Origin: Alicyclobacillus pomorum DSM 14955 | GTDB lineage: Bacteria; Bacillota; Bacilli; Alicyclobacillales; Alicyclobacillaceae | DNA length: 64,000 bases | Direction: 5' to 3' | Assembly: GCF_000472905.1 (NCBI RefSeq) | Contig: NZ_AXAR01000008.1 | Span: forward strand, 1-64,000 | In this document: piece after piece, positions 1 to 64,000 of the stretch | How the letters are laid out: every line of letters begins with the position of its first letter | Numbering within the stretch: position 1 is the stretch's first letter | Made by a program: the position numbers and the translations under genes | The notes under the pieces: model-generated | Told to the model about the DNA's origin: nothing | What the model saw: only the letters and a program-made list of their open reading frames with translations | The model's database searches: none

Positions 1-3
1 GAC

Positions 4-249
4 GTGAAAAAAGTCAATCCCGAGCAATGGAAAAGCCCATCGCAAGTGGAACAGCTTGCTAGAAAGTATATCGACAAGTTGGGTCTTGCGGTTCCCGAAC
101 AACGCATCAAGCAATTTATGGATGCGTATCAGGACGCAATAAAGAACGGATCGAACGCTGATGAATTGATTGAAAAATACGGTAAGAATGTAGATGAAGG
201 GACCGCAAAGGCGATTAAAAAATATGTTTCGAAATCAAAATCAACATAA
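4..249 (+). CDS. Small hypothetical helical protein (may be cut by window edge)
   Basis: An 81-residue, charged, mostly helical protein with no signal peptide or membrane segment. I do not recognise the family. The GTG at position 4 is the first start visible, but the frame is open to base 1, so the true start may lie outside the window. A strong hairpin terminator follows within 10 bases. Residues of about 24-62 recur in a degenerate copy near 1984-2096, which shows that this locus has been duplicated. The conserved substitutions between the copies suggest it was once coding in both. Confidence 0.6.
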   Translation: MKKVNPEQWKSPSQVEQLARKYIDKLGLAVPEQRIKQFMDAYQDAIKNGSNADELIEKYGKNVDEGTAKAIKKYVSKSKST

Positions 250-256
250 AACCGGT

Positions 257-292
257 ATCTCGGAGGGGTAACTGTACCCCTCCGAGATGTTT
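257..292 (+). terminator. Intrinsic terminator after the first gene
   Basis: Perfect 14-bp stem (257-270 with 275-288) and a 4-base loop, followed by a short T-rich stretch. It directly follows the stop codon at 247-249. Confidence 0.75.
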
Positions 293-334
293 GCTGGTCT
301 GACTTAAAAAGTACATTCCGCGGTAACTTTCCTC

Positions 335-548
335 AAGGGAACGTGTCTGAGGCTTTGACTCGCATAGACCCCATAAGGTGGACTTGTCCTACAAGATACC
401 TGTCCGTTCCAACTGGGAATGATACCTCACTATGATATGGCATGTCTGTGGTACACAAAAACTTCATATCCGGTACATCTCACCTCCCCCTTCTGAACGG
501 ACGTGCCACAGACAGGCATTGGACAGCCCTTGTGTGGCTGTCCAATGT
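335..548 (+). ncRNA. Candidate structured leader RNA, copy A
   Basis: This stretch is repeated at 2115-2337 with good conservation although no long frame is open. It contains an 11-bp outer stem (444-453/454 with 503-513) and a perfect 12-bp hairpin (517-528 with 536-547). Differences from copy B preserve pairing: a T-G pair in the outer stem is C-G in copy B, and a T-A pair in the inner stem is C-G. It lies upstream of a tiny membrane peptide gene at 700. I match it to no RNA family I know. It could be a 5' leader or an independent small RNA. Confidence 0.4.
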
Positions 549-699
549 TATATGCGATTCAAAGGTATAGGTGTGAAAGCTTACGCAATTGTTTGACTTA
601 CTCGCAGTCCCCCATCAAGAGCTGTACAGCTCGTTCATTGAATAGTAGGTAAAACCAGATGATGTGAACGATAAAGCGAACACCCAAGGAGGGCCGCCG

Positions 700-792
700 A
701 TGTCCTTCATCGTACGCTGGATCGTCGTATTTTTGGTCATCTTCATTTTGTTGATGTTTTTCGTGTTCAGTTTTTATTCGCAAGCGGGCTAG
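700..792 (+). CDS. Tiny single-pass membrane peptide (30 aa), copy A
   Basis: The reading frame starts at ATG 700 after an excellent ribosome binding site (AAGGAGGG at 686-693, 6-base spacer). It encodes 30 residues that are almost entirely one hydrophobic helix (roughly residues 4-25) with an Arg near the N-terminus. A near-identical peptide is encoded at 2457-2558. Size and composition resemble both the YjcZ-like tiny membrane proteins of Bacillus and type I toxin peptides; the sequence alone does not decide. The preceding structured region is duplicated with it. The C-terminal residues differ from copy B (YSQAG against IRKQAG) because of a small frame change. Confidence 0.55.
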   Translation: MSFIVRWIVVFLVIFILLMFFVFSFYSQAG

Positions 793-1117
793 TGCGTTCG
801 TCAGTCCGCAGCCCCGCCGAATTGGATGCACTGCAATTTGACGTCGGGCATAAGTCAACCCAACACGAGTGGTTCATCCACCGAGGGGACGTACTTAAAT
901 TCCTTCACCTGTTACGGAATGTAGTATTGCCCAAATGGCATGTAGGGAAATGACATGGTTAAAATGAAAAGAAAAGGCAAGTGAGTCACAGCTGGGCGGG
1001 TTTTTAAGATCGGCTTTATCAGTCGAATATCATGGGAATGTGCAAGAGAGATATGGACTCTGGCGGCTTTAGGGAGTGGTTCCCGGAAAGTTTGTGTAAA
1101 CTCCCATCGCAAGACAT
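793..1117. other. Gene-free interval
   Basis: No frame with a plausible start and coding character on either strand, and no recognisable RNA. It separates the copy A membrane peptide from the transposase remnant. Confidence 0.5.
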
Positions 1118-1400
1118 TAACGCTCGAATACGGCGAAGTAGAGATTGCTGATCGGCCGTTGCAGACAGTTTACGCCATGGTGTTCCTGATGCTATCCACT
1201 ACAAAATGAAGCAAGATGGCCAGGTGGTCAATAAGACCGCATACATGGTCGTGGGGATCGACCTGGAACGATGTAAAGAAAGATGTGCTGGGTATTTGGA
1301 TTGACAAGAACGAGTCGTCCAAGTTCTGGATGACGGTACGCAACGAGTTAAAGAGCCGTGGTGATTTCGTAACGAAATACGTGCGAGGTAAAGTCACCTG
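1118..1400 (+). pseudogene. IS256-family transposase remnant
   Basis: Read across frames, the segment gives fragments typical of the central part of IS256 (Mutator-type) transposases: a stretch like RPLQTVYAMVF, then DAIHYKMKQDGQVVNKTAYM followed by VVGIDLE, then DVLGIWIDKNESSKFW and NELKSRG. At least two frameshifts separate these pieces and both ends of the transposase are missing, so it cannot be functional. No terminal inverted repeats are visible nearby. It probably marks an old insertion that helped rearrange this end of the window. Confidence 0.65.
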
Positions 1401-1600
1401 GCGTAGTATATTCGTTTTTTGTTACGTAATTTTAGTCGGAGTTGTACCGAGGTGGTGCAATCTAGGTGGACAACTAACGTACATCGTTGTTCACTTACAA
1501 TCGGTCCCACAGTCGGCATGTATCATAGTCTAGTATCGGAATGGACAACTGCTTATTTGGTTTGCTTGATAGGTACAAGCCGTTGTTTTTGAACTGTGGT
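1401..1600. other. Gene-free interval after the transposase remnant
   Basis: I see no convincing coding frame. Immediately beyond it, around 1565-1580, begins a short motif (TTGATAGGTAC) that recurs at about 1884, part of the local repeats. Confidence 0.4.
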
Positions 1601-1661
1601 GGCATATAGTGAAATTACCCATCGACGCACCACCAAAGCCACCATCGTACATTCACCTCCC

Positions 1662-1700
1662 AATAAAACGCCCCCGTTTCTAGGGGCGTTTTATTGTTTG
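1662..1700 (+). terminator. Hairpin terminator, first of a repeated pair
   Basis: The stem AAAACGCCCC / GGGGCGTTTT with a short loop is followed by TATTGTTT. It is symmetrical enough to work in both directions. The same hairpin recurs at 1903-1937, and the two flank a 26-residue membrane peptide gene. Confidence 0.65.
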
Positions 1701-1807
1701 TCTAATAAGGGCGTACAAGCCGTGCATTTCTATGATACAAGCCGTCTCACAACTGAATCTCCCGCCATACCCTATATTAACTTTGGTTTATATGGAGGTG
1801 ACACAGA

Positions 1808-1888
1808 ATGTCCTTTGGCGTACGTCGTGCTGAAGTTGCGTTTCTCGTGATTTTTGTACTGTTCTTCATTCTTTTCCCTTTCTGTTGA
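1808..1888 (+). CDS. Tiny single-pass membrane peptide (26 aa)
   Basis: ATG 1808 follows GGAGGTG at 1794-1800 with a good spacer and encodes 26 residues: an MSFGVRRAE head and then a strongly hydrophobic helix ending in Cys. The MSFG start and the hydrophobic, Cys-ended tail resemble the YjcZ-like / tiny transmembrane families of spore formers (a family resemblance judged by eye). Its start and hydrophobic core also resemble the 30-31 residue peptides at 700 and 2457. A terminator-like hairpin follows within 15 bases. It is too short for routine gene callers. Confidence 0.5.
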   Translation: MSFGVRRAEVAFLVIFVLFFILFPFC

Positions 1889-1901
1889 TAGGTACGAGCC
1901 T

Positions 1902-1987
1902 AGTAAAACGCCCCGTACATAGGGGCGTTTTATTGTTTGTCTGATAAGGGCGTACAAGCCGCGCATGTCTATGATACAAGCCGTAAG
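1902..1987 (+). repeat. 85-bp direct repeat (other copy 1662-1747)
   Basis: Both copies contain the CGCCCC hairpin followed by a conserved stretch (GGGCGTACAAGCC, then CTATGATACAAGCCGT) with only a few differences. They lie 240 bp apart and bracket the 26-residue peptide gene. Confidence 0.75.
1903..1937 (+). terminator. Hairpin terminator, second of a repeated pair
   Basis: AAAACGCCCC / GGGGCGTTTT stem, followed by TATTGTTT. It lies 15 bases after the stop of the 26-residue peptide gene, so it is its likely terminator. Confidence 0.65.
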
Positions 1988-2096
1988 TTGGGTCTTGCGG
2001 TTCCCGAACAACGCATCAAGCAATTTGTGGATACGTATCAGGACGCAATAAGGAACGGATTGGATGAATTGATTCAAAAATACGGTAAGACTCATG
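1984..2096 (+). pseudogene. Degenerate partial copy of the first gene
   Basis: Closely matches bases of about 75-195, covering the core of the 81-residue protein. It lacks the original start and C-terminus and has lost a few internal bases. It lies directly before copy B of the structured cassette, the same order as at the left end, so the whole block was duplicated. Confidence 0.75.
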
Positions 2097-2114
2097 TATA
2101 GAACAGTAACTTTC

Positions 2115-2337
2115 CCCACGGGAAAGTGTCTGAGACTTTGACTCGCATAGACCCCACAAGGTGGACTTGTCCTACAAGATACCTGTCCGTTCCAACTTGG
2201 AATGATTTATCACTATGATATGGCATGTCTGTGGCACACAAAAACTTCATATCCGGTACATCCCACCTCCCCCCTTCCTATCTGAACGGACGTGCCACAG
2301 ACGGGCATCGGACAGCCACACAAGGGCTGTCCGATGC
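2115..2337 (+). ncRNA. Candidate structured leader RNA, copy B
   Basis: Counterpart of 335-548. The outer stem (2227-2237 with 2292-2302) is fully paired here. The inner hairpin (2306-2317 with 2325-2336) has the same arms as copy A apart from one compensated pair, but its 7-base loop is the exact reverse complement of copy A's loop, as if the hairpin had been flipped. A tiny membrane peptide gene follows, as in copy A. Confidence 0.4.
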
Positions 2338-2456
2338 TATATCGATTCAAAGGTAATACGTATGGAGCTTACGCAATGATCTTTGACTTACTCGCAGCCC
2401 CCTATCAAGAGCCGTACAGTTTATTCACGCGAACACCCAAGGAGGGGTTACCGCCG

Positions 2457-2558
2457 ATGGATATGTCCTTCATTGTACGCTGGATTGTCGTGTTTTTGGT
2501 CATCTTCATTCTGTTGATGTTTTTCGTGTTCAGTTTTATTCGCAAGCAAGCAGGCTAG
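2457..2558 (+). CDS. Tiny single-pass membrane peptide (31-33 aa), copy B
   Basis: Two in-frame ATGs (2457 and 2463) follow a strong AAGGAGGGG at 2439-2447; 2463 aligns with the copy A start. The product is one hydrophobic helix with a basic tail ending IRKQAG. Upstream in the same frame, a segment reading FDLLAAPYQEPYS is partly conserved in copy A as FDLLAVPHQELYS, hinting at a second micro-ORF. The tandem duplication of a tiny hydrophobic peptide with a structured RNA is reminiscent of type I toxin loci, but a YjcZ-like spore protein is an equal alternative. Confidence 0.55.
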   Translation: MDMSFIVRWIVVFLVIFILLMFFVFSFIRKQAG

Positions 2559-2687
2559 TGCGTTCGTCAGTCCGTACGGAAACTGGTGAGCTCTGGCGTG
2601 AACATGGCAACGGTTGCAGAGTTGACCGTCCACTCTGATGTCAACGTAACACGTCGGTAGCATTTAAGATGGGTTTGCACCAGACCC

Positions 2688-3770
2688 TTAGCGACTATAC
2701 GCGTTGGCCGCTTCTACCGACGGAAAGGCCAGCCATGCGTCTGGCAAGTGGCGCTGATGGTTCGGGTCTGTGGTCGACGGCGAGTTGACAATCTCTCCAT
2801 CCTTGTACAAAACGCTGGACGATCCACCGTCCATCGCACACGCGTTCACCGCGCCTAACTTCAGCATCTCATCCTGCACTTGGCGTTGGCTGGCACCCAT
2901 CCCCGATCCGCCTTTAAAACGGCCGTTGATGACGATGAAAATCACCGTACCATCCTTCCGTTGGCCGATGGCCGTACGTGGGTCGTATCCCCAACCACCG
3001 TCTCCGGACGTAATCATGGGCTTGCCGTCCACCACGAGTTCGGGGTGGAACTGCATGGCGTCGCGGACGCCCATTTGCTGGAGCTGGGCAACACTGTACC
3101 GCCCCATCACCATCACGCCGTCTTTGGTAAAGCCGACTGTGGTCCAATCTTCCGTGCCTTTGGGCCATTGTACCACTTGGCCGCCAGTCATCACGAGGCC
3201 GACTGGGATGCCGCCCCACCCCGCGCCTTGCGGGTCTTCAAATCCGCTGGCATTTGTGCCTGCCAATGCGCCCGTGCGTTTGACCATGTCGCTGATGTAC
3301 TCACCCATACCGTTCTGCACGTGGGCGGTCACCAATCGTACAAGTTTCGGGTTGTGTACCAGCATTGCATAGCCATTCCATCCGCTGCCGGACAACGGGA
3401 GAACTTCAATCGGCGAAGTTGACCTGGTGTCCGACACCACGTGGATGTATCTCGGGGCATTCGTGTTTTTGGGAGCCTGGTGTAACGCTGCCCACAACTT
3501 GCTGTATTCTGCCGGCGTGGTCAGAAAGTGCGCCAAATACGCGTGACGCGTTGTAATCACCGTTTCAGCAGCTGTCAAACGAATACTGCGTCCCCACGGC
3601 GTGGCGAAACCGACGGTCACCAGCGCCGCAACGAATATCGCCGTGGTGAACGTGCTTCCAAACAGCCAGCGCAGGACCCTCCTGCGCTTGTGCTTCTTGC
3701 GTTGTTCACGTGTCAGTCTCCGTGACAAGGTCCTTTCCGTCGGTTCCGAAATTGGAACGAAACCATTCAA
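2688..3770 (-). CDS. Membrane-anchored phosphodiester glycosidase family protein
   Basis: Encodes 360 residues from a TTG start chosen because AGGAG lies 7 bases upstream. A basic N-terminus and one membrane helix (about residues 35-60) anchor the protein. The outer C-terminal domain matches the phosphodiester glycosidase / NAGPA-type domain (DUF2233): it carries the typical NASGF, the region ending ITSGDGGWGYDPRTAIG, INGR, and near the C-terminus AMDGGSSS. Members remove sugar phosphodiester caps or are linked to exopolysaccharide, so a surface-glycan role is inferred. The gene stands alone among rearranged DNA. The exact substrate is unknown. Confidence 0.85.
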   Translation of the reverse strand: MNGFVPISEPTERTLSRRLTREQRKKHKRRRVLRWLFGSTFTTAIFVAALVTVGFATPWGRSIRLTAAETVITTRHAYLAHFLTTPAEYSKLWAALHQAPKNTNAPRYIHVVSDTRSTSPIEVLPLSGSGWNGYAMLVHNPKLVRLVTAHVQNGMGEYISDMVKRTGALAGTNASGFEDPQGAGWGGIPVGLVMTGGQVVQWPKGTEDWTTVGFTKDGVMVMGRYSVAQLQQMGVRDAMQFHPELVVDGKPMITSGDGGWGYDPRTAIGQRKDGTVIFIVINGRFKGGSGMGASQRQVQDEMLKLGAVNACAMDGGSSSVLYKDGEIVNSPSTTDPNHQRHLPDAWLAFPSVEAANAYSR

Positions 3771-3861
3771 ATGATCTACTCCTCTCGCTGTATGATGTAG
3801 GTATGAAAAAGTGAGTACGCGATACTTCTCTGTACATGCCCTACAGAAGTTCACATGCACT

Positions 3862-3905
3862 ACAACAAAGGCCTCCCACGATTTGGTGTGGGGGCCTTTG
3901 TCATC
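3862..3905 (-). terminator. Hairpin terminator downstream of the 53-aa ORF
   Basis: Stem CAAAGGCC / GGCCTTTG with an extended pairing region; the minus strand continues into TTTGTTGT. It would end the transcript that starts at the c-di-AMP riboswitch. Confidence 0.5.
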
Positions 3906-4005
3906 ACAGTGCGCTTCTCATCAAACAAAAACCACTCCACGGTCTGGACACGGAAATTGGACGGTAGTGGTTCACCCGGGTTCGCCTACCCTCCATCCCC
4001 TGTCT

Positions 4006-4167
4006 TTATGAGTTACCTCGTTGGGACATGTATCTTTTGTCACTTCGACGACCACAGGGCGGAATTACCCATCTTCTGGAACGATTCATGTGCTGCAATT
4101 TGTCTAGGTACGATATAACCTCAGAATTTTGCAGTAATTTCTTCAGTTCGGCTCTCCTGGCTTGCAT
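4006..4167 (-). CDS. Small ORF of unknown function behind a c-di-AMP riboswitch
   Basis: A 53-residue basic protein. The ATG at 4167 follows AAAGGATGAGG with a good spacer. The N-terminal half (ELKKLLQNSEVISYLDKLQ) is predicted helical and vaguely recalls Spo0E-like phosphatases, but it lacks enough of the signature to name it. It is the first frame downstream of the riboswitch and its terminator, and it is followed by another hairpin, so it looks like the single regulated gene of this unit. A truncated relic of a larger gene is also possible. Confidence 0.4.
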   Translation of the reverse strand: MQARRAELKKLLQNSEVISYLDKLQHMNRSRRWVIPPCGRRSDKRYMSQRGNS

Positions 4168-4249
4168 ACAATCCTCATCCTTTCCCGATGGTAGTATTTC
4201 GTTTACGTACTTGTGTCCTTGGGTACGTCGATGCATTAGGGTGTTTTCA

Positions 4250-4286
4250 GACAGAAAACCCCCGCAGATTGTATCTACGGGGGTGA
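4250..4286 (-). terminator. Terminator of the c-di-AMP riboswitch
   Basis: The stem is 4258-4268 with 4274-4284, one mismatch, and a minus-strand tail TTTTCTGTCT. Its position just after the aptamer fits the expression platform of an OFF switch. Confidence 0.7.
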
Positions 4287-4321
4287 TTCAATCAAGTCTG
4301 TGTCGTTGGGCATAAAACCGC

Positions 4322-4447
4322 TCTCCTCTCTTAAACGCTTACGAAGTTAGCTGTCGGGTTTGGGATTAAGAGATTTCCCTACCAGTCAGCTAGACTGGAT
4401 TCACCCCCAAGATTGGTTCCCCCGTTCCCTTTCGGGATTCAGCGCAA
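4322..4447 (-). promoter_or_regulatory. c-di-AMP riboswitch (ydaO-yuaA type)
   Basis: Read on the minus strand, the segment carries the conserved blocks of this class in order: GAATCCC, GGGAACGGGGGAACC, GGGGGTGAATCC, GGTAGGGAA, AACCCGACAGCTAACTTCGTAAGC and then AGAGAGGAG. In known members, c-di-AMP binding favours termination, and the genes controlled concern wall hydrolases, potassium or osmolyte transport. Here an intrinsic terminator follows directly and the next gene is a 53-residue ORF of unknown function. Confidence 0.88.
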
Positions 4448-4727
4448 CACGATATTCAGTTTCGTAAAGTGTAGCTCGTCCATCACGAAACATCAAAGAT
4501 TGAATTGTATAGAAAATGCGAGGATACAGCCGAATTTCGCAGGAAAGAACGGCACATTTGACCTATACGTGAATGACCCACACCCAATATTCGCCGATTC
4601 TCCCCTCCGATTCATGCGGTTTGACAAAGAAAATACTGAGTATTACGATCATTCAAGTAATACTACTGATAATCATCATAGATAGGTCTCGAAAGGATGA
4701 TCCCCTCTGATTACACCCTTAACTCCT

Positions 4728-6296
4728 ATGGATTTTAAACGTAGAGCGTTGAAGTTGTACCCGAACAAAGTAGCGGTCATCGACGGAGAGTTGCGGTTTA
4801 CATACCGGGAGTTTTCTGAACGCACGAACCGTCTTTCTCATGGATTGCAATCTTTAGGCGTTACAACAAATACCAAAGTAGCGGTCCTGGCGCCGAATAC
4901 GCATGAAATGCTGGAGTGCTTTTACGGAGTCTGTCAGATTGGCGCGGTGCTGGTACCTCTTAACATTCGCCTCAAACCTGACGAAATTCGGCACATTGTG
5001 AATCACAGCGATGCCGAAATCCTCATTGTCGATTCCGAATGGGGCTCCGTAGTGGAAGACATCGTTGCCACCTTGCCCAAGGTCCGTCACGTCATCCAAG
5101 TGAACAGTGGCTACGGCTCGCCATTACAGGCCATCGATTACGAACAACTCCTCGCCGCGTCATCACCTGCGGACATTCGCACGGCTATCGATGAAAATCA
5201 GCCCATCGCCATCAACTACACAAGTGGAACGACCTCGCGACCAAAGGGTGTCATCCTGACACACCGTAACACGTATATGAATGCAGCCGATTTCTTGCTG
5301 CATTTGCGGGTCTCGCATGAAGACGTTTATTTGCATACCCTGCCAATGTTTCATGTCAACGGCTGGGGTGGTGTCTGGGCCGTGACGGCGGTCGGAGGCA
5401 CGCACGTGTGTCTTCGCAAGATAAGCCCTGCTTATGTTCTGCAATTGTTTGAACGAGAGAAAATCACGCTCGCGTGCGGGGCTCCCACCGTACTCAACAT
5501 GCTCGTTCAAGCGCCAAACCTAACGGATGTGAAGCTGGAAACCAAACCACGCATCGCAACCGCCGGTTCGCCTCCAGCAGCCGCGATTATCGAAAAAGTA
5601 CAGAAGTACTTAAACATGGAAGTTATCCACGTCTACGGCATGACCGAAGCTTCCCCGTTTATTTCCTACTGTGAATGGCGCAAAGCGCATGAACAACTTC
5701 CAGCCGACCAACAGGCGGAAATCAAGGCCCGCCAGGGTGTGGAAATGGTTTTCAGCGGCGAAACCACTGTACTGCGCGAGGATGGGACCGAGGTCGAATG
5801 GAACGGTCGAGAAATTGGAGAGATTGTGGCCCGCGGCAACGTCGTCATGGAAGGTTATTATAAGGATCCCGAAGAGACGGCCAAAGTCATGCGCGACGGT
5901 TGGTTTCACACCGGCGATTTAGCCGTCATCCATCCAGACGGCTACATTGAAATCGTGGATCGCCTGAAGGACGTGATTATTTCGGGCGGAGAAAACGTGT
6001 CTTCCGTCGAGGTCGAAGGGGTGCTCCTAAAGCATTCCGCCATCATCGACGCGGCCGTCACTGCGAAACCTGATGATAAATGGGGTGAGGTCCCTGTGGC
6101 GTTCGTCGTTGTAAAACCGGGAATGGAAGTGACAGCGGACGAATTGGATCAATTCTGCCGGACTCACCTCGCAGGGTTCAAGGTGCCGAAATCGTATGAG
6201 TTTGTCAACGAATTGCCACGGACATCGACCGGGAAATTGCAGAAGTTTCAGCTGCGCGAGAAAGTATGGCAAGGTCGAGAGAGACGGGTCCAATAA
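4728..6296 (+). CDS. AMP-forming acyl-CoA synthetase (ligase)
   Basis: A 522-residue member of the ANL superfamily, which activates a carboxylic acid with ATP and joins it to CoA. Visible motifs are the P-loop YTSGTTSRPKG (about residues 165-175), YGMTEASPF, the GWFHTGD motif and the C-terminal PRTSTGKLQK catalytic lysine region. Length is normal for medium- or long-chain fatty acyl-CoA ligases; the substrate cannot be told. Start: the ATG at 4728 has no close ribosome binding site. In-frame codons back to 4701 add residues LITPLTP, matching the usual N-terminus of this subfamily, and AAAGG at 4692-4696 would suit a CTG start at 4707. A stop at 4698 limits extension. Confidence 0.9.
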   Translation: MDFKRRALKLYPNKVAVIDGELRFTYREFSERTNRLSHGLQSLGVTTNTKVAVLAPNTHEMLECFYGVCQIGAVLVPLNIRLKPDEIRHIVNHSDAEILIVDSEWGSVVEDIVATLPKVRHVIQVNSGYGSPLQAIDYEQLLAASSPADIRTAIDENQPIAINYTSGTTSRPKGVILTHRNTYMNAADFLLHLRVSHEDVYLHTLPMFHVNGWGGVWAVTAVGGTHVCLRKISPAYVLQLFEREKITLACGAPTVLNMLVQAPNLTDVKLETKPRIATAGSPPAAAIIEKVQKYLNMEVIHVYGMTEASPFISYCEWRKAHEQLPADQQAEIKARQGVEMVFSGETTVLREDGTEVEWNGREIGEIVARGNVVMEGYYKDPEETAKVMRDGWFHTGDLAVIHPDGYIEIVDRLKDVIISGGENVSSVEVEGVLLKHSAIIDAAVTAKPDDKWGEVPVAFVVVKPGMEVTADELDQFCRTHLAGFKVPKSYEFVNELPRTSTGKLQKFQLREKVWQGRERRVQ

Positions 6297-6584
6297 CCTG
6301 ATTTGACGTCGAATGACCGAGTATGAACGGGGCAAAGAATAAACAGGACCGTGTACTCGGTCAACTCCCCAAATCATCTGCACGCCAAAGAGCCACCGCA
6401 ACCGTATCGGTGACTCACGCAGGTGTACCTTCGATGAGGTTTGATTGGAGTATAACACGGCGTCGACGCAAAGTTTGTCGAAGTGTGCGGTTGTATAGTG
6501 GATGTCGTTATATTTATTGTCTCGCCTTTGACGCGGAAACCGACATAAAACGCACCATCCTATCGAATGGTATAAGAAACATTG

Positions 6585-6706
6585 GAATGAGAAGGTCCGA
6601 ATCGCAAGAACGGGGGACTCTTTGACGGGGTGAATCACAGCTTCTCGGCTGTGTAGGGAATCCTTCGCCCGAACCCGACAACTAACCTCGTAGGACTGTG
6701 AAGGAG
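6585..6706 (+). promoter_or_regulatory. c-di-AMP riboswitch before the NlpC/P60 gene
   Basis: Conserved blocks in order: GGTCCGAATC, GAACGGGGGAC, ACGGGGTGAATC, a GC hairpin, GTAGGGAA, CGAACCCGACAACTAACCTCGTAGG. Unlike the other copy at 4322-4447 there is no terminator between the aptamer and the gene. The 3' end of the aptamer region contains the AAGGAG ribosome binding site (6701-6706) of the following gene, so control at the level of translation is likely (inference). The regulated gene, a secreted wall hydrolase, is a classical target of this riboswitch class. Confidence 0.88.
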
Positions 6707-6715
6707 CGTGCCTGA

Positions 6716-7648
6716 TTGAAAAAGAAGAGCCTCATGTCTTTGTGTGCTAGTACATTTTGTGCTAGTGCTGCCGTCGTTTCTAGCCCCTTGACGGCATTTG
6801 CGAATGTCAGTTCCCCGTCCATGAAGCAAAAATCCATCGTCGTCAATCAGCAAACCATCTCCAAACCATACGGTTTCGTCCAAGACGACACCACGTACAT
6901 GCCAATTTGGTACCTCATGCAGGCGCTCGACAAGCTCAATATCCACAGCACGTGGCACAATCATGCGTGGAGCTTCACCACATCCCGGACGCTGGATTTG
7001 AATGGTGTTCGGTCAGGTACCGGAACGAGCTCGATTTATGTAAACGGCCACCTCGTGCAAAAGGTGAACGAAATCGTAGCGGAAGACCCCGCTTCTGGAC
7101 ACCAGACTACATACATGCCTGCATGGTACGTGATGAAAGTTCTGAATCGACTGCACGTCAACTCCAATTGGAATGGAACCGTTTGGCAAATCAACACCGA
7201 ATCTCAATCGGCAAACTTCTCCATTCAATCAAACACGCGCCCACCTGCACAACGGTCGGTCTCATCGGATGATTCCAACATCGGCGAACAAATTGCCAAC
7301 TACGCAAAGCAATTCATCGGTGTGCCGTATCAGTGGGGCGGCGAATCGACAAGCGGCTTTGATTGTTCCGGCCTGGTCCAAACGGTGTTCGCACATTTCC
7401 ACAAATCTTTGCCGCGGACAGCAGCTGAGCAGGCACAAGTTGGACATGTCATCTCGAAAGCTGAATTGCAACCTGGAGATCTGGTCTTCTTCAATACCGA
7501 TGGATCCGATTTCTCACATGATGGCATTTATGTCGGAGACGGAAAGTTCATCTCCGCAACCACATCGCATGGCGTTCAGGTGAAAGACTTGAATGACCCA
7601 TATTATTGGGGCCCTCGCTTCACCCGCGCAACAAACCCTGGTCTATAA
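6716..7648 (+). CDS. Secreted NlpC/P60 cell-wall endopeptidase with stalk-like repeats
   Basis: A 310-residue protein with a signal peptide (about 1-29), two related segments of about 60 residues each containing TTYMPxWYxMxxL (about 40-90 and 105-160) that resemble copper-amine-oxidase-like wall-binding domains, a Ser-rich linker, and a C-terminal NlpC/P60 domain (about 190-305). Catalytic residues are visible: Cys217 in FDCSGL, His268 in FSHDG and His285. It should cut stem peptides of peptidoglycan outside the cell. TTG 6716 is chosen as start because AAGGAG lies 9 bases upstream. Expression is set by the preceding c-di-AMP riboswitch, linking wall turnover to turgor signalling. Confidence 0.93.
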   Translation: MKKKSLMSLCASTFCASAAVVSSPLTAFANVSSPSMKQKSIVVNQQTISKPYGFVQDDTTYMPIWYLMQALDKLNIHSTWHNHAWSFTTSRTLDLNGVRSGTGTSSIYVNGHLVQKVNEIVAEDPASGHQTTYMPAWYVMKVLNRLHVNSNWNGTVWQINTESQSANFSIQSNTRPPAQRSVSSDDSNIGEQIANYAKQFIGVPYQWGGESTSGFDCSGLVQTVFAHFHKSLPRTAAEQAQVGHVISKAELQPGDLVFFNTDGSDFSHDGIYVGDGKFISATTSHGVQVKDLNDPYYWGPRFTRATNPGL

Positions 7649-7654
7649 GACCGT

Positions 7655-7702
7655 ATGCGCCTTTGTGCCTTGCACGGAATCGTGGCACAAAGGCGTATTT
7701 AT
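7655..7702. terminator. Bidirectional terminator between convergent genes
   Basis: GCCTTTGTGCC (7659-7669) pairs with GGCACAAAGGC (7684-7694), followed by a T-rich tail on the plus strand. It serves the NlpC gene and possibly the converging DUF4031 gene. Confidence 0.8.
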
Positions 7703-7986
7703 TCCCGCACCGACCGATTCGCCCTGTTCCGGCGGCGCGCACGCTCCGTTTGCCACTCCGCGTACAATGGATTTCGTCGAATCGCAGCGACCAGTTCTCG
7801 ACGTCCGACAAATTTTGCCCCTGCATCGCGTGCCCGTTGTCGAATGTCTTCCGTCACAAGGTCATAGTGTGGACGCCCCGGCGTATGATGAAGCCATCCC
7901 CGTTTCAACCCAATCTTTTCCGCGAACGCATGCAATTCTTCCAGACTGGTATCGCTGATCAAGTGAATGCCGTCGGAATAAATCAT
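7699..7986 (-). CDS. DUF4031 family protein
   Basis: A 95-residue soluble protein with the family pattern: an SDTSLEELHAFAEKIGL segment, a HYD motif in GRPHYDLV, and a GAKFVGRRELV helix. The function of the family is not established; members are small cytosolic proteins. The ribosome binding site is weak (GGAAGTGG). It ends in the shared terminator and is preceded by the separate transcription unit at 8146-8439. Confidence 0.8.
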   Translation of the reverse strand: MIYSDGIHLISDTSLEELHAFAEKIGLKRGWLHHTPGRPHYDLVTEDIRQRARDAGAKFVGRRELVAAIRRNPLYAEWQTERARRRNRANRSVRE

Positions 7987-8062
7987 CGTTCAATCCACTT
8001 CCAATTCAGAGTCTCACTTATCTTGGTACCTTATCGCGTTGCCGCTCGTTCTGCAAACCATA

Positions 8063-8111
8063 GGAAAAAGGAGCGGGATTGCCCACCGTCAGGCCGTACT
8101 CCCGCTCCTGA
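8063..8111 (-). terminator. Intrinsic terminator of the 97-aa gene
   Basis: Perfect 10-bp stem AGGAGCGGGA / TCCCGCTCCT (8069-8078 with 8100-8109), followed on the minus strand by a TTTTTCC tail. Confidence 0.75.
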
Positions 8112-8145
8112 ATCATGCTTCACGCCATGGTTGCGTCAGAGCCTG

Positions 8146-8439
8146 TTACCACCACCAAGCCCAAGGCGACAAAAAGGCAAGCGCAAGAAATGGAAAGAAA
8201 AAGAATGGGAACCATGCCTCCTCAATATCTTTCGTCGCATGAGGCACGTCCTGCAGCAGGGCGGCGCTGCTCTCCGTCCCTGCAGCGGCAGCAAGCCGTG
8301 TTGTGGAGCCACCGACCGGCCGTACGAGGATTCCATCGTCCCGTACGGCGTGCAAGATACCGTGGTGGTGAATCCCATCTCTCGTCCGAAATACGACGTG
8401 TTGACCGATAAACGGCATACAATGCCCGCGATGAACCAC
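8146..8439 (-). CDS. Small protein with a beta-rich head and a hydrophobic Trp-rich tail
   Basis: A 97-residue protein started at GTG 8439, 8 bases after AAGGAGGG. The head (FIGQHVVFRTRDGIHHHGILH and so on) looks like a small Sm/SH3-like beta barrel, and the last 25 residues are a hydrophobic segment ending PWAWWW. I have no named family for it. It may be a spore or membrane-associated protein, by analogy with other small proteins of this build in Bacilli. It is followed by its own terminator at 8063-8111. Confidence 0.65.
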   Translation of the reverse strand: MVHRGHCMPFIGQHVVFRTRDGIHHHGILHAVRDDGILVRPVGGSTTRLAAAAGTESSAALLQDVPHATKDIEEAWFPFFFFPFLALAFLSPWAWWW

Positions 8440-8688
8440 ACAAATTCCCTCCTTCCGCACTCAACGTCAGCGGCATTCATCCGCTATTACAGTGAATTCT
8501 AGTTGGGAGCTTCAGGAGTAGTACGTGCGTCCCGTGGAAATCGTACATTTTGCGCCGGACGTGCTGCCTCTTCCAGCCCGTGCACGAACTCCACAGTGCT
8601 GCCTTCGATGCACGCAATTCACTCTGGGTGCAACCGTTGGAGTATAATATATTTCGTAAACAGAAATAAACGTGGAGTGGAATATAAC

Positions 8689-10170
8689 ATGATTACCTCG
8701 ATATCCAATATAACCCATGCAAAACGGACGGTAAATCCGTGGTTGGTGTTGACCATCACCAGTCTTGGAGTCATCCTCGTCATGGTGAACCTCGGCGCGC
8801 TCAATGTGGCACTGCCCGTGATTGTGCGCCATTTTCGCGCTACAGCCACGCTTGCAAACTGGATTCTGTTGTCGTTCATGTTGGTGAACACTGTACTCAT
8901 TATTGTATTCGCGCAGTTTTCCGACTCGTACGGAAGACAAAAGCTGTACCTGCTGGGCATGGTGTTGTTCACCGCAGTCAGTCTCGCCATTGGATTTGCA
9001 CCGAACGTGTGGACTTTCATCCTTCTGCGCGCTGCACAAGCGGCTGGCGGCGCGCTGATTATCGCCAACAACACCGCGCTCATCACGGATGCGTTCCCGG
9101 AGCCTATCCTCGGCAAAGGACTGGGCTTCAACGTTCTCGTCAGTTCTGCAGCACAGTTGGCGGGTCCCGTTATCGGGGGCGTGGTAGCGTCCCGTTTTGG
9201 TTGGCAGTGGGTGTTCTGGGTGAGCGTTCCGATTGGAATTGTCGGCGTGCTCGCCGGAATGGCGGTGTTGAAGAACTTGCCTTCCCGTGGCTCAGGAAAG
9301 CCTATCGACTGGTGGGGCGCCGCTATCACCTTTGTTGCACTAAGTGGGCTGATTATTGCGCTGTCGGAAGGGAGTACACTGGGGTGGCGAAATTGGCTGG
9401 TCGTCGGAGGCTTTGCCATCTTTGTTGTGTTGACGCCGGTTCTGATTCTGGTGGAGCAGCGCATCAAAAGCCCGATGTTTGATTTCACGTTGTTTCGAGA
9501 CCGTGCCTATACGATGGCCAATGTGTCCACGTTCCTGAACGCATTTGCCAGGGTCTCCGTTGTCCTGTTGACCAGCTTGTACTTGCAGTCCATTCTGCGA
9601 CTGGACGCATTTTGGGCCGGTATTGCCGTTCTGCCGGTTACGTTTGGCGTGCTTGTGGCTTCTCCGATGGCCGGGGCGTTGACAAGTCGTTTCAGTGCAC
9701 GCGTGCTGTCCACCTCGGGACTCGGTATCAGCGCTGTCGGTCTAGTCATACTGATGTTTTGCCTGGGGCCGCATCCGATGTATGTGCCCAACGCCATCGG
9801 TATGGGTTTGGTCGGTTTTGGGTCGGGCTTGTTTTTGACGCCAAACACGCGCTCCATCATGACGTCCGTTCCATCCAGTCGCCGTGGATTTGCCAACGGG
9901 TTGCGATCCATGCTTCAAAACATGGGTCAGGTGCTCAGCACCGCGATTTCCCTCACCATTGTGACAGCAGTGCTGCCGTCCCGCCTGCAGGACGCTGTGT
10001 ACACGGGATCCGCCACAACGCTCAACCAGGCCGACCTAGGGCTCATCACCAACGGTTATCGATGGGCGTACGTGGCGTTATTGGTCGCAACCTTGTTGGG
10101 GATGGCCGCGTCGTCCTTGCGCGGTTCAGCGAAGCAAGGACAACAAGAGACCATCTCCAAGGGGGCGTAA
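8689..10170 (+). CDS. MFS transporter, drug:H+ antiporter-2 type (14 TM)
   Basis: A 493-residue membrane protein with about 14 hydrophobic segments. The DHA2 motifs are visible: FSDSYGRQKLYLLG (motif A, loop 2-3), LLRAAQAAGGALI (motif B) and GPVIGGVVASRFGWQWVFWV (motif C). Such proteins export toxic compounds using the proton gradient; the substrate cannot be told. Start is ATG 8689, which follows GTGGAGTGG; a TATAAT at 8643-8648 may be its -10 box. No regulator gene is adjacent. Confidence 0.9.
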   Translation: MITSISNITHAKRTVNPWLVLTITSLGVILVMVNLGALNVALPVIVRHFRATATLANWILLSFMLVNTVLIIVFAQFSDSYGRQKLYLLGMVLFTAVSLAIGFAPNVWTFILLRAAQAAGGALIIANNTALITDAFPEPILGKGLGFNVLVSSAAQLAGPVIGGVVASRFGWQWVFWVSVPIGIVGVLAGMAVLKNLPSRGSGKPIDWWGAAITFVALSGLIIALSEGSTLGWRNWLVVGGFAIFVVLTPVLILVEQRIKSPMFDFTLFRDRAYTMANVSTFLNAFARVSVVLLTSLYLQSILRLDAFWAGIAVLPVTFGVLVASPMAGALTSRFSARVLSTSGLGISAVGLVILMFCLGPHPMYVPNAIGMGLVGFGSGLFLTPNTRSIMTSVPSSRRGFANGLRSMLQNMGQVLSTAISLTIVTAVLPSRLQDAVYTGSATTLNQADLGLITNGYRWAYVALLVATLLGMAASSLRGSAKQGQQETISKGA

Positions 10171-10246
10171 ACTCTGTTGAAGGCATTAGGAGAGTCAACC
10201 GTTTTGTGTCGTCGTTCAGGATGAATACGGATCTTGGATGGACCGC

Positions 10247-12325
10247 TTACTCAGGTTGCGTCACGCAAAGTCGGTACCCGTTCAACGACTCTTCCACCAC
10301 GCCTTTATCGCGGTCCAGCGTGAAAGAGACGCGAGTCTCTCCGACGGGCATGTTGGTCACCTGAATCCTGGACAGAAACGCGGGCCAAGTGGGTGACAAC
10401 GTAATCGTCTTCGCGGCCACGTCGACTTTCGCCCCGAGTATCGCCTGGAACATGGCCAGTGGCGTGCCTGCCGCCCACGCCTGCGGCATACATGCGACCG
10501 GATAGCGGACAATGAATCCAAGCGAGGCATCGTGCCCGCAAAACAGCTCTGGGAGTCGCTGGTACGGGAACTCGAGGCTGGCTCTCAGCAGCGCCTCGGT
10601 CAACGTGTTCACGGCATCCGTCTGTCCATTCTTCGCAAACCCGAGCAAAATCAGAGCGTTGTCATGCGCCCATACGGATCCGTTATGGTAGCTGATAGGA
10701 CTGTACACCGCTTCATCACTGCTCATGGTGCGGATCCCCCACCCGGAGAACAGGCCCGGAGACAACAACGTCCGCACCACCGCGTCCACCTTGTCGGCGT
10801 CGATGATGGCCGACCACAAGCAGTGCCCGGGGTCCGAGGTGACCGTTCGGATCTGTCGTTTATCCTTGTCTAAGGCAGTAGCAAAGTAGTCTTTGTCCGC
10901 CATCCAGAATCGGTCGTTGAACTGCTCCTTCAGCCGCTCAGCTTCGGCCTTTAGACGTTCAGCCAGCTTCGTTTCGCCAAACGATGGCAGTAGTTCAGAC
11001 AAGCCGACTTTTGCGTGATACACATAGCCTTGCACTTCAGATACTGCCATCGGACTGACGCCAAGGGTACCGTCCGGATGAATCATGGAATCGTAAGAAT
11101 CCTTCCAAGACTGTACACTGAGTCCCTTGGAGTCTGCAGAATGGTATTCTACAAATCCGTCGCCGTCCATGTCTGCGTATTGGTCGAGCCACTCTACTGC
11201 ACGCAGGATGTTGGGTAGAATCTCCTCCAAAAATCTGCGGTCGTTCGTCCAACGGTAGTATTCGACGGCAAGCACGAGGAACAAAGGTGTACTGTCAATG
11301 GAACCGTAATAGCGTTGGAACGGCACCTCGTTTACGTTCGCCATTTCTCCTCGGCGAAGCTCGTGCAGGATTTTCCCGGGTTGCTCGGCCCGCCAGGCAT
11401 CGACTTTCTCACCTTGCAGGCGCGCCAGTGTTCGCAACGTGCCTTTCGCAACTTCGGGTTGAAAGGGCAGCATTTGCAACGCCGTGATGAGGCTATCTCT
11501 GCCAAATGGCACGGCATACCAGGGAATTCCCGCCACCGGAAAGGGACCGTCACCGAGGTCGGTCAGGAGGGTCCGCAGGTCCAACAGGCTTCGGTGAATC
11601 AGGGCGTTGAATGACTCATTGTCGGTGCTTACCCGCATGCAGGAGGACAACCACGCCGCGTAGTCCGCCTCCAACGCCTTCAACGCGGAGGCGAACGACG
11701 TGACCTCCCCCGCCTCGCCGTCGATGCGCGGCTGAACGACAACTTCGAGGACAAACGGTTTGCCTGGCTGGATCAACGTATCTACATCGAAGCGATTGGC
11801 CGTCGTCCGCGTCGCCTTGTCGCAGCGAATGACCACCGCCCGTTCCACGTCGTCGAGCCCCACATAGCCGAGTGTCACCTCACCGTTCTGTACCTCTGGA
11901 GGCAGATCTTTGCCACGGGAAGATCTGACCGCGCCGCGCGCCTCAAACAAGTCGGAAAACCTGGAACCGAATTGGAGCGATATCTGTACTGCAAGGTCCG
12001 TGCGCGCGTAGTTGAAGAACGTCATCCTCTCGTAAAAGACGCCACCTCGAACAATCTGCTCACGCTTGACCTCAATCGATTCCCGATGCAGTTTCAACTC
12101 TCCGTCGTTCACTTCTTCGTCGTTCGTTAGATGTATCACGGAAATGTAGTTTTTCTCGCAGGAACTGTGCAATTTCGATAAGGGTTTCCCGTTGAGCGTC
12201 AAGACGTAGGTGTCGAGACACCGCGTATCGTGGGTATATAGCCCTTTTTCAGAATCCGCGTGGATATTGCCGCACAGATCTGTCAGCAAGAACGTGTCTC
12301 CGTCTTTGATGACCAGATAATCCAT
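10247..12325 (-). CDS. Amylo-alpha-1,6-glucosidase-like glycogen debranching enzyme
   Basis: A 692-residue cytosolic protein. The N-terminal part (about 1-200) is a GDE_N-like beta domain (DGDTFLLTDLCGNI, LYTHDTRCLDTY). The C-terminal part is an alpha/alpha-barrel glycosidase domain with GIPWYAVPFGRDSLITALQ, QSWKDSYDSM and AGTPLAMFQAILG. It should hydrolyse branch or terminal alpha-glucosides taken up by the transporter genes of the same operon. It is the last gene of the LacI-controlled minus-strand operon, 87 bases after the permease stop. The physiological substrate is inferred only from the family. Confidence 0.88.
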   Translation of the reverse strand: MDYLVIKDGDTFLLTDLCGNIHADSEKGLYTHDTRCLDTYVLTLNGKPLSKLHSSCEKNYISVIHLTNDEEVNDGELKLHRESIEVKREQIVRGGVFYERMTFFNYARTDLAVQISLQFGSRFSDLFEARGAVRSSRGKDLPPEVQNGEVTLGYVGLDDVERAVVIRCDKATRTTANRFDVDTLIQPGKPFVLEVVVQPRIDGEAGEVTSFASALKALEADYAAWLSSCMRVSTDNESFNALIHRSLLDLRTLLTDLGDGPFPVAGIPWYAVPFGRDSLITALQMLPFQPEVAKGTLRTLARLQGEKVDAWRAEQPGKILHELRRGEMANVNEVPFQRYYGSIDSTPLFLVLAVEYYRWTNDRRFLEEILPNILRAVEWLDQYADMDGDGFVEYHSADSKGLSVQSWKDSYDSMIHPDGTLGVSPMAVSEVQGYVYHAKVGLSELLPSFGETKLAERLKAEAERLKEQFNDRFWMADKDYFATALDKDKRQIRTVTSDPGHCLWSAIIDADKVDAVVRTLLSPGLFSGWGIRTMSSDEAVYSPISYHNGSVWAHDNALILLGFAKNGQTDAVNTLTEALLRASLEFPYQRLPELFCGHDASLGFIVRYPVACMPQAWAAGTPLAMFQAILGAKVDVAAKTITLSPTWPAFLSRIQVTNMPVGETRVSFTLDRDKGVVEESLNGYRLCVTQPE

Positions 12326-12412
12326 CCATATCCCTCACATGATGTTTGGATTCCACGTATCGGAATGACATGAGTTTCAAGGTGACCTGTGCATCGCCTT
12401 GCTCGTCCGTCA

Positions 12413-13228
12413 CTATTTCAAACCTGTGGTGGAGATGCCTTTGACAAAATGCTTCTGGAAGACGAGGAAGACGAGAATCATCGGCAGTGTCAGAAGTAGT
12501 ACGCCAGCCATCACGCTGTTCCAGTACGCGTCGTACTGACCATAGAACGAGTTGAGCCCGACGGGCAGCGTGTACATGTCGTCGCTCGTCGTCAACAGGA
12601 CTGGCCAGAGAAAGGAGTTCCAATTCCCTTGGAAGGTGAAAATGGTCATCGTGGCCATTAACGGCCTGGACAACGGCAATACAATCCGAAAGAAAATGCC
12701 CCAATGGCTCAATCCATCCATCCGCGCCGCCTCCTCCAATTCCTGTGGGATGCCGAGGAAGAACTGACGAGCGAGAAAGATCATCATGGCGTTCATCAGA
12801 AACGGAACGGTCAACCCCTGGTACGTGTTGATCCAGCCGAGTTTCGCCAACATGATGTAGATGGGCACCAACAGGACCTGACTGGGTATCATCATAACGG
12901 CCATGAACAGGTAGAACAGGGCGCCCTTGAACGGAAACCTCAAGCGCGCAAAGGCATAGCCAGCCAATGTGTTCACGATGAGATTCCCAATCGTGACGAT
13001 AGTGGCCACAATCACGCTGTTGCACAGCCAGCGCAAAAACGGAAAATTGTTGATGATGTCGGAATAACTGTGCAGCGTGAGATGACCAAACGGTACAAAC
13101 GTGTGGTAGATGTCTGAAGTCGGCTTCAACGACGTGTACACAGACCACACAAATGGCAGTAAAGAGACGCACGCGTACAGAATGGCAACGGCATATAGAA
13201 GCGGGCGGAAGTTCTTCGCATGAGTCAT
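12413..13228 (-). CDS. Carbohydrate ABC transporter permease, MalG type
   Basis: A 271-residue permease with six predicted helices and the EAA loop EEAARMDGLSHWGIFFRIVLP that contacts the ATPase. The ATG at 13228 follows AGGGGG. It begins 12 bases after the stop of the partner permease and is followed by the debranching enzyme. No ATPase gene is in this operon. Confidence 0.92.
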   Translation of the reverse strand: MTHAKNFRPLLYAVAILYACVSLLPFVWSVYTSLKPTSDIYHTFVPFGHLTLHSYSDIINNFPFLRWLCNSVIVATIVTIGNLIVNTLAGYAFARLRFPFKGALFYLFMAVMMIPSQVLLVPIYIMLAKLGWINTYQGLTVPFLMNAMMIFLARQFFLGIPQELEEAARMDGLSHWGIFFRIVLPLSRPLMATMTIFTFQGNWNSFLWPVLLTTSDDMYTLPVGLNSFYGQYDAYWNSVMAGVLLLTLPMILVFLVFQKHFVKGISTTGLK

Positions 13229-13240
13229 CGTGCTTCCCCC

Positions 13241-14203
13241 TCATTTCTCTCGTCCCATGATGTAATGTTGAATCAACGTCAAGATCAGGATGATGAAGAA
13301 TAACACAAACGCCATGGCCGAGGCGTACCCCATTTGCATGGTCTTGAACCCTTTGGTAAACACGTCAAGAACGACCGTCATCGTAGAGTTGAGGGGACCT
13401 CCATCTCCACCGGAGACCACGTAGGCCTGGTCAAACACTTGATACGTGCCAATGAGGGACATGACCACGACAAAGAACGTCACGCGCCGCAGCGAGGGAA
13501 TGGTAATATACCGCAACATTCGCCAGCCACTGGCACCGTCAAGAGCGGCAGCTTCATAGATCTCATCCGGAATATCTTGCAGACCCGCAAGGTATATCAT
13601 CATGAATTGTCCCGACGTCGACCAGATGGCCATGACCATGAGACTAGCCAGCGCAAATTTGGGGTCATTCGTATACGTCGGGCCTTGGATACCAAACAGG
13701 TGCAAAAACTGATTCAATAGCCCTTGTTGTGAGAAAATAAAGATGAACATGACGCTGACGGCAATCGTGGACGTCACTTGCGGCAAGTAGTACGCAACCC
13801 GAAAGAACGTCTTGCCCCGAATCTGGTTGACAATTAGAGCCAGAAACAGCGCCAAAACGGTTTGAGTCGGCACCACGCCCAGTGAATACAGTGTCGTGTT
13901 CCAAAGTGCGCGCAAAAACTGGGGATCGTGAAATAAATGCCAATAGTTCGCCAGTCCGACGAACTTCGCGTTCTCAGGGTCCAAAAAGTTGAAGTTGAAA
14001 AAACTGATGTAAAACGCGACGAGTATAGGGCCTAACAGAAACACCACCAGAGACGCGATAGCCGGCAATACAAACAAGTAGCCTGCCAGCGCCTCGTCTT
14101 TCTGATTGCGACCAAGCGGCTTCCTTTTCCGCGGTGGCATACCTGCTGCTTCCACAGACGGTCGTCCGATGAGCGTAGGCGTCTCCGAAGTTCCCATGCT
14201 CAT
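13241..14203 (-). CDS. Carbohydrate ABC transporter permease, MalF type
   Basis: A 320-residue permease with about six helices and the EAA loop YEAAALDGASGWRMLRYITIP. The start was chosen at ATG 14203 because GGAGGG precedes it; a longer reading upstream lacks a binding site. It pairs with the MalG-type permease downstream and with the binding protein upstream to form a sugar importer. Confidence 0.92.
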   Translation of the reverse strand: MSMGTSETPTLIGRPSVEAAGMPPRKRKPLGRNQKDEALAGYLFVLPAIASLVVFLLGPILVAFYISFFNFNFLDPENAKFVGLANYWHLFHDPQFLRALWNTTLYSLGVVPTQTVLALFLALIVNQIRGKTFFRVAYYLPQVTSTIAVSVMFIFIFSQQGLLNQFLHLFGIQGPTYTNDPKFALASLMVMAIWSTSGQFMMIYLAGLQDIPDEIYEAAALDGASGWRMLRYITIPSLRRVTFFVVVMSLIGTYQVFDQAYVVSGGDGGPLNSTMTVVLDVFTKGFKTMQMGYASAMAFVLFFIILILTLIQHYIMGREK

Positions 14204-14317
14204 GCTGTTCCCTCCTTCGTCAGGCGCGATTCGGACTGTGCGTGCCCCTTGAGGGTCCGGTGGATCCCGTCGACTGAGTTCGGAATCCACCCCCCTAACG
14301 CATTCCGCAACAACCGA

Positions 14318-15580
14318 TTATTGAGTCTGTGTCTGCAACGTTTGATCCGCCTGTTTCAGGACGTCGGCAGCAGATTGGTTCTGAAGCACTCCGGCTTCCG
14401 TGGCCTTGTTAATGGCGTCCACAAAGTTCTGACCCAACGTTCCAAACTGATACGGCGTACCGCCTTTCAGACCGTCGACGAACGCCTTGTAATCTGGGTA
14501 CTTTTGCAGGAAATCACCTTGTTCGCTCTGCCGGGAAGGAATCGCCAAGCCCGATTCGGCCGTCATCTTCTGTGCGTCCTTGCCAGTCAGGTAGAACAAG
14601 AGCTTTGCAGCTTCGTCCGGGTGTTTGGTAGACTTCGCGATGGAGTAAGAAACCGTATACAGCATGTTGGCGGACTTTCCGTAATGTGTGAAGAAGTCCG
14701 TCACGCCGTAGTGTAGTCCTTTGGCAGTCTGTTGCAGCGCGGGAATGATCCAAGCACCTTCCGCGACCATCGCCACCTGGCCCTGTGCAAACGGCGGTCC
14801 CGCCCAATCTGCGCCCAAGTCCTTCGGTGTCTTGATGTATCCCTTATGGAAGTTGTCAATAAAGAACTGCAGGCCCGACTGGTTCTTTGCATCAGTGAAC
14901 GTCGCTTTGTTGTTGTTGGCGTCATAGAAGGATCCACCCCAGTCCAACACAACGGGGTAGTACCGCGCCACGTCAATCGGCATGGACAGCGGAGTAATTC
15001 CCTTCGCCTTCAGAAGCGCCGCGTCCTTTTCAAAGTCCTCCCAAGTGGCCGGCGGCGTGTGGATGCCCGCCTTGGCCAACAAGTCCTTGTTGTATTCTAT
15101 CGCCAGTGAGTTGGCGTCTTTCGGTAACCCGTACGTCTTGCCCTGCCACTGGAACGCCTTCAGCAAGGATGGGCTGAAGTCTTGGATGTCCACGTGGTCC
15201 TTTTGGATGTAGTCATCGAGCGGCAGCAGAACCCCTGAGGACTCCAGCTGCGGCGCGTACGAAGCGTCCACGTAAAAGACGTCCGGCGCAGTGTGCGAAG
15301 CCAACCTCGGCTGCATAGTCTGCAGATAGTCGCCCGTGACCACTTCCACCTTCACGTGAATGTTTGGATTCGCTTGCTCAAACGCCTTCAACTGATTCTC
15401 CACCAACTGTTTTTCCGCTGGACTCGACGACCACATGCCGAGTGTCAAATTCACACTGCCACCTTGTCCGTTGCCACTCGCTTGGTTGTCGTTCGTGCCT
15501 GAATTGCCGGATCCACAGCCTGCAAGCACACCGACAGACGCGACTGCTGCCGCAGTCACTGCCATCCATTTTTTCAGCAA
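14318..15580 (-). CDS. Sugar-binding lipoprotein of the ABC importer
   Basis: A 420-residue extracellular solute-binding protein (family 1). It has a lipoprotein signal with lipobox VLAGC (Cys at about residue 22), a Gly/Asn/Ser-rich linker and a mature domain with APDVFYVDASYAPQL and an LFYLTGKDAQK segment near the C-terminus. The TTG at 15580 is preferred because GGAGGGGG lies just upstream. It is anchored to the outer face of the membrane and delivers an oligosaccharide to the permeases encoded next. Confidence 0.92.
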   Translation of the reverse strand: MLKKWMAVTAAAVASVGVLAGCGSGNSGTNDNQASGNGQGGSVNLTLGMWSSSPAEKQLVENQLKAFEQANPNIHVKVEVVTGDYLQTMQPRLASHTAPDVFYVDASYAPQLESSGVLLPLDDYIQKDHVDIQDFSPSLLKAFQWQGKTYGLPKDANSLAIEYNKDLLAKAGIHTPPATWEDFEKDAALLKAKGITPLSMPIDVARYYPVVLDWGGSFYDANNNKATFTDAKNQSGLQFFIDNFHKGYIKTPKDLGADWAGPPFAQGQVAMVAEGAWIIPALQQTAKGLHYGVTDFFTHYGKSANMLYTVSYSIAKSTKHPDEAAKLLFYLTGKDAQKMTAESGLAIPSRQSEQGDFLQKYPDYKAFVDGLKGGTPYQFGTLGQNFVDAINKATEAGVLQNQSAADVLKQADQTLQTQTQ

Positions 15581-15629
15581 CTCACATGCCCCCTCCATGC
15601 TTCCATTTCAGTCAAGAATTCCTTTGGAG

Positions 15630-16577
15630 TCATTCGATCCGTGGCCAGGTTGAGTCCTTGACCACCAACTCAGGCTCCACCAATTCGCGGACAATGTTGC
15701 CGCTGCTCATACACTCAAACATTGCTTCCGCCAATCGCTTTCCAACTGTAAAGAACGGCTGCTTTACGGACGTCAGGGGAGGATCTGTGATTTCCGTCAA
15801 GTAGCCGCCGTCGTAGCCGACGACTGGGATTCGCAAATTTCGTTCGTGCAGGTAACGCAAGACGCCTACCGCCATGCTGTCTGACGCGCAAAAGACAGCT
15901 TCTGGAGTGCGTTCGAGAGACGTCATCGCCGCATACCCGCCGTGCATATCGAAGGAGTTGTACACGATGGTCGGTTTTAGTCCAGCTTCCTTCATGCAGT
16001 GAACGTATCCCTGTTCCCGGTGCTGCAGAAACAACAAATCTGAACTGCTGGTGATAAACGCAATATCGCGATACCCGAGCATCAGCAAATGCCGAGTGCC
16101 CAACTGACCGCCCAGCATGTTATCCACGTCGATTTGCGGCACATCGTACTGTGTCTGACCGAAAGCCCCAATCGTCAGTTCAGCACTCAGGCGTTCCGCG
16201 CGGGCGTCGTGATCTTTGATGTCGGTCAGGATGACGCCGTCCACTTTTCCAATGAAACTTTCCAGTTCTGCTATCCCGTCCGTTGGATAGATCAACAGCG
16301 AATACCCGTTTTCCCTACAAGCCTCGCTGACCCCGGTGGCAAACTCGAACAGTAAGGGGTCATACGTGTCCTTCTGTTTCACAGAAAGCATGACAATCCA
16401 CGTCTGTCCTGTTCGCAACCCCTGTGCAACGCGACTCGGCTGGTAACCCAGTTGTTTCGCGGCAGCCTTCACCTTCGAAATGGTGTCTGGATGTACAAGT
16501 GCCGGATTGTTCAACGCACGCGATGCGGTGATAGGCGAAACCCCGGCCAGACGTGCCACGTCCTTCACGGTTGCCAT
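15630..16577 (-). CDS. LacI-family transcriptional repressor
   Basis: A 315-residue regulator: helix-turn-helix VKDVARLAGVSPITASRALNN at residues 4-24, then a periplasmic-binding-protein-like effector domain (for example PVVGYDGGYLTEITDPPLTSVKQP). The first gene of the sugar operon, 49 bases before the binding protein. Two perfect TGATAACGTTATCA operators lie upstream (16605-16618 and 16672-16685), which predicts autoregulation of the whole operon. ATG 16577 or 16580 are both possible starts. The inducer is probably the transported sugar or a breakdown product (inference). Confidence 0.92.
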   Translation of the reverse strand: MATVKDVARLAGVSPITASRALNNPALVHPDTISKVKAAAKQLGYQPSRVAQGLRTGQTWIVMLSVKQKDTYDPLLFEFATGVSEACRENGYSLLIYPTDGIAELESFIGKVDGVILTDIKDHDARAERLSAELTIGAFGQTQYDVPQIDVDNMLGGQLGTRHLLMLGYRDIAFITSSSDLLFLQHREQGYVHCMKEAGLKPTIVYNSFDMHGGYAAMTSLERTPEAVFCASDSMAVGVLRYLHERNLRIPVVGYDGGYLTEITDPPLTSVKQPFFTVGKRLAEAMFECMSSGNIVRELVEPELVVKDSTWPRIE

Positions 16578-16590
16578 CATCACCACCCTC

Positions 16591-16618
16591 TCGTAAGCGC
16601 TTTCTGATAACGTTATCA
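16591..16618 (-). promoter_or_regulatory. LacI operator 1 with an adjoining cre-like site
   Basis: TGATAACGTTATCA at 16605-16618 is a perfect 14-bp palindrome with the central CG typical of LacI-family operators. Touching it, TCGTAAGCGCTTTCT (16591-16605) resembles a CcpA cre site. The pair lies just upstream of the lacI start, so both specific and global carbon control are likely. Confidence 0.75.
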
Positions 16619-16671
16619 AAAAATGGTCACATCGCTGCCTATAGAACAATACGGCTTTCCACACGATTCCA

Positions 16672-16685
16672 TGATAACGTTATCA
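16672..16685. promoter_or_regulatory. LacI operator 2
   Basis: Identical perfect palindrome TGATAACGTTATCA, 67 bp from operator 1 centre to centre. This is roughly a whole number of helical turns, which would suit a repression loop. Confidence 0.75.
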
Positions 16686-16790
16686 TCTCTAGTTATATTT
16701 AACATACTTCTCTGTGAATTCAATTGTCAACATAGATTTGCGTACGTACACCGTTACGCGGAAGCGGCACGTGTTTTGGCACTGTTTTAT

Positions 16791-16842
16791 GGTCGTTTAT
16801 GGTGTCATGCGCAGCGTTCAATGCATTGCACCATAAACGACC
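16791..16842. repeat. 14-bp perfect inverted repeat
   Basis: GGTCGTTTATGGTG (16791-16804) and its exact complement (16829-16842) enclose 24 bases, and GTTTTTGG follows on the plus strand. It lies in the gap between the ugp operon end and the LacI promoter. It is either a terminator acting on plus-strand transcripts or a protein-binding site; no plus-strand gene precedes it. Confidence 0.5.
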
Positions 16843-16977
16843 GTTTTTGGAACTGTTACATAGGGTTTAGTATGGGGAGATTGTTAACGTAACACAGAAC
16901 TGAGGTTGGAACTTGTACGGGTGTACATGGCCATTGACTGATACTATGGGACGATGCCGCCACGGCAAAAACGGGGT

Positions 16978-18126
16978 CTAATTTGTTTCACCAGCGTACA
17001 CACCCTCTGTCTGATTCGTCACCCCAATCGCCTCTTGTGTATCGGCGCGGAATAAGTGAACTTTATTCATATCTAACACTAGTTTCACCAGTGTTCCCGG
17101 CTGAAGATAAAATCTCGAGTTCACGCGGGCAATGATGTTTTGACCCGATACTGTCACATGTAGATAGACTTCAGAACCAACATTCTCGCTGACTTCAACT
17201 TTTCCATAAATCACGGATTCTGGATACTGTGACGTTAGAGTATCTTCAATGTGCAAGTCTTCGGGACGGATACCTAAAATAACTTCCTGTCCGATGACTC
17301 CTTCGGAACGACAAATCGGGTATCTATTTTCCGGAAGGAGAATGGAAGTGCCCGTGGTGCGAAAATACACCTGCTCATTTTCTTCAACGATTCTTCCACG
17401 AAGGAAATTCATAGCCGGTGAACCGATAAACCCAGCCACAAACATGTTTGCTGGAGAATGATATACCTCCTGAGGAGTGCCACATTGTTGAATGACTCCA
17501 TCTTTCATAACAACAATGCGATCTCCCATTGTCATTGCCTCAGTTTGATCGTGAGTAACATAAATTGTAGTTGTTTGAATTCGTTGATGAAGTTTACGAA
17601 TTTCCGCCCTCATCCCAACCCTCAGTTTTGCGTCTAAATTAGACAACGGCTCGTCCATGAGAAATACCTGAGGTTCACGCACAATTGCCCGTCCAAGCGC
17701 AACGCGCTGGCGTTGGCCGCCTGAGAGCGCTTTTGGTTTTCGGTCTAGCAAGTGTTCGATATCGAGAATTTTCGCTGCTTCCCGGATCCGCTGATTAATT
17801 TCAGATTTGGAGAACTTTCTCAATTTGAGTCCAAATGCCATGTTGTCGCGCACGGACATATGAGGATAAAGGGCATAATTCTGGAATACCATGGCAATAT
17901 CTCTGTCCTTGGGCGGCACATCATTCACCCGACGATCACCTATGAATAAATCCCCTTCGGAAATCTCCTCTAACCCAGCAATCATGCGCAAGGTTGTTGT
18001 CTTCCCACAGCCCGAGGGGCCGACCAAGACCACGAACTCCTTATCTTCTATGTCCAGATTGAAATCCTTCACAATCATCGCCTCAGAATACTTTTTCCAA
18101 ACATGCTTCAAGCTCACTCGAGCCAT
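16978..18126 (-). CDS. ugpC: Sugar/glycerol-phosphate ABC transporter ATPase, UgpC/MsmX type
   Basis: A 382-residue ATPase with Walker A GPSGCGKT (residues 36-43), signature LSGGQRQR, Walker B VFLMDEPLSNLD, switch His in YVTHDQTEAM, and a C-terminal TOBE/OB domain (about 235-370) typical of the MsmX/UgpC/MalK group. Start ATG 18126 follows AAGGAGATG. It is the last gene of the ugp-type operon. The neighbouring sugar operon has no ATPase, so this protein may energise both importers, as MsmX does in Bacillus (inference). The symbol rests on context. Confidence 0.9.
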   Translation of the reverse strand: MARVSLKHVWKKYSEAMIVKDFNLDIEDKEFVVLVGPSGCGKTTTLRMIAGLEEISEGDLFIGDRRVNDVPPKDRDIAMVFQNYALYPHMSVRDNMAFGLKLRKFSKSEINQRIREAAKILDIEHLLDRKPKALSGGQRQRVALGRAIVREPQVFLMDEPLSNLDAKLRVGMRAEIRKLHQRIQTTTIYVTHDQTEAMTMGDRIVVMKDGVIQQCGTPQEVYHSPANMFVAGFIGSPAMNFLRGRIVEENEQVYFRTTGTSILLPENRYPICRSEGVIGQEVILGIRPEDLHIEDTLTSQYPESVIYGKVEVSENVGSEVYLHVTVSGQNIIARVNSRFYLQPGTLVKLVLDMNKVHLFRADTQEAIGVTNQTEGVYAGETN

Positions 18127-18207
18127 CAGATCAACATCTCCTTCTTAAAATGCTTGATCTTGTAAACTGCTACAGGAGGCATCATGTAAAAACGGAGATG
18201 ATTTTTA

Positions 18208-18951
18208 CTAGTCGGCAAAATCATCTTTAATACGCTTAACCATGTCAGGAACATTAGAAATCACAATGTCTGTATTTCGGTGAATAAATCTTTGAATTTG
18301 TTCCGGATCATCTACTGTCCAGACAGCAACACGAAGTTGCTCGGCATGGCAAGCTGAGATGAGCTCATCAGATGTAAGTCGATAGTCGAGGTTGACGGAA
18401 TATGCTTTCAATTGTTTGGCAATGTACCAAGGATCCGCTATCTCTTGATCGAATAACAAACCAACTTCGAAACTTGGATAGTGATCTTTAAGATACTCAA
18501 GGCACCTGTGGTGAAACGAGGAAAAGAGAATCTGCTTGCGAAGCGGATGTTGATTAGCAACTGAGACGACACGATCTATCAGAGTTTTCCAATTTTCGTC
18601 ATACACCTTAATCTCAATATTGTAAAATCCCTTAGGACACACCTCATAAGCATCGTTCAAAACATCTTGTAAGGTGGGTACCGATTGAAACCCCATTTCC
18701 GGTCTGCACTTGGCTGCGTTCAGTTGTCGGATTTGACCATAATCCATCAAGGATACAAGTCCCCGTCCATCCGTTGTTCGATCTACCGCCGGATCGTGCA
18801 TGATGATTGGTACTTCGTCAGCAGTGAGTTGAACATCAAACTCAAGGCCGTCTATTCCCAGTTCTAATGCCTTTCGAAAAGCCAGGCGCGTGTTCTCCGG
18901 ATAGTTTGCACTGAAACCCCGGTGTCCAAGGACCATTGAGTGATTTACCAT
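18208..18951 (-). CDS. Glycerophosphodiester phosphodiesterase (UgpQ/GlpQ-like)
   Basis: A 247-residue cytosolic enzyme of the GDPD TIM-barrel family, without signal peptide. The catalytic HRG (residues 10-12), ENT (20-22) and EFDVQLTADEVPIIMHD with the metal and catalytic residues are all present. It hydrolyses glycerophosphodiesters to glycerol-3-phosphate and an alcohol such as choline or ethanolamine. Start ATG 18951 follows GGAGGAG. Lying between the binding-protein and ATPase genes of a ugp-type importer, it probably processes the imported diester. Confidence 0.92.
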   Translation of the reverse strand: MVNHSMVLGHRGFSANYPENTRLAFRKALELGIDGLEFDVQLTADEVPIIMHDPAVDRTTDGRGLVSLMDYGQIRQLNAAKCRPEMGFQSVPTLQDVLNDAYEVCPKGFYNIEIKVYDENWKTLIDRVVSVANQHPLRKQILFSSFHHRCLEYLKDHYPSFEVGLLFDQEIADPWYIAKQLKAYSVNLDYRLTSDELISACHAEQLRVAVWTVDDPEQIQRFIHRNTDIVISNVPDMVKRIKDDFAD

Positions 18952-19017
18952 GGTAGCTCCTCCAAATTTTTATTCATCCCAGATTCCTCAAGTCATTCTA
19001 ACCAAGCGCACCATAAG

Positions 19018-19055
19018 TCGAATCGAGGCAGGTACAAGACCTGACCTCGATTCTT
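19018..19055 (-). terminator. Intercistronic hairpin in the ugp operon
   Basis: GAATCGAGG plus CAGGT pairs with ACCTG plus CCTCGATTC around a 5-base loop. On the minus strand no T-run follows, so it is more likely a processing or stability element between the binding-protein gene and the phosphodiesterase than a full terminator. On the plus strand it is followed by TTCTTTT. Confidence 0.45.
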
Positions 19056-19085
19056 CTTTTACGGAACTAAACTTTCTTGACTGCC

Positions 19086-20411
19086 TTACTGTAATGCGCT
19101 GTTTGCTTGATTGACTGCGTTTTTCATCGTTTGGTCAACAGGCTGGCCTTCGTCAAATATACCCTGCAGAGCTTGTTGAACATTTTGTAATACGCCCAAG
19201 TAATTCGGAGATGCGGGCGCCGCATGTTGGTACTGCAACTCATCAAGTGCCGTTTTGAACTGAGGGTTTTTCTTCAGGTAGTCCTGGTAACTCGGATCGC
19301 TCACTGCGGCCTTTTGAACGGGCAGGTAACCTGTCATCTCGGCCCACTTTGCTGACTGCTGTGGTGCAGTCCACCATTCAATGAAGGTCTCGGCAGCTTT
19401 GATTTGGTCTTGGGATGCCCCCTGCATGATTGCGATGTCCCCGCCACCAGGAGGTACAGCTAAGGTAGCATCCTTCGGCAATACCGCTGTTCCCCAGTCA
19501 AAGTTTTTGACGCCAGCTTTTACTTTTCCAGCCGAACCAATAGAGTCAATATCCATTGCCACTCTGCCGTGAATGAAGTCCTGTGTCATGAGATCCCAAT
19601 ATTGAGGTCCTGACTCAACCGTCGCATAGCCTTGCTTGACCAACGCTTGTTCCATTGACAAAATGTGGTTTGCGCTAGGGCTATCGAAGGTTGCCTTGCT
19701 AAGATCGCTCGAGAGGATATCTCCGCCTCCAGACCAAACGGAATATTCCCAAGGCCACCAGTCAACCAACGGCTCAAAACCATATACTTTTGCATCACCG
19801 GAGCCCTGGGTCAACTTTTTTGCGTCAGACTGCAACTCCGCCCACGTCGTCGGTGGTGCGGTGATGCCTGCCTTTTGGAAAAGTGTCTTGTTATAATACA
19901 GTACGGGAACGCTGCGGTTTAGCGGTACGCCGTAATACTTTCCGTTGAATTGTGTACTGACCAGCATACCTTTCAAAAAGTTATCGGGCTTGTCCACGCT
20001 GCTGTTCTGCATGAAGTCCGTCAAATCAACCAGTTTCCCCGTTGCAGCGAACACTGGCATGGAGTGTACTTCAATCTGTGCCATAGTCGGAGGATCTCCC
20101 GCCTTTAAAGCTGCTAACAGCTTCTGTTGCTCAGGTCCACCGCCGGAATAACTACCTTGGTAGGTCGCCGTGACGTGAATATTGGGGTGAGTTTTGTTAA
20201 ATTCCTGAACCATCTCCTGAACATCGTTGCTGAGATTACCGCCAATCCCGTACCAAAACGTCACCTGTACGGGCTTGTTACCAGAACCTGCAGCGGTATC
20301 GTTAGATGCATTTACGCTCGTTCCGTTAGCGCCTTGACCGCATCCAGCCAAGGCCAGCATGCCTAGAGAGGCGATGCTGATTCCACTGATTTTTGTCCAC
20401 TTCTTCGACAT
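19086..20411 (-). CDS. Glycerophosphodiester/sugar-binding lipoprotein (UgpB-like)
   Basis: A 441-residue extracellular binding protein. Signal with lipobox LALAGC (Cys at about 24), a short Asn/Ser/Gly linker, then a family 1 binding domain (QVTFWYGIGG, HPNIHVTATYQGSYSGGGPEQQKL). The YQGSY region and size fit UgpB-like proteins. ATG 20411 is chosen because AGGAG sits 8 bases before it. The presence of a cytosolic phosphodiesterase gene next door suggests a glycerophosphodiester ligand. Confidence 0.88.
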   Translation of the reverse strand: MSKKWTKISGISIASLGMLALAGCGQGANGTSVNASNDTAAGSGNKPVQVTFWYGIGGNLSNDVQEMVQEFNKTHPNIHVTATYQGSYSGGGPEQQKLLAALKAGDPPTMAQIEVHSMPVFAATGKLVDLTDFMQNSSVDKPDNFLKGMLVSTQFNGKYYGVPLNRSVPVLYYNKTLFQKAGITAPPTTWAELQSDAKKLTQGSGDAKVYGFEPLVDWWPWEYSVWSGGGDILSSDLSKATFDSPSANHILSMEQALVKQGYATVESGPQYWDLMTQDFIHGRVAMDIDSIGSAGKVKAGVKNFDWGTAVLPKDATLAVPPGGGDIAIMQGASQDQIKAAETFIEWWTAPQQSAKWAEMTGYLPVQKAAVSDPSYQDYLKKNPQFKTALDELQYQHAAPASPNYLGVLQNVQQALQGIFDEGQPVDQTMKNAVNQANSALQ

Positions 20412-20471
20412 GTTCTCCACTCCTATTGTGAAATCACTTTTGTATTTGAACAGCCCAGTGAGCTGACTGGG

Positions 20472-21326
20472 TCAACCCTTGAGTGACGTATTGGCAACAC
20501 CCTTGACGATGTACTTTTGGCCAAACAGAAAGATGGCGATAACCGGCACAATCGAGAACAAATCAGCAGCCATCAACAGATTCCATTGCAGCTGCTGCCC
20601 CGCATCCTGGCTCAAAAAGTAGGACAAAGCCACCGGAATCACGCGCATGTTGGTCGAATTGGTCGTTACAAGCGGCCAGAACAGACTGTTGTAGTGAAAC
20701 ACAAAGTTCAACAACACCAAGGTAACGATGGCTGGTTTGACGTTTGGCAACACGATAGACCACAGAATGCGGAACTCTGAAGCTCCGTCAATGCGGGCGG
20801 CCTGAACCATCTCCTTGGGCACGGAGACAAATCCCTGCCGAAGCAGAAAGATTCCAAAGGCACTGCCAATGAACGGAATGACCAGAGCACCGTACGTGTT
20901 AATGAGATGAACCTTGCTGAGCATGATGTAAACCGGGATAAACGTGGCTTGCATCGGGATCATCATGGCCATGAGAATCAGAAAGAAAATTGTTTTCTTG
21001 CCTTTGAACTCTGTAAATGCCAAAGCGTACGCCGCCATGCTGGATGTAATCACTTGAAAAAACACAATGAGCAAATTGGAAACGATACTGTTCACGAAAA
21101 AGATTCCGAACGGCTCGGCCCGCCAAGCCTGAACGAAATTCCCCCAGTCCACATTGAGAGGCAAGAGATGAAATCTGGGACTGAAAATGTTGTCATTCGT
21201 CTGAACGGCCGATACGAACATCCAATAGATTGGTAAAAGTATCAAGATTACAAATAGAATCAAGATAATGTGGGATACGCCTCGTTCCAAACGATTGTTT
21301 GGGTTTATCATTCCTCCACCACCCAT
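20472..21326 (-). CDS. ABC transporter permease, UgpE type
   Basis: About 280 residues, six predicted helices, with the EAA loop VQAARIDGASEFRILWSIVLP. It overlaps the end of the partner permease gene. Two starts are possible, ATG 21326 and ATG 21311; the latter is only one base from a GGAGG, so translation is probably coupled to the upstream gene. Confidence 0.9.
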   Translation of the reverse strand: MGGGGMINPNNRLERGVSHIILILFVILILLPIYWMFVSAVQTNDNIFSPRFHLLPLNVDWGNFVQAWRAEPFGIFFVNSIVSNLLIVFFQVITSSMAAYALAFTEFKGKKTIFFLILMAMMIPMQATFIPVYIMLSKVHLINTYGALVIPFIGSAFGIFLLRQGFVSVPKEMVQAARIDGASEFRILWSIVLPNVKPAIVTLVLLNFVFHYNSLFWPLVTTNSTNMRVIPVALSYFLSQDAGQQLQWNLLMAADLFSIVPVIAIFLFGQKYIVKGVANTSLKG

Positions 21327-22279
21327 CGGTTGCTCATTTTCACCTGCAACCAGGTTAAAACGGAGAGCAAAACCAGAAGGAGTACCGATGCAGCCGTCGC
21401 CTTGCCAATGTTGAACATCTGAAAACCTTCGTTATAGATGTAGTACACCAAGGTCGACGTGGCATTGTTAGGACCTCCGCCTGTCATCACGTAGACCTGA
21501 TCAAAGGTCTGAAAGGATTGAATCAAGCAGACCACCATGGCAAAGACAATGCTAGGTGCCAAGGACGGAAGTGTGACATGACGAAAAGTTGACCAACGAC
21601 CGGCTCCATCGACTGCCGCTGCCTCTTTGATTGCATCAGGAACACTTTGCAATCCGGCGAGGAAAATCAGCATGTAGTATCCGAGGTATTGCCAAACGGA
21701 CATGACAAGGACTGCCGGAAGCGCGTAAGCAGCTGAACCCAGCCAGTCAGGTCCAGCAATGTGTAGAAGGGACAAGACCCTGTTCACCAGGCCGTAATCC
21801 TTGTTGTATAGAAGCGTCCATACCAAACCTGAACCAACCAGGGGTATAACGTACGGACTGAACAGTACCGTTCGGTAGAAATTTGTGCCCTTCAGCTTTT
21901 TGTCTAACAAAACAGCAAGGAGCAACCCGAGCGGTAAGGATATAACCATCATGCCGCCGGAAAAAAACAGTGTGTTCCACAAGGACTCACGGAAATCGGG
22001 CGAGGAGAACAACTCCACATAGTTTTTCAAGCCTACAAACTTCGGTGTTGCACTTAACAAGTTCCATTTGAACCCGCTCAAGTAGATGACATAAACCGTG
22101 GGAATAAAAACAAACAATGTCATAAACACCAGTGCCGGAAGCATCAGGATGAACCCTGGCCAATTCCATTTCAGTGGCCGCAACTTCATACTTCTGGGCT
22201 CTGCTTTGTAGGGTGAAGTCATGCACACTTCACTGGTTGCTCCGACCTGGTCTGTCATGGTGGGGCTGAGTTTCCTCAT
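21308..22279 (-). CDS. ABC transporter permease, UgpA type
   Basis: A 323-residue permease with about six helices and EAA loop KEAAAVDGAGRWSTFRHVTLP. The ATG at 22279 follows AAGGAGGAG. First transporter gene of the ugp-type operon, starting 30 bases after the SMR exporter gene, with which it may be co-transcribed. Confidence 0.9.
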   Translation of the reverse strand: MRKLSPTMTDQVGATSEVCMTSPYKAEPRSMKLRPLKWNWPGFILMLPALVFMTLFVFIPTVYVIYLSGFKWNLLSATPKFVGLKNYVELFSSPDFRESLWNTLFFSGGMMVISLPLGLLLAVLLDKKLKGTNFYRTVLFSPYVIPLVGSGLVWTLLYNKDYGLVNRVLSLLHIAGPDWLGSAAYALPAVLVMSVWQYLGYYMLIFLAGLQSVPDAIKEAAAVDGAGRWSTFRHVTLPSLAPSIVFAMVVCLIQSFQTFDQVYVMTGGGPNNATSTLVYYIYNEGFQMFNIGKATAASVLLLVLLSVLTWLQVKMSNRWVVEE

Positions 22280-22309
22280 TGCGAATCACTCCTCCTTCCT
22301 CTTGCAACA

Positions 22310-22633
22310 TCACCGATGGATGCCACTCAAGTTCAAACCTGTAACACCAAGGATAATCAAGGCAATGGATGTGACCTGCATCGGAGACAGGGGTTCCTTA
22401 AAATACATAACGCCGATGAAGGAAATCAACACCATGCCAAGCGCTGACCAAATCGCGTAAGCCACACCCACCGGAATCTGCTTTAGCGCGATGTTCAGGA
22501 CAACAAGACTTGCACCGTAGAACCCAAACATCAATAGCGACGGAGTGAACCTGGAAAAACCGTTGGACAACTTCATCAGCGTCGTTCCACACACCTCCAG
22601 CACAATTGCCAAAAGTAACAGCAACCATTTCAT
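22310..22633 (-). CDS. SMR-family multidrug/quaternary-amine exporter
   Basis: A 107-residue protein of four membrane helices. The conserved Glu in the first helix (LAIVLEVCGTTLMKLS) and the GVAYAIWSALGMV helix mark the small multidrug resistance family, proton-coupled dimers that export cationic compounds. ATG 22633 follows GAAGG. It is divergent from a GbsR-like regulator and immediately upstream of the ugp operon. The real substrate (quaternary amines, guanidinium or others) is not evident from sequence. Confidence 0.9.
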   Translation of the reverse strand: MKWLLLLLAIVLEVCGTTLMKLSNGFSRFTPSLLMFGFYGASLVVLNIALKQIPVGVAYAIWSALGMVLISFIGVMYFKEPLSPMQVTSIALIILGVTGLNLSGIHR

Positions 22634-22900
22634 GTACAATCCTTCTCTTCTGTCTGAATGTGAACCCTCCGTTCGTTCAATTTGGATTGTACGTTCGATA
22701 TGTTGATATATGGTGGATCAGAGATTAAGTGTTTGTTAACTGTATGTAAATCGCGAAATTCCGTGGAGGAACTCGAAATATCCGCGAAGAATTACCTTTT
22801 TAGATACATGATCCGTCGTTATTTTGTTCAATTTTTTCTGTTCTTTTATCCCTTCAATTCATCTGTTCATAGCAAGGGATGCATTCAGGAGGTAGTGAGT

Positions 22901-23425
22901 GTGAAAACAGCTTTGCGGCAAGAGGAAGTACAGGTACTTCGTCAGAAGATGATGCATGCCATCTCCAGCATCATGGACTGGTACAATCTCACGCACTCAG
23001 CGAGTGAACTGTACGCCTTGATGTTTTTCGAAGACAGACCGATGACGATGGATGAGATGAAAGATATGATGGGTATGAGCAAAAGCAGTATTAGTTACGC
23101 GGTTCGATCCCTCATTGACTCAAAAATGATCTATAAACTCGACTACAAGCAAGGACGAAAAGAATTGTTCCGGGCCGAACCGGACTTCCTCTCTGCATTT
23201 CAAAAGTTCTTGACGTCAAAGCTGGAACGAGAAATTGAGGTCGTAACCTGCGCCATTGAAGAAGTCATGCCGAGATTGAAAGAAATCCTGGAGGACAAAG
23301 ATACACCGGAAACCATCCGACAAGACGTGAATAAGGATCTCAACAAGGTGATTCACGCCAAAAACTATTACACATGGCTACAAGGGTTTGTGAACCGATT
23401 GAAAGCAGAAACGCTCCCCAACTAA
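22901..23425 (+). CDS. GbsR/MarR-like transcriptional regulator
   Basis: A 174-residue protein. A winged-helix DNA-binding region (about 35-95; MTMDEMKDMMGMSKSSISYAV then a KLDYKQGRKELFRAE wing) is followed by a helical C-terminal part, as in GbsR, the choline-sensing repressor of glycine betaine genes in Bacillus. GTG 22901 is chosen because AGGAGG lies 8 bases upstream. Divergent orientation to the SMR-ugp genes suggests that it controls them. Confidence 0.8.
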   Translation: MKTALRQEEVQVLRQKMMHAISSIMDWYNLTHSASELYALMFFEDRPMTMDEMKDMMGMSKSSISYAVRSLIDSKMIYKLDYKQGRKELFRAEPDFLSAFQKFLTSKLEREIEVVTCAIEEVMPRLKEILEDKDTPETIRQDVNKDLNKVIHAKNYYTWLQGFVNRLKAETLPN

Positions 23426-23513
23426 AGGATGCTTTACCATCGCACACCCGCCTTCTAGTTCCAGCCGTTCTCGCCGAGGCAAACCTCGGAATCCTTCCGT
23501 ATAATGAGGAGAC

Positions 23514-24188
23514 ATGAATACACGGAAAACTATCGCTTACGCGTTTCTCGGTTTGCTGGCTGCTTGCGTGGTCGTGGTTGTGCTGGTCCCCGCTGCGCGA
23601 GAAGGGGTCTCCAGGTTCTTCGCTGTCGCATCGTTTCAAGAACTGCAGGCCTACGCGCACAAACTCGGCGCATGGGCCCCCTGCTTCATCATTCTTCTGA
23701 TGGCGTCGCACTGTGTGACCTTTCTTCCCTCCGAAATCCTGATGGCCGCTAACCTCATCCTGTTCGGGCCGGTCGTCGGTACGTTGTACACCTGGTTGGG
23801 AGGCATGCTCGGCGCCTATCTAGCCTTCTTCTTAGCGCGCCGCTTTGGCAGGCCTGTGGTGCAACGATTTGTGCCTGCACACGCATTGTCCAGTTTTGAC
23901 GCTTTCGTGGAGAAACGCGGGGCACTTGGGCTGTTGTTGCTGCGGTTGATTCCCTTTGTCTCGTTCAACGCCCTGAACTACGGTTCTGGCCTCACGAGGA
24001 TTTCCATCTGGAATTTCACGTGGACCACCGCCATCGGCATTCTCCCTTTCGAAATCATGTTTGCCTTGGTATACCACAGTGTTTCCAGCCACACGACCGC
24101 GCTGATGACGCTGTCGGCCATTGCGGTCATGGTATTGCTGGCCGCATTTGCCGCGACGCTGTGCAAGCGCCCGCGGCGTGGACGTTGA
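23514..24188 (+). CDS. TVP38/TMEM64 (VTT domain) membrane protein
   Basis: A 224-residue integral membrane protein with about six hydrophobic segments. The VTT-domain pattern is present: FLPSEILMAANLILFGPVVG, GGMLGAYLAFFLARRFGR and LLLLRLIPFVSFNALNYGSG. DedA/TVP38 proteins have been linked to lipid scrambling or transport and envelope homeostasis. ATG 23514 follows GAGGAG; a TATAAT just upstream (about 23500) would give a very short leader. Confidence 0.9.
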   Translation: MNTRKTIAYAFLGLLAACVVVVVLVPAAREGVSRFFAVASFQELQAYAHKLGAWAPCFIILLMASHCVTFLPSEILMAANLILFGPVVGTLYTWLGGMLGAYLAFFLARRFGRPVVQRFVPAHALSSFDAFVEKRGALGLLLLRLIPFVSFNALNYGSGLTRISIWNFTWTTAIGILPFEIMFALVYHSVSSHTTALMTLSAIAVMVLLAAFAATLCKRPRRGR

Positions 24189-24270
24189 ATCGCTGTCTGA
24201 ATGGACGTTGCTTCTCGAATCACGGCGCCATATGATAAGTGGGTGTTTACACGGACATGGAGGCGACTGA

Positions 24271-25860
24271 ATGGGAACATTACAGCAAGAAATACAGATG
24301 GAAACGAACAAGCGCCGAACGTTTGCCATCATTTCTCATCCGGATGCCGGGAAAACCACGCTCACCGAAAAACTCCTGCTGTTTGGCGGAGCCATTCGCG
24401 AAGCGGGAACCGTCAAAGGTAGAAAGGCGAGGCGCCACGCGACCTCCGACTGGATGGAAATCGAAAAGAAGCGCGGAATTTCGGTCACATCGACCGTTTT
24501 GCAGTTTCATTATCAAGGCTACCACATCAACATCCTGGACACGCCAGGACACGAAGACTTCAGCGATGACACCTATCGCACGCTCACAGCTGCCGACAGC
24601 GCCGTGATGCTCATTGACGCCGCCAAAGGCGTCGAGCCGCAAACCATTAAATTGTTTGAGGTTTGCCGTATGCGCGGAATTCCCATTTTCACGTTCATCA
24701 ACAAGTTGGACCGTCAAGGGAAGGATCCGTTGGCATTGCTGGAAGAAATCGAAGCCGTTCTCGGCATCCGCTCGTGCCCAATGAATTGGCCCATCGGCAT
24801 GGGCGCAGATTTCCAAGGCATCTACAATCGCGGCGACAACTGCCTGGAACAGTACAGTGGCCGTGCGACAGAATCGACAAAAGTGTACGTGACCGACGTC
24901 GAAGATGCGCGTCTGCGCGACATCCTCGGCTCTGCCGCTCACGAGAAGCTGATAGAAGACGTGGCTTTGCTCGATATCGCAGGGGATCCGTTCGATGCAG
25001 AGCTGGTGGCACACGGCAAACTCACGCCCGTGTTCTTTGGCAGTGCCATCTCCAACTTCGGTGTGGAAACGTTTCTCAACCAGTTCATCAACATCGCGCC
25101 GCCGCCCGGCCCCCGGCGGACAGAAGACGGAGACCTACATGACACGACTTCTCCGTTTTCGGGATTTGTCTTTAAAATCCAGGCCAACATGAATCCTGCA
25201 CACCGGGACAGGGTGGCCTTTCTCCGCATCTGCTCCGGCAAGTTTGAACGGGGAATGACCGTGCGCCACGTGCGAACCGGAAAGAACATCAACCTGTCTC
25301 AGCCACAGCAATTCTTCGCCCAGGACAGAACGATGACCGAAGTCGCATATCCCGGCGACATAATCGGTATCTTTGATCCGGGTATTTTCCAAATTGGAGA
25401 TACGCTGTGCCTGGAAGGCGCGTTTCAGTTCGAGCGGCTTCCCCAGTTTTCACCGGAGCACTTCGCCCGGGTGTCCGTGAAAGACACCCTCAAGTACAAA
25501 CAATTTCACAAAGGGCTGCAGCAACTCGCCGAAGAAGGGGCGGTTCAGGTGTTCCGGATGGTCAATCGAACCGAAGACATGATCCTCGGCGTGGTCGGCC
25601 CGCTGCAACTGGACGTGTTTGAGTATCGCTTGAAAGCGGAATATGGCGCTGAGATTCACATCTCGCACCTACCGTATCGATTTGCTCGGTGGCTCAAGGC
25701 CGACAACCCAGAGACACTCAATTACGATCACGCCTCGTGCCTGATGGTCCGAGATCACCACGACCGCCTCGTGATGTTGTTCCCGGACGAATTTTCGCTG
25801 CGCTGGGTGACGGATAAAAACCCTGGGGTTTCACTGTATCCCACATCGTACGGCCTGTAG
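24271..25860 (+). CDS. prfC: Peptide chain release factor 3
   Basis: A 529-residue translational GTPase, normal length for RF3. G1 ISHPDAGKTTLTEKLL, the switch region RRHATSDWMEIEKKRGISVTS split by G2, G3 DTPGHEDFSDDTYRTL and G4 FINKLDRQGKDP are all visible, followed by the family-specific FFGSAISNFGVETFL. It recycles RF1 and RF2 from the ribosome after peptide release. ATG 24271 follows GGAGG. No gene-specific regulation seen. Confidence 0.95.
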   Translation: MGTLQQEIQMETNKRRTFAIISHPDAGKTTLTEKLLLFGGAIREAGTVKGRKARRHATSDWMEIEKKRGISVTSTVLQFHYQGYHINILDTPGHEDFSDDTYRTLTAADSAVMLIDAAKGVEPQTIKLFEVCRMRGIPIFTFINKLDRQGKDPLALLEEIEAVLGIRSCPMNWPIGMGADFQGIYNRGDNCLEQYSGRATESTKVYVTDVEDARLRDILGSAAHEKLIEDVALLDIAGDPFDAELVAHGKLTPVFFGSAISNFGVETFLNQFINIAPPPGPRRTEDGDLHDTTSPFSGFVFKIQANMNPAHRDRVAFLRICSGKFERGMTVRHVRTGKNINLSQPQQFFAQDRTMTEVAYPGDIIGIFDPGIFQIGDTLCLEGAFQFERLPQFSPEHFARVSVKDTLKYKQFHKGLQQLAEEGAVQVFRMVNRTEDMILGVVGPLQLDVFEYRLKAEYGAEIHISHLPYRFARWLKADNPETLNYDHASCLMVRDHHDRLVMLFPDEFSLRWVTDKNPGVSLYPTSYGL

Positions 25861-25939
25861 AGGAATTCCAATTTCTGCGTAATGAGCACATTTGCGGGGA
25901 ACCCTGATGAGGAACCATGTGAGGAAGGGGCGTCCGCAT

Positions 25940-26836
25940 GTGCGTTACGACTGTATCGTGGTGGGCGGAGGTATTGCAGGGCTTCAGGCGGCCATTCAGC
26001 TGGGTCGCTATCGCCATCGAGTGCTCGTCATTGACTCGAACAACGGGCGGTCGTCTCTGTGCCGTAGCTACCAGAATCTCTTAGGATGGCCAAACGGAAT
26101 CAGCGGACAGGAACTGCGGGATATCGGTAGACGCCAAGCAGAGACACTCGGCGTGAAATTTGTTTCAGATACGGTGAATGAAGGGAACCGAGACGACGAC
26201 TGCTTTCGACTGTCTTGTCGAAGCGGAAGTCACTACGAATGCAATCGACTCCTCATTTCTACGGGGATTTCTGACAACATTCCGATGCTGCCGCAAGTGC
26301 GTGAGTGCCTGGGCGTCACCGTATACGTCTGCCCAGATTGTGATGGGTACGAAATTACCAACAGGCGAACCCTGGTTCTTGGAGCTGGCAACGTCGGAGC
26401 AAACATGGCCCTCACGTTGACGTACTGGTCGCGCGATTTGGTCTACATCAATCATGAGCAGACCCTCGTGGACGCGTCACTCTTAGACCAACTCCGTCAG
26501 CAATCGATTGAATACATCGCCGAACCGATTGTGGAAGTCATCACTGACGGGGTCAACATCCGCGGAGTGGTCCTGCAGAGCGGATCAAGAGTCACCGGTG
26601 AGCGGGGATTCATCGCCTTCGGTGGAAACGTTGTGCACTCTGCCCTCGCCAAGCAACTCGGCGTAGAGCTGTTGGAAAACAAGCACATCCTCGTGGATCC
26701 CCGCACGAAAATGACCAATGTCCCCTTCGTCTGGGCCGCCGGCGACGTCGTTGCACACTCGGAGCAGGTGAGCATCGCCATGGGCGAAGGTTCGCAAGCA
26801 GCCATTTGGATTCACAGAAGCCTACTGTCCGAATAA
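25940..26836 (+). CDS. FAD-dependent thioredoxin-reductase-like oxidoreductase
   Basis: About 298 residues from GTG 25940, which has a GGAAGGGG upstream; upstream in-frame starts lack one. It has an FAD-binding GGGIAGLQAA near the N-terminus, a redox-type CPDC in YVCPDCDGYE (the position of the TrxB CATC), an NAD(P)-binding GAGNVGANMAL and the WAAGDVV FAD segment. It belongs to the low-molecular-weight TrxB superfamily, including bacillithiol-disulfide reductase-like and ferredoxin reductase relatives. The exact electron partner is unknown. Confidence 0.85.
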   Translation: MRYDCIVVGGGIAGLQAAIQLGRYRHRVLVIDSNNGRSSLCRSYQNLLGWPNGISGQELRDIGRRQAETLGVKFVSDTVNEGNRDDDCFRLSCRSGSHYECNRLLISTGISDNIPMLPQVRECLGVTVYVCPDCDGYEITNRRTLVLGAGNVGANMALTLTYWSRDLVYINHEQTLVDASLLDQLRQQSIEYIAEPIVEVITDGVNIRGVVLQSGSRVTGERGFIAFGGNVVHSALAKQLGVELLENKHILVDPRTKMTNVPFVWAAGDVVAHSEQVSIAMGEGSQAAIWIHRSLLSE

Positions 26837-27030
26837 ACCACCTCCATCACGCCGCCAGGGACTCTCTTCTTGGCCCGCAGCTCCCACAGCACGGAACATT
26901 TCGCATGCGGGCCGCTCTACCCTCCCTCGAAAAGCTCCACAATTGTTTTCGAATAATTTGTATACTTATGTCACATCGCGGCGCTATATGTCGTCAGTAT
27001 TGGTAGCAGCATCGGGGGAGGCTATCAGAC

Positions 27031-28021
27031 GTGAAGGGGAAATTGACACTTGCTACACTAGCAACGTTGTCCACTGTGGGGTGCGGGGTGATGGCGGGCG
27101 GCCTGAGCGACCGATCGCTTATCGCCTATCGGTTTCAACAGAACAGCGCGCTAGATTCAAGTCGAATGATGACGAGCAATACCGTAAACACAACACCCTT
27201 ATCAGATTCTCGTAATATGACTGAATCGTCCAGCACGACGGCCATCGTCAACGGGAGTTCACCTGCAAACACAGGATCAAGTGTCAATATCGTGCAATCT
27301 GGAGGCCCGGCAGTCTCCAAATCGTCGCAAAGCAGCACATTGACGCACGAAACAGACGTGTCTCGGAACGGCTCTCCGCAGCCCGGCCATGTCTACGCCT
27401 CCCGCACCTGTGGTGGGTACGAACGTGAACTATTGGGAGCATGAGCCTGCACTTCAATCCCAAGGAAAGGACGTCGTGCTTACGTTTGACGATGGCCCAA
27501 GTCCATGGACTGCCTATTTAATCCAAACACTAGACCAGCAACACGTACCCGCCGTCATGTTTTGGAACACGTATCACCTGTCCTATGTATCTGAAGAAGT
27601 TTGCTTATTACTGAAGAACTCTCCAAACATCATCGTCGGTGACCATACGGCTGACCACCCGAATCTATTGAAAATCGGATACGCAGATCAGTTTCGGGAA
27701 ATCGTTGACGCGAAGCAAGAGATTGAAAACAAGACGGGCGAGCCCGTTGTCTTCTTCCGCCCCCCGTACGGAAACTACAATGCAACGACCGAACAAATAT
27801 TAAATCAGGCGCATTTGACGCCAGTGATGTGGGATATCGACTCGCTCGACTGGAAGTACAATGGCAACAAGCAAGCCATTCTGAATACCATTCAGAGTGA
27901 ACTTCGGCCAGGAGCGATTATTCTGATGCACGACCACAAAGATACCGTCGACTTCTTGCCAGACCTCATCGCCATGTTGCGCAAGGATGGATACGGGTTC
28001 ACGACCCTTCAGACATCCTGA
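27031..28021 (+). pseudogene. Secreted polysaccharide deacetylase, frameshifted
   Basis: The 5' part (GTG 27031, strong GGGGGAGG) encodes a signal peptide and a Ser/Thr-rich linker. A second frame from about 27344 to 28021 encodes the NodB homology domain: TFDDGPS, GDHTADHP, FFRPPYGNY, and DIDSLDW before the final IILMHDHK. A one-base change of frame between about 27344 and 27444 separates them, so signal and catalytic domain are not in one frame. As written, a full-length secreted enzyme cannot be made; the downstream part could start at ATG 27389 as a cytosolic protein. Real mutation or sequencing error are both possible. The intact family deacetylates chitin-like or peptidoglycan glycans. 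Confidence 0.8.
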
Positions 28022-28095
28022 TGACCCTTGAACGACGGAGTAGCCAGTGTCACAGATGGCGGGTGCGGGTCCACGTATGCCACTCCAGACCCTAC

Positions 28096-28135
28096 AAAAG
28101 AAGGCGGCCGACGAAAGCCGCCTTCTTCCATTTTC
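28096..28135. terminator. Bidirectional terminator
   Basis: AGAAGGCGGC (28099-28108) pairs with GCCGCCTTCT (28117-28126); both flanks are T-rich on the relevant strand. It lies between the converging deacetylase and wrbA-like genes. Confidence 0.8.
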
Positions 28136-28159
28136 CTTCAAAGTAACAGACCAAAATGC

Positions 28160-28660
28160 TCAACCCTGCTTTTGCCCAGCTTTGATCCACTGCGCGACGG
28201 AAACCACGCGCTTCGCCTGAATCTTCACTGCTGTGATGGTGTTCTGCGGAACGCTGCCGTCTTCCGTGGTCGTCGCACTCGTACCGTAGGGGTTCCCACC
28301 TGCGGCGAACAGAGCCTGATCCGTGTAGCCGGGAGCCACCACAATGGCACCCCAATGGTACATTGAGGTGTACAAGGACAAGATGGTCGCCTCTTGCCCC
28401 CCGTGCGGGTTTTGCGCGCTTGTCATGGCGCTGACCACCTTGTTCACGGTCTTTCCTTGGGCCCAAAGTCCCCCCAATGTGTCCAGGAACTGTTTCATCT
28501 GTGAGGCGACGTTACCGAACCGGGTGGGCGTACTGAATATGATGGCGTCAGCCCAAGCAATATCATCTGCTGTAGCCGTTGGAACATCTCTCGTTGCTTC
28601 GTGATGCGCTTTCCAACCAGGAGTGGATGCTATCGCCTCTTCCGGCGCCAATTCTGGCAC
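28160..28660 (-). pseudogene. wrbA: WrbA-like NAD(P)H:quinone oxidoreductase lacking its N-terminus
   Basis: The reading (about 166 residues) matches WrbA from VPELAPEEAIAS onward, including STPTRFGNVASQMKQFLDT, QNPHGGQEATILSLYTSMYH and the VAPGY segment. The first 35-40 residues, which carry the flavodoxin-like first strand and FMN phosphate-binding loop, are absent. An in-frame TAG directly precedes the GTG at 28660. The remaining protein is unlikely to bind FMN. The upstream DNA quickly becomes the divergent T-box leader, so the 5' end was probably lost by rearrangement. Confidence 0.8.
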
Positions 28661-28784
28661 CTAGCCAACCATCCGGTGTTGGACTACGAAATATGGGTGC
28701 GATGTTGACGCCCGTCGGGCCATATTCCCTCTTGACGCAGCTGTACACATACGGTAAAATTTTACTCAAACTTCACATCACAAT

Positions 28785-29023
28785 GGCTGAGATGGAGAGA
28801 GTACGGATTTGATTCAGCGTAGAGAGTCGGTGGTTGGTGCAAACCGACCTGAAGCAAATACCGGAAGTTCACTCCTGAGCCGCCAGGTGAACGCCCTTAG
28901 GGTTACTAGCCTGCGCCGGAAACCGTTCGATGTTTTCGTTATCTCAATGAAGTGAAGGCACATGCCTTCATGTAGGGTGGTACCGCGAGTTCAATCTCGT
29001 CCCTTGTGGGACGAGATTTTTTG
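28785..29023 (+). promoter_or_regulatory. T-box leader 1, Phe specifier
   Basis: Complete T-box: Stem I with AGTA at 28800-28803, specifier in GAA-G-TTC-A (TTC at 28868-28870, Phe), antiterminator motif AGGGTGGTACCGCG at 28974-28987, and terminator AATCTCGTCCC / GGGACGAGATT followed by TTTT ending about 29022. Uncharged tRNA-Phe should allow read-through. The specifier was assigned by matching the GAA-N-codon-A layout of well-studied T-boxes. Confidence 0.88.
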
Positions 29024-29095
29024 TTCAGCGACTTGTACATCGCGGCGCACAACGGGTTTACCACTTATTTCGCTGTCGCTGAATATACGAAAAGC

Positions 29096-29328
29096 GTTGA
29101 TGGAGAGAGTAGATGCCGCATTCAGTGCAGAGAGCCGGCGAATGGTGCGAGCCGGACTGAAAAAGCGTCGAAGTTCACTCCGGAGCTGTCAGGTGAACGC
29201 CTCCTAGGCCAGTAGTCTGTACCGGAAGCATCCCAGTGTTTCCGTTATCCCAACGAAGTGAAAGGCATTGACGCCTTGCATTAGGGTGGTACCACGAGAA
29301 CCTCGTCCCTATCTGGACGAGGTTTTGT
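29096..29328 (+). promoter_or_regulatory. T-box leader 2, Phe specifier
   Basis: Second complete T-box in tandem: AGTA near 29108, GATGC/GCGTC stem closing the specifier loop, specifier TTC at 29174-29176, motif AGGGTGGTACCACG at 29283-29296, and terminator ACCTCGTCC / GGACGAGGTTTTG. Same amino acid as T-box 1, but the helices differ in sequence, so this is an old duplication. Confidence 0.88.
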
Positions 29329-29370
29329 GATTCCTGCCAACCCTCTCCGTGCAAGAGGCGTCAGCCGACA

Positions 29371-29422
29371 AGTAGGGTGGTACCGCGAGAAGATCTCGTC
29401 CCTAACCGGACGAGATTTTTGT
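29371..29422 (+). promoter_or_regulatory. Third T-box module remnant (antiterminator/terminator only)
   Basis: Carries AGGGTGGTACCGCG at 29374-29387 and a terminator ATCTCGTCC / GGACGAGAT plus TTTTG, but no Stem I or specifier precedes it. It lies 34 bases before the DAHP synthase start and would act as an extra constitutive or tRNA-acceptor-only terminator. Confidence 0.8.
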
Positions 29423-29455
29423 TTACAACCAGTCAAACCAAAGGAGGAGATTGTC

Positions 29456-30310
29456 GTGACCGCACGTTCAGTCCAGTGCCCGTACAAGTTGGCCAGTCGA
29501 ATGCTTCATCCAGATTCCACAGTGGTACAGGTAGGTCGCCTTGCTATCGGCGGCTCCACCCCCGTTGTCATTGCCGGTCCGTGTTCTGTTGAAAATCGTG
29601 ATCAGATCCTGGACATCGCTCAAAGAGTTCAGAAACTCGGCGCACATATGCTGCGCGGAGGGGCGTTTAAACCACGGAGCTCCCCGTACTCCTTTCAGGG
29701 ACTTGGTGAGACTGGGCTACAATTTCTGGCCGAGGCAGGCCAGGCGACAGGCCTCCCTGTCGTGTCAGAAGTCATGGACATCGAAAACCTGTCCATGATC
29801 TGCGAATACGTGGACGTCCTGCAAATCGGTGCAAGAAATATGCAAAACTACCCGCTGCTCAAAGCCGTCGGGAAGACGACCAAACCGGTCATCCTGAAGC
29901 GGGGGCTGGCCGCTACCATTGAAGAATGGCTGTTGTCTGCGGAGTACATCCTGAACGAAGGAAATCCCAACGTCGTCTTATGTGAACGGGGAATCCGCAC
30001 TTTCGAAACATCTACCCGCAACACGTTGGACCTGAACGCCGTGCCTGTGGTGAAAGAGCTGAGCCACCTCCCCATCATCGTAGATCCCAGTCACGGAACC
30101 GGGGTAGCACGGTACGTTTCGGCAATGAGTCTCGCAGCGGTCGCTGCAGGCGCTGACGGACTCATGCTGGAAGTGCATACTTCCCCGGAAACCGCGCTTT
30201 CGGACGGTCCGCAAAGTTTGACCCCAGACGAGTTCGGGCTCCTAATGAGTCGAATGGAAACCCTTGTGTCTTGGGCCAACACAGTCGAAGAGGTACCTGT
30301 ACATGGATGA
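29456..30310 (+). CDS. aroF: 3-deoxy-7-phosphoheptulonate (DAHP) synthase
   Basis: About 284 residues from GTG 29456 (AAGGAGGAG upstream). KDO8P/DAHP synthase-like TIM barrel with [45 protein letters not shown] and DPSHGTGV. It makes the first committed shikimate-pathway intermediate from phosphoenolpyruvate and erythrose-4-phosphate. There is no N-terminal ferredoxin-like regulatory domain; a separate chorismate mutase gene overlaps its end and may supply the inhibitory site, as fused or interacting mutase domains do in relatives (inference). Transcription is gated by the tandem Phe T-boxes. Confidence 0.93.
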
Positions 30311-30641
30311 CGCCCGCACGCTGTTGGATGGATACCGGCAACAGATTGACGCGTTAGACCATGAGCTGCTCGAATGCCTGCGCCGCCGCTTCCAGCTGAC
30401 CACGAAAGTAGCGGCGGTCAAGCGCAAAATGAAAGCTCCGGTGTACCAACCCAGCAGAGCAGCCGTCGTGGAACAGCACTACGTTCAGTTGGGAGAATCC
30501 TACGGGCTAAGCAGAGAGTTTGTGGTTCAATTGTGTCAAATGATTCACGCCGAATCCTGTCGGTTGCAAGCCGAAACCGGATTGGCATGGTCTCCACACG
30601 CGGAACCCATATCAAAGCCTGAGGCTCCGTTGGATGGATGA
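30303..30641 (+). CDS. Chorismate mutase, AroQ type
   Basis: A 112-residue all-helical protein with the AroQ pattern: [22 protein letters not shown] split over the first helix, [18 protein letters not shown], and the [17 protein letters not shown] helix. It converts chorismate to prephenate towards Phe and Tyr. The ATG at 30303 overlaps the DAHP synthase stop by 8 bases, implying translational coupling in one T-box-controlled operon. Confidence 0.88.
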
Positions 30642-30866
30642 TTTCATGTGTCACAAGATGGGGGATAAAAAGTGGCAAGGGTAAGCGTGAGGATGGATGA
30701 CACCTGGATTGGTCTCACGTGCCCATCCGTGCGACGAATCGTCTCCAGCGTATTTCGACACGCGCCACAGCCATTCGACGACATTTTTCTCCATCTTTGA
30801 AAAAGTCATCCGATCTCTTCCTGCTCTACTCGTCGTTCACGCTCACTGAATGCCTGTTATACCTGC
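30642..30866 (+). other. Intergenic stretch with a doubtful micro-ORF
   Basis: A 42-codon frame from about 30673 to 30800 (containing MDDTWIGLTCPSVRRIV) follows the chorismate mutase gene but has no clear ribosome binding site. Nothing else is recognisable before the hairpin at 30867. Confidence 0.25.
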
Positions 30867-30905
30867 ACAGAAGACCGCCTGAAGAGGCGATCTTCTTCTT
30901 TGTGT
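30867..30905. terminator. Hairpin terminator between convergent units
   Basis: AGAAGACCGCCT pairs with AGGCGATCTTCT (one mismatch), followed by TCTTTGTG on the plus strand. It ends the aro operon and perhaps also the small minus-strand gene next to it. Confidence 0.6.
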
Positions 30906-31087
30906 TAACCTTCATCTTCGTGAGACTCGGGACGTACGGGACTGGTATACCACCCCACACTCATGTCCGGAATTTCGCGTTTTGTCGTTCGAGCAGACGT
31001 TGCTTCCGGCAGAGCCTCGACCATTTGCAATTTCACAATGTCGTCTTCAGATAATATCGTTTCTCCACAGCCCCTGTCGGGTTTCAC
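30905..31087 (-). CDS. Small acidic hypothetical protein
   Basis: A 60-residue frame from GTG 31087, which has GAGGAG 8 bases upstream. Composition is soluble and acidic, with ETILSEDDIVKLQMVEALPE in the first half. I recognise no family. It lies alone between the aro operon and the chromate transporter genes; the good ribosome binding site is the main argument for it. Confidence 0.4.
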   Translation of the reverse strand: MKPDRGCGETILSEDDIVKLQMVEALPEATSARTTKREIPDMSVGWYTSPVRPESHEDEG

Positions 31088-31255
31088 AGCCAACACTCCT
31101 CACACTTCGGATGCGCTTGTCAGAAGTGTAACCCGATGTGGATTCGGTTATGATGCGTAACGATTTGCAAAATCGCAACGAACACAGGGTTTAGCATATG
31201 AAACCGGAACCGTTCCGAATACAACGAAGAGACCTTCCAACGGGGTTCCTGGTCG

Positions 31256-31786
31256 TCAGCGTATGACAAATCCTCCGTACAAACAAGACGCCACGATGAC
31301 AAGCGCAGGGTGAATTTTGAATTTCTGCATGGCAATGACCGCAACAAGCGCAATCGCAAAGAACTGAATGTAACCAATGTGTCCTACGGACTCCGCGCCA
31401 ATTTGCCAGGTTAAGACGACCATGAGTATGGCAATCACAGGCTGCACCAGGATGGTCATGCCTCGAACAACGGACGACTGTCGGTACCGATGGAAGAGAC
31501 GGAGGAGCGCAATCATCGCAAGTGCGGAAGGCACAATGGTGGCCAGCAAAGCAACCACCACACCGCCGAGTCCACCCACGCTGTAACCCACGAAGGCCGC
31601 AATTTTGGTGGCAATCGGACCAGGTAACGCGTTGGCCAGCGCGAGTGCGTTGGCAAATTGAGCATTGGTCATCCAGTGGTAGTGATTCACAATTTGGTCT
31701 TGCATCAACGGAATCGACGAAGGCCCCCCGCCGTATCCCAACACATTGGCGGTGAAAAATCCGAACAAGAGGTGCAGCAGATTCAC
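31256..31786 (-). CDS. Chromate transporter subunit (CHR family, half-size)
   Basis: A 176-residue membrane protein with the CHR-domain hallmarks GYGGGPSSIPLM, NALPGPIATKIAAFVGY and GGVVVALLATIVPSA. It starts within the stop of the upstream paralogue (ATGA overlap), forming a two-gene, short-chain CHR pair that should work as a heterodimer. Such pairs export chromate or related anions. Confidence 0.9.
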   Translation of the reverse strand: MNLLHLLFGFFTANVLGYGGGPSSIPLMQDQIVNHYHWMTNAQFANALALANALPGPIATKIAAFVGYSVGGLGGVVVALLATIVPSALAMIALLRLFHRYRQSSVVRGMTILVQPVIAILMVVLTWQIGAESVGHIGYIQFFAIALVAVIAMQKFKIHPALVIVASCLYGGFVIR

Positions 31787-32373
31787 GCCGAGCCCCCCTT
31801 ATCGCGCTTCGCGTCCTTCACGTACCGGACAATTCTCATGTGCACCGCACCGTAGCCGAGGAAGAGGATGACAACAATGCCTGTATTGAGCTGAACGACT
31901 ACCAGAAGTACCAACGCAACGGCACAAAACAGGGCGGCGAGTGGAAGGCCCAGTCCTTTGCGCGCCTTTTCGGCGAATTCGTACGCCATGACGGCCAGCA
32001 TCGCAACAATCACTGGGCTGACCGCCTCAATCATCCCCGCGACAAATTTGGACTGCCGAAGCGCACTGAGGGCGGACACCAGGAGAACCATGGCAACACA
32101 AGTGGGCAAAATGTGTGCCAATACGGCGACGACAGCGCCCGTAATCCCCTTCTGCCGATAGCCAAGATAGGCGGCCATCTTGGTGGCAATGGGACCGGGG
32201 AGTGAATTGCCAAAAGCGAGAATTTCCGCAAACTCCTCGTCCGTCACCCAATGGTACCGACGAACCGCCTCGTAGCGAAATAAGGGCATCACGGAAGGAC
32301 CTCCGCCATAACCTAGAATTCCTGCTCGTACCATGGCAACCACAATGTCCATATACGATTTGACTCTGCTCAC
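31783..32373 (-). CDS. Chromate transporter subunit (CHR family, half-size)
   Basis: A 196-residue partner of the previous protein with GYGGGPSVMPLF, NSLPGPIATKMAAYLGY and AVVAVLAHILPT. The two domains have diverged, as usual for paired CHR proteins with opposite membrane topology. No regulator gene adjoins. Confidence 0.9.
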   Translation of the reverse strand: MSRVKSYMDIVVAMVRAGILGYGGGPSVMPLFRYEAVRRYHWVTDEEFAEILAFGNSLPGPIATKMAAYLGYRQKGITGAVVAVLAHILPTCVAMVLLVSALSALRQSKFVAGMIEAVSPVIVAMLAVMAYEFAEKARKGLGLPLAALFCAVALVLLVVVQLNTGIVVILFLGYGAVHMRIVRYVKDAKRDKGGSA

Positions 32374-32572
32374 AAGCTCACCTCAGCACACTCAATTCTC
32401 CATGGATGAGGACAAGACCGACCCATCAAGGCAGGCATGGCCGGCAATCCCGACATGCGGATGGTTTGACAGCAGATGAACCTGCCCCTCTGCCCATCCT
32501 ACACAAATTTGGAGAGCGAGCATAGAGATGGCACCCCCCAGATTCGGAGAGGTGCCATTATGCGCTTCTTCT

Positions 32573-32827
32573 TCAGTCCCTTAATGCAGCCAGTTCACGT
32601 TCAATGGCCGCGCGAATCAATGTGAGACATTCCTCCACCGTATTCGCATAGATTCGTTGTCCGTTGACCAGTGCGTAGGGCCTGACTCTGCACAGCCCAC
32701 AAAAACTGAGACACTCGCTCCGCAACACGGCCACCTCAGGGTACTCTGCTTCAAGCTGTTCCAGATCAATATGACTTAACAGATTGCCATCGCACACTTC
32801 AACGACGATAATCCCGATGATGATCAC
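32573..32827 (-). CDS. YuzB-like DUF1450 protein
   Basis: About 84 residues or slightly fewer. The CDGN head, the SECLSFCGLCRVRPYALVNG motif with three close Cys and the C-terminal helix match the DUF1450/YuzB family of small Firmicutes proteins, whose function is unknown. Start is uncertain: GTG 32827 has only GAGAG before it, while an internal ATT 15 bases on would sit better behind GAGAGGTG. Confidence 0.8.
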   Translation of the reverse strand: MIIIGIIVVEVCDGNLLSHIDLEQLEAEYPEVAVLRSECLSFCGLCRVRPYALVNGQRIYANTVEECLTLIRAAIERELAALRD

Positions 32828-33128
32828 CTCTCGATACCTACAAACACCACGTCAATGAGAAACACACTGCAACCTCACATACAAATTCGCCAGGAATGAA
32901 ATACACACAAACTCCTGCGAAGCCTGTATCTTACCACAACAGTAACATTGTAACCCGATTCACTCACCACTCGGTCACGCATATCCAATGGTGCATTTAC
33001 CCAATTGATGGATGCCATCATTCCCTGCCAAGATGTCCCCTGTATGAACGCTGGGATTGCGTTACGATGGACGGTGGATGATAAGGCCGAGTAACATGAT
33101 AAAGGACAAACTGACCTAGAAGGATGTT
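32828..33128. other. Intergenic region
   Basis: No coding frame or RNA recognised. It separates the divergent YuzB-like gene and the MoxR operon and should hold both promoters; I cannot assign boxes with confidence. Confidence 0.4.
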
Positions 33129-34031
33129 ATGACGATGTGGAATGATTTGCTTCAGGTCGACTTACCTGACCATATACAAAACGCACTGGAAGCTGCAAAA
33201 TCTACCCGATCCGCGCTCTCACCAGAAGACCTCGCACTGCTTGGACGCCCGGGTTACACACCGCCCACTCCGTCCGTGTTGTACGACGCTGTCGTGGCGT
33301 TTGCACTCGGGAAGAACATACTTCTGAAAGGACCCACAGGTTCCGGCAAGACCAGACTGGCTGAGATGTTGTCCTGGCTGTTTGCACAACCCATGCACAG
33401 TATCAACTGTTCTACAGACCTAGACATTGAAGCATTGCTCGGATTCAAGACACTGACCCACGACGGCTCCAAGCAAGCCATCGAATTTATTCCTGGCCCA
33501 GTGGTCAAGGCCATGACCTCAGGGCACGTTCTATACATTGACGAAGTGAACATGGCGAAGCCGGAGACCTTACCTGTATTGAACGGGGTCCTCGACTACC
33601 GCCGAAGCGTTGCCAACCCGTTCACTGGGGAGGTCGTGCACGCCGCCGAATCCTTCCGCGTCATTGCGGCCATCAACGTCGGTTACATCGGAACCGTACC
33701 GCTCAATGAAGCGCTGAAGAATCGATTTGTGGTGATTGAAGTGCCATATCTGCAAGGGGAGAGGCTGAAACAATTGCTGCGACAATCCAGCCGTTTGAAG
33801 GACGAGAAACTGCTTGACGGTTTTGTGCAACTGTCTGCGGATTTAGTGAATCAGGTGGAGCTCGGGCAACTCCCGGATGAGGCAGCCTCCATCCGAGCGT
33901 TGATAGACGCTGCTGATCTCTCCGTCTACATGCCACCACGTCGCGCCATTCAACGGGCCATCACAGCGAAGTTGGACGACGAGAGAGAACAGCTGGCGGT
34001 CGAGAACATCGCGGAGACATTGTTTGCTTGA
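33129..34031 (+). CDS. MoxR-type AAA+ ATPase (YojN/NorQ/CbbQ-like)
   Basis: A 300-residue ATPase with Walker A GPTGSGKT (68-75), Walker B VLYIDEVN (134-141) and the AINVGYIGTVPLNEALKNRF sensor/arginine-finger region. These proteins act as chaperones that insert metals or assemble partner complexes together with a VWA protein. The next gene, 15 bases downstream, encodes that partner, as in the yojN-yojO pair of Bacillus. ATG 33129 or 33135 are both possible behind AGAAGGA. Confidence 0.9.
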   Translation: MTMWNDLLQVDLPDHIQNALEAAKSTRSALSPEDLALLGRPGYTPPTPSVLYDAVVAFALGKNILLKGPTGSGKTRLAEMLSWLFAQPMHSINCSTDLDIEALLGFKTLTHDGSKQAIEFIPGPVVKAMTSGHVLYIDEVNMAKPETLPVLNGVLDYRRSVANPFTGEVVHAAESFRVIAAINVGYIGTVPLNEALKNRFVVIEVPYLQGERLKQLLRQSSRLKDEKLLDGFVQLSADLVNQVELGQLPDEAASIRALIDAADLSVYMPPRRAIQRAITAKLDDEREQLAVENIAETLFA

Positions 34032-34046
34032 TGTCCGCCGGAATGC

Positions 34047-36011
34047 ATGGATGACTGGGTCAACCCTTTAGCTAGGATGATGTGGATGAAGTTCTTTGAT
34101 ATTCCGGATGAAAGCGAGCGGATCCCCACCAAGGTACACATGCAACTTCTGGATCTCGCCCGGACGCTTACACGCAATCCAGAACTTCAACTCGAATTTG
34201 GACTGCACGCGTTGTACGACGAAAGTCGAAACCGATTGACGGTGAGCACGTTCTGGGAGCGTATTGATGAACCGCAACGCCTCGCCGGCATGAAGAGTGA
34301 CGTGTACCTCCGCGCCATCGGCAATGCTTGGTTTTCCAGCGCTGTGGAGACTCGTCGGTATCTAAGCGCGAGTCGTCCGCTGCCAAGCTTGGCAAACCAG
34401 CTGTTTGCACTGTGTGAAGACATGCGGTTGGAGCGCATCTGCCGCAAGGTCCGCCCGGGGACGGCCCGTGCTTTTACCACACGGCACCATGTATATCGAG
34501 CATTTGCAGCGCAACAACAAGCCCTTCGCACGCGCCAAGGACACCTTGCAGATGTACTGGTACTCTATCTGTATCAACAATTCGTGGCCACGTTCAGATA
34601 TGTTCCACCAGAGGCGAACTTGCCGCCCCAACTGGATTGGGCCCAAGCGCACGTCGACGCCCTCGTGACAGACGTAACAAGTGCCCAAGCCACCGCTGAC
34701 ATTGCTGCCGCGTGCCAGCGTTTTCTCGCGGCAGTGTCTCCGATGCTGGTGGAAGACGTGAAAGCCACGTATTTCCTCACTCACCAGCACAACGCCGCGC
34801 AGGACGCCATGGACGATACAGAAACCTTTACTGAGCTGGTGCGTACAAACCAGCTCGACAACGACATCTCAGAAACGCCAGCACCACCAGATGAGGCCAA
34901 CCGTATCGACGAGTCCATGGAGATATGGCACCGCGAGACAGAAGATGAAGCAGGAAACCTGTTGCAGATGAACCTGGAGCGCGGAACTCCTTCTCACCAA
35001 CGAGCAGAGGCTTGGAGAGAAGGAGACGACCCAGCGGCGGCGTTGTCTGATGTCGTACAAGGCGCATCACAATCTGCGGCACAGCACGACGTTGCGGAGG
35101 ACGCTGCACCTTCCATTCGGAGAAGCGGATCCAGTCGTTCAGACAAAAACCGCCGTGTGCCGAAGACGTCTGTCCAACATCGATTCCTCCCCCGCGTCCA
35201 ACCGTCGAAAACGGATTTCACGGCCTACGGCGACATGGTGGATCAGGTGGCTTCATGGACATTGCGCCTCAAGCATATTATCGAAGCAGAGTTGCAACCG
35301 AAACAAACCGGACGGCGCGAAGGGTTATTGGCGGGGCGTCTGAGCACGAAACTGGTACGCGCCGTGATAGATCCGACACCGCGTATGTTTCGGAAGAAGC
35401 AGAGCCCGATCCATGAATGGGATGCCGCGTTCGTACTGCTGGTCGACTGCTCAGGGTCCATGTTTGACCGAATGGAGGACACCCGACTCGGTGTGACCTT
35501 GTTTCACGAGACGTTGAAGGCGCTGCGCGTGGTCCACTCTGTCGTCGGTTTCTGGGAAGACACAGTAGGTATCCAGTCCGATGCTTCACTCACCCTGTTT
35601 CAACCCGTGATTGAGTTCGAAGAGTGTCTCAAGCCATCGGTGGGACCAGCCATATGCCAATTGGAGTCCCATCTTGACAACCGGGACGGATACGCGATTC
35701 GCGTCATGGCGAAGAAACTCGCAAGGCGCCCTGAACGGAGAAAGTTTCTGATTGTGTTTTCAGACGGCGAACCGGCTGCATTGAACTACGAAAACAACGG
35801 GGTTTACGATACGCACCAAGCCGTGTTAGAAGCCCGACGACAAGGGATCCAGGTGGTCAACCTGTTCTTGACCGGGGGACGCGGGACAGCGAATACGGAG
35901 AAGGCCATTCGCGACATCTACGGTCCCGGTGCTGTGACCGTGACCGACGTCGAGCAATTGGCAGATGCGTTTGCCCCCGTGCTGCGCAGATTGCTCTCCA
36001 GCGTGGTATGA
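34047..36011 (+). CDS. VWA-domain protein (YojO/NorD-like)
   Basis: A 654-residue cytosolic protein: a helical N-terminal half, an acidic, low-complexity middle region (about 250-370), and a C-terminal von Willebrand A domain with an intact metal-ion-dependent adhesion site LVDCSGSM (about 472-479) and FSDGEP. It is the usual partner of the MoxR ATPase encoded just upstream. The client complex cannot be told, because no NO reductase or RuBisCO gene lies in the window. Confidence 0.88.
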   Translation: MDDWVNPLARMMWMKFFDIPDESERIPTKVHMQLLDLARTLTRNPELQLEFGLHALYDESRNRLTVSTFWERIDEPQRLAGMKSDVYLRAIGNAWFSSAVETRRYLSASRPLPSLANQLFALCEDMRLERICRKVRPGTARAFTTRHHVYRAFAAQQQALRTRQGHLADVLVLYLYQQFVATFRYVPPEANLPPQLDWAQAHVDALVTDVTSAQATADIAAACQRFLAAVSPMLVEDVKATYFLTHQHNAAQDAMDDTETFTELVRTNQLDNDISETPAPPDEANRIDESMEIWHRETEDEAGNLLQMNLERGTPSHQRAEAWREGDDPAAALSDVVQGASQSAAQHDVAEDAAPSIRRSGSSRSDKNRRVPKTSVQHRFLPRVQPSKTDFTAYGDMVDQVASWTLRLKHIIEAELQPKQTGRREGLLAGRLSTKLVRAVIDPTPRMFRKKQSPIHEWDAAFVLLVDCSGSMFDRMEDTRLGVTLFHETLKALRVVHSVVGFWEDTVGIQSDASLTLFQPVIEFEECLKPSVGPAICQLESHLDNRDGYAIRVMAKKLARRPERRKFLIVFSDGEPAALNYENNGVYDTHQAVLEARRQGIQVVNLFLTGGRGTANTEKAIRDIYGPGAVTVTDVEQLADAFAPVLRRLLSSVV

Positions 36012-36097
36012 AAGTGGCGCGCGCTGGGGTGCCGTGTGCGGGGGTACCCGACCGCGCTTCACCGCCTAGCCCACATTACGGCGTATACCGCGGCGGC

Positions 36098-37423
36098 CTA
36101 TTCGTGACGCGATATCCACCCTGTGAGAATGGCACCTCCCGTCACTTGATTCGCCGCGACAAGGTCGCCCCCATGCGCCCTGAGAATGCGCCTGGCAATG
36201 GTCAGCCCCAACCCTGCGCCACCGGTCTCCCGATTTCGGGATGACTCGCCGCGGTAGAGGGGTTGGAAAACGTGAGCCAAATCGTCCGGCGCTATCCCCG
36301 TACCTGTGTCCGCAACGGAGAACGTCACTCGGTCGGGGTCCACTATCCATCGAATAGAAATCTCCCCGCCGGGCGGCGTGTGTCTCAGTGCGTTGTCGAG
36401 AAGATTGTCCACCGCACGTTCCAGGAGATGTTTGTCTGCCTCAATCACACACCTCGTCTGGTCGCCGCGAAGTGTGAGAGATACGCCTTTTTCCTGTGCG
36501 CGTGGCCGCAGACTATCCGCTGAGCATTCTAGTAATTGCGCGAGGTCCACTGTCTCAACGCGAAGAGTTTGTTCCATGTATTCCAATTTGGTGTACGCAA
36601 ACAGGTCAGAGACAAGTCTGTCGAGTTGATCCGATTTCTCTTTACAGACTGTAATGTACTTCGATATCTTTTCTGGCGAATTGGCAATCCCTTGCTCGAG
36701 TCCGTCCAAGTATCCACGCAGGGCAAACAGCGGCGTGCGCAGATCATGTGCGATAGCGCCGATGAAAAAGCGCCGCTCCTCCTCCAGTCTTGCTTGACGC
36801 TCAATCGATTCTCGAATCCCCTGACCCATTGCGTGAAACGCTGTACGCACTTCGTCAATCTCAGTGACGCGCGTGCTGGGAAGCTCAAAATCGAGGTCGC
36901 CACCCGCAATCTGTCTCGCGGCCTTACTCATCGCTTCAAGCGGCCTGACCACGTACCTTCGCATCTGAAGTCCGACGAAAAAGATGGCAAATACCACTGC
37001 GGCGATGGCAGCCACCGAAGCTAACGCATCATGCTGCATCGGAGTGAACAGGCTCACCGTACCCATTTGCCGTCCACCTTCCACCACGACGGCCTTATTC
37101 GCGGGCTGCATCCAGTGTCTCACGTGCGTCGTACCGAGTATTTCCGTCCCGTCCGGTGATTGAATGACGGCGTCTACCCCCAATTGACCCAGTTCACTTC
37201 GGATGGTGTTTTGCCACCGTGCGTTATGCCACGATTGCGGAGAGTCCGCGATGTCCCGCATGGCGGTGTTTAGTGCAGTGGCGTACTGTTGGCTTTGCCT
37301 TTGCGCCGACTGGTAATGCAACCTCTGCTCCAGCGCGTGTACGGCAAAGTACGACAACCAGGGAAAAATGACGATGGATAGCATTCCAATGGCCATCCAC
37401 TTGCGGACTCTGAGCGTTTTCAT
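36098..37423 (-). CDS. Sensor histidine kinase
   Basis: A 441-residue membrane kinase: helix at about 8-30, an extracytoplasmic sensing loop of about 120 residues, a second helix at about 150-170, HAMP, HisKA with AIAHDLRTPLFALRGYL, and HATPase with LLDNALRHTP, DTGTGIAPD and GGAGLGLTIARRI. The ATG at 37423 overlaps the regulator stop (ATGA), so it was preferred to upstream starts. Partner of the OmpR-type regulator. The signal is unknown. Confidence 0.92.
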   Translation of the reverse strand: MKTLRVRKWMAIGMLSIVIFPWLSYFAVHALEQRLHYQSAQRQSQQYATALNTAMRDIADSPQSWHNARWQNTIRSELGQLGVDAVIQSPDGTEILGTTHVRHWMQPANKAVVVEGGRQMGTVSLFTPMQHDALASVAAIAAVVFAIFFVGLQMRRYVVRPLEAMSKAARQIAGGDLDFELPSTRVTEIDEVRTAFHAMGQGIRESIERQARLEEERRFFIGAIAHDLRTPLFALRGYLDGLEQGIANSPEKISKYITVCKEKSDQLDRLVSDLFAYTKLEYMEQTLRVETVDLAQLLECSADSLRPRAQEKGVSLTLRGDQTRCVIEADKHLLERAVDNLLDNALRHTPPGGEISIRWIVDPDRVTFSVADTGTGIAPDDLAHVFQPLYRGESSRNRETGGAGLGLTIARRILRAHGGDLVAANQVTGGAILTGWISRHE

Positions 37424-38112
37424 CGCTTTGTACCTTCGAAACGGTATCCAACGCCCCATACATTCACAATCCATTCGGGGTGATTCGGGTCGGGCTCAAT
37501 TTTCTCCCGAATGCGACCAATGTGGACCCGAACGGTGTGCTTGTCACCAACATCGCCCCAGAATCGCGCAAGAAGCTGTTCATACGTGAACACCTGGCGA
37601 GGATGTTCACACAACAAGACGAGGATCTCGTATTCCTTGGGCGTCAAGGAGATCTCCTTTCCGTCAACCCGTACCTCATGTGCCCCGACATCCAACACGA
37701 GGCCCCCAAAGTCCAGTATGGTGTCGCGACTCGTTCTTTGCGTGCCATACCTTCGCAAGACGGCCTTTACTCGTGCCACAATTTCGGCCGGCGACGCGGT
37801 CTTGACAATGTAGTCATCCGCGCCCAATCCAAGCCCCCGTATCTTATCCACATCGTCACCGCGCGCGCTGAGAAACAGAATTGGTACATCACTTGTGGAG
37901 CGGATGTGCCGACAAAGTTCAAACCCACTCTGTCCTGGCATCATGATGTCTAACAGCACACAATCCACTGTACGCTGTTCCAGTAATGCCTGGGCTTCAT
38001 CGGCATTCAGCGCTCCCTCTACGCGAAACCCTTCGTTCTCCAGAAAATCCCGCATCAATTCGACGATGGCTTTGTCGTCATCGACGACAAGAACCGTTGC
38101 TGCAGACTCCAT
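37420..38112 (-). CDS. OmpR-family response regulator
   Basis: A 230-residue regulator with a receiver domain (acidic pocket VVDDD, phosphoacceptor Asp in LLDIMMPG, Lys in DDYIVKTASP) and a winged-helix effector domain (SLTPKEYEILVLLCEHP, VRVHIGRIREKIE). Start ATG 38112 follows GGAGGAAG. Operon with the kinase. The Lys-Thr at the receiver switch (usually Lys-Pro) is a small deviation. Confidence 0.93.
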   Translation of the reverse strand: MESAATVLVVDDDKAIVELMRDFLENEGFRVEGALNADEAQALLEQRTVDCVLLDIMMPGQSGFELCRHIRSTSDVPILFLSARGDDVDKIRGLGLGADDYIVKTASPAEIVARVKAVLRRYGTQRTSRDTILDFGGLVLDVGAHEVRVDGKEISLTPKEYEILVLLCEHPRQVFTYEQLLARFWGDVGDKHTVRVHIGRIREKIEPDPNHPEWIVNVWGVGYRFEGTKR

Positions 38113-38382
38113 ACTTCCTCCATTTGTCAACGAACGTCATTGGCTTCGCTCGCCTGTTCGGACTTGCCCATGTACCAGTGAGTGTACCACGCCCGCCAAT
38201 ACCAATGACCGAACGAGAGAACAACTGTGATGGATCTGTGCCGCGTTGTTGATCACTTTGTGACGATTTGTCCCACGAATTCGTGAGGTGACTCGGATAT
38301 GCTCTTCCTGTGTTTCGTGCCAAAATGTGTACCACGGACAGACGCGTCACATGGAAAGCTGTATCCAGAAGGAGTGTTGCAT
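38113..38382. other. Intergenic region
   Basis: No gene or structured RNA seen. It contains the divergent promoters of the two-component operon and the SHOCT gene. Confidence 0.35.
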
Positions 38383-38610
38383 ATGTGGTCGGGACATCCT
38401 GGATTTTGGTTCTGTCCATTTGGAGTCTTGTTGGTGGCGTTGCTGGTATGGTTCCTCATATTCAGATTGTTTGTATTCCGACGCTATGGACGTTGCTGCC
38501 ATGAGGCACAAAGCAGCCGTGAAGCCGAGGCGATTCTTAAGCGTCGCCTGGCAAACAGCGAAATTGATGAAGCCGAATACCAGCGAATCATGGATCTGTT
38601 GAAAAAGTGA
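38383..38610 (+). CDS. Small SHOCT-domain membrane protein
   Basis: A 75-residue protein: a GHPGF head, one membrane helix (about 12-33), a Cys/Arg/His linker and a C-terminal SHOCT motif (EAILKRRLANSEIDEAEYQR). ATG 38383 follows AAGGAG; upstream in-frame starts have no binding site. It is divergent from the two-component operon, a common arrangement for small regulated membrane proteins. Confidence 0.85.
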   Translation: MWSGHPGFWFCPFGVLLVALLVWFLIFRLFVFRRYGRCCHEAQSSREAEAILKRRLANSEIDEAEYQRIMDLLKK

Positions 38611-38770
38611 GTGCACGGTGAAGCGTTTGTCGAGGATGGGGGACTGCAGCACGTCGCAATCTCCCTCCTCCTGACGCTTCGCTGTGACAATTTGCAGGCC
38701 ACGCCTTCTCCGGAGGCTCGTTGCCGACGGAGCCTATTGGTGTATCGCTCATAGACCTCGATTGGACAAA

Positions 38771-40678
38771 TCAATCACTCAAGTGGTATGGAACCGTCGT
38801 GATGACAACTTCCTTGTGCCGGATCATCCACGCACGGATGAGTAGAGCAGTCTGGTTATGTAAGATGTACTGCCACCATCTTCTAGGAACAAATTGCGCG
38901 ATTAACAAGTGAATATGATCCGGCTTATGCCCTTCCGCGGTTTCAAGCATCTTCACGAACCGGGACAGCGGTGAAAGCAAGGAGCGGTACTCGTTCTTGA
39001 TGGTCACAAGTCGGCAAGGTTCTCCCCACTCTTCCCATTTTTCCTTCATCTTTTCAATCGACTCGTCGTCGAATCCCACATACAGTGCAATCACATCGGT
39101 TCCCAGGCTCTTTGCAAACTCGACGGTATTTAGCACAACTCGATGAATGCCGGAAACCAACACCACAGAAATCACACGGTGCGAAGACGGACGCATCGTT
39201 TTCAGGTCGATTCTGAGTTCCTTGGCCACATGGTCGTAATGCCGTCGTATCGACAATGCAGCCAATACCAGGAGTGGAAGCACAATCAATACAATCCACG
39301 CCCCATCCTGGAACTTCGTGACGGCAAAAATGGCCGCAACCAAAGCCGTGATCACGGCGCCAAAGATGTTGATGCCAGCCTTGGTCTTCCAGAACGCGTC
39401 TTTGACCCGAAACCAGCGACGGGCTAAACCAATCTGCGCCACTGTAAAGGCGACGAAAACGCCGATGGCGTACAAAGGAATCAAGGCATTGGTCTGCGCG
39501 TTAAATGCTTCAATGAGCAAAGCCGACAATGCCGCGAGGACAATCATGCCGTTGGAATACCCGAGTCGGTCGCCTCGGATGTTCAGCGAGCGAGGTAGGA
39601 ACCGGTCGGTGGCCACCAGTGCCGCCAATTGAGGGAATCCCGTAAATGTGGAATTGGCCGCCATAATCAGAACAATAAACGTGGACCAAATGATGATTTG
39701 GTAAATGATACCGTGTCCGAAGTACAGTCCCGCTAGTTGCGAAAGCATCGTATTGTGCGGATTGACCGACACGCCTTTGACATACAGGTGATACGCAAAT
39801 CCCAACAGCGTTCCGCCTGTGATCACGCCAAGCCCAATGTACGCCTTAATGGCCCCTCTTTCCCCTTCACGGAACACCGGGACAGCGTTTGAGATGGTTT
39901 CTATCCCCGTCAGAGCGGAACAGGCTGAACTGAATGCCTTCAGAATCAGTAAGATGGACAGCCCATGGGGAACAGTCCCGAACGCCGGCGTCGTACTCTG
40001 GGTAAATCCGTGCCGCATTTCATCGACAAATCCCGTTACGATGAGCGTCACCATGCTGAGCATGAAGACAAACGTGGGCCATGCAAAAATGGTCGCTGAT
40101 TCACTGACGCCACGTAGGTTCACAATCAGGATAATCAACACGCACAAAATGGATAACGTCGTGGCATATGGGGCCAGAACAGGATATGCGGACGCCATCG
40201 CCTGAATCCCAGCAGATACAGACACGGCAACCGTCAATACATAATCCACAAGCAACGCGCTGGCTGCGAGAAGAGAGACCCAGGGCTTCTTGAAGTTGTC
40301 CTTCGCGATGGCGTACGCTCCGCCACCATTTGGATACGCAAGTACACCCATGATGTACGACACAATTAACATGAACAACAGACAGACGGTTGCGGCAGTG
40401 ATGGGCAGTACCAACCACTTCACTGCATCCCCTAGGTGAGCGAGTTCCGTAATCCCAGCCTCAGGGCCATACGCGACCGAAGAGTATAAGTCAGCCGATA
40501 AAATCGGGAGTGCAATCAACCACACCAGCTTGTTGTGTGCCGCATTCAACTCCCTGGTTCGCATCGGACGACCTATCAAGAATCGCTTGACTGCTCCGAA
40601 GTTGAAAGCAGCATATAAAACTGCCATACTCGCCGCGAAAATTAATACAGGATGGATCCAAGGCCATGCCTTGACCAT
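38771..40678 (-). CDS. kimA: High-affinity potassium importer KimA (APC superfamily)
   Basis: A 635-residue transporter: 12 hydrophobic segments with SADLYSSVAYGPEAG, PNGGGAYAIAKDN and LKAFSSACSALTGIETISNA, then a cytosolic C-terminal domain (about 470-635) with VVLVSGIHRVVLNTVEFAKS and VPRRWWQYILHNQTALLIR. The whole pattern is that of Bacillus KimA (YdaO), a K+/H+ symporter inhibited by c-di-AMP. ATG 40678 is preferred because GGAGG lies 8 bases upstream. Unlike Bacillus kimA, no c-di-AMP riboswitch is seen upstream. Confidence 0.9.
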   Translation of the reverse strand: MVKAWPWIHPVLIFAASMAVLYAAFNFGAVKRFLIGRPMRTRELNAAHNKLVWLIALPILSADLYSSVAYGPEAGITELAHLGDAVKWLVLPITAATVCLLFMLIVSYIMGVLAYPNGGGAYAIAKDNFKKPWVSLLAASALLVDYVLTVAVSVSAGIQAMASAYPVLAPYATTLSILCVLIILIVNLRGVSESATIFAWPTFVFMLSMVTLIVTGFVDEMRHGFTQSTTPAFGTVPHGLSILLILKAFSSACSALTGIETISNAVPVFREGERGAIKAYIGLGVITGGTLLGFAYHLYVKGVSVNPHNTMLSQLAGLYFGHGIIYQIIIWSTFIVLIMAANSTFTGFPQLAALVATDRFLPRSLNIRGDRLGYSNGMIVLAALSALLIEAFNAQTNALIPLYAIGVFVAFTVAQIGLARRWFRVKDAFWKTKAGINIFGAVITALVAAIFAVTKFQDGAWIVLIVLPLLVLAALSIRRHYDHVAKELRIDLKTMRPSSHRVISVVLVSGIHRVVLNTVEFAKSLGTDVIALYVGFDDESIEKMKEKWEEWGEPCRLVTIKNEYRSLLSPLSRFVKMLETAEGHKPDHIHLLIAQFVPRRWWQYILHNQTALLIRAWMIRHKEVVITTVPYHLSD

Positions 40679-40729
40679 AGAGAAGTCCTCCATTTCAATC
40701 AATCGTCGCGTAATCGCTCTTGCACCGGA

Positions 40730-41014
40730 TTATCCATTCAACCTCATGTTCGTCAACTTCCATTGCTGGATACCTGTCAACACCTTCCTGGATTCTTCTT
40801 TCGACACAGGGAATAGGATGACAGGCTGTCCATGCTGATGAATGGCAATCACGCGTATATCGTAGTATTTACCCAATGTGGTATTCGGAATCAGTTCGAC
40901 CACAGTCTGAAGATGGTTTAGTTTCACATCTGTCTCGTGTCCGTTCAACGAGATGTGCAATACATCCCCGTCGTATGTAAGCTCCAGACTCTCATTTCGC
41001 AGTATTGCCTTCAC
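40730..41014 (-). CDS. Small hypothetical protein upstream of kimA
   Basis: A 94-residue soluble, beta-rich protein starting at GTG 41014 with GGGGAGATGG upstream. I recognise no family. It lies 51 bases before kimA on the same strand without an intervening terminator, so it is probably co-transcribed and could be an accessory or regulator of potassium uptake (inference only). Confidence 0.65.
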   Translation of the reverse strand: MKAILRNESLELTYDGDVLHISLNGHETDVKLNHLQTVVELIPNTTLGKYYDIRVIAIHQHGQPVILFPVSKEESRKVLTGIQQWKLTNMRLNG

Positions 41015-41227
41015 TAGTCCATCTCCCCGCGTCGTTGTTCAATGTGCACAAAAATGGGTCAACCTACCCTCTCCTGCTCACTGGAGCCATTTTCAACCGC
41101 TCCAGCCTAAAACTCAACTGACAATGCAGTCGATTTGAGGCTGTGAGTCGAGTATTTCCTCGAATAGCACTTTCAACCTGCGCGTCACGCTCAATAGAGT
41201 AAGTTGCGGCAGCCCCCGAACATAACA

Positions 41228-41287
41228 AAACCCTCCTTGCGCGAAGCTGGCGCTGCCCGTCGCTCCGCACAAAAAGGGTTGTAGAAG
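41228..41287 (-). terminator. Terminator of ddl
   Basis: Long minus-strand hairpin: AACCCT pairs with AGGGTT outside, and TTGTGCG with CGCGCAA inside; the tail is TTTTGTT. The AAGGAGGG within its 3' arm and a following 10-codon frame look like a leader peptide but are better explained as part of the hairpin. Confidence 0.65.
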
Positions 41288-41305
41288 GTGGTTTTATTTT
41301 ACGAC

Positions 41306-42427
41306 TTACTGTGTATTCACGTCGTTCGAAGACCTGTGTTTCTCTTCATGGCGTTCAATCGCCAGTTCAATCAATTTGTCAATCAGTTGCGAGTAGCTGA
41401 GGCCTGTCGCTTCCCAGAGCTTCGGATACATGCTGTACCGGGTAAAACCGGGCATCGTGTTGATTTCATTCACGAGCACGCGGTCCGTTCCTTTTTCGAC
41501 GAAGAAGTCAATGCGCGCCAACCCACTGCAGTCCACAGCCTGGAACGCTTCGACAGCCAGTCGGCGAATCTCGTCCGTTACCTCGGGTGACAGCTTGGCT
41601 GGAATGACCAGTTCCGACTCGCCATTGATATATTTGGCGTTGTAGTCGTAAAACTCGTTGGATGGGATGATTTCACCGGGGACAGAAGCCTTTGGATGGT
41701 CGTTGCCAAGGACAGCGACCTCAACTTCGCGGACGTCAAGTCCTTGTTCCACGACAATCTTCCGGTCGTACTTCGCCGCCAGATTCAGCGCGTCCTGCAA
41801 GTCGTCGCGACTTTTGACCTTGGAAATCCCGACGCTTGATCCCATGTTGGCTGGTTTCACGAAGCAAGGATATCCAATTTGTGATTCAATGTCGTCAATG
41901 ACAGACTGCGGTGACGACTCCCAGAATTTTCGCGTGTAAAACGTATATTTGACCTGCGGCAACCCAGCTGCAGCAAACAGTTTTTTCATGAAGACTTTAT
42001 CCATGCCGACTGCGGAAGCGAGCACTCCGGCACCTACGTAGGGTACGTCGAGTACTTCGAGCATACCTTGAATCGTGCCATCTTCTCCGTTGGGACCATG
42101 CAGAACGGGAATCACCACGTCAATCGCTTCCGTCAAGTTGGGAACCGCCGATCCACTCCGCAAAGCGGTCTCCACAGACGAATCGGAAACAGGGATCAAC
42201 GCGTCCGTTTCCACCGATGCACCCAGGGAGACTTGAGCTTCGGCTTCCAGCGCGCGAAAAGCGTGCGGTCCAACAACCCAATGGCCCGCCCGACTGATGC
42301 CAATCGGGACAGCGACGTATTTCTCCGGATTCAGCGATTGTATGATAGATTGCCCAGACTGCACGGAGACTTCGTGCTCACCAGACTTGCCGCCAAAAAT
42401 CACACCGACTCGAATGCGCTTGTTCAC
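41306..42427 (-). CDS. ddl: D-alanine--D-alanine ligase
   Basis: A 373-residue ATP-grasp enzyme. N-terminal VIFGGKSGEHEVSVQSG, then VLHGPNGEDGTIQG, KPANMGSSVGISKV and the C-terminal LVNEINTMPGFTRYSMYPKLW with metal-binding residues. It makes the D-Ala-D-Ala dipeptide for peptidoglycan. GTG 42427 follows AAGGAG. The Tyr/Phe specificity position was not resolved by eye. It is divergent from murF, the enzyme that uses its product. Confidence 0.95.
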   Translation of the reverse strand: MNKRIRVGVIFGGKSGEHEVSVQSGQSIIQSLNPEKYVAVPIGISRAGHWVVGPHAFRALEAEAQVSLGASVETDALIPVSDSSVETALRSGSAVPNLTEAIDVVIPVLHGPNGEDGTIQGMLEVLDVPYVGAGVLASAVGMDKVFMKKLFAAAGLPQVKYTFYTRKFWESSPQSVIDDIESQIGYPCFVKPANMGSSVGISKVKSRDDLQDALNLAAKYDRKIVVEQGLDVREVEVAVLGNDHPKASVPGEIIPSNEFYDYNAKYINGESELVIPAKLSPEVTDEIRRLAVEAFQAVDCSGLARIDFFVEKGTDRVLVNEINTMPGFTRYSMYPKLWEATGLSYSQLIDKLIELAIERHEEKHRSSNDVNTQ

Positions 42428-42637
42428 ATCGTCAACTCCTTCTCCAATTACATCTATAGCTTATGCCTAGAAGGTGGGCGGTGTCATCCTCCAGATTTAA
42501 CATCCGACGTTGGATTTGCGAAAAACTGCCCTGCTTACAGCAGGTTCACACTTGTTCTCGCGTGCGAGCCACTCGATTTGCGTGTAAGATGAATCCTGGA
42601 TCACAAAGCTTTGATAAACCGATTGGGGTGTTCACGC

Positions 42638-44029
42638 ATGTTGCCGCTCACAACTGGACAAATCCGTGAAATCGTACAAGGTGCGCTCTTACACGGAAGT
42701 CCTCAGTATACAGTAACCGGAGTCGCCATCGACAGCCGAAAGGTCAAACCTGGCGATGTGTTTGTAGCCTTCGTAGGAGAAAAGGTGGATGGACATGCTC
42801 ACGTTGACGACGCGTTCCGACGCGGAGCGTCGGCGGCCATCGTAACAAAAAACGTTGAGACGAATAGCGCGGACGGCGCCGTCATTCACGTGCAGGATGC
42901 GTTGTACGCCATGCAAATGCTCGCTGCACATGAGCGCTCATCCTTCGCAGGCCCCGTCATCGGCGTGACCGGGAGCAACGGAAAGACGACCACCAAGGAC
43001 ATGTTGGCCGCCGTCTTCGGCGTGAAGGGGCCCTGCTTGGCAACCGTAGGCAATCACAACAACGAATTGGGACTGCCCTTGACGATTCTGGAGCGAAAGC
43101 CAGAGCACCAGTCCATGGTTCTGGAAATGGGCATGCGTGGCATGGGCCAGATTGCCACATTGTGTGAAATTGGTAAGCCCACAGCGGGTATCATCACCAA
43201 TATCGGACAAAGCCACATCGAAATACTGGGCAGTCAGGAGAACATCGCGAAAGCGAAAGCCGAGTTGTTAGAGGCTGTGCCAGGGGACGGCATCTCTGCG
43301 CTGAACAGAGATGACGCTTGGTTGGTGAAAATGGCGGATCGGGCATCATCTAGGGTGCTATGGTACAGTTTGGAGTCAGAAGCAGATGCGTACGCAACCG
43401 ACGTCCAGCCGCGCAAGGACGGAATTTCGTTTACTGCTCACGTCCTCGGACAGTCTCATACCGTGGCGTTGCCCATGCACGGCCGACACAATATTGCCAA
43501 TGCGCTGGGTGCCCTCGTACTCGGCGCCGCACACGGAATACCACTCCCCGACATGGCTGATGCTCTGCAACACATGAAGACAACCGGCGGTCGGTTACAA
43601 GTGAAGCAAGGGCTCCGTGGATGGACCGTGATTGACGACAGCTACAACGCGAGTCCTATCTCGATGAAAGCGAGTCTCTCTGCAATGAAAGACATCGCGG
43701 CAGGGAACCCCACCGTCGCCGTACTTGGGGACATGTATGAACTGGGCGACTACGCGGAAAGTGGTCACCGGGAGGTAGGTGCGTACGCAGCGCAATTGGG
43801 GATGGATCTGTTGATTGCCATCGGGCCGATGGGCGCGTGGATTGCTGAGGCAGCTCGCGAAGCTGGATGTCGAGACGTTGTACATTTTGCCGATAAACAG
43901 CAGGCGCTCGAGCAGATTTCCGAGCTCATCCCGGCCGACGCAACTGTGCTCGTGAAGGCTTCTAGGGGTATGCAATTGGAGGACGTCGTGGCAGTGCTGA
44001 CGCCCGATAACAGCGGCGCTGACTCATGA
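42638..44029 (+). CDS. murF: UDP-N-acetylmuramoyl-tripeptide--D-alanyl-D-alanine ligase
   Basis: A 463-residue Mur ligase with ATP loop GVTGSNGKTTTKDM (about 109-122), NHNNELGLP, ITNIGQSHIEILGS and DDSYNASPISM. It adds D-Ala-D-Ala to the UDP-MurNAc-tripeptide in the cytosol. ATG 42638 aligns with the family N-terminus although its binding site is weak. It is divergent from ddl over about 210 bases. Confidence 0.95.
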   Translation: MLPLTTGQIREIVQGALLHGSPQYTVTGVAIDSRKVKPGDVFVAFVGEKVDGHAHVDDAFRRGASAAIVTKNVETNSADGAVIHVQDALYAMQMLAAHERSSFAGPVIGVTGSNGKTTTKDMLAAVFGVKGPCLATVGNHNNELGLPLTILERKPEHQSMVLEMGMRGMGQIATLCEIGKPTAGIITNIGQSHIEILGSQENIAKAKAELLEAVPGDGISALNRDDAWLVKMADRASSRVLWYSLESEADAYATDVQPRKDGISFTAHVLGQSHTVALPMHGRHNIANALGALVLGAAHGIPLPDMADALQHMKTTGGRLQVKQGLRGWTVIDDSYNASPISMKASLSAMKDIAAGNPTVAVLGDMYELGDYAESGHREVGAYAAQLGMDLLIAIGPMGAWIAEAAREAGCRDVVHFADKQQALEQISELIPADATVLVKASRGMQLEDVVAVLTPDNSGADS

Positions 44030-44165
44030 GGGTCCTTCATTACAGCCCGTGATGGAGCCATTTCTGCATCCGAGCAATATTGCCCAGGCCCTTCGACCTG
44101 GGCACGTTCCGCTCGGTAGTGGGGGTCGCGATGTTTGGGTAACCCAAAGCCACCAAAAACACCCC

Positions 44166-44747
44166 TCACTTCAATCCGTACCGAACCTGGCGATAGACGC
44201 GGTTGAGCCACTTTTCACGACCACGCTCTGAACTCCGTTTGACTCCTGCAAACACGAACCTTCGAACCGGACGTACTCCGCAAAACTTTAGCGTCGCATC
44301 CCGTATCGCAATCCACTCAGCGTTCCGACGAAACACCCTCGCATACCACTGTGGAGAATCCATCGTGTAAAACACCCATGCTGATTTGCCACGTAGTAGT
44401 CCTTTGGGAACTATACCCTCATATGTATACGCAAATCCCTAGGCCAAGACCCGGTCAAAGAAACCTTTCAATATCGCCGGTGTACCACACCACCACAACG
44501 GATAGATGAAGATCAGGTGATCTGCCCACCGTAACAAATCACGGTAGTGTGCGGTTTCTGGGTGATCCTTCAGGTCCCTGCGTCGGAATGTCTCATTGAC
44601 GACCAAGACCGGATTGAAATTGTCCTTATATAAATCCACCACGGTGAATGTGTGACCCGCCTCTTGAAGGCCGCGTTCCACTTGCCGTAAGATGGCGGCA
44701 TTGAAGCTCTGAGGATTGGGATGAGCATACACAACCAACACGTTCAT
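44166..44747 (-). pseudogene. NQO1-like NAD(P)H oxidoreductase with an in-frame amber stop
   Basis: Residues from ATG 44747 (VVYAHPNPQSFNAAIL, the FMN/FAD flavodoxin-like start, and IFIYPLWWCGTPAILKGFFDRV) run into TAG at 44439-44441. The same frame then continues with GFAYTYEGIVPKGLLRGKSA, TMDSPQWYARVFRR and FCGVRPVRRFVFAGV to the stop at 44166, exactly the second half of the family. A single base change from AAG would explain the stop. The N-terminal 102 residues might be made, but a normal enzyme of about 193 residues would need read-through. Confidence 0.85.
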
Positions 44748-45287
44748 AAGTATCCCTCCTGAGTGAATCTGTTAGAACAGTGCGGACCATCCCTCCTTCA
44801 CCTTCATTCGCAATCTATCTTGTATAAGGGACTTTTAACCTTCAAATGAATTCTCCGGCTTTGCGGCGGAACCCCCTCGTAATATTAAGACATTTACAAC
44901 GAAACGGGAATTACCTATGCGAAAATGCAATACAGTTGAAAAAAGGAACCGAACAAGGATTAGAAATATTGCCACCTGTGACGTGGACCGAAACAAATCT
45001 TCTCCAAAAAATTCCTGGTTCGTATGTTTTCATCAGTTAGCACCTTCGTGGCATACCCCCAATCAACTGGTTGCACGATTTTCCATCGACATTTTCTTGT
45101 TGATGACATTAAAGAACAGCATACTTGTGCGCAAAGGTCTTAGCGTCCAGTTCTGTTTGCCACCCCCAGAGTGATACACTTACATGAGCGATTTGCAAAA
45201 TTCCGTTAGTGGTTTAAGTGCGACGATATGTCGATCGAGTTTTGCAAAACGCTGACATGAAACGAAATTGAACAAAGGAGATACAGC
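44748..45287. other. 540-bp intergenic region
   Basis: AT-richer than its surroundings. Several short frames exist but none has both a binding site and coding character. Near 45190-45250 the motif TTTGCAAAA occurs twice, possibly a regulatory site of the LOG-like gene. Confidence 0.4.
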
Positions 45288-45863
45288 ATGATTCGAATCG
45301 GAGTGATTGGCCAATCCGGCGTCGTCGAACCGGAAATCCTCCAATTGGCGGAAGATGTCGGCAAGGAAATTGCGTCGAGAGGTGCAGTGCTGTTGACAGG
45401 TGGCACCAATGGGGTTATGGAGGCTGCATCCAGAGGAGCCAAACAGGCAGGTGGATTGGTCATTGGCATTTTACCAGGAGACGATGCGAGCGTCGCCAAT
45501 GAGTACGTGGATATTCCTATCACCACCGGGTTTGGTTTTGATTACCGCAGCATGGTGCTCATTCATTCATCCGACGCAATCATTATGATCAGCGGTGGAA
45601 TCGGTACGTTGGTGGAACTCTCCGCAGCGTACATGCGGCGAATGCCGGTGGTTGTGATGGAGTCGTCCGGAGGATGGGCAAGCAGGGCAAAAGAGATTGC
45701 ATACGATGGCCTGTACTTGGACCACCGCCGAGAGAGCTACGACGGAAAACTCGACTTCGCCACCACGCCCAGCGAAGCACTTGATTTTGTCATGGAAAAA
45801 GTACAGGTACGTAAACAGAACCCAGGAACTGAACGAAAAACCAAAATCGACGGACAGCAGTAA
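45288..45863 (+). CDS. LOG-like nucleotide-binding protein (TIGR00725 type)
   Basis: A 191-residue Rossmann-like protein with LLTGGTNGVMEAASRGAKQ, GILPGDD and the ISGGIGTLVEL loop, the pattern of the TIGR00725/lysine-decarboxylase-like (LOG) group. Related proteins release nucleobases from nucleotide monophosphates or bind Moco; the function here is open. ATG 45288 follows AAAGGAG. Single-gene unit. Confidence 0.88.
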   Translation: MIRIGVIGQSGVVEPEILQLAEDVGKEIASRGAVLLTGGTNGVMEAASRGAKQAGGLVIGILPGDDASVANEYVDIPITTGFGFDYRSMVLIHSSDAIIMISGGIGTLVELSAAYMRRMPVVVMESSGGWASRAKEIAYDGLYLDHRRESYDGKLDFATTPSEALDFVMEKVQVRKQNPGTERKTKIDGQQ

Positions 45864-45963
45864 GTGTAAGGACTGGCGTGCCGAGGACGGAGAAATCGGA
45901 GGGGAACTTGGGGCTGTCCCATCGCCACATGCGCTGGAGGGGCAACCCCGCCCCGCTAGAAAT

Positions 45964-46692
45964 TCAGTCTTTTTTCGTTGGGATTTCACACCTTCCGTCC
46001 GCGCACATGGATGTGTCCGTCGCATTCCCGCTTGGTTCATGTACCATAGTGAGCGGTGTTTCTTCATCCCAAGCTTTCTGTAGCGCTTCGACGAACACTT
46101 CAACCGGCTGGGCGCCGGAAACAGCGTATTTCCGGTTGATGACGAAGAACGGCACACCGCGAATACCCAGTCTTTGTCCTTCTTGCTCGTCCATCCGTGC
46201 AGAACCTGCATACGCATCACTGGCCAACATGTTGGCAGCCGCTTCTTTGGAGAGACCGATGTCCGCCGCCAGTTGCGATAACGTCTCACGGTCACCAATG
46301 TGTTTGGACTCCGTAAAGTACGCATGAAACAACCGTTCCGCCATGTCGTTCATTTTTCCGTGCTCTGCGGCAAAATGCGTCAAGCGATGGGCATCAAACG
46401 AGTTTGTCGGAATCATCGTGTCGAAGTGATAGGTGAGTCCCACCGCTTGAGCACGCTTCGCGACTTCATCGTTCATCGCTTTCGCCCGTTCAATGCTCAT
46501 GCCATACTTCTCTGCGAGCAATTGGTGCATGTTCTTGCCAGGGTTCAGTTCGGCGTGGGGATCGAGTTCAAAGCTGCGATAGACAATGTCAACCTCATCA
46601 CGAAACGGCAATTGGCTCAGTGCCTGCTCCAAATGCCGCTTTCCGATGTAACAGAATGGGCAAACGAAATCAGACCAGATTTCGATTTTCAT
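45964..46692 (-). CDS. DsbA-family (FrnE-like) oxidoreductase
   Basis: A 242-residue thioredoxin-fold protein without signal peptide. The CPFC active site (Cys11, Cys14) opens the first helix, and the cis-Pro loop GVPFFVINRKYAVSGAQP is present. It belongs to the cytosolic FrnE/2-hydroxychromene-2-carboxylate isomerase-like group, proposed to act on disulfides. ATG 46692 follows AAGGAGG. About 100 bases downstream of the SDR gene on the same strand. Confidence 0.9.
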   Translation of the reverse strand: MKIEIWSDFVCPFCYIGKRHLEQALSQLPFRDEVDIVYRSFELDPHAELNPGKNMHQLLAEKYGMSIERAKAMNDEVAKRAQAVGLTYHFDTMIPTNSFDAHRLTHFAAEHGKMNDMAERLFHAYFTESKHIGDRETLSQLAADIGLSKEAAANMLASDAYAGSARMDEQEGQRLGIRGVPFFVINRKYAVSGAQPVEVFVEALQKAWDEETPLTMVHEPSGNATDTSMCADGRCEIPTKKD

Positions 46693-46793
46693 ATTCCAGC
46701 CTCCTTGGGATGCCTTCCAGCGTAAATTCAGACCAAGATGAATGTCCTCGGCAAGGATGTCCATGTTCCATCTCGTGAGGCCGCAGCCATCCA

Positions 46794-47561
46794 TCAGTCC
46801 AGAAAGTCAGGATTGTTGCGTAAAAACCCTTCCCACATGTGCTTCGTTGCTTGATCAATCTCGTCCCGCGACGCACGCCCTCGCTTCTCCGTGCCGCCAT
46901 AACCGATTTCCAGATGACCGGCTTCAAAACCTTTGAACACGGCGTCCGCAAACTCGTCCACAGGTACACCAAACGTGTGCAGACCGGGGCCCCCCAAATC
47001 CGTATTCACCGCTGGCGGCAGAACTTCTACAACCTCCACGTTGGTCTCCGATAGTTGGAGACGCAATGTCATGGTGAATGAGTGTAGGGCAGCTTTCGTC
47101 GCACTGTAAATCGGGGCCCACGTCGCTGGCGTGATGGCCAATCCAGAAGACACATTGATAATCGTGGCATTTTTCTTCCGCACCAAATGAGGCACAAACA
47201 GCATGGTCAAGTGGATTGGGCCTTCCAGATTGGTGGCGATTTCTTGATGATAGCAACTCCAGTCATGGTCCGGCTTTCGCAGGTTCACCCTCTGCTGAAT
47301 CCCTGCATTGTTCACCAGAACATTGAACTCTGGATACTCACGGGTGACCCATGTCAGCAACGATTTTCGATCCGCCTCCTCCGCGACGTCGCACACACGA
47401 GTATGTAACTGGGGAAACCTCTGCTTTGCTTCGTTCAACTTCTCCGGGCGACGTCCGCACACGATGACTTCGTTTCCGGCGTTGAGAAAACGTTCTGCGA
47501 GTGCCAAGCCAATGCCGGAAGCACCACCTGTAATCAAGACCGTGTTCCCCGTGATGTTCAT
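46794..47561 (-). CDS. Short-chain dehydrogenase (DltE-like)
   Basis: A 255-residue Rossmann enzyme with TGGASGIGLALAE, NNAGIQ, the INVSSG serine and catalytic YSATK. The full pattern, including the Arg-rich LRLQLSETNVEV and NTDLGG regions, is close to Bacillus DltE. Substrate unknown. It is divergent from bioB and upstream of the DsbA-like gene. Confidence 0.9.
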   Translation of the reverse strand: MNITGNTVLITGGASGIGLALAERFLNAGNEVIVCGRRPEKLNEAKQRFPQLHTRVCDVAEEADRKSLLTWVTREYPEFNVLVNNAGIQQRVNLRKPDHDWSCYHQEIATNLEGPIHLTMLFVPHLVRKKNATIINVSSGLAITPATWAPIYSATKAALHSFTMTLRLQLSETNVEVVEVLPPAVNTDLGGPGLHTFGVPVDEFADAVFKGFEAGHLEIGYGGTEKRGRASRDEIDQATKHMWEGFLRNNPDFLD

Positions 47562-47703
47562 CCAAGAGCCCCCTCGTCAAAACTGGTATCCTCTTGTAGA
47601 TTATCCTTCAAATGATGGAAAGTTGAAACCTGTAGGACACCGTGGCAACCGCGACTCTATTGATCAAATCTTCAAAATTCACTCTTTACAAGGTATTGCG
47701 CTA

Positions 47704-47735
47704 TTGTTAACCTTGATTTTGCACGAGGTTAACAA
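47704..47735 (+). promoter_or_regulatory. BirA (biotin repressor) operator
   Basis: TTGTTAACC (47704-47712), a 14-base spacer and GGTTAACAA (47727-47735) form the perfect inverted repeat recognised by Bacillus-type BirA. It lies 22 bases before the bioB start, so biotin should repress bioB. Confidence 0.9.
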
Positions 47736-47757
47736 TAGGCACGAGGAGGACGTGTGC

Positions 47758-48756
47758 ATGTCCGTAGTGACGACAAAAAGAAACTGGGAGCACCTGGCGC
47801 ATGAGGTCATCCGCGGATACGAAGTGTCCCGAGAAGATGCCCTTCAAATCTTGCGGGAGTCAGACGACAGGCTACTGGATTTGTTGAGCGCTGCATTCGT
47901 GATCCGGCGCAAGTACTTTGGTAAAAAGGTCAAGTTAAACATGATTCTCAACGCAAAATCCGGGCTGTGCCCTGAAGATTGCTTCTATTGTTCACAGTCC
48001 ATCATTTCGGAGGCGCCCGTTGAGAAGTACCCGCTTCTCTCGAAAGAAACCATATTAGCAGGTGCAGAGGAAGCGCGGCGGCGCAAGGCTGGTACATACT
48101 GCATTGTCATGTCCGGAAGAAGGCCTTCCAATCGCGAGATTGACCAGGTGGTCGAAGCCGTTCGAGAAATTCGGGCAAATACTGACTTGAAAATCTGCTG
48201 CTGTCTCGGATTCCTGAGCCCTGAACATGCGGAGAAACTGGCCGATGCAGGCGTACAACGGTACAACCACAACCTGAACACGAGCCAGAAGAATTACGAG
48301 AATATTTGTACGACGCACACGTACGAAGATAGGGTGGAAACCATACAGCAGGTCAAACAAGCAGGTATGTCACCATGTTCAGGTGCGATTTTCGGCATGG
48401 GGGAAACGGACGAAGAGCGAGTCGACATCGCCTTCTCCTTGAAGGCGCTCGATGCGGACTCCATTCCGTGCAATTTTCTCAATCCCATCGACGGAACTCC
48501 ACTTGCTGGTCGACGTGAGCTGACACCGACTGCGTGTTTGAAAATCCTTGCCATGATGCGTTTTGTGAATCCTACAAAAGAGATACGTATTTCAGGCGGT
48601 CGAGAGGTCAACCTACGTCATTTACAGCCTCTGGGTTTGTATGCAGCGAACTCCATCTTTGTGGGAGACTACTTGACAACGGAAGGACAGTTGCCAGATG
48701 CAGATTGGCAGATGATTGAGGACCTTGGATTTGAAATCGAGGAGTGCGCATTGTAA
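47758..48756 (+). CDS. bioB: Biotin synthase
   Basis: A 332-residue radical SAM enzyme. The CxxxCxxC motif is in GLCPEDCFYCSQS, and the family motifs YNHNLNTSQKNYENI and FLNPIDGTPL are present. It inserts sulfur into dethiobiotin. ATG 47758 is the right start because the BirA operator and GAGGA lie just upstream; longer readings would translate the operator. No other bio genes are near, so it is a lone biotin gene under BirA control. Confidence 0.96.
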   Translation: MSVVTTKRNWEHLAHEVIRGYEVSREDALQILRESDDRLLDLLSAAFVIRRKYFGKKVKLNMILNAKSGLCPEDCFYCSQSIISEAPVEKYPLLSKETILAGAEEARRRKAGTYCIVMSGRRPSNREIDQVVEAVREIRANTDLKICCCLGFLSPEHAEKLADAGVQRYNHNLNTSQKNYENICTTHTYEDRVETIQQVKQAGMSPCSGAIFGMGETDEERVDIAFSLKALDADSIPCNFLNPIDGTPLAGRRELTPTACLKILAMMRFVNPTKEIRISGGREVNLRHLQPLGLYAANSIFVGDYLTTEGQLPDADWQMIEDLGFEIEECAL

Positions 48757-48805
48757 GCACGTCCCCACCTGCTGAGAGAGGGCGAGCAGAACGCGGAAAT
48801 CTGAA

Positions 48806-48858
48806 CGACGTTGGGGTGCACGATGAGGGGGTCCCCCTTACCGTGCACCCCAAACGTC
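48806..48858. terminator. Terminator between bioB and the sugar porter
   Basis: ACG plus TTGGGGTGCACG pairs with CGTGCACCCCAA plus CGT around a loop that itself contains GGGGGTCCCCC. Symmetrical and placed between two converging genes. Confidence 0.65.
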
Positions 48859-48885
48859 ATCAACCCATTCAAGTCAATTCGGAAG

Positions 48886-50262
48886 CTACCGCTTGAAGGC
48901 TCCCCACATGCGCTCAATATCTTCCAAAGACCTTCCCTTCGTTTCGGGAACAACGCTCAGAGTGAAGAGGAAGGCGATGATGGACATGATGGCGAACATC
49001 CAAAACGTAATGGCAGACCCAACCCCACTTAACAGTACAGGGAACGTTTGTGATACCACATAATCAGCTGCCCACAGGGCCACCGATGCAATGGCTGTCG
49101 CTCGACCGCGAATCCGCGTTGGGAAAATTTCCGCGATAATCAACCACACAATCGGGCCGAACGATACGGCAAACGCAGCCACAAAGAGCAAAACAAATAC
49201 CAATACCAGCGGTCCCGCGGTGTTCCCCGTATGAAATGCGTAACCTACCACCAGCAAGCTGATGGCCATCAGAGCGGACCCAATCAACAACAACACCTTC
49301 CGCCCAACTCTGTCAATCAACCACAGTGAGACCAGCGTAAAGATGAGGTTGACCGCGCCGACGATGATGGTTTGAGTCAAGGACGCGTCTGTTCCTGCTC
49401 CCGTCTTCTTAAAAATCTCCGGTGCGTAATACATGATGGCGTTGATACCAGTCACCTGTTGTAGGATGGCCAATACAACCCCCACCAATAGGGCAATCCG
49501 GAACCCGCCTTGAAACAACTGCCCCATGGAGCCTGTTTCATTTTTGAGAGACTCCCGGATGTCCTCTATTTCCAATTGTGCCTGTTGAAGACCGTTAATG
49601 CGTTCCAAAATTCGAATGGCGGTGTCTCCTCTCCCCTGCTTTTCCAGCCACCTTGGACTTTCAGGAACAAGCAAGAGCAGGAGCATAAATACCAATCCTG
49701 GAGCAATGCCAAGACCAAACATCCACCGCCAACCCGTGGAGATGTCCCATGCCGGGCCCCCGGCATTGGCTACCGTTCTGTTCACGAAGTAAATGGCGGA
49801 GATACCGATGACGATGGCTAACTGATTTAACGAAACCAAACGACCGCGATACCGCGCTGGGGCAATCTCTGCGATGTATAGCGGGACAAGCGTGGACGAG
49901 ACGCCAATCCCAATGCCGCCAACCACCCTCGCCACCACAAACTGTGAAATGGTGGTCGGAATGGCGGATCCTATGGAACCAACCGAAAACAAGATAGCAG
50001 CGAGAACCAACATTCGCTTGCGCCCAAACCGGTCGCTCAGCGCCCCTGCAAAGCCTGCGCCGATAATCGCGCCAATCATGAGACAGGATACCGCCCAGCC
50101 CGTCATGACTGAATCCAAATTGAATTTCTGCTGCATAAACCCGATGGCACCGGATATGACGGCAGTGTCATAACCAAACAAAAGGCCACCGATGGCAGCG
50201 ACAATCGAGACTAGGGTGACAAATCCGAGGTTCGTTCTACTTGCCTGAATTGAAGTATTCAC
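48886..50262 (-). CDS. MFS sugar porter
   Basis: A 458-residue, 12-helix transporter of the sugar porter family: GGLLFGYDTAVISGA, DRFGRKRML, VPESPRWLEKQGR, QQVTGINAIMYYAPEIF, and VPETKGRSLEDIE at the end are all diagnostic. It imports a hexose, pentose or polyol with protons; specificity is not evident. The nearest regulator is not in the same unit. Confidence 0.93.
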   Translation of the reverse strand: MNTSIQASRTNLGFVTLVSIVAAIGGLLFGYDTAVISGAIGFMQQKFNLDSVMTGWAVSCLMIGAIIGAGFAGALSDRFGRKRMLVLAAILFSVGSIGSAIPTTISQFVVARVVGGIGIGVSSTLVPLYIAEIAPARYRGRLVSLNQLAIVIGISAIYFVNRTVANAGGPAWDISTGWRWMFGLGIAPGLVFMLLLLLVPESPRWLEKQGRGDTAIRILERINGLQQAQLEIEDIRESLKNETGSMGQLFQGGFRIALLVGVVLAILQQVTGINAIMYYAPEIFKKTGAGTDASLTQTIIVGAVNLIFTLVSLWLIDRVGRKVLLLIGSALMAISLLVVGYAFHTGNTAGPLVLVFVLLFVAAFAVSFGPIVWLIIAEIFPTRIRGRATAIASVALWAADYVVSQTFPVLLSGVGSAITFWMFAIMSIIAFLFTLSVVPETKGRSLEDIERMWGAFKR

Positions 50263-50591
50263 CGCTTCCTCTCCTCATCATCTCAACTCTCAGTGGAACT
50301 GTCGTACCACTTCATAGGGGTATGTGCAAAGCCGGCGAGCCGCCGTGCACCACCCATGCGCAAACATGAAAGCACTCTCATAGCGCAACGTCCATCATTA
50401 TACACCGGAATCTATGTATTCCCAAAATTGTATTCCGAAAATTGGCCCACATATTGCTGTCAAGCTGCCCAGTTCAAAACAGATCATCCGGGCCATAGGT
50501 GTTTCATTGTCACGATGTATGCATCCCATTTTATCCGGTGAGAACGTCATCTTTCAGGCGTCCTCTTGCGTTTGACATATATACCATACGG

Positions 50592-50840
50592 GTGCTGCGG
50601 CGGTTGAAACGCATAGAGGGCCAAGTTCGTGGCATTCAAAAAATGATCCAAGAAGATAGATATTGCGTCGACATCCTGGTGCAGGTGGCCGCCATCAAGA
50701 GCGCAGTTCACCAGGTTGGCCTGTCCATCCTCGAGTCCCACACCAGAGGCTGTGTGGCGGATGCATTGGCGAACCATGCCAATGGTGAGCAGAAGATTGA
50801 CGAGCTGATGGATGTCATCCGCAAGTTCACGAAATCATGA
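50592..50840 (+). CDS. csoR: Copper-sensing repressor CsoR
   Basis: The domain (about 82 residues from GTG 50592) has the Cu(I) ligands Cys25, His50 and Cys54 with exactly the spacing of known CsoR proteins (DRYCVDIL, ESHTRGC). It represses copper export genes until Cu(I) binds. The start is doubtful: no binding site precedes 50592, and the frame stays open to GTG 50499. A segment ATACCATACGGGT just before 50595 recalls CsoR operators but would lie inside the gene. Confidence 0.88.
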   Translation: MLRRLKRIEGQVRGIQKMIQEDRYCVDILVQVAAIKSAVHQVGLSILESHTRGCVADALANHANGEQKIDELMDVIRKFTKS

Positions 50841-50864
50841 CGCAGTATCCAAGGAGGTGTCGGC

Positions 50865-52904
50865 ATGCCTGACGTCAAGACTGGGGATAGCGTCCCCACG
50901 AGAAGTGTCGAGCTCAATATTGAAGGCATGACCTGTGCCGCCTGTGCAGCCCGCATTGAGAAAGTCGTTGGGCGGTTAAATGCCGTGAAGTCTGTGAACG
51001 TGAACCTCGCCTCAGAGAAAGCGCACATCACCTTTGTACCTGGCGATGTTCAGGAGTCGGATCTCATCCGCACCATTGAAAAAGCCGGCTATGGTGCGAA
51101 GTTGGCATCCCAAACGGCTGTAGAGGAGGAAAAACAACGCAAACAACGTGAGTACAAACGAGAGGTTATCAAGTTTTGGGCGTCCGTTGCGCTGACGGCC
51201 CCCCTGGTCATCCAGATGCTCTACATGCTGTTTGGCGGTATGGCCTTCATACCAAACTGGGTCAGTTGGTTCCTGGCGACCCCCGTTCAATTCTACATTG
51301 GGTGGCGCTTCTACAAAGGGGCTTACCACGCCCTGCGGGGCGGCACTGCAAACATGGATGTATTGGTCACTCTAGGCACTTCTATGGCGTACGCATACAG
51401 CGCCATTCTGACCGCGCAAGGCAAGCCGGACGTTTACTTTGATAGTTCGGCGACCGTTGTGACACTGATTTTCATGGGCAAGCTGCTTGAAGCCAAGGCC
51501 AAAGCCAAATCAAGTTCTGCTATCGAAGCACTTGCGAAACTCGGTGCCAAAGCGGCACATGTGCTCCGTGACGGCAAAGAAATAGATGTTCCTGTGGAAC
51601 AACTGCGTGTTGGCGACGTGGTCCGGGTTCGACCGGGGGAAAAAGTCCCCAGCGATGGCGTTGTCAAAGAAGGTAGCACGACGATTGATGAGTCCTTCCT
51701 GACAGGCGAGCCATCGCCCGTTTCAAAAAGCCCTGGAGACCCAGTAGTAGGTGCTTCTGTAAATCAGACCCGTACATTCACCATGGAAATCACCAAGGTT
51801 GGTGCAGACACGGCGCTGGCTCAGGTTATTCGATGGGTGGACCAAGCGCAAGGTTCAAAGGCCCCCGTTCAACGTCTGGCAGACAGAATCTCAGGTATCT
51901 TTGTTCCCATTGTACTTGTGGCTGCTCTCGTGACTTTGCTGCTCTGGGGCGTATTCAATGGCTGGTCACACGGCCTCATGGCGGCCGTGGCCGTCCTTGT
52001 CATCGCCTGTCCTTGTTCTCTCGGACTCGCAACGCCGACTGCAATCATGGTCGGAACAGGACTGGGTGCTGAGTCAGGCATATTAGTGAAAGGTGGCGAG
52101 CACCTTGAGCTGGCTCATCAAGTGAATGCTGTGGTTTTTGACAAGACTGGAACCCTCACATCCGGAAAACCGCAAGTGACCGATATTTGGACCGAAACAG
52201 GCGTCACGGAACAACACCTCATGGCAGTCGCGGCTGCCCTTGAATCGCAAAGTGATCATCCGCTCGGAATGGCCGTTGTCAATGACGCCAAAGGACAAGG
52301 CATCCCCATTCCATCCGCCACGGACGTCGAAGCGGTACCAGGCAAGGGGATTGTCGGATGGGTGAACGGCACGAAAGTGCAAATTGGCAATCGCCGTTGG
52401 TTGACGGAGTCTGGTATCCCTTCGTGCCGGACGACGTATTGACGGACTTCGAGGATGCAGGAAAGACAGCGGTGATGGTTGCCGCAGATAACCGGGTGCT
52501 TGGCGTCATTGCCATCGCTGACACGATGAAGGCTGGTTCGAAAGATGCGGATGGTCGGTGCCGGGATCAACGATGCGCCTGCCTTGGCGGCAGCAGATAT
52601 CGGGATGGCCATGGGGACGGGGGCTGATGTCGCGCTGGAAGCGGCGGACATCGCGCTCATGCACAGTGATCCCAGGGGCGTTGTAGATGCCATTCGGTTG
52701 TCGAAGTCCACCATGCGAAAGATTCGTCAAAACCTGTTTTGGGCCTTCTTCTACAATGTACTCGGTATCCCATTGGCCGCGTTCGGGATTTTGAGCCCGA
52801 TTATCGCAGGTGCGGCGATGGCGCTCAGTTCAGTGAGCGTCGTATCCAACAGCTTGCTCCTCCGTCGTCTGAAACTCGGAAGGGAAGTGCATGCTGAGCC
52901 ATAG
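50865..52904 (+). pseudogene. copA: Copper-exporting P-type ATPase, broken by a frameshift and a deletion
   Basis: The 5' part is intact from ATG 50865 (AAGGAGGTG upstream): heavy-metal domain [16 protein letters not shown] phosphatase loop, [11 protein letters not shown], phosphorylation motif [12 protein letters not shown]. At about 52420 one base is missing in CCCTTCG, shifting the frame to a stop at 52442. The homology continues in the second frame to GSKDA (about 52550), then jumps directly to [15 protein letters not shown] in the first frame, so about 60 residues including the TGDN motif are deleted. The invariant GDGIND is GAGIND. Two independent lesions and a motif mutation argue for real decay. 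Confidence 0.9.
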
Positions 52905-52962
52905 TCGCAAGCTGAACCACTCTATTTTGCAAATCACTCAAGACAAGAGGAGATGGACGTAC

Positions 52963-53169
52963 ATGGCAACAGCAACCATTACGGTGAAAGGCATGACTTG
53001 TAGCGGATGCGTCAATTCCGTAACCAAGGCTCTCAAAAGTGTAGACGGGGTACAAGAAGCCAACGTCGATTTGCAGGGTCAAAAGGCAACGGTGACGTTC
53101 AATGATACAGTGACGAGCGTTCAAGCTCTGAAACAAGCTGTGGAAGACGCAGGATATGACGTAGAGTAA
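52963..53169 (+). CDS. copZ: Copper chaperone CopZ
   Basis: A 68-residue heavy-metal-associated domain with the metal loop GMTCSGC near the N-terminus. It carries Cu(I) in the cytosol to CopA and CsoR. ATG 52963 follows GAGGAG. It is intact although copA just upstream is broken. Confidence 0.92.
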   Translation: MATATITVKGMTCSGCVNSVTKALKSVDGVQEANVDLQGQKATVTFNDTVTSVQALKQAVEDAGYDVE

Positions 53170-53235
53170 TGGGATGAATGCAGGACGGCGGTAGGGATGG
53201 TCCCCGCCGCCCCTGGGGTCAAGCCCGTGCAACGT

Positions 53236-53922
53236 CTAAGCAATATTGATTGCGCGCGCAGCAAGGACCGCGACAATCACGAGGGAGATGGAAGCCTGTG
53301 CCATCATGAGTACTTTTGCCCTCTTCGACATGACCATGGTATCGGTTGGACTAAAGGCTGTGCTCGTATTAAATGCCAAGAATACATAGTCAATAAATGT
53401 AGGTTTCCAATCTTTCCAGCATTCTAAGTTCGAGGTCATCTGTGGGAATAACAAATCCGGCGCATCCGGTGTATTGGCATGTCTGCGAATGGGCCCCCCT
53501 TGATCCACTTCCCAATACCACACGGCAAATACCATAATATTTGCCGACCAAAGAAGTACGGCATCTCGGAAGAGACTCGCAGCAGTTTCCGTATGTTTAA
53601 ACAGCGCGTACACAAGAAATACAACACTGCTGACCAACCCCAGTGTGAGCACGGAAGTAATCGTGATGGCCAGCCGTCGTGTCCAGCGGTGGTGGCCAAC
53701 AAACACTGATGCTAACAGTGGTACGAGCAAGACACTGACAATCGCGAGCACAAACCAACTTGGACCCACCGTTAGATTTTCCGATAGCACACTGAAGAGA
53801 ATTCCAATCACGAGAACGGCAATCAAGAAAGACCATCTCGGAACCTTACCTGCATACTTTCCGATATCCTCAATTTCCGTCTCGATGGTTTCTATCACGC
53901 GGTTCTTATCTCGCTTTTTCAA
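53236..53922 (-). CDS. Conserved multi-pass membrane protein of unknown function
   Basis: A 228-residue protein with about five to six helices. Recognisable features are VWYWEVDQGGP, DLLFPQM and, near the end, FIDYVFLAFNTSTAFSPTDTM followed by SKRAKVLMMAQASISL. This loop-helix resembles the pore region of ion-channel-like proteins, but the function of the family is not known to me. TTG 53922 is chosen because GGAGG lies 10 bases upstream. Confidence 0.75.
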   Translation of the reverse strand: MKKRDKNRVIETIETEIEDIGKYAGKVPRWSFLIAVLVIGILFSVLSENLTVGPSWFVLAIVSVLLVPLLASVFVGHHRWTRRLAITITSVLTLGLVSSVVFLVYALFKHTETAASLFRDAVLLWSANIMVFAVWYWEVDQGGPIRRHANTPDAPDLLFPQMTSNLECWKDWKPTFIDYVFLAFNTSTAFSPTDTMVMSKRAKVLMMAQASISLVIVAVLAARAINIA

Positions 53923-54025
53923 CCGAATCTTTCCTCCACGCAGCATTCAGTGGTTCAGGAACACTGCACAGGGGCTCTCGTAATGCAGCGTCTATCGTTC
54001 ATAAACCGTGTCGAGAATCCATGGC

Positions 54026-55438
54026 TCAGTATACCCCTGGTGCGGTGATGGCGTAGTTCGTCGTATCGGATGGATACCACTGAACCGAAACGCTCGGATG
54101 AACCCCATCGCTTGGATGACGCTGAACAAGGTCGGTCGGAATGGACTTGTCACCGATTTCGATGACAGTACCATCCGGATTCGATGTGTAGAATGTCAAA
54201 CCACGAATCTCATCCAAAGTCGGGACGTGTATCCCAAACACAGGGTCGTCAATCGACAGGATGTGGATGAAGGCCTTACCGTCTACATGCGTTACCTTGT
54301 ACTTCACATACTGCTGTGCCACATTGTATTGAAGCAATCTACTCGTTCGCGCCACCAATATGCTTCCATGATGGTACTCACGCGCCAAGAGCTTCAATCC
54401 CCGAATGGATTCCTCAGGCAGCGGGAACTGGCTGACGCCTCCGTTCAGGTGCTGCGCCACAATGGAGTACTGATGCCGTTTTTCAATGTCGTGAAGATGT
54501 GCGGGCGTTAACTGTCTCCAAATCTGCCATACGGTCCAATCCCATAGTGGCCCCCCCTTACTGTTATACCCGTAGCTCGTATGGCGTGAAAACCCCCATA
54601 CACGCCGTCCATCAGGCAAGCGAAGTGGATATATCATGGAGTTCATGCCAAACATCTCACTCGAGTTGTCTGCCCAAACAAATCGTACGCCATATGGGAT
54701 GGTGAAATCCGTGTGGTAGTACGGTGAGGTAGAGTTTGCACCTTGTTGATAGTTAAAAAACGGCGCAATCCCGTATGATCCAAAGTTGTCGACGTTTGAC
54801 TTGTTACCGTGGTCTGTCCAAACCGTAATATGATCCCCAGCCTGTTTCAAAGCCTCAATGCCCTGTTGGGCGAGTCTACGTGTAAACCGTGTCTTCGTTT
54901 GATCCACCTGGCTGAAGTCGCCAAACGTGTGTATGGTGTCAATCCAGCCGGCGTGAATGTAACGGTGAATCACCGCAGCACCGTACGGCTGGTTCGTCAC
55001 GCCCTGAAAGTACGACAGTTCGTGAGACATGGGCTGATGGTGGATGTCTACATATCCATGCTGATTGTTTGCGTTGTACATAAAGAAGGAATCCGCGAAG
55101 TCGAGACCAAGACCGCGGCCCGCTGGTGTCATTTCCCTCGTATTGATGAACTGATGGACAAGGTTAAATTTACGTAGTGTTTCACTGTCTGCGTCGGATG
55201 AGAGGGCGAGCATGGCCTGATACGGATAGGGAAACTTGCGCATACCGTATACCTGCGGCACTTTGCTCATATCGTACGTCGCCGCCCCTAGCGGTTCGGC
55301 AGCGCGCGGTACCTTTTTCTGATGGACGACGCCTTTTGCAGATGGTTTGGGTTTATCGGTCCGTGTGTCACAGCCAAACAAGGCGGTTATCGTCCCGAAT
55401 GTCAGCATGATGCCGAGAAGCGCTCGATACCAAGGCAC
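54026..55438 (-). CDS. Large lipoprotein of unknown function
   Basis: A 470-residue protein started at GTG 55438, 9 bases after GGGAGG. Lipobox TALFGC (Cys at about residue 23) shows it is anchored outside the membrane. The body has KFPYPYQAMLALSSDADS, TVWTDHGNKSNVDNFGS and GGVSQFPLPEES. The opening strand with SSDAD and the TDHG histidine recall polysaccharide deacetylase-like barrels with metal-binding Asp and His, but this is a guess. It stands alone between the membrane protein and the Nramp gene. Confidence 0.75.
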   Translation of the reverse strand: MPWYRALLGIMLTFGTITALFGCDTRTDKPKPSAKGVVHQKKVPRAAEPLGAATYDMSKVPQVYGMRKFPYPYQAMLALSSDADSETLRKFNLVHQFINTREMTPAGRGLGLDFADSFFMYNANNQHGYVDIHHQPMSHELSYFQGVTNQPYGAAVIHRYIHAGWIDTIHTFGDFSQVDQTKTRFTRRLAQQGIEALKQAGDHITVWTDHGNKSNVDNFGSYGIAPFFNYQQGANSTSPYYHTDFTIPYGVRFVWADNSSEMFGMNSMIYPLRLPDGRRVWGFSRHTSYGYNSKGGPLWDWTVWQIWRQLTPAHLHDIEKRHQYSIVAQHLNGGVSQFPLPEESIRGLKLLAREYHHGSILVARTSRLLQYNVAQQYVKYKVTHVDGKAFIHILSIDDPVFGIHVPTLDEIRGLTFYTSNPDGTVIEIGDKSIPTDLVQRHPSDGVHPSVSVQWYPSDTTNYAITAPGVY

Positions 55439-55552
55439 AAAATACGACCTCCCAATTGCGTGACTTGTAGTTTGTCGGACATATTGTGCTTCACATCTGC
55501 GATTCCTTGCACCAAACCAACATTTCCCGGACTCACATGCGCGCCATGCGCC

Positions 55553-55599
55553 GAAAATGAAATGGGCCCCCTTCACGATCTCTCCTGAAGGTGAGCCCT
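55553..55599 (-). terminator. Terminator of the Nramp-family gene
   Basis: On the minus strand GGGC plus CCTTCA pairs with TGAAGG plus GCCC around GGAGAGATCG, followed by ATTTCATTTT. It lies 40 bases after the stop codon. Confidence 0.6.
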
Positions 55600-55639
55600 C
55601 TTTGCTGCACTGACGCAGTCTGTGCATCTCAACCGACCA

Positions 55640-57259
55640 TCATCCCCCGATGGAAAGCTGTACAACCTTCACGACCAACATGATGACCGCAACAAGTAGG
55701 TACCCACGAAGCGCAATCATTCCTATCCGCTGCATGGGTGACCATTCGGGCTTTGGCAGCGTCGACAGTGGCGGCATTCGCCACGAATGACGATCCACCT
55801 CTGGATAGCTCCTGTCACTCTTTCCCTTGCGTCGATACCAGACGATTCCCCCTAACAACAACCCAATCACCATGACAACACCGGAGGTGATGCCTAGAAT
55901 CTGCACATTCACACCGGGAAAGAACGTCGTCACAGCCAAAATGAATGACAACATCACCAATACCCCGACAATGACACTGCTCACGAGGTTCAGCCATGGG
56001 CGATTGACCCACGGGCCGAGAACAGCTCTATCGTTACAAAGCAACAACAAAAAGACGGTTGCACTCGGGAGCAAAATCCCCGCCAAAGCCTGAACTGCGG
56101 TGGTTATCAGTCCAAGCGGTGCGTGCGGTATGACCACAATGCCCGCAGCAATCAAGATGACAGCGGAATACGCAACATAAAAGCCCGTTGCGTCTTTCAC
56201 CGAGCGGTGTAGTGAATGCTTCGTGCCAAACACATCTCCGAATGCATATGAAGTCGACAGCGTCACTGCTGCTGCACCAATCAAAGAAGCGTTCAGGAGG
56301 ACGATGGCAAACAAGTCTCCTGCCAATGTGCCAAGACACTGTGACAAGCCGGCTATCGCCGACCCAGCATCGACAAACTGGCCCTCGAACTTCGTCCCGT
56401 GAAACGCAAACGCGGTACTTGCCATGATGGCCGTTGCCCCAATCACGACCACAATGGAGCCGATGACAGTGTCGGCGCGTTCATACGACATCCAGCGAGG
56501 CGTGAGTCGTTTATCAATGACGTTGGATTGCTGAAAAAACAACTGCCACGGTGCCACAGTCGTTCCGACCATACTGATGATGAGCAGGAGTGCCTTGGAG
56601 GTCAGACCGCCTTGGACACCAGGTACCAAAAATCCATGCACAATGGCCCCGGCCTTCGGATGACTCATGAAGAAAAGAGGAATCACAAGAAAATTGGCTG
56701 CAACCATGGCATACATAAACCGTTCCCATCTCCGGAAACTCCCTGTGACCGTCATGGCCACCAGAAATACAGCTGCAGCAGCAACAGCCACCCACGGGTT
56801 GACGCCAAAGTGCTGAAGCGCCATACGGATGCCGATGAATTCCGTGACAATGGTGAGCAGATTCAAGATGAACAAGTCACCCACTGAAAATGCGCCCCAA
56901 AATTTCCCGAACCGTTCAAAGATCAGCCGTGCATGGCCAACGCCCGTGACTAATCCCAAACGAACGGCCATCTCCTGATTCACAATCAAAACAGGAATCA
57001 ACAGTAGCAACACCCACAACAGACTCGTTCCGAAGTTTTGTCCGGCTTGGGCATAGGTCGCCACGCCACCTGCGTCATTGTCGCCGACCATCACGATGAG
57101 GCCGGGGCCCATGATGGCAAGTAGTGTGAGGAACCGAGCCTTCCATGTCCTCCGAGGTGCCGTGTCATCCATACGCACGGTACCGAGAGCTCCTTGAATA
57201 TCACCGACGTGTGCGCTGTCCAAAGCCGTGTTATGTTCAATGAGTGCATGTTTGCTCAT
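55640..57259 (-). CDS. Nramp-related transporter, probably for magnesium (NRMT-like)
   Basis: A 539-residue protein with 11 or more helices of the Nramp (SLC11) fold. The metal site differs from MntH: the first helix has GDNDAGGVATYAQAG (Asp60 to Gly65) in place of DPGN, and the sixth has TTVAPWQ with Ala236 where manganese and iron transporters carry Met. These changes are those of the Nramp-related magnesium transporters. An M-box magnesium riboswitch with terminator lies upstream, strongly supporting magnesium import. ATG 57259 follows AAGGAGG with a 9-base spacer. Confidence 0.88.
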   Translation of the reverse strand: MSKHALIEHNTALDSAHVGDIQGALGTVRMDDTAPRRTWKARFLTLLAIMGPGLIVMVGDNDAGGVATYAQAGQNFGTSLLWVLLLLIPVLIVNQEMAVRLGLVTGVGHARLIFERFGKFWGAFSVGDLFILNLLTIVTEFIGIRMALQHFGVNPWVAVAAAAVFLVAMTVTGSFRRWERFMYAMVAANFLVIPLFFMSHPKAGAIVHGFLVPGVQGGLTSKALLLIISMVGTTVAPWQLFFQQSNVIDKRLTPRWMSYERADTVIGSIVVVIGATAIMASTAFAFHGTKFEGQFVDAGSAIAGLSQCLGTLAGDLFAIVLLNASLIGAAAVTLSTSYAFGDVFGTKHSLHRSVKDATGFYVAYSAVILIAAGIVVIPHAPLGLITTAVQALAGILLPSATVFLLLLCNDRAVLGPWVNRPWLNLVSSVIVGVLVMLSFILAVTTFFPGVNVQILGITSGVVMVIGLLLGGIVWYRRKGKSDRSYPEVDRHSWRMPPLSTLPKPEWSPMQRIGMIALRGYLLVAVIMLVVKVVQLSIGG

Positions 57260-57368
57260 GATAACAATCCTCCTTGAAGAAGAGATAGGAGGGACAGAAA
57301 TCCCCTTTTGTTTTCACCTGTAAGAGACAATCCACATTCCGTTGCTGACTACTAGGACCTATGTCCAC
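57237..57368 (-). CDS. Possible leader peptide between M-box terminator and transporter
   Basis: A 43-codon frame from GTG 57368 with a perfect AAGGAGGTGG at 57374-57383, located just past the M-box terminator. It is Cys-rich (four Cys) and ends 23 bases inside the transporter gene in another frame. The overlap would couple or hinder translation of the transporter. It could equally be a chance frame; only the strong binding site supports it. Confidence 0.35.
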   Translation of the reverse strand: MDIGPSSQQRNVDCLLQVKTKGDFCPSYLFFKEDCYHEQTCTH

Positions 57369-57391
57369 ACCTACCACCTCCTTCAAGGCCA

Positions 57392-57424
57392 AAGTAAAAC
57401 CCCCTGACGAAACATCAGGGGGGC
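57392..57424 (-). terminator. Terminator of the M-box riboswitch
   Basis: CCCCCTGA pairs with TCAGGGGG (57400-57407 with 57415-57422); on the minus strand TTTTAC follows. It is the expression platform of the M-box. Confidence 0.8.
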
Positions 57425-57467
57425 ACACTCTGCATATGAAAACACACGCAAAGAATTGTACATCCCC

Positions 57468-57622
57468 CTAGTTGAGCTTTAGCACTATGTGACGTAGAGT
57501 TTTCACTCAGCCACGTTGAGTAAAGCCTTAATCCGGCAGTACCTGTTCTACCCATTGGCGTCTTTCGACGTTTCCGGGCAGTGGCTTGTGTTCACATAGA
57601 CGCCTCGCCTAACGAGGACTGG
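57468..57622 (-). promoter_or_regulatory. M-box magnesium riboswitch (ykoK leader)
   Basis: On the minus strand the conserved blocks appear in order: CTCGTTAGGCGAGGC, GCCACTGCCCGGAAACGTCG, AAGACGCCAATGGGT, AACAGG, GCCGGATTAAGGCTTTACTC and GTGGCTGAGTG. High magnesium favours the aptamer and the downstream terminator. Confidence 0.93.
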
Positions 57623-57973
57623 TTGTATTCAATTTACTGGTATGCGATGTGACTTCTCGAAGTTCGAGGCGAATGCCTGCTTCTCGTCAAGAAATCAGCA
57701 ATTCCCAACGATTTCCCTGTACTTCGGAGCCATCAACCTGTCGATACAACGTTCCTTCTCGGGATGCAAGGAATGCCGTTCGTCTTCGTGATTATACACC
57801 AACTGCGTTCAGTGTTTCATTAACATTCGATGAGTTTTTGGTGAAACGTTGATGGCAAGCCGCATTGAACATGAATACGAGAGCGAAACGCAGTCTGCAC
57901 CATCGCACAGTGAAAACAAAGGAGCCCCACAACTGTGAGGGCCAAAATGGAGTTCATTGGCTCTACACGGTGT
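57623..57973. other. Upstream region of the M-box transcript
   Basis: No gene recognised. A minus-strand TATAAT at 57796-57791 could be the -10 box, but it lies about 170 bases before the aptamer. Confidence 0.3.
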
Positions 57974-58609
57974 TTAGTAGGCGACGGTAAAATGCTTGCG
58001 AATAAACTTGGGGGTCTCCACCTCATCCAGTATAGCGATGGCGAAATCCTCAGCGGATATACGGCTTACACCTTTTTCGTCCACCACAAGTTGTTCTGTC
58101 CCTATGCGATACTTTCCAGTTCTTTCACCGGGTTCAATCAGCGCTGCAGGGCTGAGATTGGTCCATTCTAACTCGGATTCCCTCCGATAAAGATTGAGGG
58201 CATCCGCATGAGCCTGTGCAATGGCTTTCCACTGTTGTGGAAATTCTGGTGTATTCATGAGCTGTACACCAGGTGCCACTTCCAAACTTCCGGCACCGCC
58301 TACGGCTATCAAGCGACGAACGCCAGAACGTTTCACGCCGTCAATCAGAGATTTTGTGGCATCCACAATCCCTTGTTCTTGTCCAGGTGCAGGACCAATG
58401 GAGCTCACAACCGCGTCATGACCGCGTACGGCATCCGCAACTTGGTCTGCCTTCAAGACGTCGCCGGTAACCACACGCAAGTCGGCGTGTTGCACAGTCA
58501 ATTTTTCGGGATTGCGCACCACGGCAGTCACTTCATGCCCACGATGGAGAGCTTCCTTCAAAATCCGTTGTCCAATGGTTCCCGTTGCTCCGAACAGTGC
58601 AATTTTCAC
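57974..58609 (-). CDS. NAD(P)-binding NmrA-like protein (YwnB-like)
   Basis: A 211-residue Rossmann protein with an N-terminal GATGTIGQRIL, VVSSIGPAPGQ, and the LIAVGGAGSLEVAPG strand-loop. The pattern and the adjacent Rrf2 gene match the ywnB-ywnA pair of Bacillus. Atypical SDRs of this group often bind NADPH without catalysing a known reaction. GTG 58609 follows GAGGAG. Confidence 0.85.
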   Translation of the reverse strand: MKIALFGATGTIGQRILKEALHRGHEVTAVVRNPEKLTVQHADLRVVTGDVLKADQVADAVRGHDAVVSSIGPAPGQEQGIVDATKSLIDGVKRSGVRRLIAVGGAGSLEVAPGVQLMNTPEFPQQWKAIAQAHADALNLYRRESELEWTNLSPAALIEPGERTGKYRIGTEQLVVDEKGVSRISAEDFAIAILDEVETPKFIRKHFTVAY

Positions 58610-58674
58610 GGCAGTCACACTCCTCTTGGGTTTTAACAATAACTAAAATGGTTTTAGTTAACCTCAAAAAAATT

Positions 58675-59112
58675 TCACTTCGAAAGAATCCCTGCAGCGA
58701 GCGCTCCTTGCGCGACATCCGCAACCGTGTATCGACTCAATACCCCCACGATTGCGTCTTCAGCTTCACTTGCAATGGTGCCAAACACGGTACGTATCCC
58801 CGAGCCAATGGGACACATGGGATTCGGTTCAGCAGGACTTGGTGCCAGTGCACGGTCCAGATTCATCGCTTTGTAAACATCTGAGAGCTTAATTTCCTCG
58901 GCAGGTCTTGTCAGTCGGTATCCACCATCACGCCCCTCCCGTGTTTCAATCAACCCAACTTCCACGAGTCTCTTCAACACGCGACGGAGGAAAACAGCAT
59001 GCGTGTTCACGCTGGATGCGATGAAGCTACTAGAATAACCGTCTTTGTTTTGTGCGAGTAGCGCCAACGCATGCACAGACATGGAGAACCAACCGCTTGT
59101 TGCCAAATTCAT
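58675..59112 (-). CDS. Rrf2-family regulator (YwnA-like)
   Basis: A 145-residue winged-helix regulator: SVHALALLAQ head, recognition region SVNTHAVFLRRVLKRL, wing EGRDGGYRLTRP and one Cys in NPMCPIGSGI, as in YwnA. It lacks the three-Cys cluster of Fe-S Rrf2 proteins such as IscR. ATG 59112 is only two bases from GGAGG; the TTG at 59106 is better spaced. It should control the ywnB-like gene 65 bases downstream. Confidence 0.88.
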   Translation of the reverse strand: MNLATSGWFSMSVHALALLAQNKDGYSSSFIASSVNTHAVFLRRVLKRLVEVGLIETREGRDGGYRLTRPAEEIKLSDVYKAMNLDRALAPSPAEPNPMCPIGSGIRTVFGTIASEAEDAIVGVLSRYTVADVAQGALAAGILSK

Positions 59113-59222
59113 TTCCTCCTCTACATATTCTATAGCCGAATCGATTCCAGTTTATCAACAACGATACGGATATAGAAGAGCCGGTACCAATGACCGGCGT
59201 TTTCACACACAACGCATGGGAT

Positions 59223-59396
59223 TCAAACGGCGTCGTTGATTTTCTGACAGTAGATCACAGCACTGCCGTCATCATTGATCTCGTAAATCTCAATGTATCC
59301 GGCCTTTATGACAAATTCCACATAACACTCCCGGCAGAAGAAGTGATTGCGTCCAATCTTTCCAATGTTATAGCCGTTACAAGTTGGGCATCTCAT
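59223..59396 (-). CDS. Small zinc-ribbon protein
   Basis: A 57-residue protein from ATG 59396 (AGGAAGTGG upstream) with two Cys pairs, CPTC near the N-terminus and CREC about 16 residues later, that should bind one zinc ion. The C-terminal part is a beta-rich acidic tail. No named family. It begins 40 bases after the thioredoxin-like gene and is probably in its operon. Confidence 0.7.
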   Translation of the reverse strand: MRCPTCNGYNIGKIGRNHFFCRECYVEFVIKAGYIEIYEINDDGSAVIYCQKINDAV

Positions 59397-59436
59397 GCCG
59401 TACCACTTCCTGAGTGCAAACTTGCAGGTACTTGGG

Positions 59437-59904
59437 TCATTCGTTCCCCCCCACTTCGGGCAATCCAAGGGCTTCGCGTATTTTGGGTTCTACTTTTTGA
59501 AATCCCTTATCTCCTGCGGCGCGAAATTTTAGTTTCCCATCGGTTCCAAACACAAAGAACGCTGGAACATATTCGTTTTCAAATCGGTTGGCGATTCGAT
59601 GTTCATTGTCCACTCCGACCGGCTGAGTGATGGCGTACTCAGCAATATCGCGCTTGACTCGCTCCAAATTCGTATCCTCTTCATAACGAGGCATATGGAT
59701 GGCAACCGTTTGTAAACCCTTATCTTGATACTTATCTCGAATGGCAATCACATCGTTCATGGTTTCGTGACAGATATGGCAGGATACTGCCCAGAAATGA
59801 ACCAGGGTGACTTTGCCGCTCTCCAACACGGGTGCTTCGCTTGCATTCATCCAATGGGTAGCGCCTTCTAAGCTGGGCATCTCTGTACCAAGCCGCATTG
59901 GCAT
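59437..59904 (-). CDS. TlpA/ResA-like thioredoxin-fold protein
   Basis: A 155-residue protein with the FWAVSCHICHET active site (CHIC) and cis-Pro region YVPAFFVFG, followed by GKLKFRAAGDKG. It has no signal peptide, so it may act in the cytosol, probably on disulfides or as a peroxide-related reductase. ATG 59904 is favoured over 59913 by its distance from GGGAG. A good promoter and an AT-rich palindrome precede it, next to a Fur/PerR-like gene. Confidence 0.85.
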   Translation of the reverse strand: MPMRLGTEMPSLEGATHWMNASEAPVLESGKVTLVHFWAVSCHICHETMNDVIAIRDKYQDKGLQTVAIHMPRYEEDTNLERVKRDIAEYAITQPVGVDNEHRIANRFENEYVPAFFVFGTDGKLKFRAAGDKGFQKVEPKIREALGLPEVGGNE

Positions 59905-59981
59905 TGTTCTCATCTCCCGAATGACATCATGTTCATTTCAGGTGTCGTCGTTTTATCAAAATCCCTGCACAAATAATCCGT

Positions 59982-59998
59982 ATTAAATTCTATTTAAT
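59982..59998 (-). promoter_or_regulatory. AT-rich palindrome, candidate Fur/PerR-type operator
   Basis: ATTAAAT-TCT-ATTTAAT is a perfect inverted repeat lying about 15-30 bases downstream of the predicted transcription start of the thioredoxin-like operon. Base composition is like PerR boxes, but the spacing (7-3-7) is not the classical 7-1-7. Confidence 0.4.
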
Positions 59999-60019
59999 AT
60001 TTATTATTAACTAGAGCTC

Positions 60020-60048
60020 ATTATAGTTATGGTGTGAGATTTTGTAAA
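60020..60048 (-). promoter_or_regulatory. Sigma-A-type promoter of the thioredoxin-like operon
   Basis: On the minus strand TTTACA (60048-60043), a 17-base spacer and TATAAT (60025-60020). Confidence 0.65.
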
Positions 60049-60052
60049 GTGG

Positions 60053-60082
60053 AACAAAAAGGCGACCTTTCGGTCGCCTTTA
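60053..60082 (-). terminator. Terminator of the Fur/PerR-like gene
   Basis: AAAGGCGACC / GGTCGCCTTT with a 4-base loop and TTTTTG on the minus strand; it overlaps the stop codon. Confidence 0.85.
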
Positions 60083-60520
60083 GTCAGGTTCTCTTGATTT
60101 TGCACAATCATTGCAGATTCCTCTCACCGCAATATGCATTTCTTCAATGTGAAATTTCTCTTGTTCTGCGATATGAGTTACATTCGGAGTCGATGGCAAG
60201 TAGAAATCAATGAGTTTACCACATTTGTTGCAGACCATATGGTGATGAGGAGAAGTGTTTGCGTCAAATAGACTCGCAGCGTCTCCAAACTTTATTTCTC
60301 GTATAAGTCCCACATCACTCAAACACTTTAAGGTGTTGTATACCGTTGAGACGCTTAAATTCGGCAAGATATGTTGCATCGCCCGATAGATCTCATCAGC
60401 AGACATATGCCCCCGATTGGTCAGAATGTGACGCAAAATCGCATCTCGTTGTGGTGTGACACGTAAACCAGCACCCTTGAGTATGTCAGGAACATTGATC
60501 TCGTCTGTTTTCGGATCCAT
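60080..60520 (-). CDS. Fur-family regulator, PerR-like
   Basis: A 146-residue protein: winged-helix domain (LRVTPQRDAILRHILTNRGH, LSVSTVYNTLKCL), then a metal domain with SPHHHMVCNKCG and a second CxxC in GICNDCAK. Two CxxC pairs form the structural zinc site, and the HHH region with the nearby Asp fits a peroxide-sensing PerR, though Fur cannot be excluded. ATG 60520 is chosen for its 8-base distance from GGAG. Confidence 0.88.
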   Translation of the reverse strand: MDPKTDEINVPDILKGAGLRVTPQRDAILRHILTNRGHMSADEIYRAMQHILPNLSVSTVYNTLKCLSDVGLIREIKFGDAASLFDANTSPHHHMVCNKCGKLIDFYLPSTPNVTHIAEQEKFHIEEMHIAVRGICNDCAKSREPD

Positions 60521-60929
60521 ATCATCCACTCCACAATCATTGGTCAGGGCAGCACTCCAAACCTATGATGACTCAAGTTTCTTCCGTGCCCACGCCACTG
60601 CAAGTATGATGTACTTCCTGTTTATTGCGGTTGTCCGATACCCTGTTCCAATTAGTATACACTGATTGTTCTTGTCATACAGGTTGTGTCCACGCTGGAA
60701 ACCTGTCTTCCAATGTTGTGGACATGTCTGCTCTCCTCATAGATGACTGCGATACACGAGACATGAAGCGGGCCCCTATGACATCGTCGTCCGAGCAGGT
60801 GTATACAATGGTACTCAAGCGATTCAGGCGATGGAGTCCACTTTCACCGTTTGACGAGAGTCTGTCTGATGGCCCCTACGTTTGCTGTGGCATACGGTGG
60901 GGGCTCATTTCTGTCACCGAGGTGAACAC
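60521..60929 (+). other. Intergenic region with a doubtful ORF overlapping the TerC-like start
   Basis: A plus-strand frame from about 60625 or 60724 ends in TGA at 60931-60933, overlapping the TerC-like ATG as ATGA. This could mean translational coupling, but no binding site or family supports it. No manganese riboswitch motif is visible. Confidence 0.25.
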
Positions 60930-61580
60930 ATGAACGCGCTGTTCGAAATCGGGCTTATCGCGATGATTGTCACAGTTGACAACGCACTCCTCGCCGGTTT
61001 GCTACTTCCACCGGCATTGTCACACGAACGAAAGCGGTCCATACTCATCATCCTTGCATTTCTCCTTGCCATCTCACAGGTCCTTTTGGCGGCAAGCGTG
61101 GGTCAACTGTTACACAATATTTTGTTCAGGCTCTTTGCTATTGGTTTATTAGGGTGGATGTGTATACGTACCCTCGGTATGTCTGCATCCCGGAGTGTTG
61201 AAACGTCGACGGTCATCGCAAAACTGTGGTTGTTTACATTAGTAGGAAATTTGGATAACATGTTTTGGCTGGGTTCTGAACTGGAAGAAGCACATTTCGC
61301 CTTGCTTATTGTTTCGTTCGCAACAATTCCTCTTTTCGTGGCCGTGGCTCTGTTATTGTCCGACCAAAGCGAGAAACAAAAATGGATTGCCCCTCTAGGC
61401 GCCGGCATGATGGCGTGGACTGCAGCTTCCTTGACCCTTGACACCCCCATCATCCAGTCGCTTATCAACAATCTGGACGAGTCTCCGCGAACGACGATTC
61501 AGTGCTTGATTACAATATTGATTCTGGTGGTCGGCTTAGGTGTTCGGAAGATGTTACACGCGAAGTGCATGCGTTCTTAG
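60930..61580 (+). CDS. TerC-like integral membrane protein
   Basis: A 216-residue protein with about seven helices. TVDNALLAGLLLP in the first helix and LVGNLDNMFWLGSELE in the second half, each with an Asp-Asn, are typical of the TerC/YjbE family, which includes manganese exporters and metal-loading factors. ATG 60930 follows GAGGTG. Family assignment by motif, so function is inferred. Confidence 0.75.
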   Translation: MNALFEIGLIAMIVTVDNALLAGLLLPPALSHERKRSILIILAFLLAISQVLLAASVGQLLHNILFRLFAIGLLGWMCIRTLGMSASRSVETSTVIAKLWLFTLVGNLDNMFWLGSELEEAHFALLIVSFATIPLFVAVALLLSDQSEKQKWIAPLGAGMMAWTAASLTLDTPIIQSLINNLDESPRTTIQCLITILILVVGLGVRKMLHAKCMRS

Positions 61581-61656
61581 ATAAGCGATTGGCAAACTTC
61601 CACTCGAGTGGTTCAGCAGGAGGAGATGTTGGCTTGCATTTTGTACATCGCTGAGA

Positions 61657-62559
61657 TTAATGAATGTTGCGCTTCTTAAACCGCCCGCCGCGTACTTCTG
61701 CCATCGCTCCGATAGCTAGAAAAGCGTCCGGATCAATGTGTTCAACAATCGATTTTAACTTTGCTTCTTCAAGACGTGAAATCACGCAGAAAATGACCTT
61801 TTTGTCGTCTCCTGTAAATGCTCCTTCTGCATTCATGTACGTGACTCCGCGCCCCAAGCGGTGCAAGATGGCCTCCCCAAGGTCTCGGTACTTGTCGCTG
61901 ATAACCCATATTGCCTTCGTTTCATCAAAGCCATCAATGGTCACGTCGATGGTCTTAAACGCGATAAAATAAGCAATCAAGGAATACATCGCGTGGTTCC
62001 ATCCAAAAACGAATCCCGCACTTCCCAAAATAAAGATGTTAAAAAACATCACCACTTGCCCGACCGACCAAGGCAATTTCTTATTCACAAGTACAGCGAC
62101 CACTTCTGTGCCATCGGATGATCCACCGTTCCGAATGATGAGACCAACACCGATTCCTACGATAATGCCGCCAAACACAGCGGCTAGCAGCGGATCGTTC
62201 GTAATGCCTGGGACTGGAACGAGCATTGATGCAACAATGGATAGGATGATGATGGAGAATAACGTGGACAACGCGAAGGTTTTTCCGATTTGTTGATAAC
62301 CGACTATCAAGAACGGGACGTTCAGTACGAAGAGGAACAACCCTAATCGAAATCCGGTCAAATGCGAAAGAATGATGGATATACCGGTAATACCGCCATC
62401 GATAATGTTGTTCGGAACAAGGAAAATTTCAAGCCCTACGGCAACAAGTACAGCACCCACGCACATGAATACTGCGCTTTGTAAAATCTTGAGTCTTTTG
62501 CTCACCTTAGGACTCGTTTTCAAGGCAAGTGAATCGGCTCGTACAAACGGTCCGTGCAT
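61657..62559 (-). CDS. YitT-family membrane protein (DUF161/DUF2179)
   Basis: A 300-residue protein: five helices with FLVPNNIIDGGITGISIILS, FGGIIVGIGVGLIIRNGGSSDGTE split over helix 4-5, and a cytosolic C-terminal DUF2179 domain (about 210-295) with GVTYMNAEGAFTGDDKKVIF. Function unknown; widespread in Firmicutes. ATG 62559 follows AAGGAGAAGGGG. Confidence 0.92.
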   Translation of the reverse strand: MHGPFVRADSLALKTSPKVSKRLKILQSAVFMCVGAVLVAVGLEIFLVPNNIIDGGITGISIILSHLTGFRLGLFLFVLNVPFLIVGYQQIGKTFALSTLFSIIILSIVASMLVPVPGITNDPLLAAVFGGIIVGIGVGLIIRNGGSSDGTEVVAVLVNKKLPWSVGQVVMFFNIFILGSAGFVFGWNHAMYSLIAYFIAFKTIDVTIDGFDETKAIWVISDKYRDLGEAILHRLGRGVTYMNAEGAFTGDDKKVIFCVISRLEEAKLKSIVEHIDPDAFLAIGAMAEVRGGRFKKRNIH

Positions 62560-62693
62560 TATCTTCCCCCTTCTCCTTCTATATTTCGGTACTAAAATGT
62601 TCACACAATTCAATGATAACATAAACCCGATTAATTTAGTAGGATTATGGAGCAGAGAGAGACATTTGCAAATCGCTGACTATAAAACACACA

Positions 62694-62737
62694 AGGGGCT
62701 GAACCTCAAGGCTAACGTTGCCTCAGGATGAGCCCCT
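62694..62737. terminator. Hairpin terminator, strand uncertain
   Basis: AAGGGGCT and AGCCCCTT enclose inner pairs CCT/AGG; the plus strand continues TTTTC. No gene directly upstream on either strand explains it. Confidence 0.5.
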
Positions 62738-63148
62738 TTTCAATGCCCATGCTCTGCCTTTGCAATATGCTTCCCCTCTCTCCATCGGGCCGGAGATAGG
62801 GGAGTGTAACATGGGTGACGTATCCCGGTAAGACGGCATATCGGTCACAATATACAGGCACTTCGATTTTGGAGAACACGCTCTAGATGTTTGACCGCCG
62901 GTGTAACGATGGAGATAAATTGAGCTTCTCGTAGCCGGCGAGAGGCCGGACTCGTTTTAACATAACCTGCTCCACCGCTGTGAAGTGCACCCGCTGTCGA
63001 AGCTTCCAAGGCAAGGTATGCACCGGCGGACACCGGTAAATTGTTGAGAAGATAGCGGTTTCAAGGCGAATCTAGAAAGTTCTGTCATAGTTGAAGTGCT
63101 ATGCTCAAAATGCTCGCTTAAAACATACAAAAGAGGGGTCGATGGAGC
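62738..63148 (-). other. Intergenic region with a possible short minus-strand frame
   Basis: A 62-codon minus-strand frame (62845-63033, GTG start) contains a striking Ala/Gly stretch (SAGAYLALEASTAG) but has no clear binding site. It may be a remnant of a longer gene, since the frame stays open about 13 further codons upstream. Confidence 0.25.
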
Positions 63149-63679
63149 ATGGCATCAAAGGTTTTGGCAACAGCTGCTGGAGTTATTGTTGCAGCATCTC
63201 TCGGATTGGCTGGTTGTGGTACAGATAACACCGCAAATAACACATCTAGCGCATCTACAAACCAAACCGCGACGACAGCGGCGAAAGCGACAAAAACAGA
63301 TAAAAATACCGATTTGAAAACAAGTGCGAATGCATCCGCTACGGTAACACTGAGTCCATCGAAGGACAGCAAGGTGAAAGGTACAGCTACTTTGACGCTG
63401 GATCCGAAAACGCACGAGTTAACCGTTGTCGTGAAAGCCTCCGGTTTAGCACCGAACAGTGTACACCCAGAACATATTCACACTGGAACGACTGCAAAAC
63501 CAGGTGCAGAGGTTTATGCTTTGGCAAATCTAACTGCGGACAAAAATGGTGACGCAACTTCTACAACCGTCATTAAGGGTGTGAAAAACATCCCGGCAAG
63601 CGGTTGGGTCATCCTTGTTCATCAAGGTCCTAAGGACGTAAAAGTTATCGCCAGCGGCGATGTGAAGACGACAAAGTAA
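63149..63679 (+). CDS. CHRD-domain lipoprotein
   Basis: A 176-residue lipoprotein: lipobox LGLAGC (Cys at about 23), a Thr/Asn/Ala/Lys-rich linker (25-60), then a CHRD-like beta-sandwich with VKASGLAPNSVHPEHIHTG, a metal-like HxxHxH arrangement, and IPASGWVILVHQGP. The role of bacterial CHRD proteins is unsettled. ATG 63149 follows AGAGGGG. Monocistronic, with its own terminator. Confidence 0.9.
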   Translation: MASKVLATAAGVIVAASLGLAGCGTDNTANNTSSASTNQTATTAAKATKTDKNTDLKTSANASATVTLSPSKDSKVKGTATLTLDPKTHELTVVVKASGLAPNSVHPEHIHTGTTAKPGAEVYALANLTADKNGDATSTTVIKGVKNIPASGWVILVHQGPKDVKVIASGDVKTTK

Positions 63680-63686
63680 ATTGACA

Positions 63687-63723
63687 AAACAAAGGCACCC
63701 TGACTGGGTGCCTTTGTTTTTGA
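63687..63723 (+). terminator. Terminator of the CHRD gene
   Basis: CAAAGGCACCC / GGGTGCCTTTG around TGACT, followed by TTTTTG. Confidence 0.9.
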
Positions 63724-63830
63724 TGAATATTCGCATCGCAGTACTCCCCAAACTACCGCGGAAAAGGGGCTGTGGGCTGTGATGGGTTCATCTCTAGGCT
63801 CGTCATCTTTTCACCACAGTCAGTCGTCGA

Positions 63831-63998
63831 CTAACTTATTTCTCTTTGTCGAAGAGATTTCCGCTCGATAATACGTTTTAGGCGCTCGTGAAATTTCAAG
63901 AGGTTGATGCGTGCTTCTTCGGCCTCTGAACTCGACGGACGGAGATGGTTCAATCCCCAAGATTCAACCAACACACTCAGAACCTGATGATAATACTG
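63831..63998 (-). CDS. C-terminal end of an unknown gene entering from the right
   Basis: A minus-strand frame open at the window edge encodes 55 residues rich in Arg, Glu and Leu (EAEEARINLLKFHERLKRI) and stops at 63831. It is helical and soluble; no family can be told from this piece. Confidence 0.45.
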   Translation of the reverse strand, partial: QYYHQVLSVLVESWGLNHLRPSSSEAEEARINLLKFHERLKRIIERKSLRQREIS

Positions 63999-64000
63999 TT

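What the first reader, a model, noticed from the sequence alone, without database searches (positions are those of the whole stretch)
55640..57622. Nramp-family protein that is a magnesium, not manganese, transporter
The binding-site residues differ from MntH (DNDAGG for DPGN, Ala for the key Met), and an M-box with terminator controls the gene. Routine annotation would call it a manganese/divalent metal transporter. Nramp-related magnesium transporters under M-box control are known, so this is a confident reassignment.
Basis: partly seen in the sequence, partly recalled or inferred. Interest (0 to 1): 0.65.

Follow-up and report, generated by a model that had tools for sequence, protein, structure and literature searches.

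The report
Magnesium riboswitch gene with hidden leader peptide

Summary
Confirmed: an M-box aptamer (154.5 bits, 57623-57458 minus) and terminator precede a 539-aa Nramp-family gene. The ion site is DAGG/TTVAPW (Met to Ala, Ala to Thr, His to Trp), the NRMT signature; EleNRMT is the best solved relative by sequence and fold. The protein lies on the NRMT side of the tree (100/99), apart from the genome's two MntH, in a sister clade to EleNRMT. 'Not manganese' is unproven: EleNRMT also carries Mn2+.

Beyond the finding: between terminator and transporter lies a 43-codon leader ORF (57368-57237), (M)DIGPS..., overlapping the transporter start. In 31 Alicyclobacillales loci its frame relative to the transporter never changes and is open in 30. 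A covarying helix sequesters the leader's ribosome-binding site (0 of 20,000 permutations). In other Bacillota, M-boxes before corA, mgtE-like, P-ATPase-like and NRMT genes mostly carry such leaders (MDDPYP, MDPDPG, MDSGPS): Asp/Glu at position 2 in 48 of 68, against 7 of 147 control ORFs.

These N-termini resemble MgtL and MgtQ, whose acidic codons destabilise ribosomes at low Mg2+. I propose a double Mg2+ sensor; the translational half is inferred. I found no report of it in the open-access library searched.

The parts
57458..57623 (-). M-box (Mg2+ riboswitch) aptamer, RF00380
   Evidence: 154.5 bits, E 2.4e-35; one of only two in the genome
57462..57471 (-). 3' strand of aptamer P1 (CUAGGGGGAU), also the antiterminator strand
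   Evidence: computed duplex with the terminator 5' arm -14.2 kcal/mol, P1 -10.5; conserved in 10 homologous leaders
57400..57422 (-). intrinsic terminator stem-loop CCCCCTGATGTTTCGTCAGGGGG, then a T-rich tail
57377..57383 (-). Shine-Dalgarno AAGGAGG of the leader ORF
   Evidence: sequence; conserved
57237..57368 (-). leader ORF, GTG start, 43 codons: (M)DIGPSSQQRNVDCLLQVKTKGDFCPSYLFFKEDCYHEQTCTH, stop TGA; overlaps the transporter start by 23 nt
   Evidence: frame constant in 31/31 and open in 30/31 loci; N-terminus M[DE]xGPS conserved
57357..57386 (-). 5' strand of helix H (leader SD and start region)
   Evidence: covariation
57274..57301 (-). 3' strand of helix H, ending against the transporter SD
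   Evidence: covariation
57269..57275 (-). Shine-Dalgarno AAGGAGG of the transporter
   Evidence: sequence
55640..57259 (-). NRMT-type Mg2+ transporter gene, 539 aa
57065..57076 (-). codons 62-65 (DAGG), ion site in helix 1
56546..56563 (-). codons 233-238 (TTVAPW), ion site in helix 6
55640..55906 (-). C-terminal extension, residues 452-539, two further long helices (452-480, 508-537), absent from EleNRMT
   Evidence: AlphaFold2 model; PDB alignment ends at residue 443

Best explanation
The gene encodes a Mg2+ importer of the NRMT kind, and its mRNA carries two Mg2+ sensors in series. First, the M-box: at high Mg2+ the aptamer holds its P1 strand, the terminator forms and transcription stops; at low Mg2+ the P1 strand pairs with the terminator 5' arm and transcription goes on (standard M-box logic; the parts are present here, the switching was not tested). 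Second, a short leader ORF between terminator and gene. Its ribosome-binding site is caught in a conserved helix whose other strand ends against the transporter's own ribosome-binding site, and it begins with an acidic/proline N-terminus like MgtL and MgtQ. I propose that at low Mg2+ ribosomes on this leader are destabilised within the first codons, which leaves the transporter start free; at sufficient Mg2+ they translate on through the helix strand and over the transporter start and hold its translation down. Shown by comparative evidence: M-box, terminator, ion-site residues, family, existence and frame of the leader, the helix, and the acidic N-terminus as a class feature of M-box leaders. 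Inferred: Mg2+ as the main substrate, leader translation, ribosome drop-off, and the sign of the effect on the transporter. My odds: Mg2+ importer 0.9, translated leader 0.9, Mg2+-dependent ribosome destabilisation 0.5.
For: Transporter: M-box; DAGG/TTVAPW site in all 93 relatives of its group; EleNRMT best in PDB by sequence and fold (TMt 0.88); NRMT side of the tree 100/99; M-boxes at DAGG-TTxAPW genes but not at the Ala/Met or ATxT paralogues tested; the genome has separate MntH. Leader: distance to the transporter start 1 mod 3 in 31/31 loci with 12 lengths, open in 30/31, other frames 8 and 0; start codon only ATG/GTG/TTG; leader kept where M-box and terminator are gone. Helix: 0 of 20,000 permutations, covariation 0 of 500 shuffles and far above slid controls. 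Mg2+ link: M-box leaders across Bacillota have Asp/Glu at position 2 in 48 of 68 against 7 of 147 controls, confirmed on a second set (9 of 15); MDDPYP leaders before corA. MgtL EPDP and MgtQ Asp2/Glu5 mechanisms: PMC11282234, PMC8092293.
Against: No expression, translation or transport data. The window leader has one acidic residue (Asp2) and one Pro (Pro5) in its first six, fewer than MgtL, so any destabilisation may be weak. Part of the N-terminal conservation may come from helix H. In most non-Alicyclobacillales leaders the ORF ends before the transporter start (27 of 39), so occlusion by overlap cannot be the general mode. The window protein is not inside the EleNRMT clade. Two window-type genes lack a complete M-box (L010; L121 at a contig end).
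Confidence: 0.6

Rival explanations
1. Ordinary NRMT under an ordinary M-box: the conserved stretch after the terminator is an RNA structure only (helix H), and the reading frame is a by-product.
For: Helix H is strongly supported and covers the leader SD, start codon and codon 2, so GGA of codon 2 could be kept for pairing.
Against: Frame constancy in 31/31 and openness in 30/31 are not required by a helix. Asp/Glu with Pro recurs in M-box leaders with no significant predicted pairing, e.g. L229, L236, L252, L254. The ORF survives in L010 without the M-box.
Confidence: 0.12
2. The leader ORF is translated and couples translation to the transporter through the helix, but does not itself sense Mg2+; only the M-box does.
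For: The leader overlaps the transporter start in the window group; leader SD and transporter SD flank the helix. Coupling leaders without ligand sensing are common (general knowledge).
Against: It does not explain the acidic/proline N-termini in M-box leaders of corA, mgtE-like, P-ATPase-like and NRMT genes.
Confidence: 0.3
3. The leader encodes a functional small protein, for example a transporter regulator, in the way proposed for Rv1805A of M. tuberculosis.
For: A precedent of a conserved M-box uORF without known role (PMC12810186).
Against: Only the first five or six residues are conserved; length (28-75 codons) and the rest of the sequence vary freely.
Confidence: 0.06
4. The transporter is in vivo mainly a Mn2+ (or other divalent metal) importer.
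For: A. capsulatum NrmT rescued Mn2+ uptake better than Mg2+ uptake (PMC4072509); EleNRMT carries Mn2+; a related subclade keeps the Ala/Met pair.
Against: The A. capsulatum gene had no M-box, while M-box NrmT genes of C. acetobutylicum served Mg2+ transport. This genome has two canonical MntH besides. The site has no soft Met ligand.
Confidence: 0.07

Closest known systems
EleNRMT / CabNRMT, Nramp-related magnesium transporters (PMC8806188, PMC4072509)
   Same: DxxG-TxxA ion site, loss of the two His, kept Glu in helix 3, 11-helix core, M-box control for the clostridial genes.
   Different: 33% identical to EleNRMT and in a sister clade; about 90 residues longer with two extra helices; no MgtE-like partner gene (no MgtE_N match in the genome).
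M-box (ykoK) riboswitch with transcription terminator
   Same: Full aptamer, terminator and antiterminator strand.
   Different: A conserved leader ORF and pairing element follow the terminator.
MgtL leader peptide of mgtA (enteric bacteria)
   Same: Short leader ORF before a Mg2+ transporter gene with acidic residues and proline in the first five codons (Glu2, Pro3, Asp4, Pro5 in MgtL).
   Different: MgtL acts through Rho-dependent termination and has no M-box; here the leader lies behind an M-box terminator and next to, or over, the transporter start.
mgtQ ORF before mgtB (PMC8092293)
   Same: Strong SD, Asp2, a Pro, alternative stems between the ORF and the transporter's ribosome-binding site, control of translation.
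   Different: 8 codons, inside an operon, no M-box; its Pro acts through the RNA stem rather than as a residue.
M. tuberculosis pe20 M-box uORF2 (Rv1805A) (PMC12810186)
   Same: Conserved small ORF behind an M-box, with an SD / anti-SD / SD arrangement.
   Different: Rho-dependent, no intrinsic terminator; peptide called specific for mycobacteria, conserved Pro at position 7; no acidic-leader mechanism proposed there.

Membership tests
NRMT (Nramp-related magnesium transporter) | SLC11/Nramp fold and Pfam family | tested here: met
   Pfam Nramp E 4e-80; Foldseek to EleNRMT TMt 0.88
NRMT (Nramp-related magnesium transporter) | DxxG-TxxA/T ion site instead of DxxN-A/CxxM | tested here: met
   DAGG / TTVA; definition from PMC8806188
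NRMT (Nramp-related magnesium transporter) | phylogenetic place outside MntH, with the NRMTs | tested here: inconclusive
   NRMT side against MntH 100/99, but in a sister clade of the EleNRMT clade (99/97); CabNRMT not included
NRMT (Nramp-related magnesium transporter) | M-box control (some members) | tested here: met
NRMT (Nramp-related magnesium transporter) | neighbouring gene for an MgtE-like cytoplasmic domain (many members) | tested here: not met
   no MgtE_N match in the genome; not a required feature
NRMT (Nramp-related magnesium transporter) | Mg2+ transport | not testable with these tools
   needs complementation or proteoliposomes
MntH (Mn2+ transporter) | DPGN and A-x-x-M-P-H site; NCBIfam MntH cut-off | tested here: not met
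M-box riboswitch | RF00380 aptamer above the gathering score, with expression platform | tested here: met
MgtL/MgtQ-type ribosome-destabilising leader | short ORF with SD before a Mg2+ transporter gene | tested here: met
MgtL/MgtQ-type ribosome-destabilising leader | acidic and proline residues in the first codons | tested here: met
   window: Asp2 and Pro5; class: 48 of 68 with Asp/Glu2
MgtL/MgtQ-type ribosome-destabilising leader | Mg2+-dependent premature release of ribosomes | not testable with these tools
   needs in vitro translation or toeprinting

The most novel reading that the evidence does not exclude
M-box riboswitches of Firmicutes are in general double sensors: aptamer and terminator sense Mg2+ during transcription, and a following MgtL-like acidic/proline leader ORF (MDDPYP, MDPDPG, MDSGPS and so on) senses it again during translation by ribosome destabilisation, before several classes of M-box-controlled Mg2+ transporter genes.
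Probability: 0.45. Interest if true: 0.9.

Novelty: new variant of a known kind. Interest (0 to 1): 0.8.

Why it matters
Two Mg2+-sensing principles, an ion-binding riboswitch and a leader peptide that breaks ribosomes at low Mg2+, were known from different bacteria. The loci here put the parts of both on one mRNA, across many Firmicutes and several transporter classes, in leaders that have been treated as transcription switches. If right, M-box reporter data that include the leader need re-reading, and MgtL-like sensing arose repeatedly or is much older than enteric bacteria. Each leader can be tested with a start-codon or D2A change. It also offers a sequence criterion, an M-box with an MDxGP leader, for telling Mg2+ from Mn2+ carriers in the Nramp family.

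Tried and rejected
Programmed +1 frameshifting from leader into transporter was considered because the frame offset is almost always +1; rejected because the leader's stop position is not conserved. Pairing of an anti-SD (CCUCC) with the transporter SD as the conserved switch: that anti-SD is missing in L009 and L010, whereas helix H is kept. A first rule for finding leaders (first start after an SD) picked out-of-frame starts in several loci; it was replaced by a rule based on SD energy that does not look at the peptide. Window leader homologous to Rv1805A: no likeness seen in the small ORF found behind the M-box of L079; Rv1805A itself was not at hand.

Full report
On the minus strand an M-box aptamer (57623-57458, 154.5 bits, E 2.4e-35) is followed by a terminator (57422-57400) and a 539-aa Nramp-family ORF (57259-55640). 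The strand that closes the aptamer (CUAGGGGGAU) is complementary to the terminator's 5' arm. Computed energies are -14.2 (antiterminator), -10.5 (P1) and -18.2 kcal/mol (terminator), which fits the usual M-box OFF switch.

The protein is of the NRMT kind. The helix 1 site is DAGG and the helix 6 site TTVAPW. The MntH Met is Ala, the preceding Ala is Thr, both His are gone and Glu140 stays, as described for EleNRMT, whose clade consensus is DxxG-TxxA/T (PMC8806188). EleNRMT is the best solved relative by sequence (E 8e-56 against 6e-23 for the next) and by predicted fold (TMt 0.88; model pLDDT 86.8). In a maximum-likelihood tree of 67 proteins the NRMT side is separated from MntH with 100/99. 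The EleNRMT clade (100/99) and the clade that holds the window protein (99/97; its own group 100/100) are sisters. So it carries the NRMT site and probably works like one, but it is not inside the clade that holds the characterised EleNRMT.

The genome gives internal controls. It has four Nramp paralogues: two canonical MntH (DPGN/ATVMPH), one DAGC/AVIMPW protein and the window's. It has only two M-boxes, before the window gene and before a corA, two CorA, and no MgtE or MgtE_N match. Among related Alicyclobacillales, M-boxes stand upstream of nearly all genes of the window type (group W) and of the next subclade, group B42 (about 42% identity, DAGG-TTIAPW). None was found at the DAGS/DAGC-AVIM or DAPS-ATxT genes tested. 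In the wider W group of Actinomycetota and others, M-boxes are present in a minority (L013, L033, L035, L037, L076).

'Not manganese' stays open. EleNRMT carries Mn2+ as well as Mg2+, and an NrmT without an M-box was mainly a Mn2+ transporter (PMC4072509). The same paper argues that the M-box can help to single out the Mg2+ members, which favours Mg2+ here.

Between terminator and transporter the leaders of homologues are unexpectedly conserved. This stretch reads as a short ORF with a near-perfect SD: AAGGAGGTGGTAGGT GTG GAC ATA GGT CCT AGT ..., 43 codons, ending 23 nt inside the transporter gene in another frame. The window coordinates of the ORF are 57368-57237.

Evidence that it is a reading frame. 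The leaders were picked by their start motif. The distance to the transporter start is then 1 mod 3 in 31 of 31 loci, although it takes 12 different values from 76 to 175 nt. The frame is open over that distance in 30 of 31 loci, the other two frames in 8 and 0 (in the larger set the offset is the same in 34 of 35). The start codon varies among ATG, GTG and TTG only. In Alicyclobacillus tolerans (L010) M-box and terminator are gone and the leader ORF remains. In G314 one copy has GTA in place of the start (L120). The exact pattern occurs 21 times in 61 related genomes and never in the reversed control.

Evidence for an RNA element. The leader SD and start region pairs with a segment that ends 11-18 nt before the transporter start in most loci, next to its SD. 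Cognate strands pair better than permuted ones (sum -636.9 against -495.9, sd 18.2, none of 20,000 permutations). On alignment A3, 79.9% of cells are paired against 46-55% when slid, and 31 cells have changes on both sides against 13.3 in shuffles (0 of 500). A covariance model finds the element in the W and B42 leaders and in none of the loci of other types included. Alignment A4, fitted to the model, agrees.

The same model, run over 398 Bacillota genomes, gave the own genome and one marginal hit (G151, E 0.008). That hit lies between an M-box with terminator and a corA gene and encodes MDDPYPAQFF.... This led to a survey of M-boxes in Bacillota. ORFs were chosen by SD strength (with a small bonus for ATG) in the 330 nt after the aptamer. 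Of 55 distinct strong-SD ORFs, 41 have Asp or Glu at position 2, against 0 of 9 antisense, 6 of 100 shuffled and 1 of 38 downstream controls. Acidic 2 plus Pro at 3-7 occurs in 29 against 0 of 147. A second set of 20 M-boxes, fetched afterwards, gave 9 of 15. Combined: 48 of 68, Fisher p 3e-24. Loci share ancestry, so the p-value overstates independence; they nevertheless come from many families.

Examples: MDDPYPGH, MEDPYPGY, MDDPDADL, MDDPEADL (corA); MDADPDDL, MDPDPGSS, MDHPDSRH, MDSPHSSM (mgtE or mgtE-like); MDDGGNSM (P-ATPase-like); MDSGPSPE, MDSGPYSH, MDAGPSGN, MDSGPVSR (operons that lead to NRMT genes of the EleNRMT clade). The gene labels rest on short motifs, on position and on reading, not on full annotation. 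Pairing of the leader SD region with downstream sequence is common there too (25 of 39 with z below -2). Several leaders without such pairing still start MD or ME, which argues against pairing as the only cause of the Asp/Glu.

Reading. MgtL works because acidic and proline residues in the first codons (EPDP) destabilise the ribosome at low Mg2+ (PMC11282234, PMC11552253). In MgtQ, Asp2 and Glu5 do so next to alternative stems at the mgtB ribosome-binding site (PMC8092293). The M-box leaders have a similar composition, place and company. I therefore propose that they are a second, translational Mg2+ sensor. The direction (aborted leader translation favours the transporter) is taken from MgtL and MgtQ and is not shown here. 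The nearest report of an M-box with a conserved uORF is the M. tuberculosis pe20 leader (PMC12810186), whose text mentions neither MgtL nor ribosome destabilisation. Searches of the open-access library found no report of acidic leaders behind M-boxes; subscription papers could not be searched.

Noticed in passing
L220-L309 (M-box loci of other Bacillota): Short leader ORFs with strong SD and acidic/proline N-termini (MDDPYP, MDPDPG, MDADPD, MDSGPS and so on) behind M-boxes before corA, mgtE-like, P-ATPase-like and NRMT genes; not limited to the window's family.
   Followed up: yes
L004 (own genome, G000:C10:32644-33657) and relatives L147-L152, L160-L162: Nramp proteins on the NRMT side of the tree with DAGC or DAGS in helix 1 but the MntH-like Ala/Met pair in helix 6 (AVIMPW) and no M-box found; possibly a return to transition-metal transport.
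   Followed up: partly
L153-L156, L115; L157, L158; L116, L163, L164, L166: Further undescribed Nramp-like site types: DAPS-AT(I/V)TPW, DAGG-NAIAPW, and GPGT/GTGT-TTVVPY without the universal Asp.
   Followed up: no
L010 2640-3003 (A. tolerans); L120 (G314): Natural variants: L010 has lost M-box and terminator but keeps the leader ORF; L120 has the leader start GTG changed to GTA.
   Followed up: partly
L190 and L121/L218 (G316 contigs C59 and C100): M-box at one contig end, leader and transporter at another, with a group II intron match at the second: probably an intron inserted between terminator and leader.
   Followed up: no
window 50865-52904 (+): Copper-type P-ATPase gene read as two ORFs (50865-52442 and 52545-52904): a frameshift or broken gene, or a sequence error.
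   Followed up: no
window 28780-29313 (+): Two T-box leaders in tandem (28780-29007 and 29088-29313).
   Followed up: no
window 4321-4454 (-) and 6585-6711 (+): Two c-di-AMP riboswitches about 2.1 kb apart on opposite strands.
   Followed up: no
window 54029-55447 (-): Lipoprotein-like ORF directly downstream of the transporter gene, no Pfam match; could share its transcript.
   Followed up: no
G314:C2:69591-81678 and G314:C1:797743-798861: Several fragmented or stop-containing extra copies of the window-type transporter in one genome (ten matches in all).
   Followed up: no
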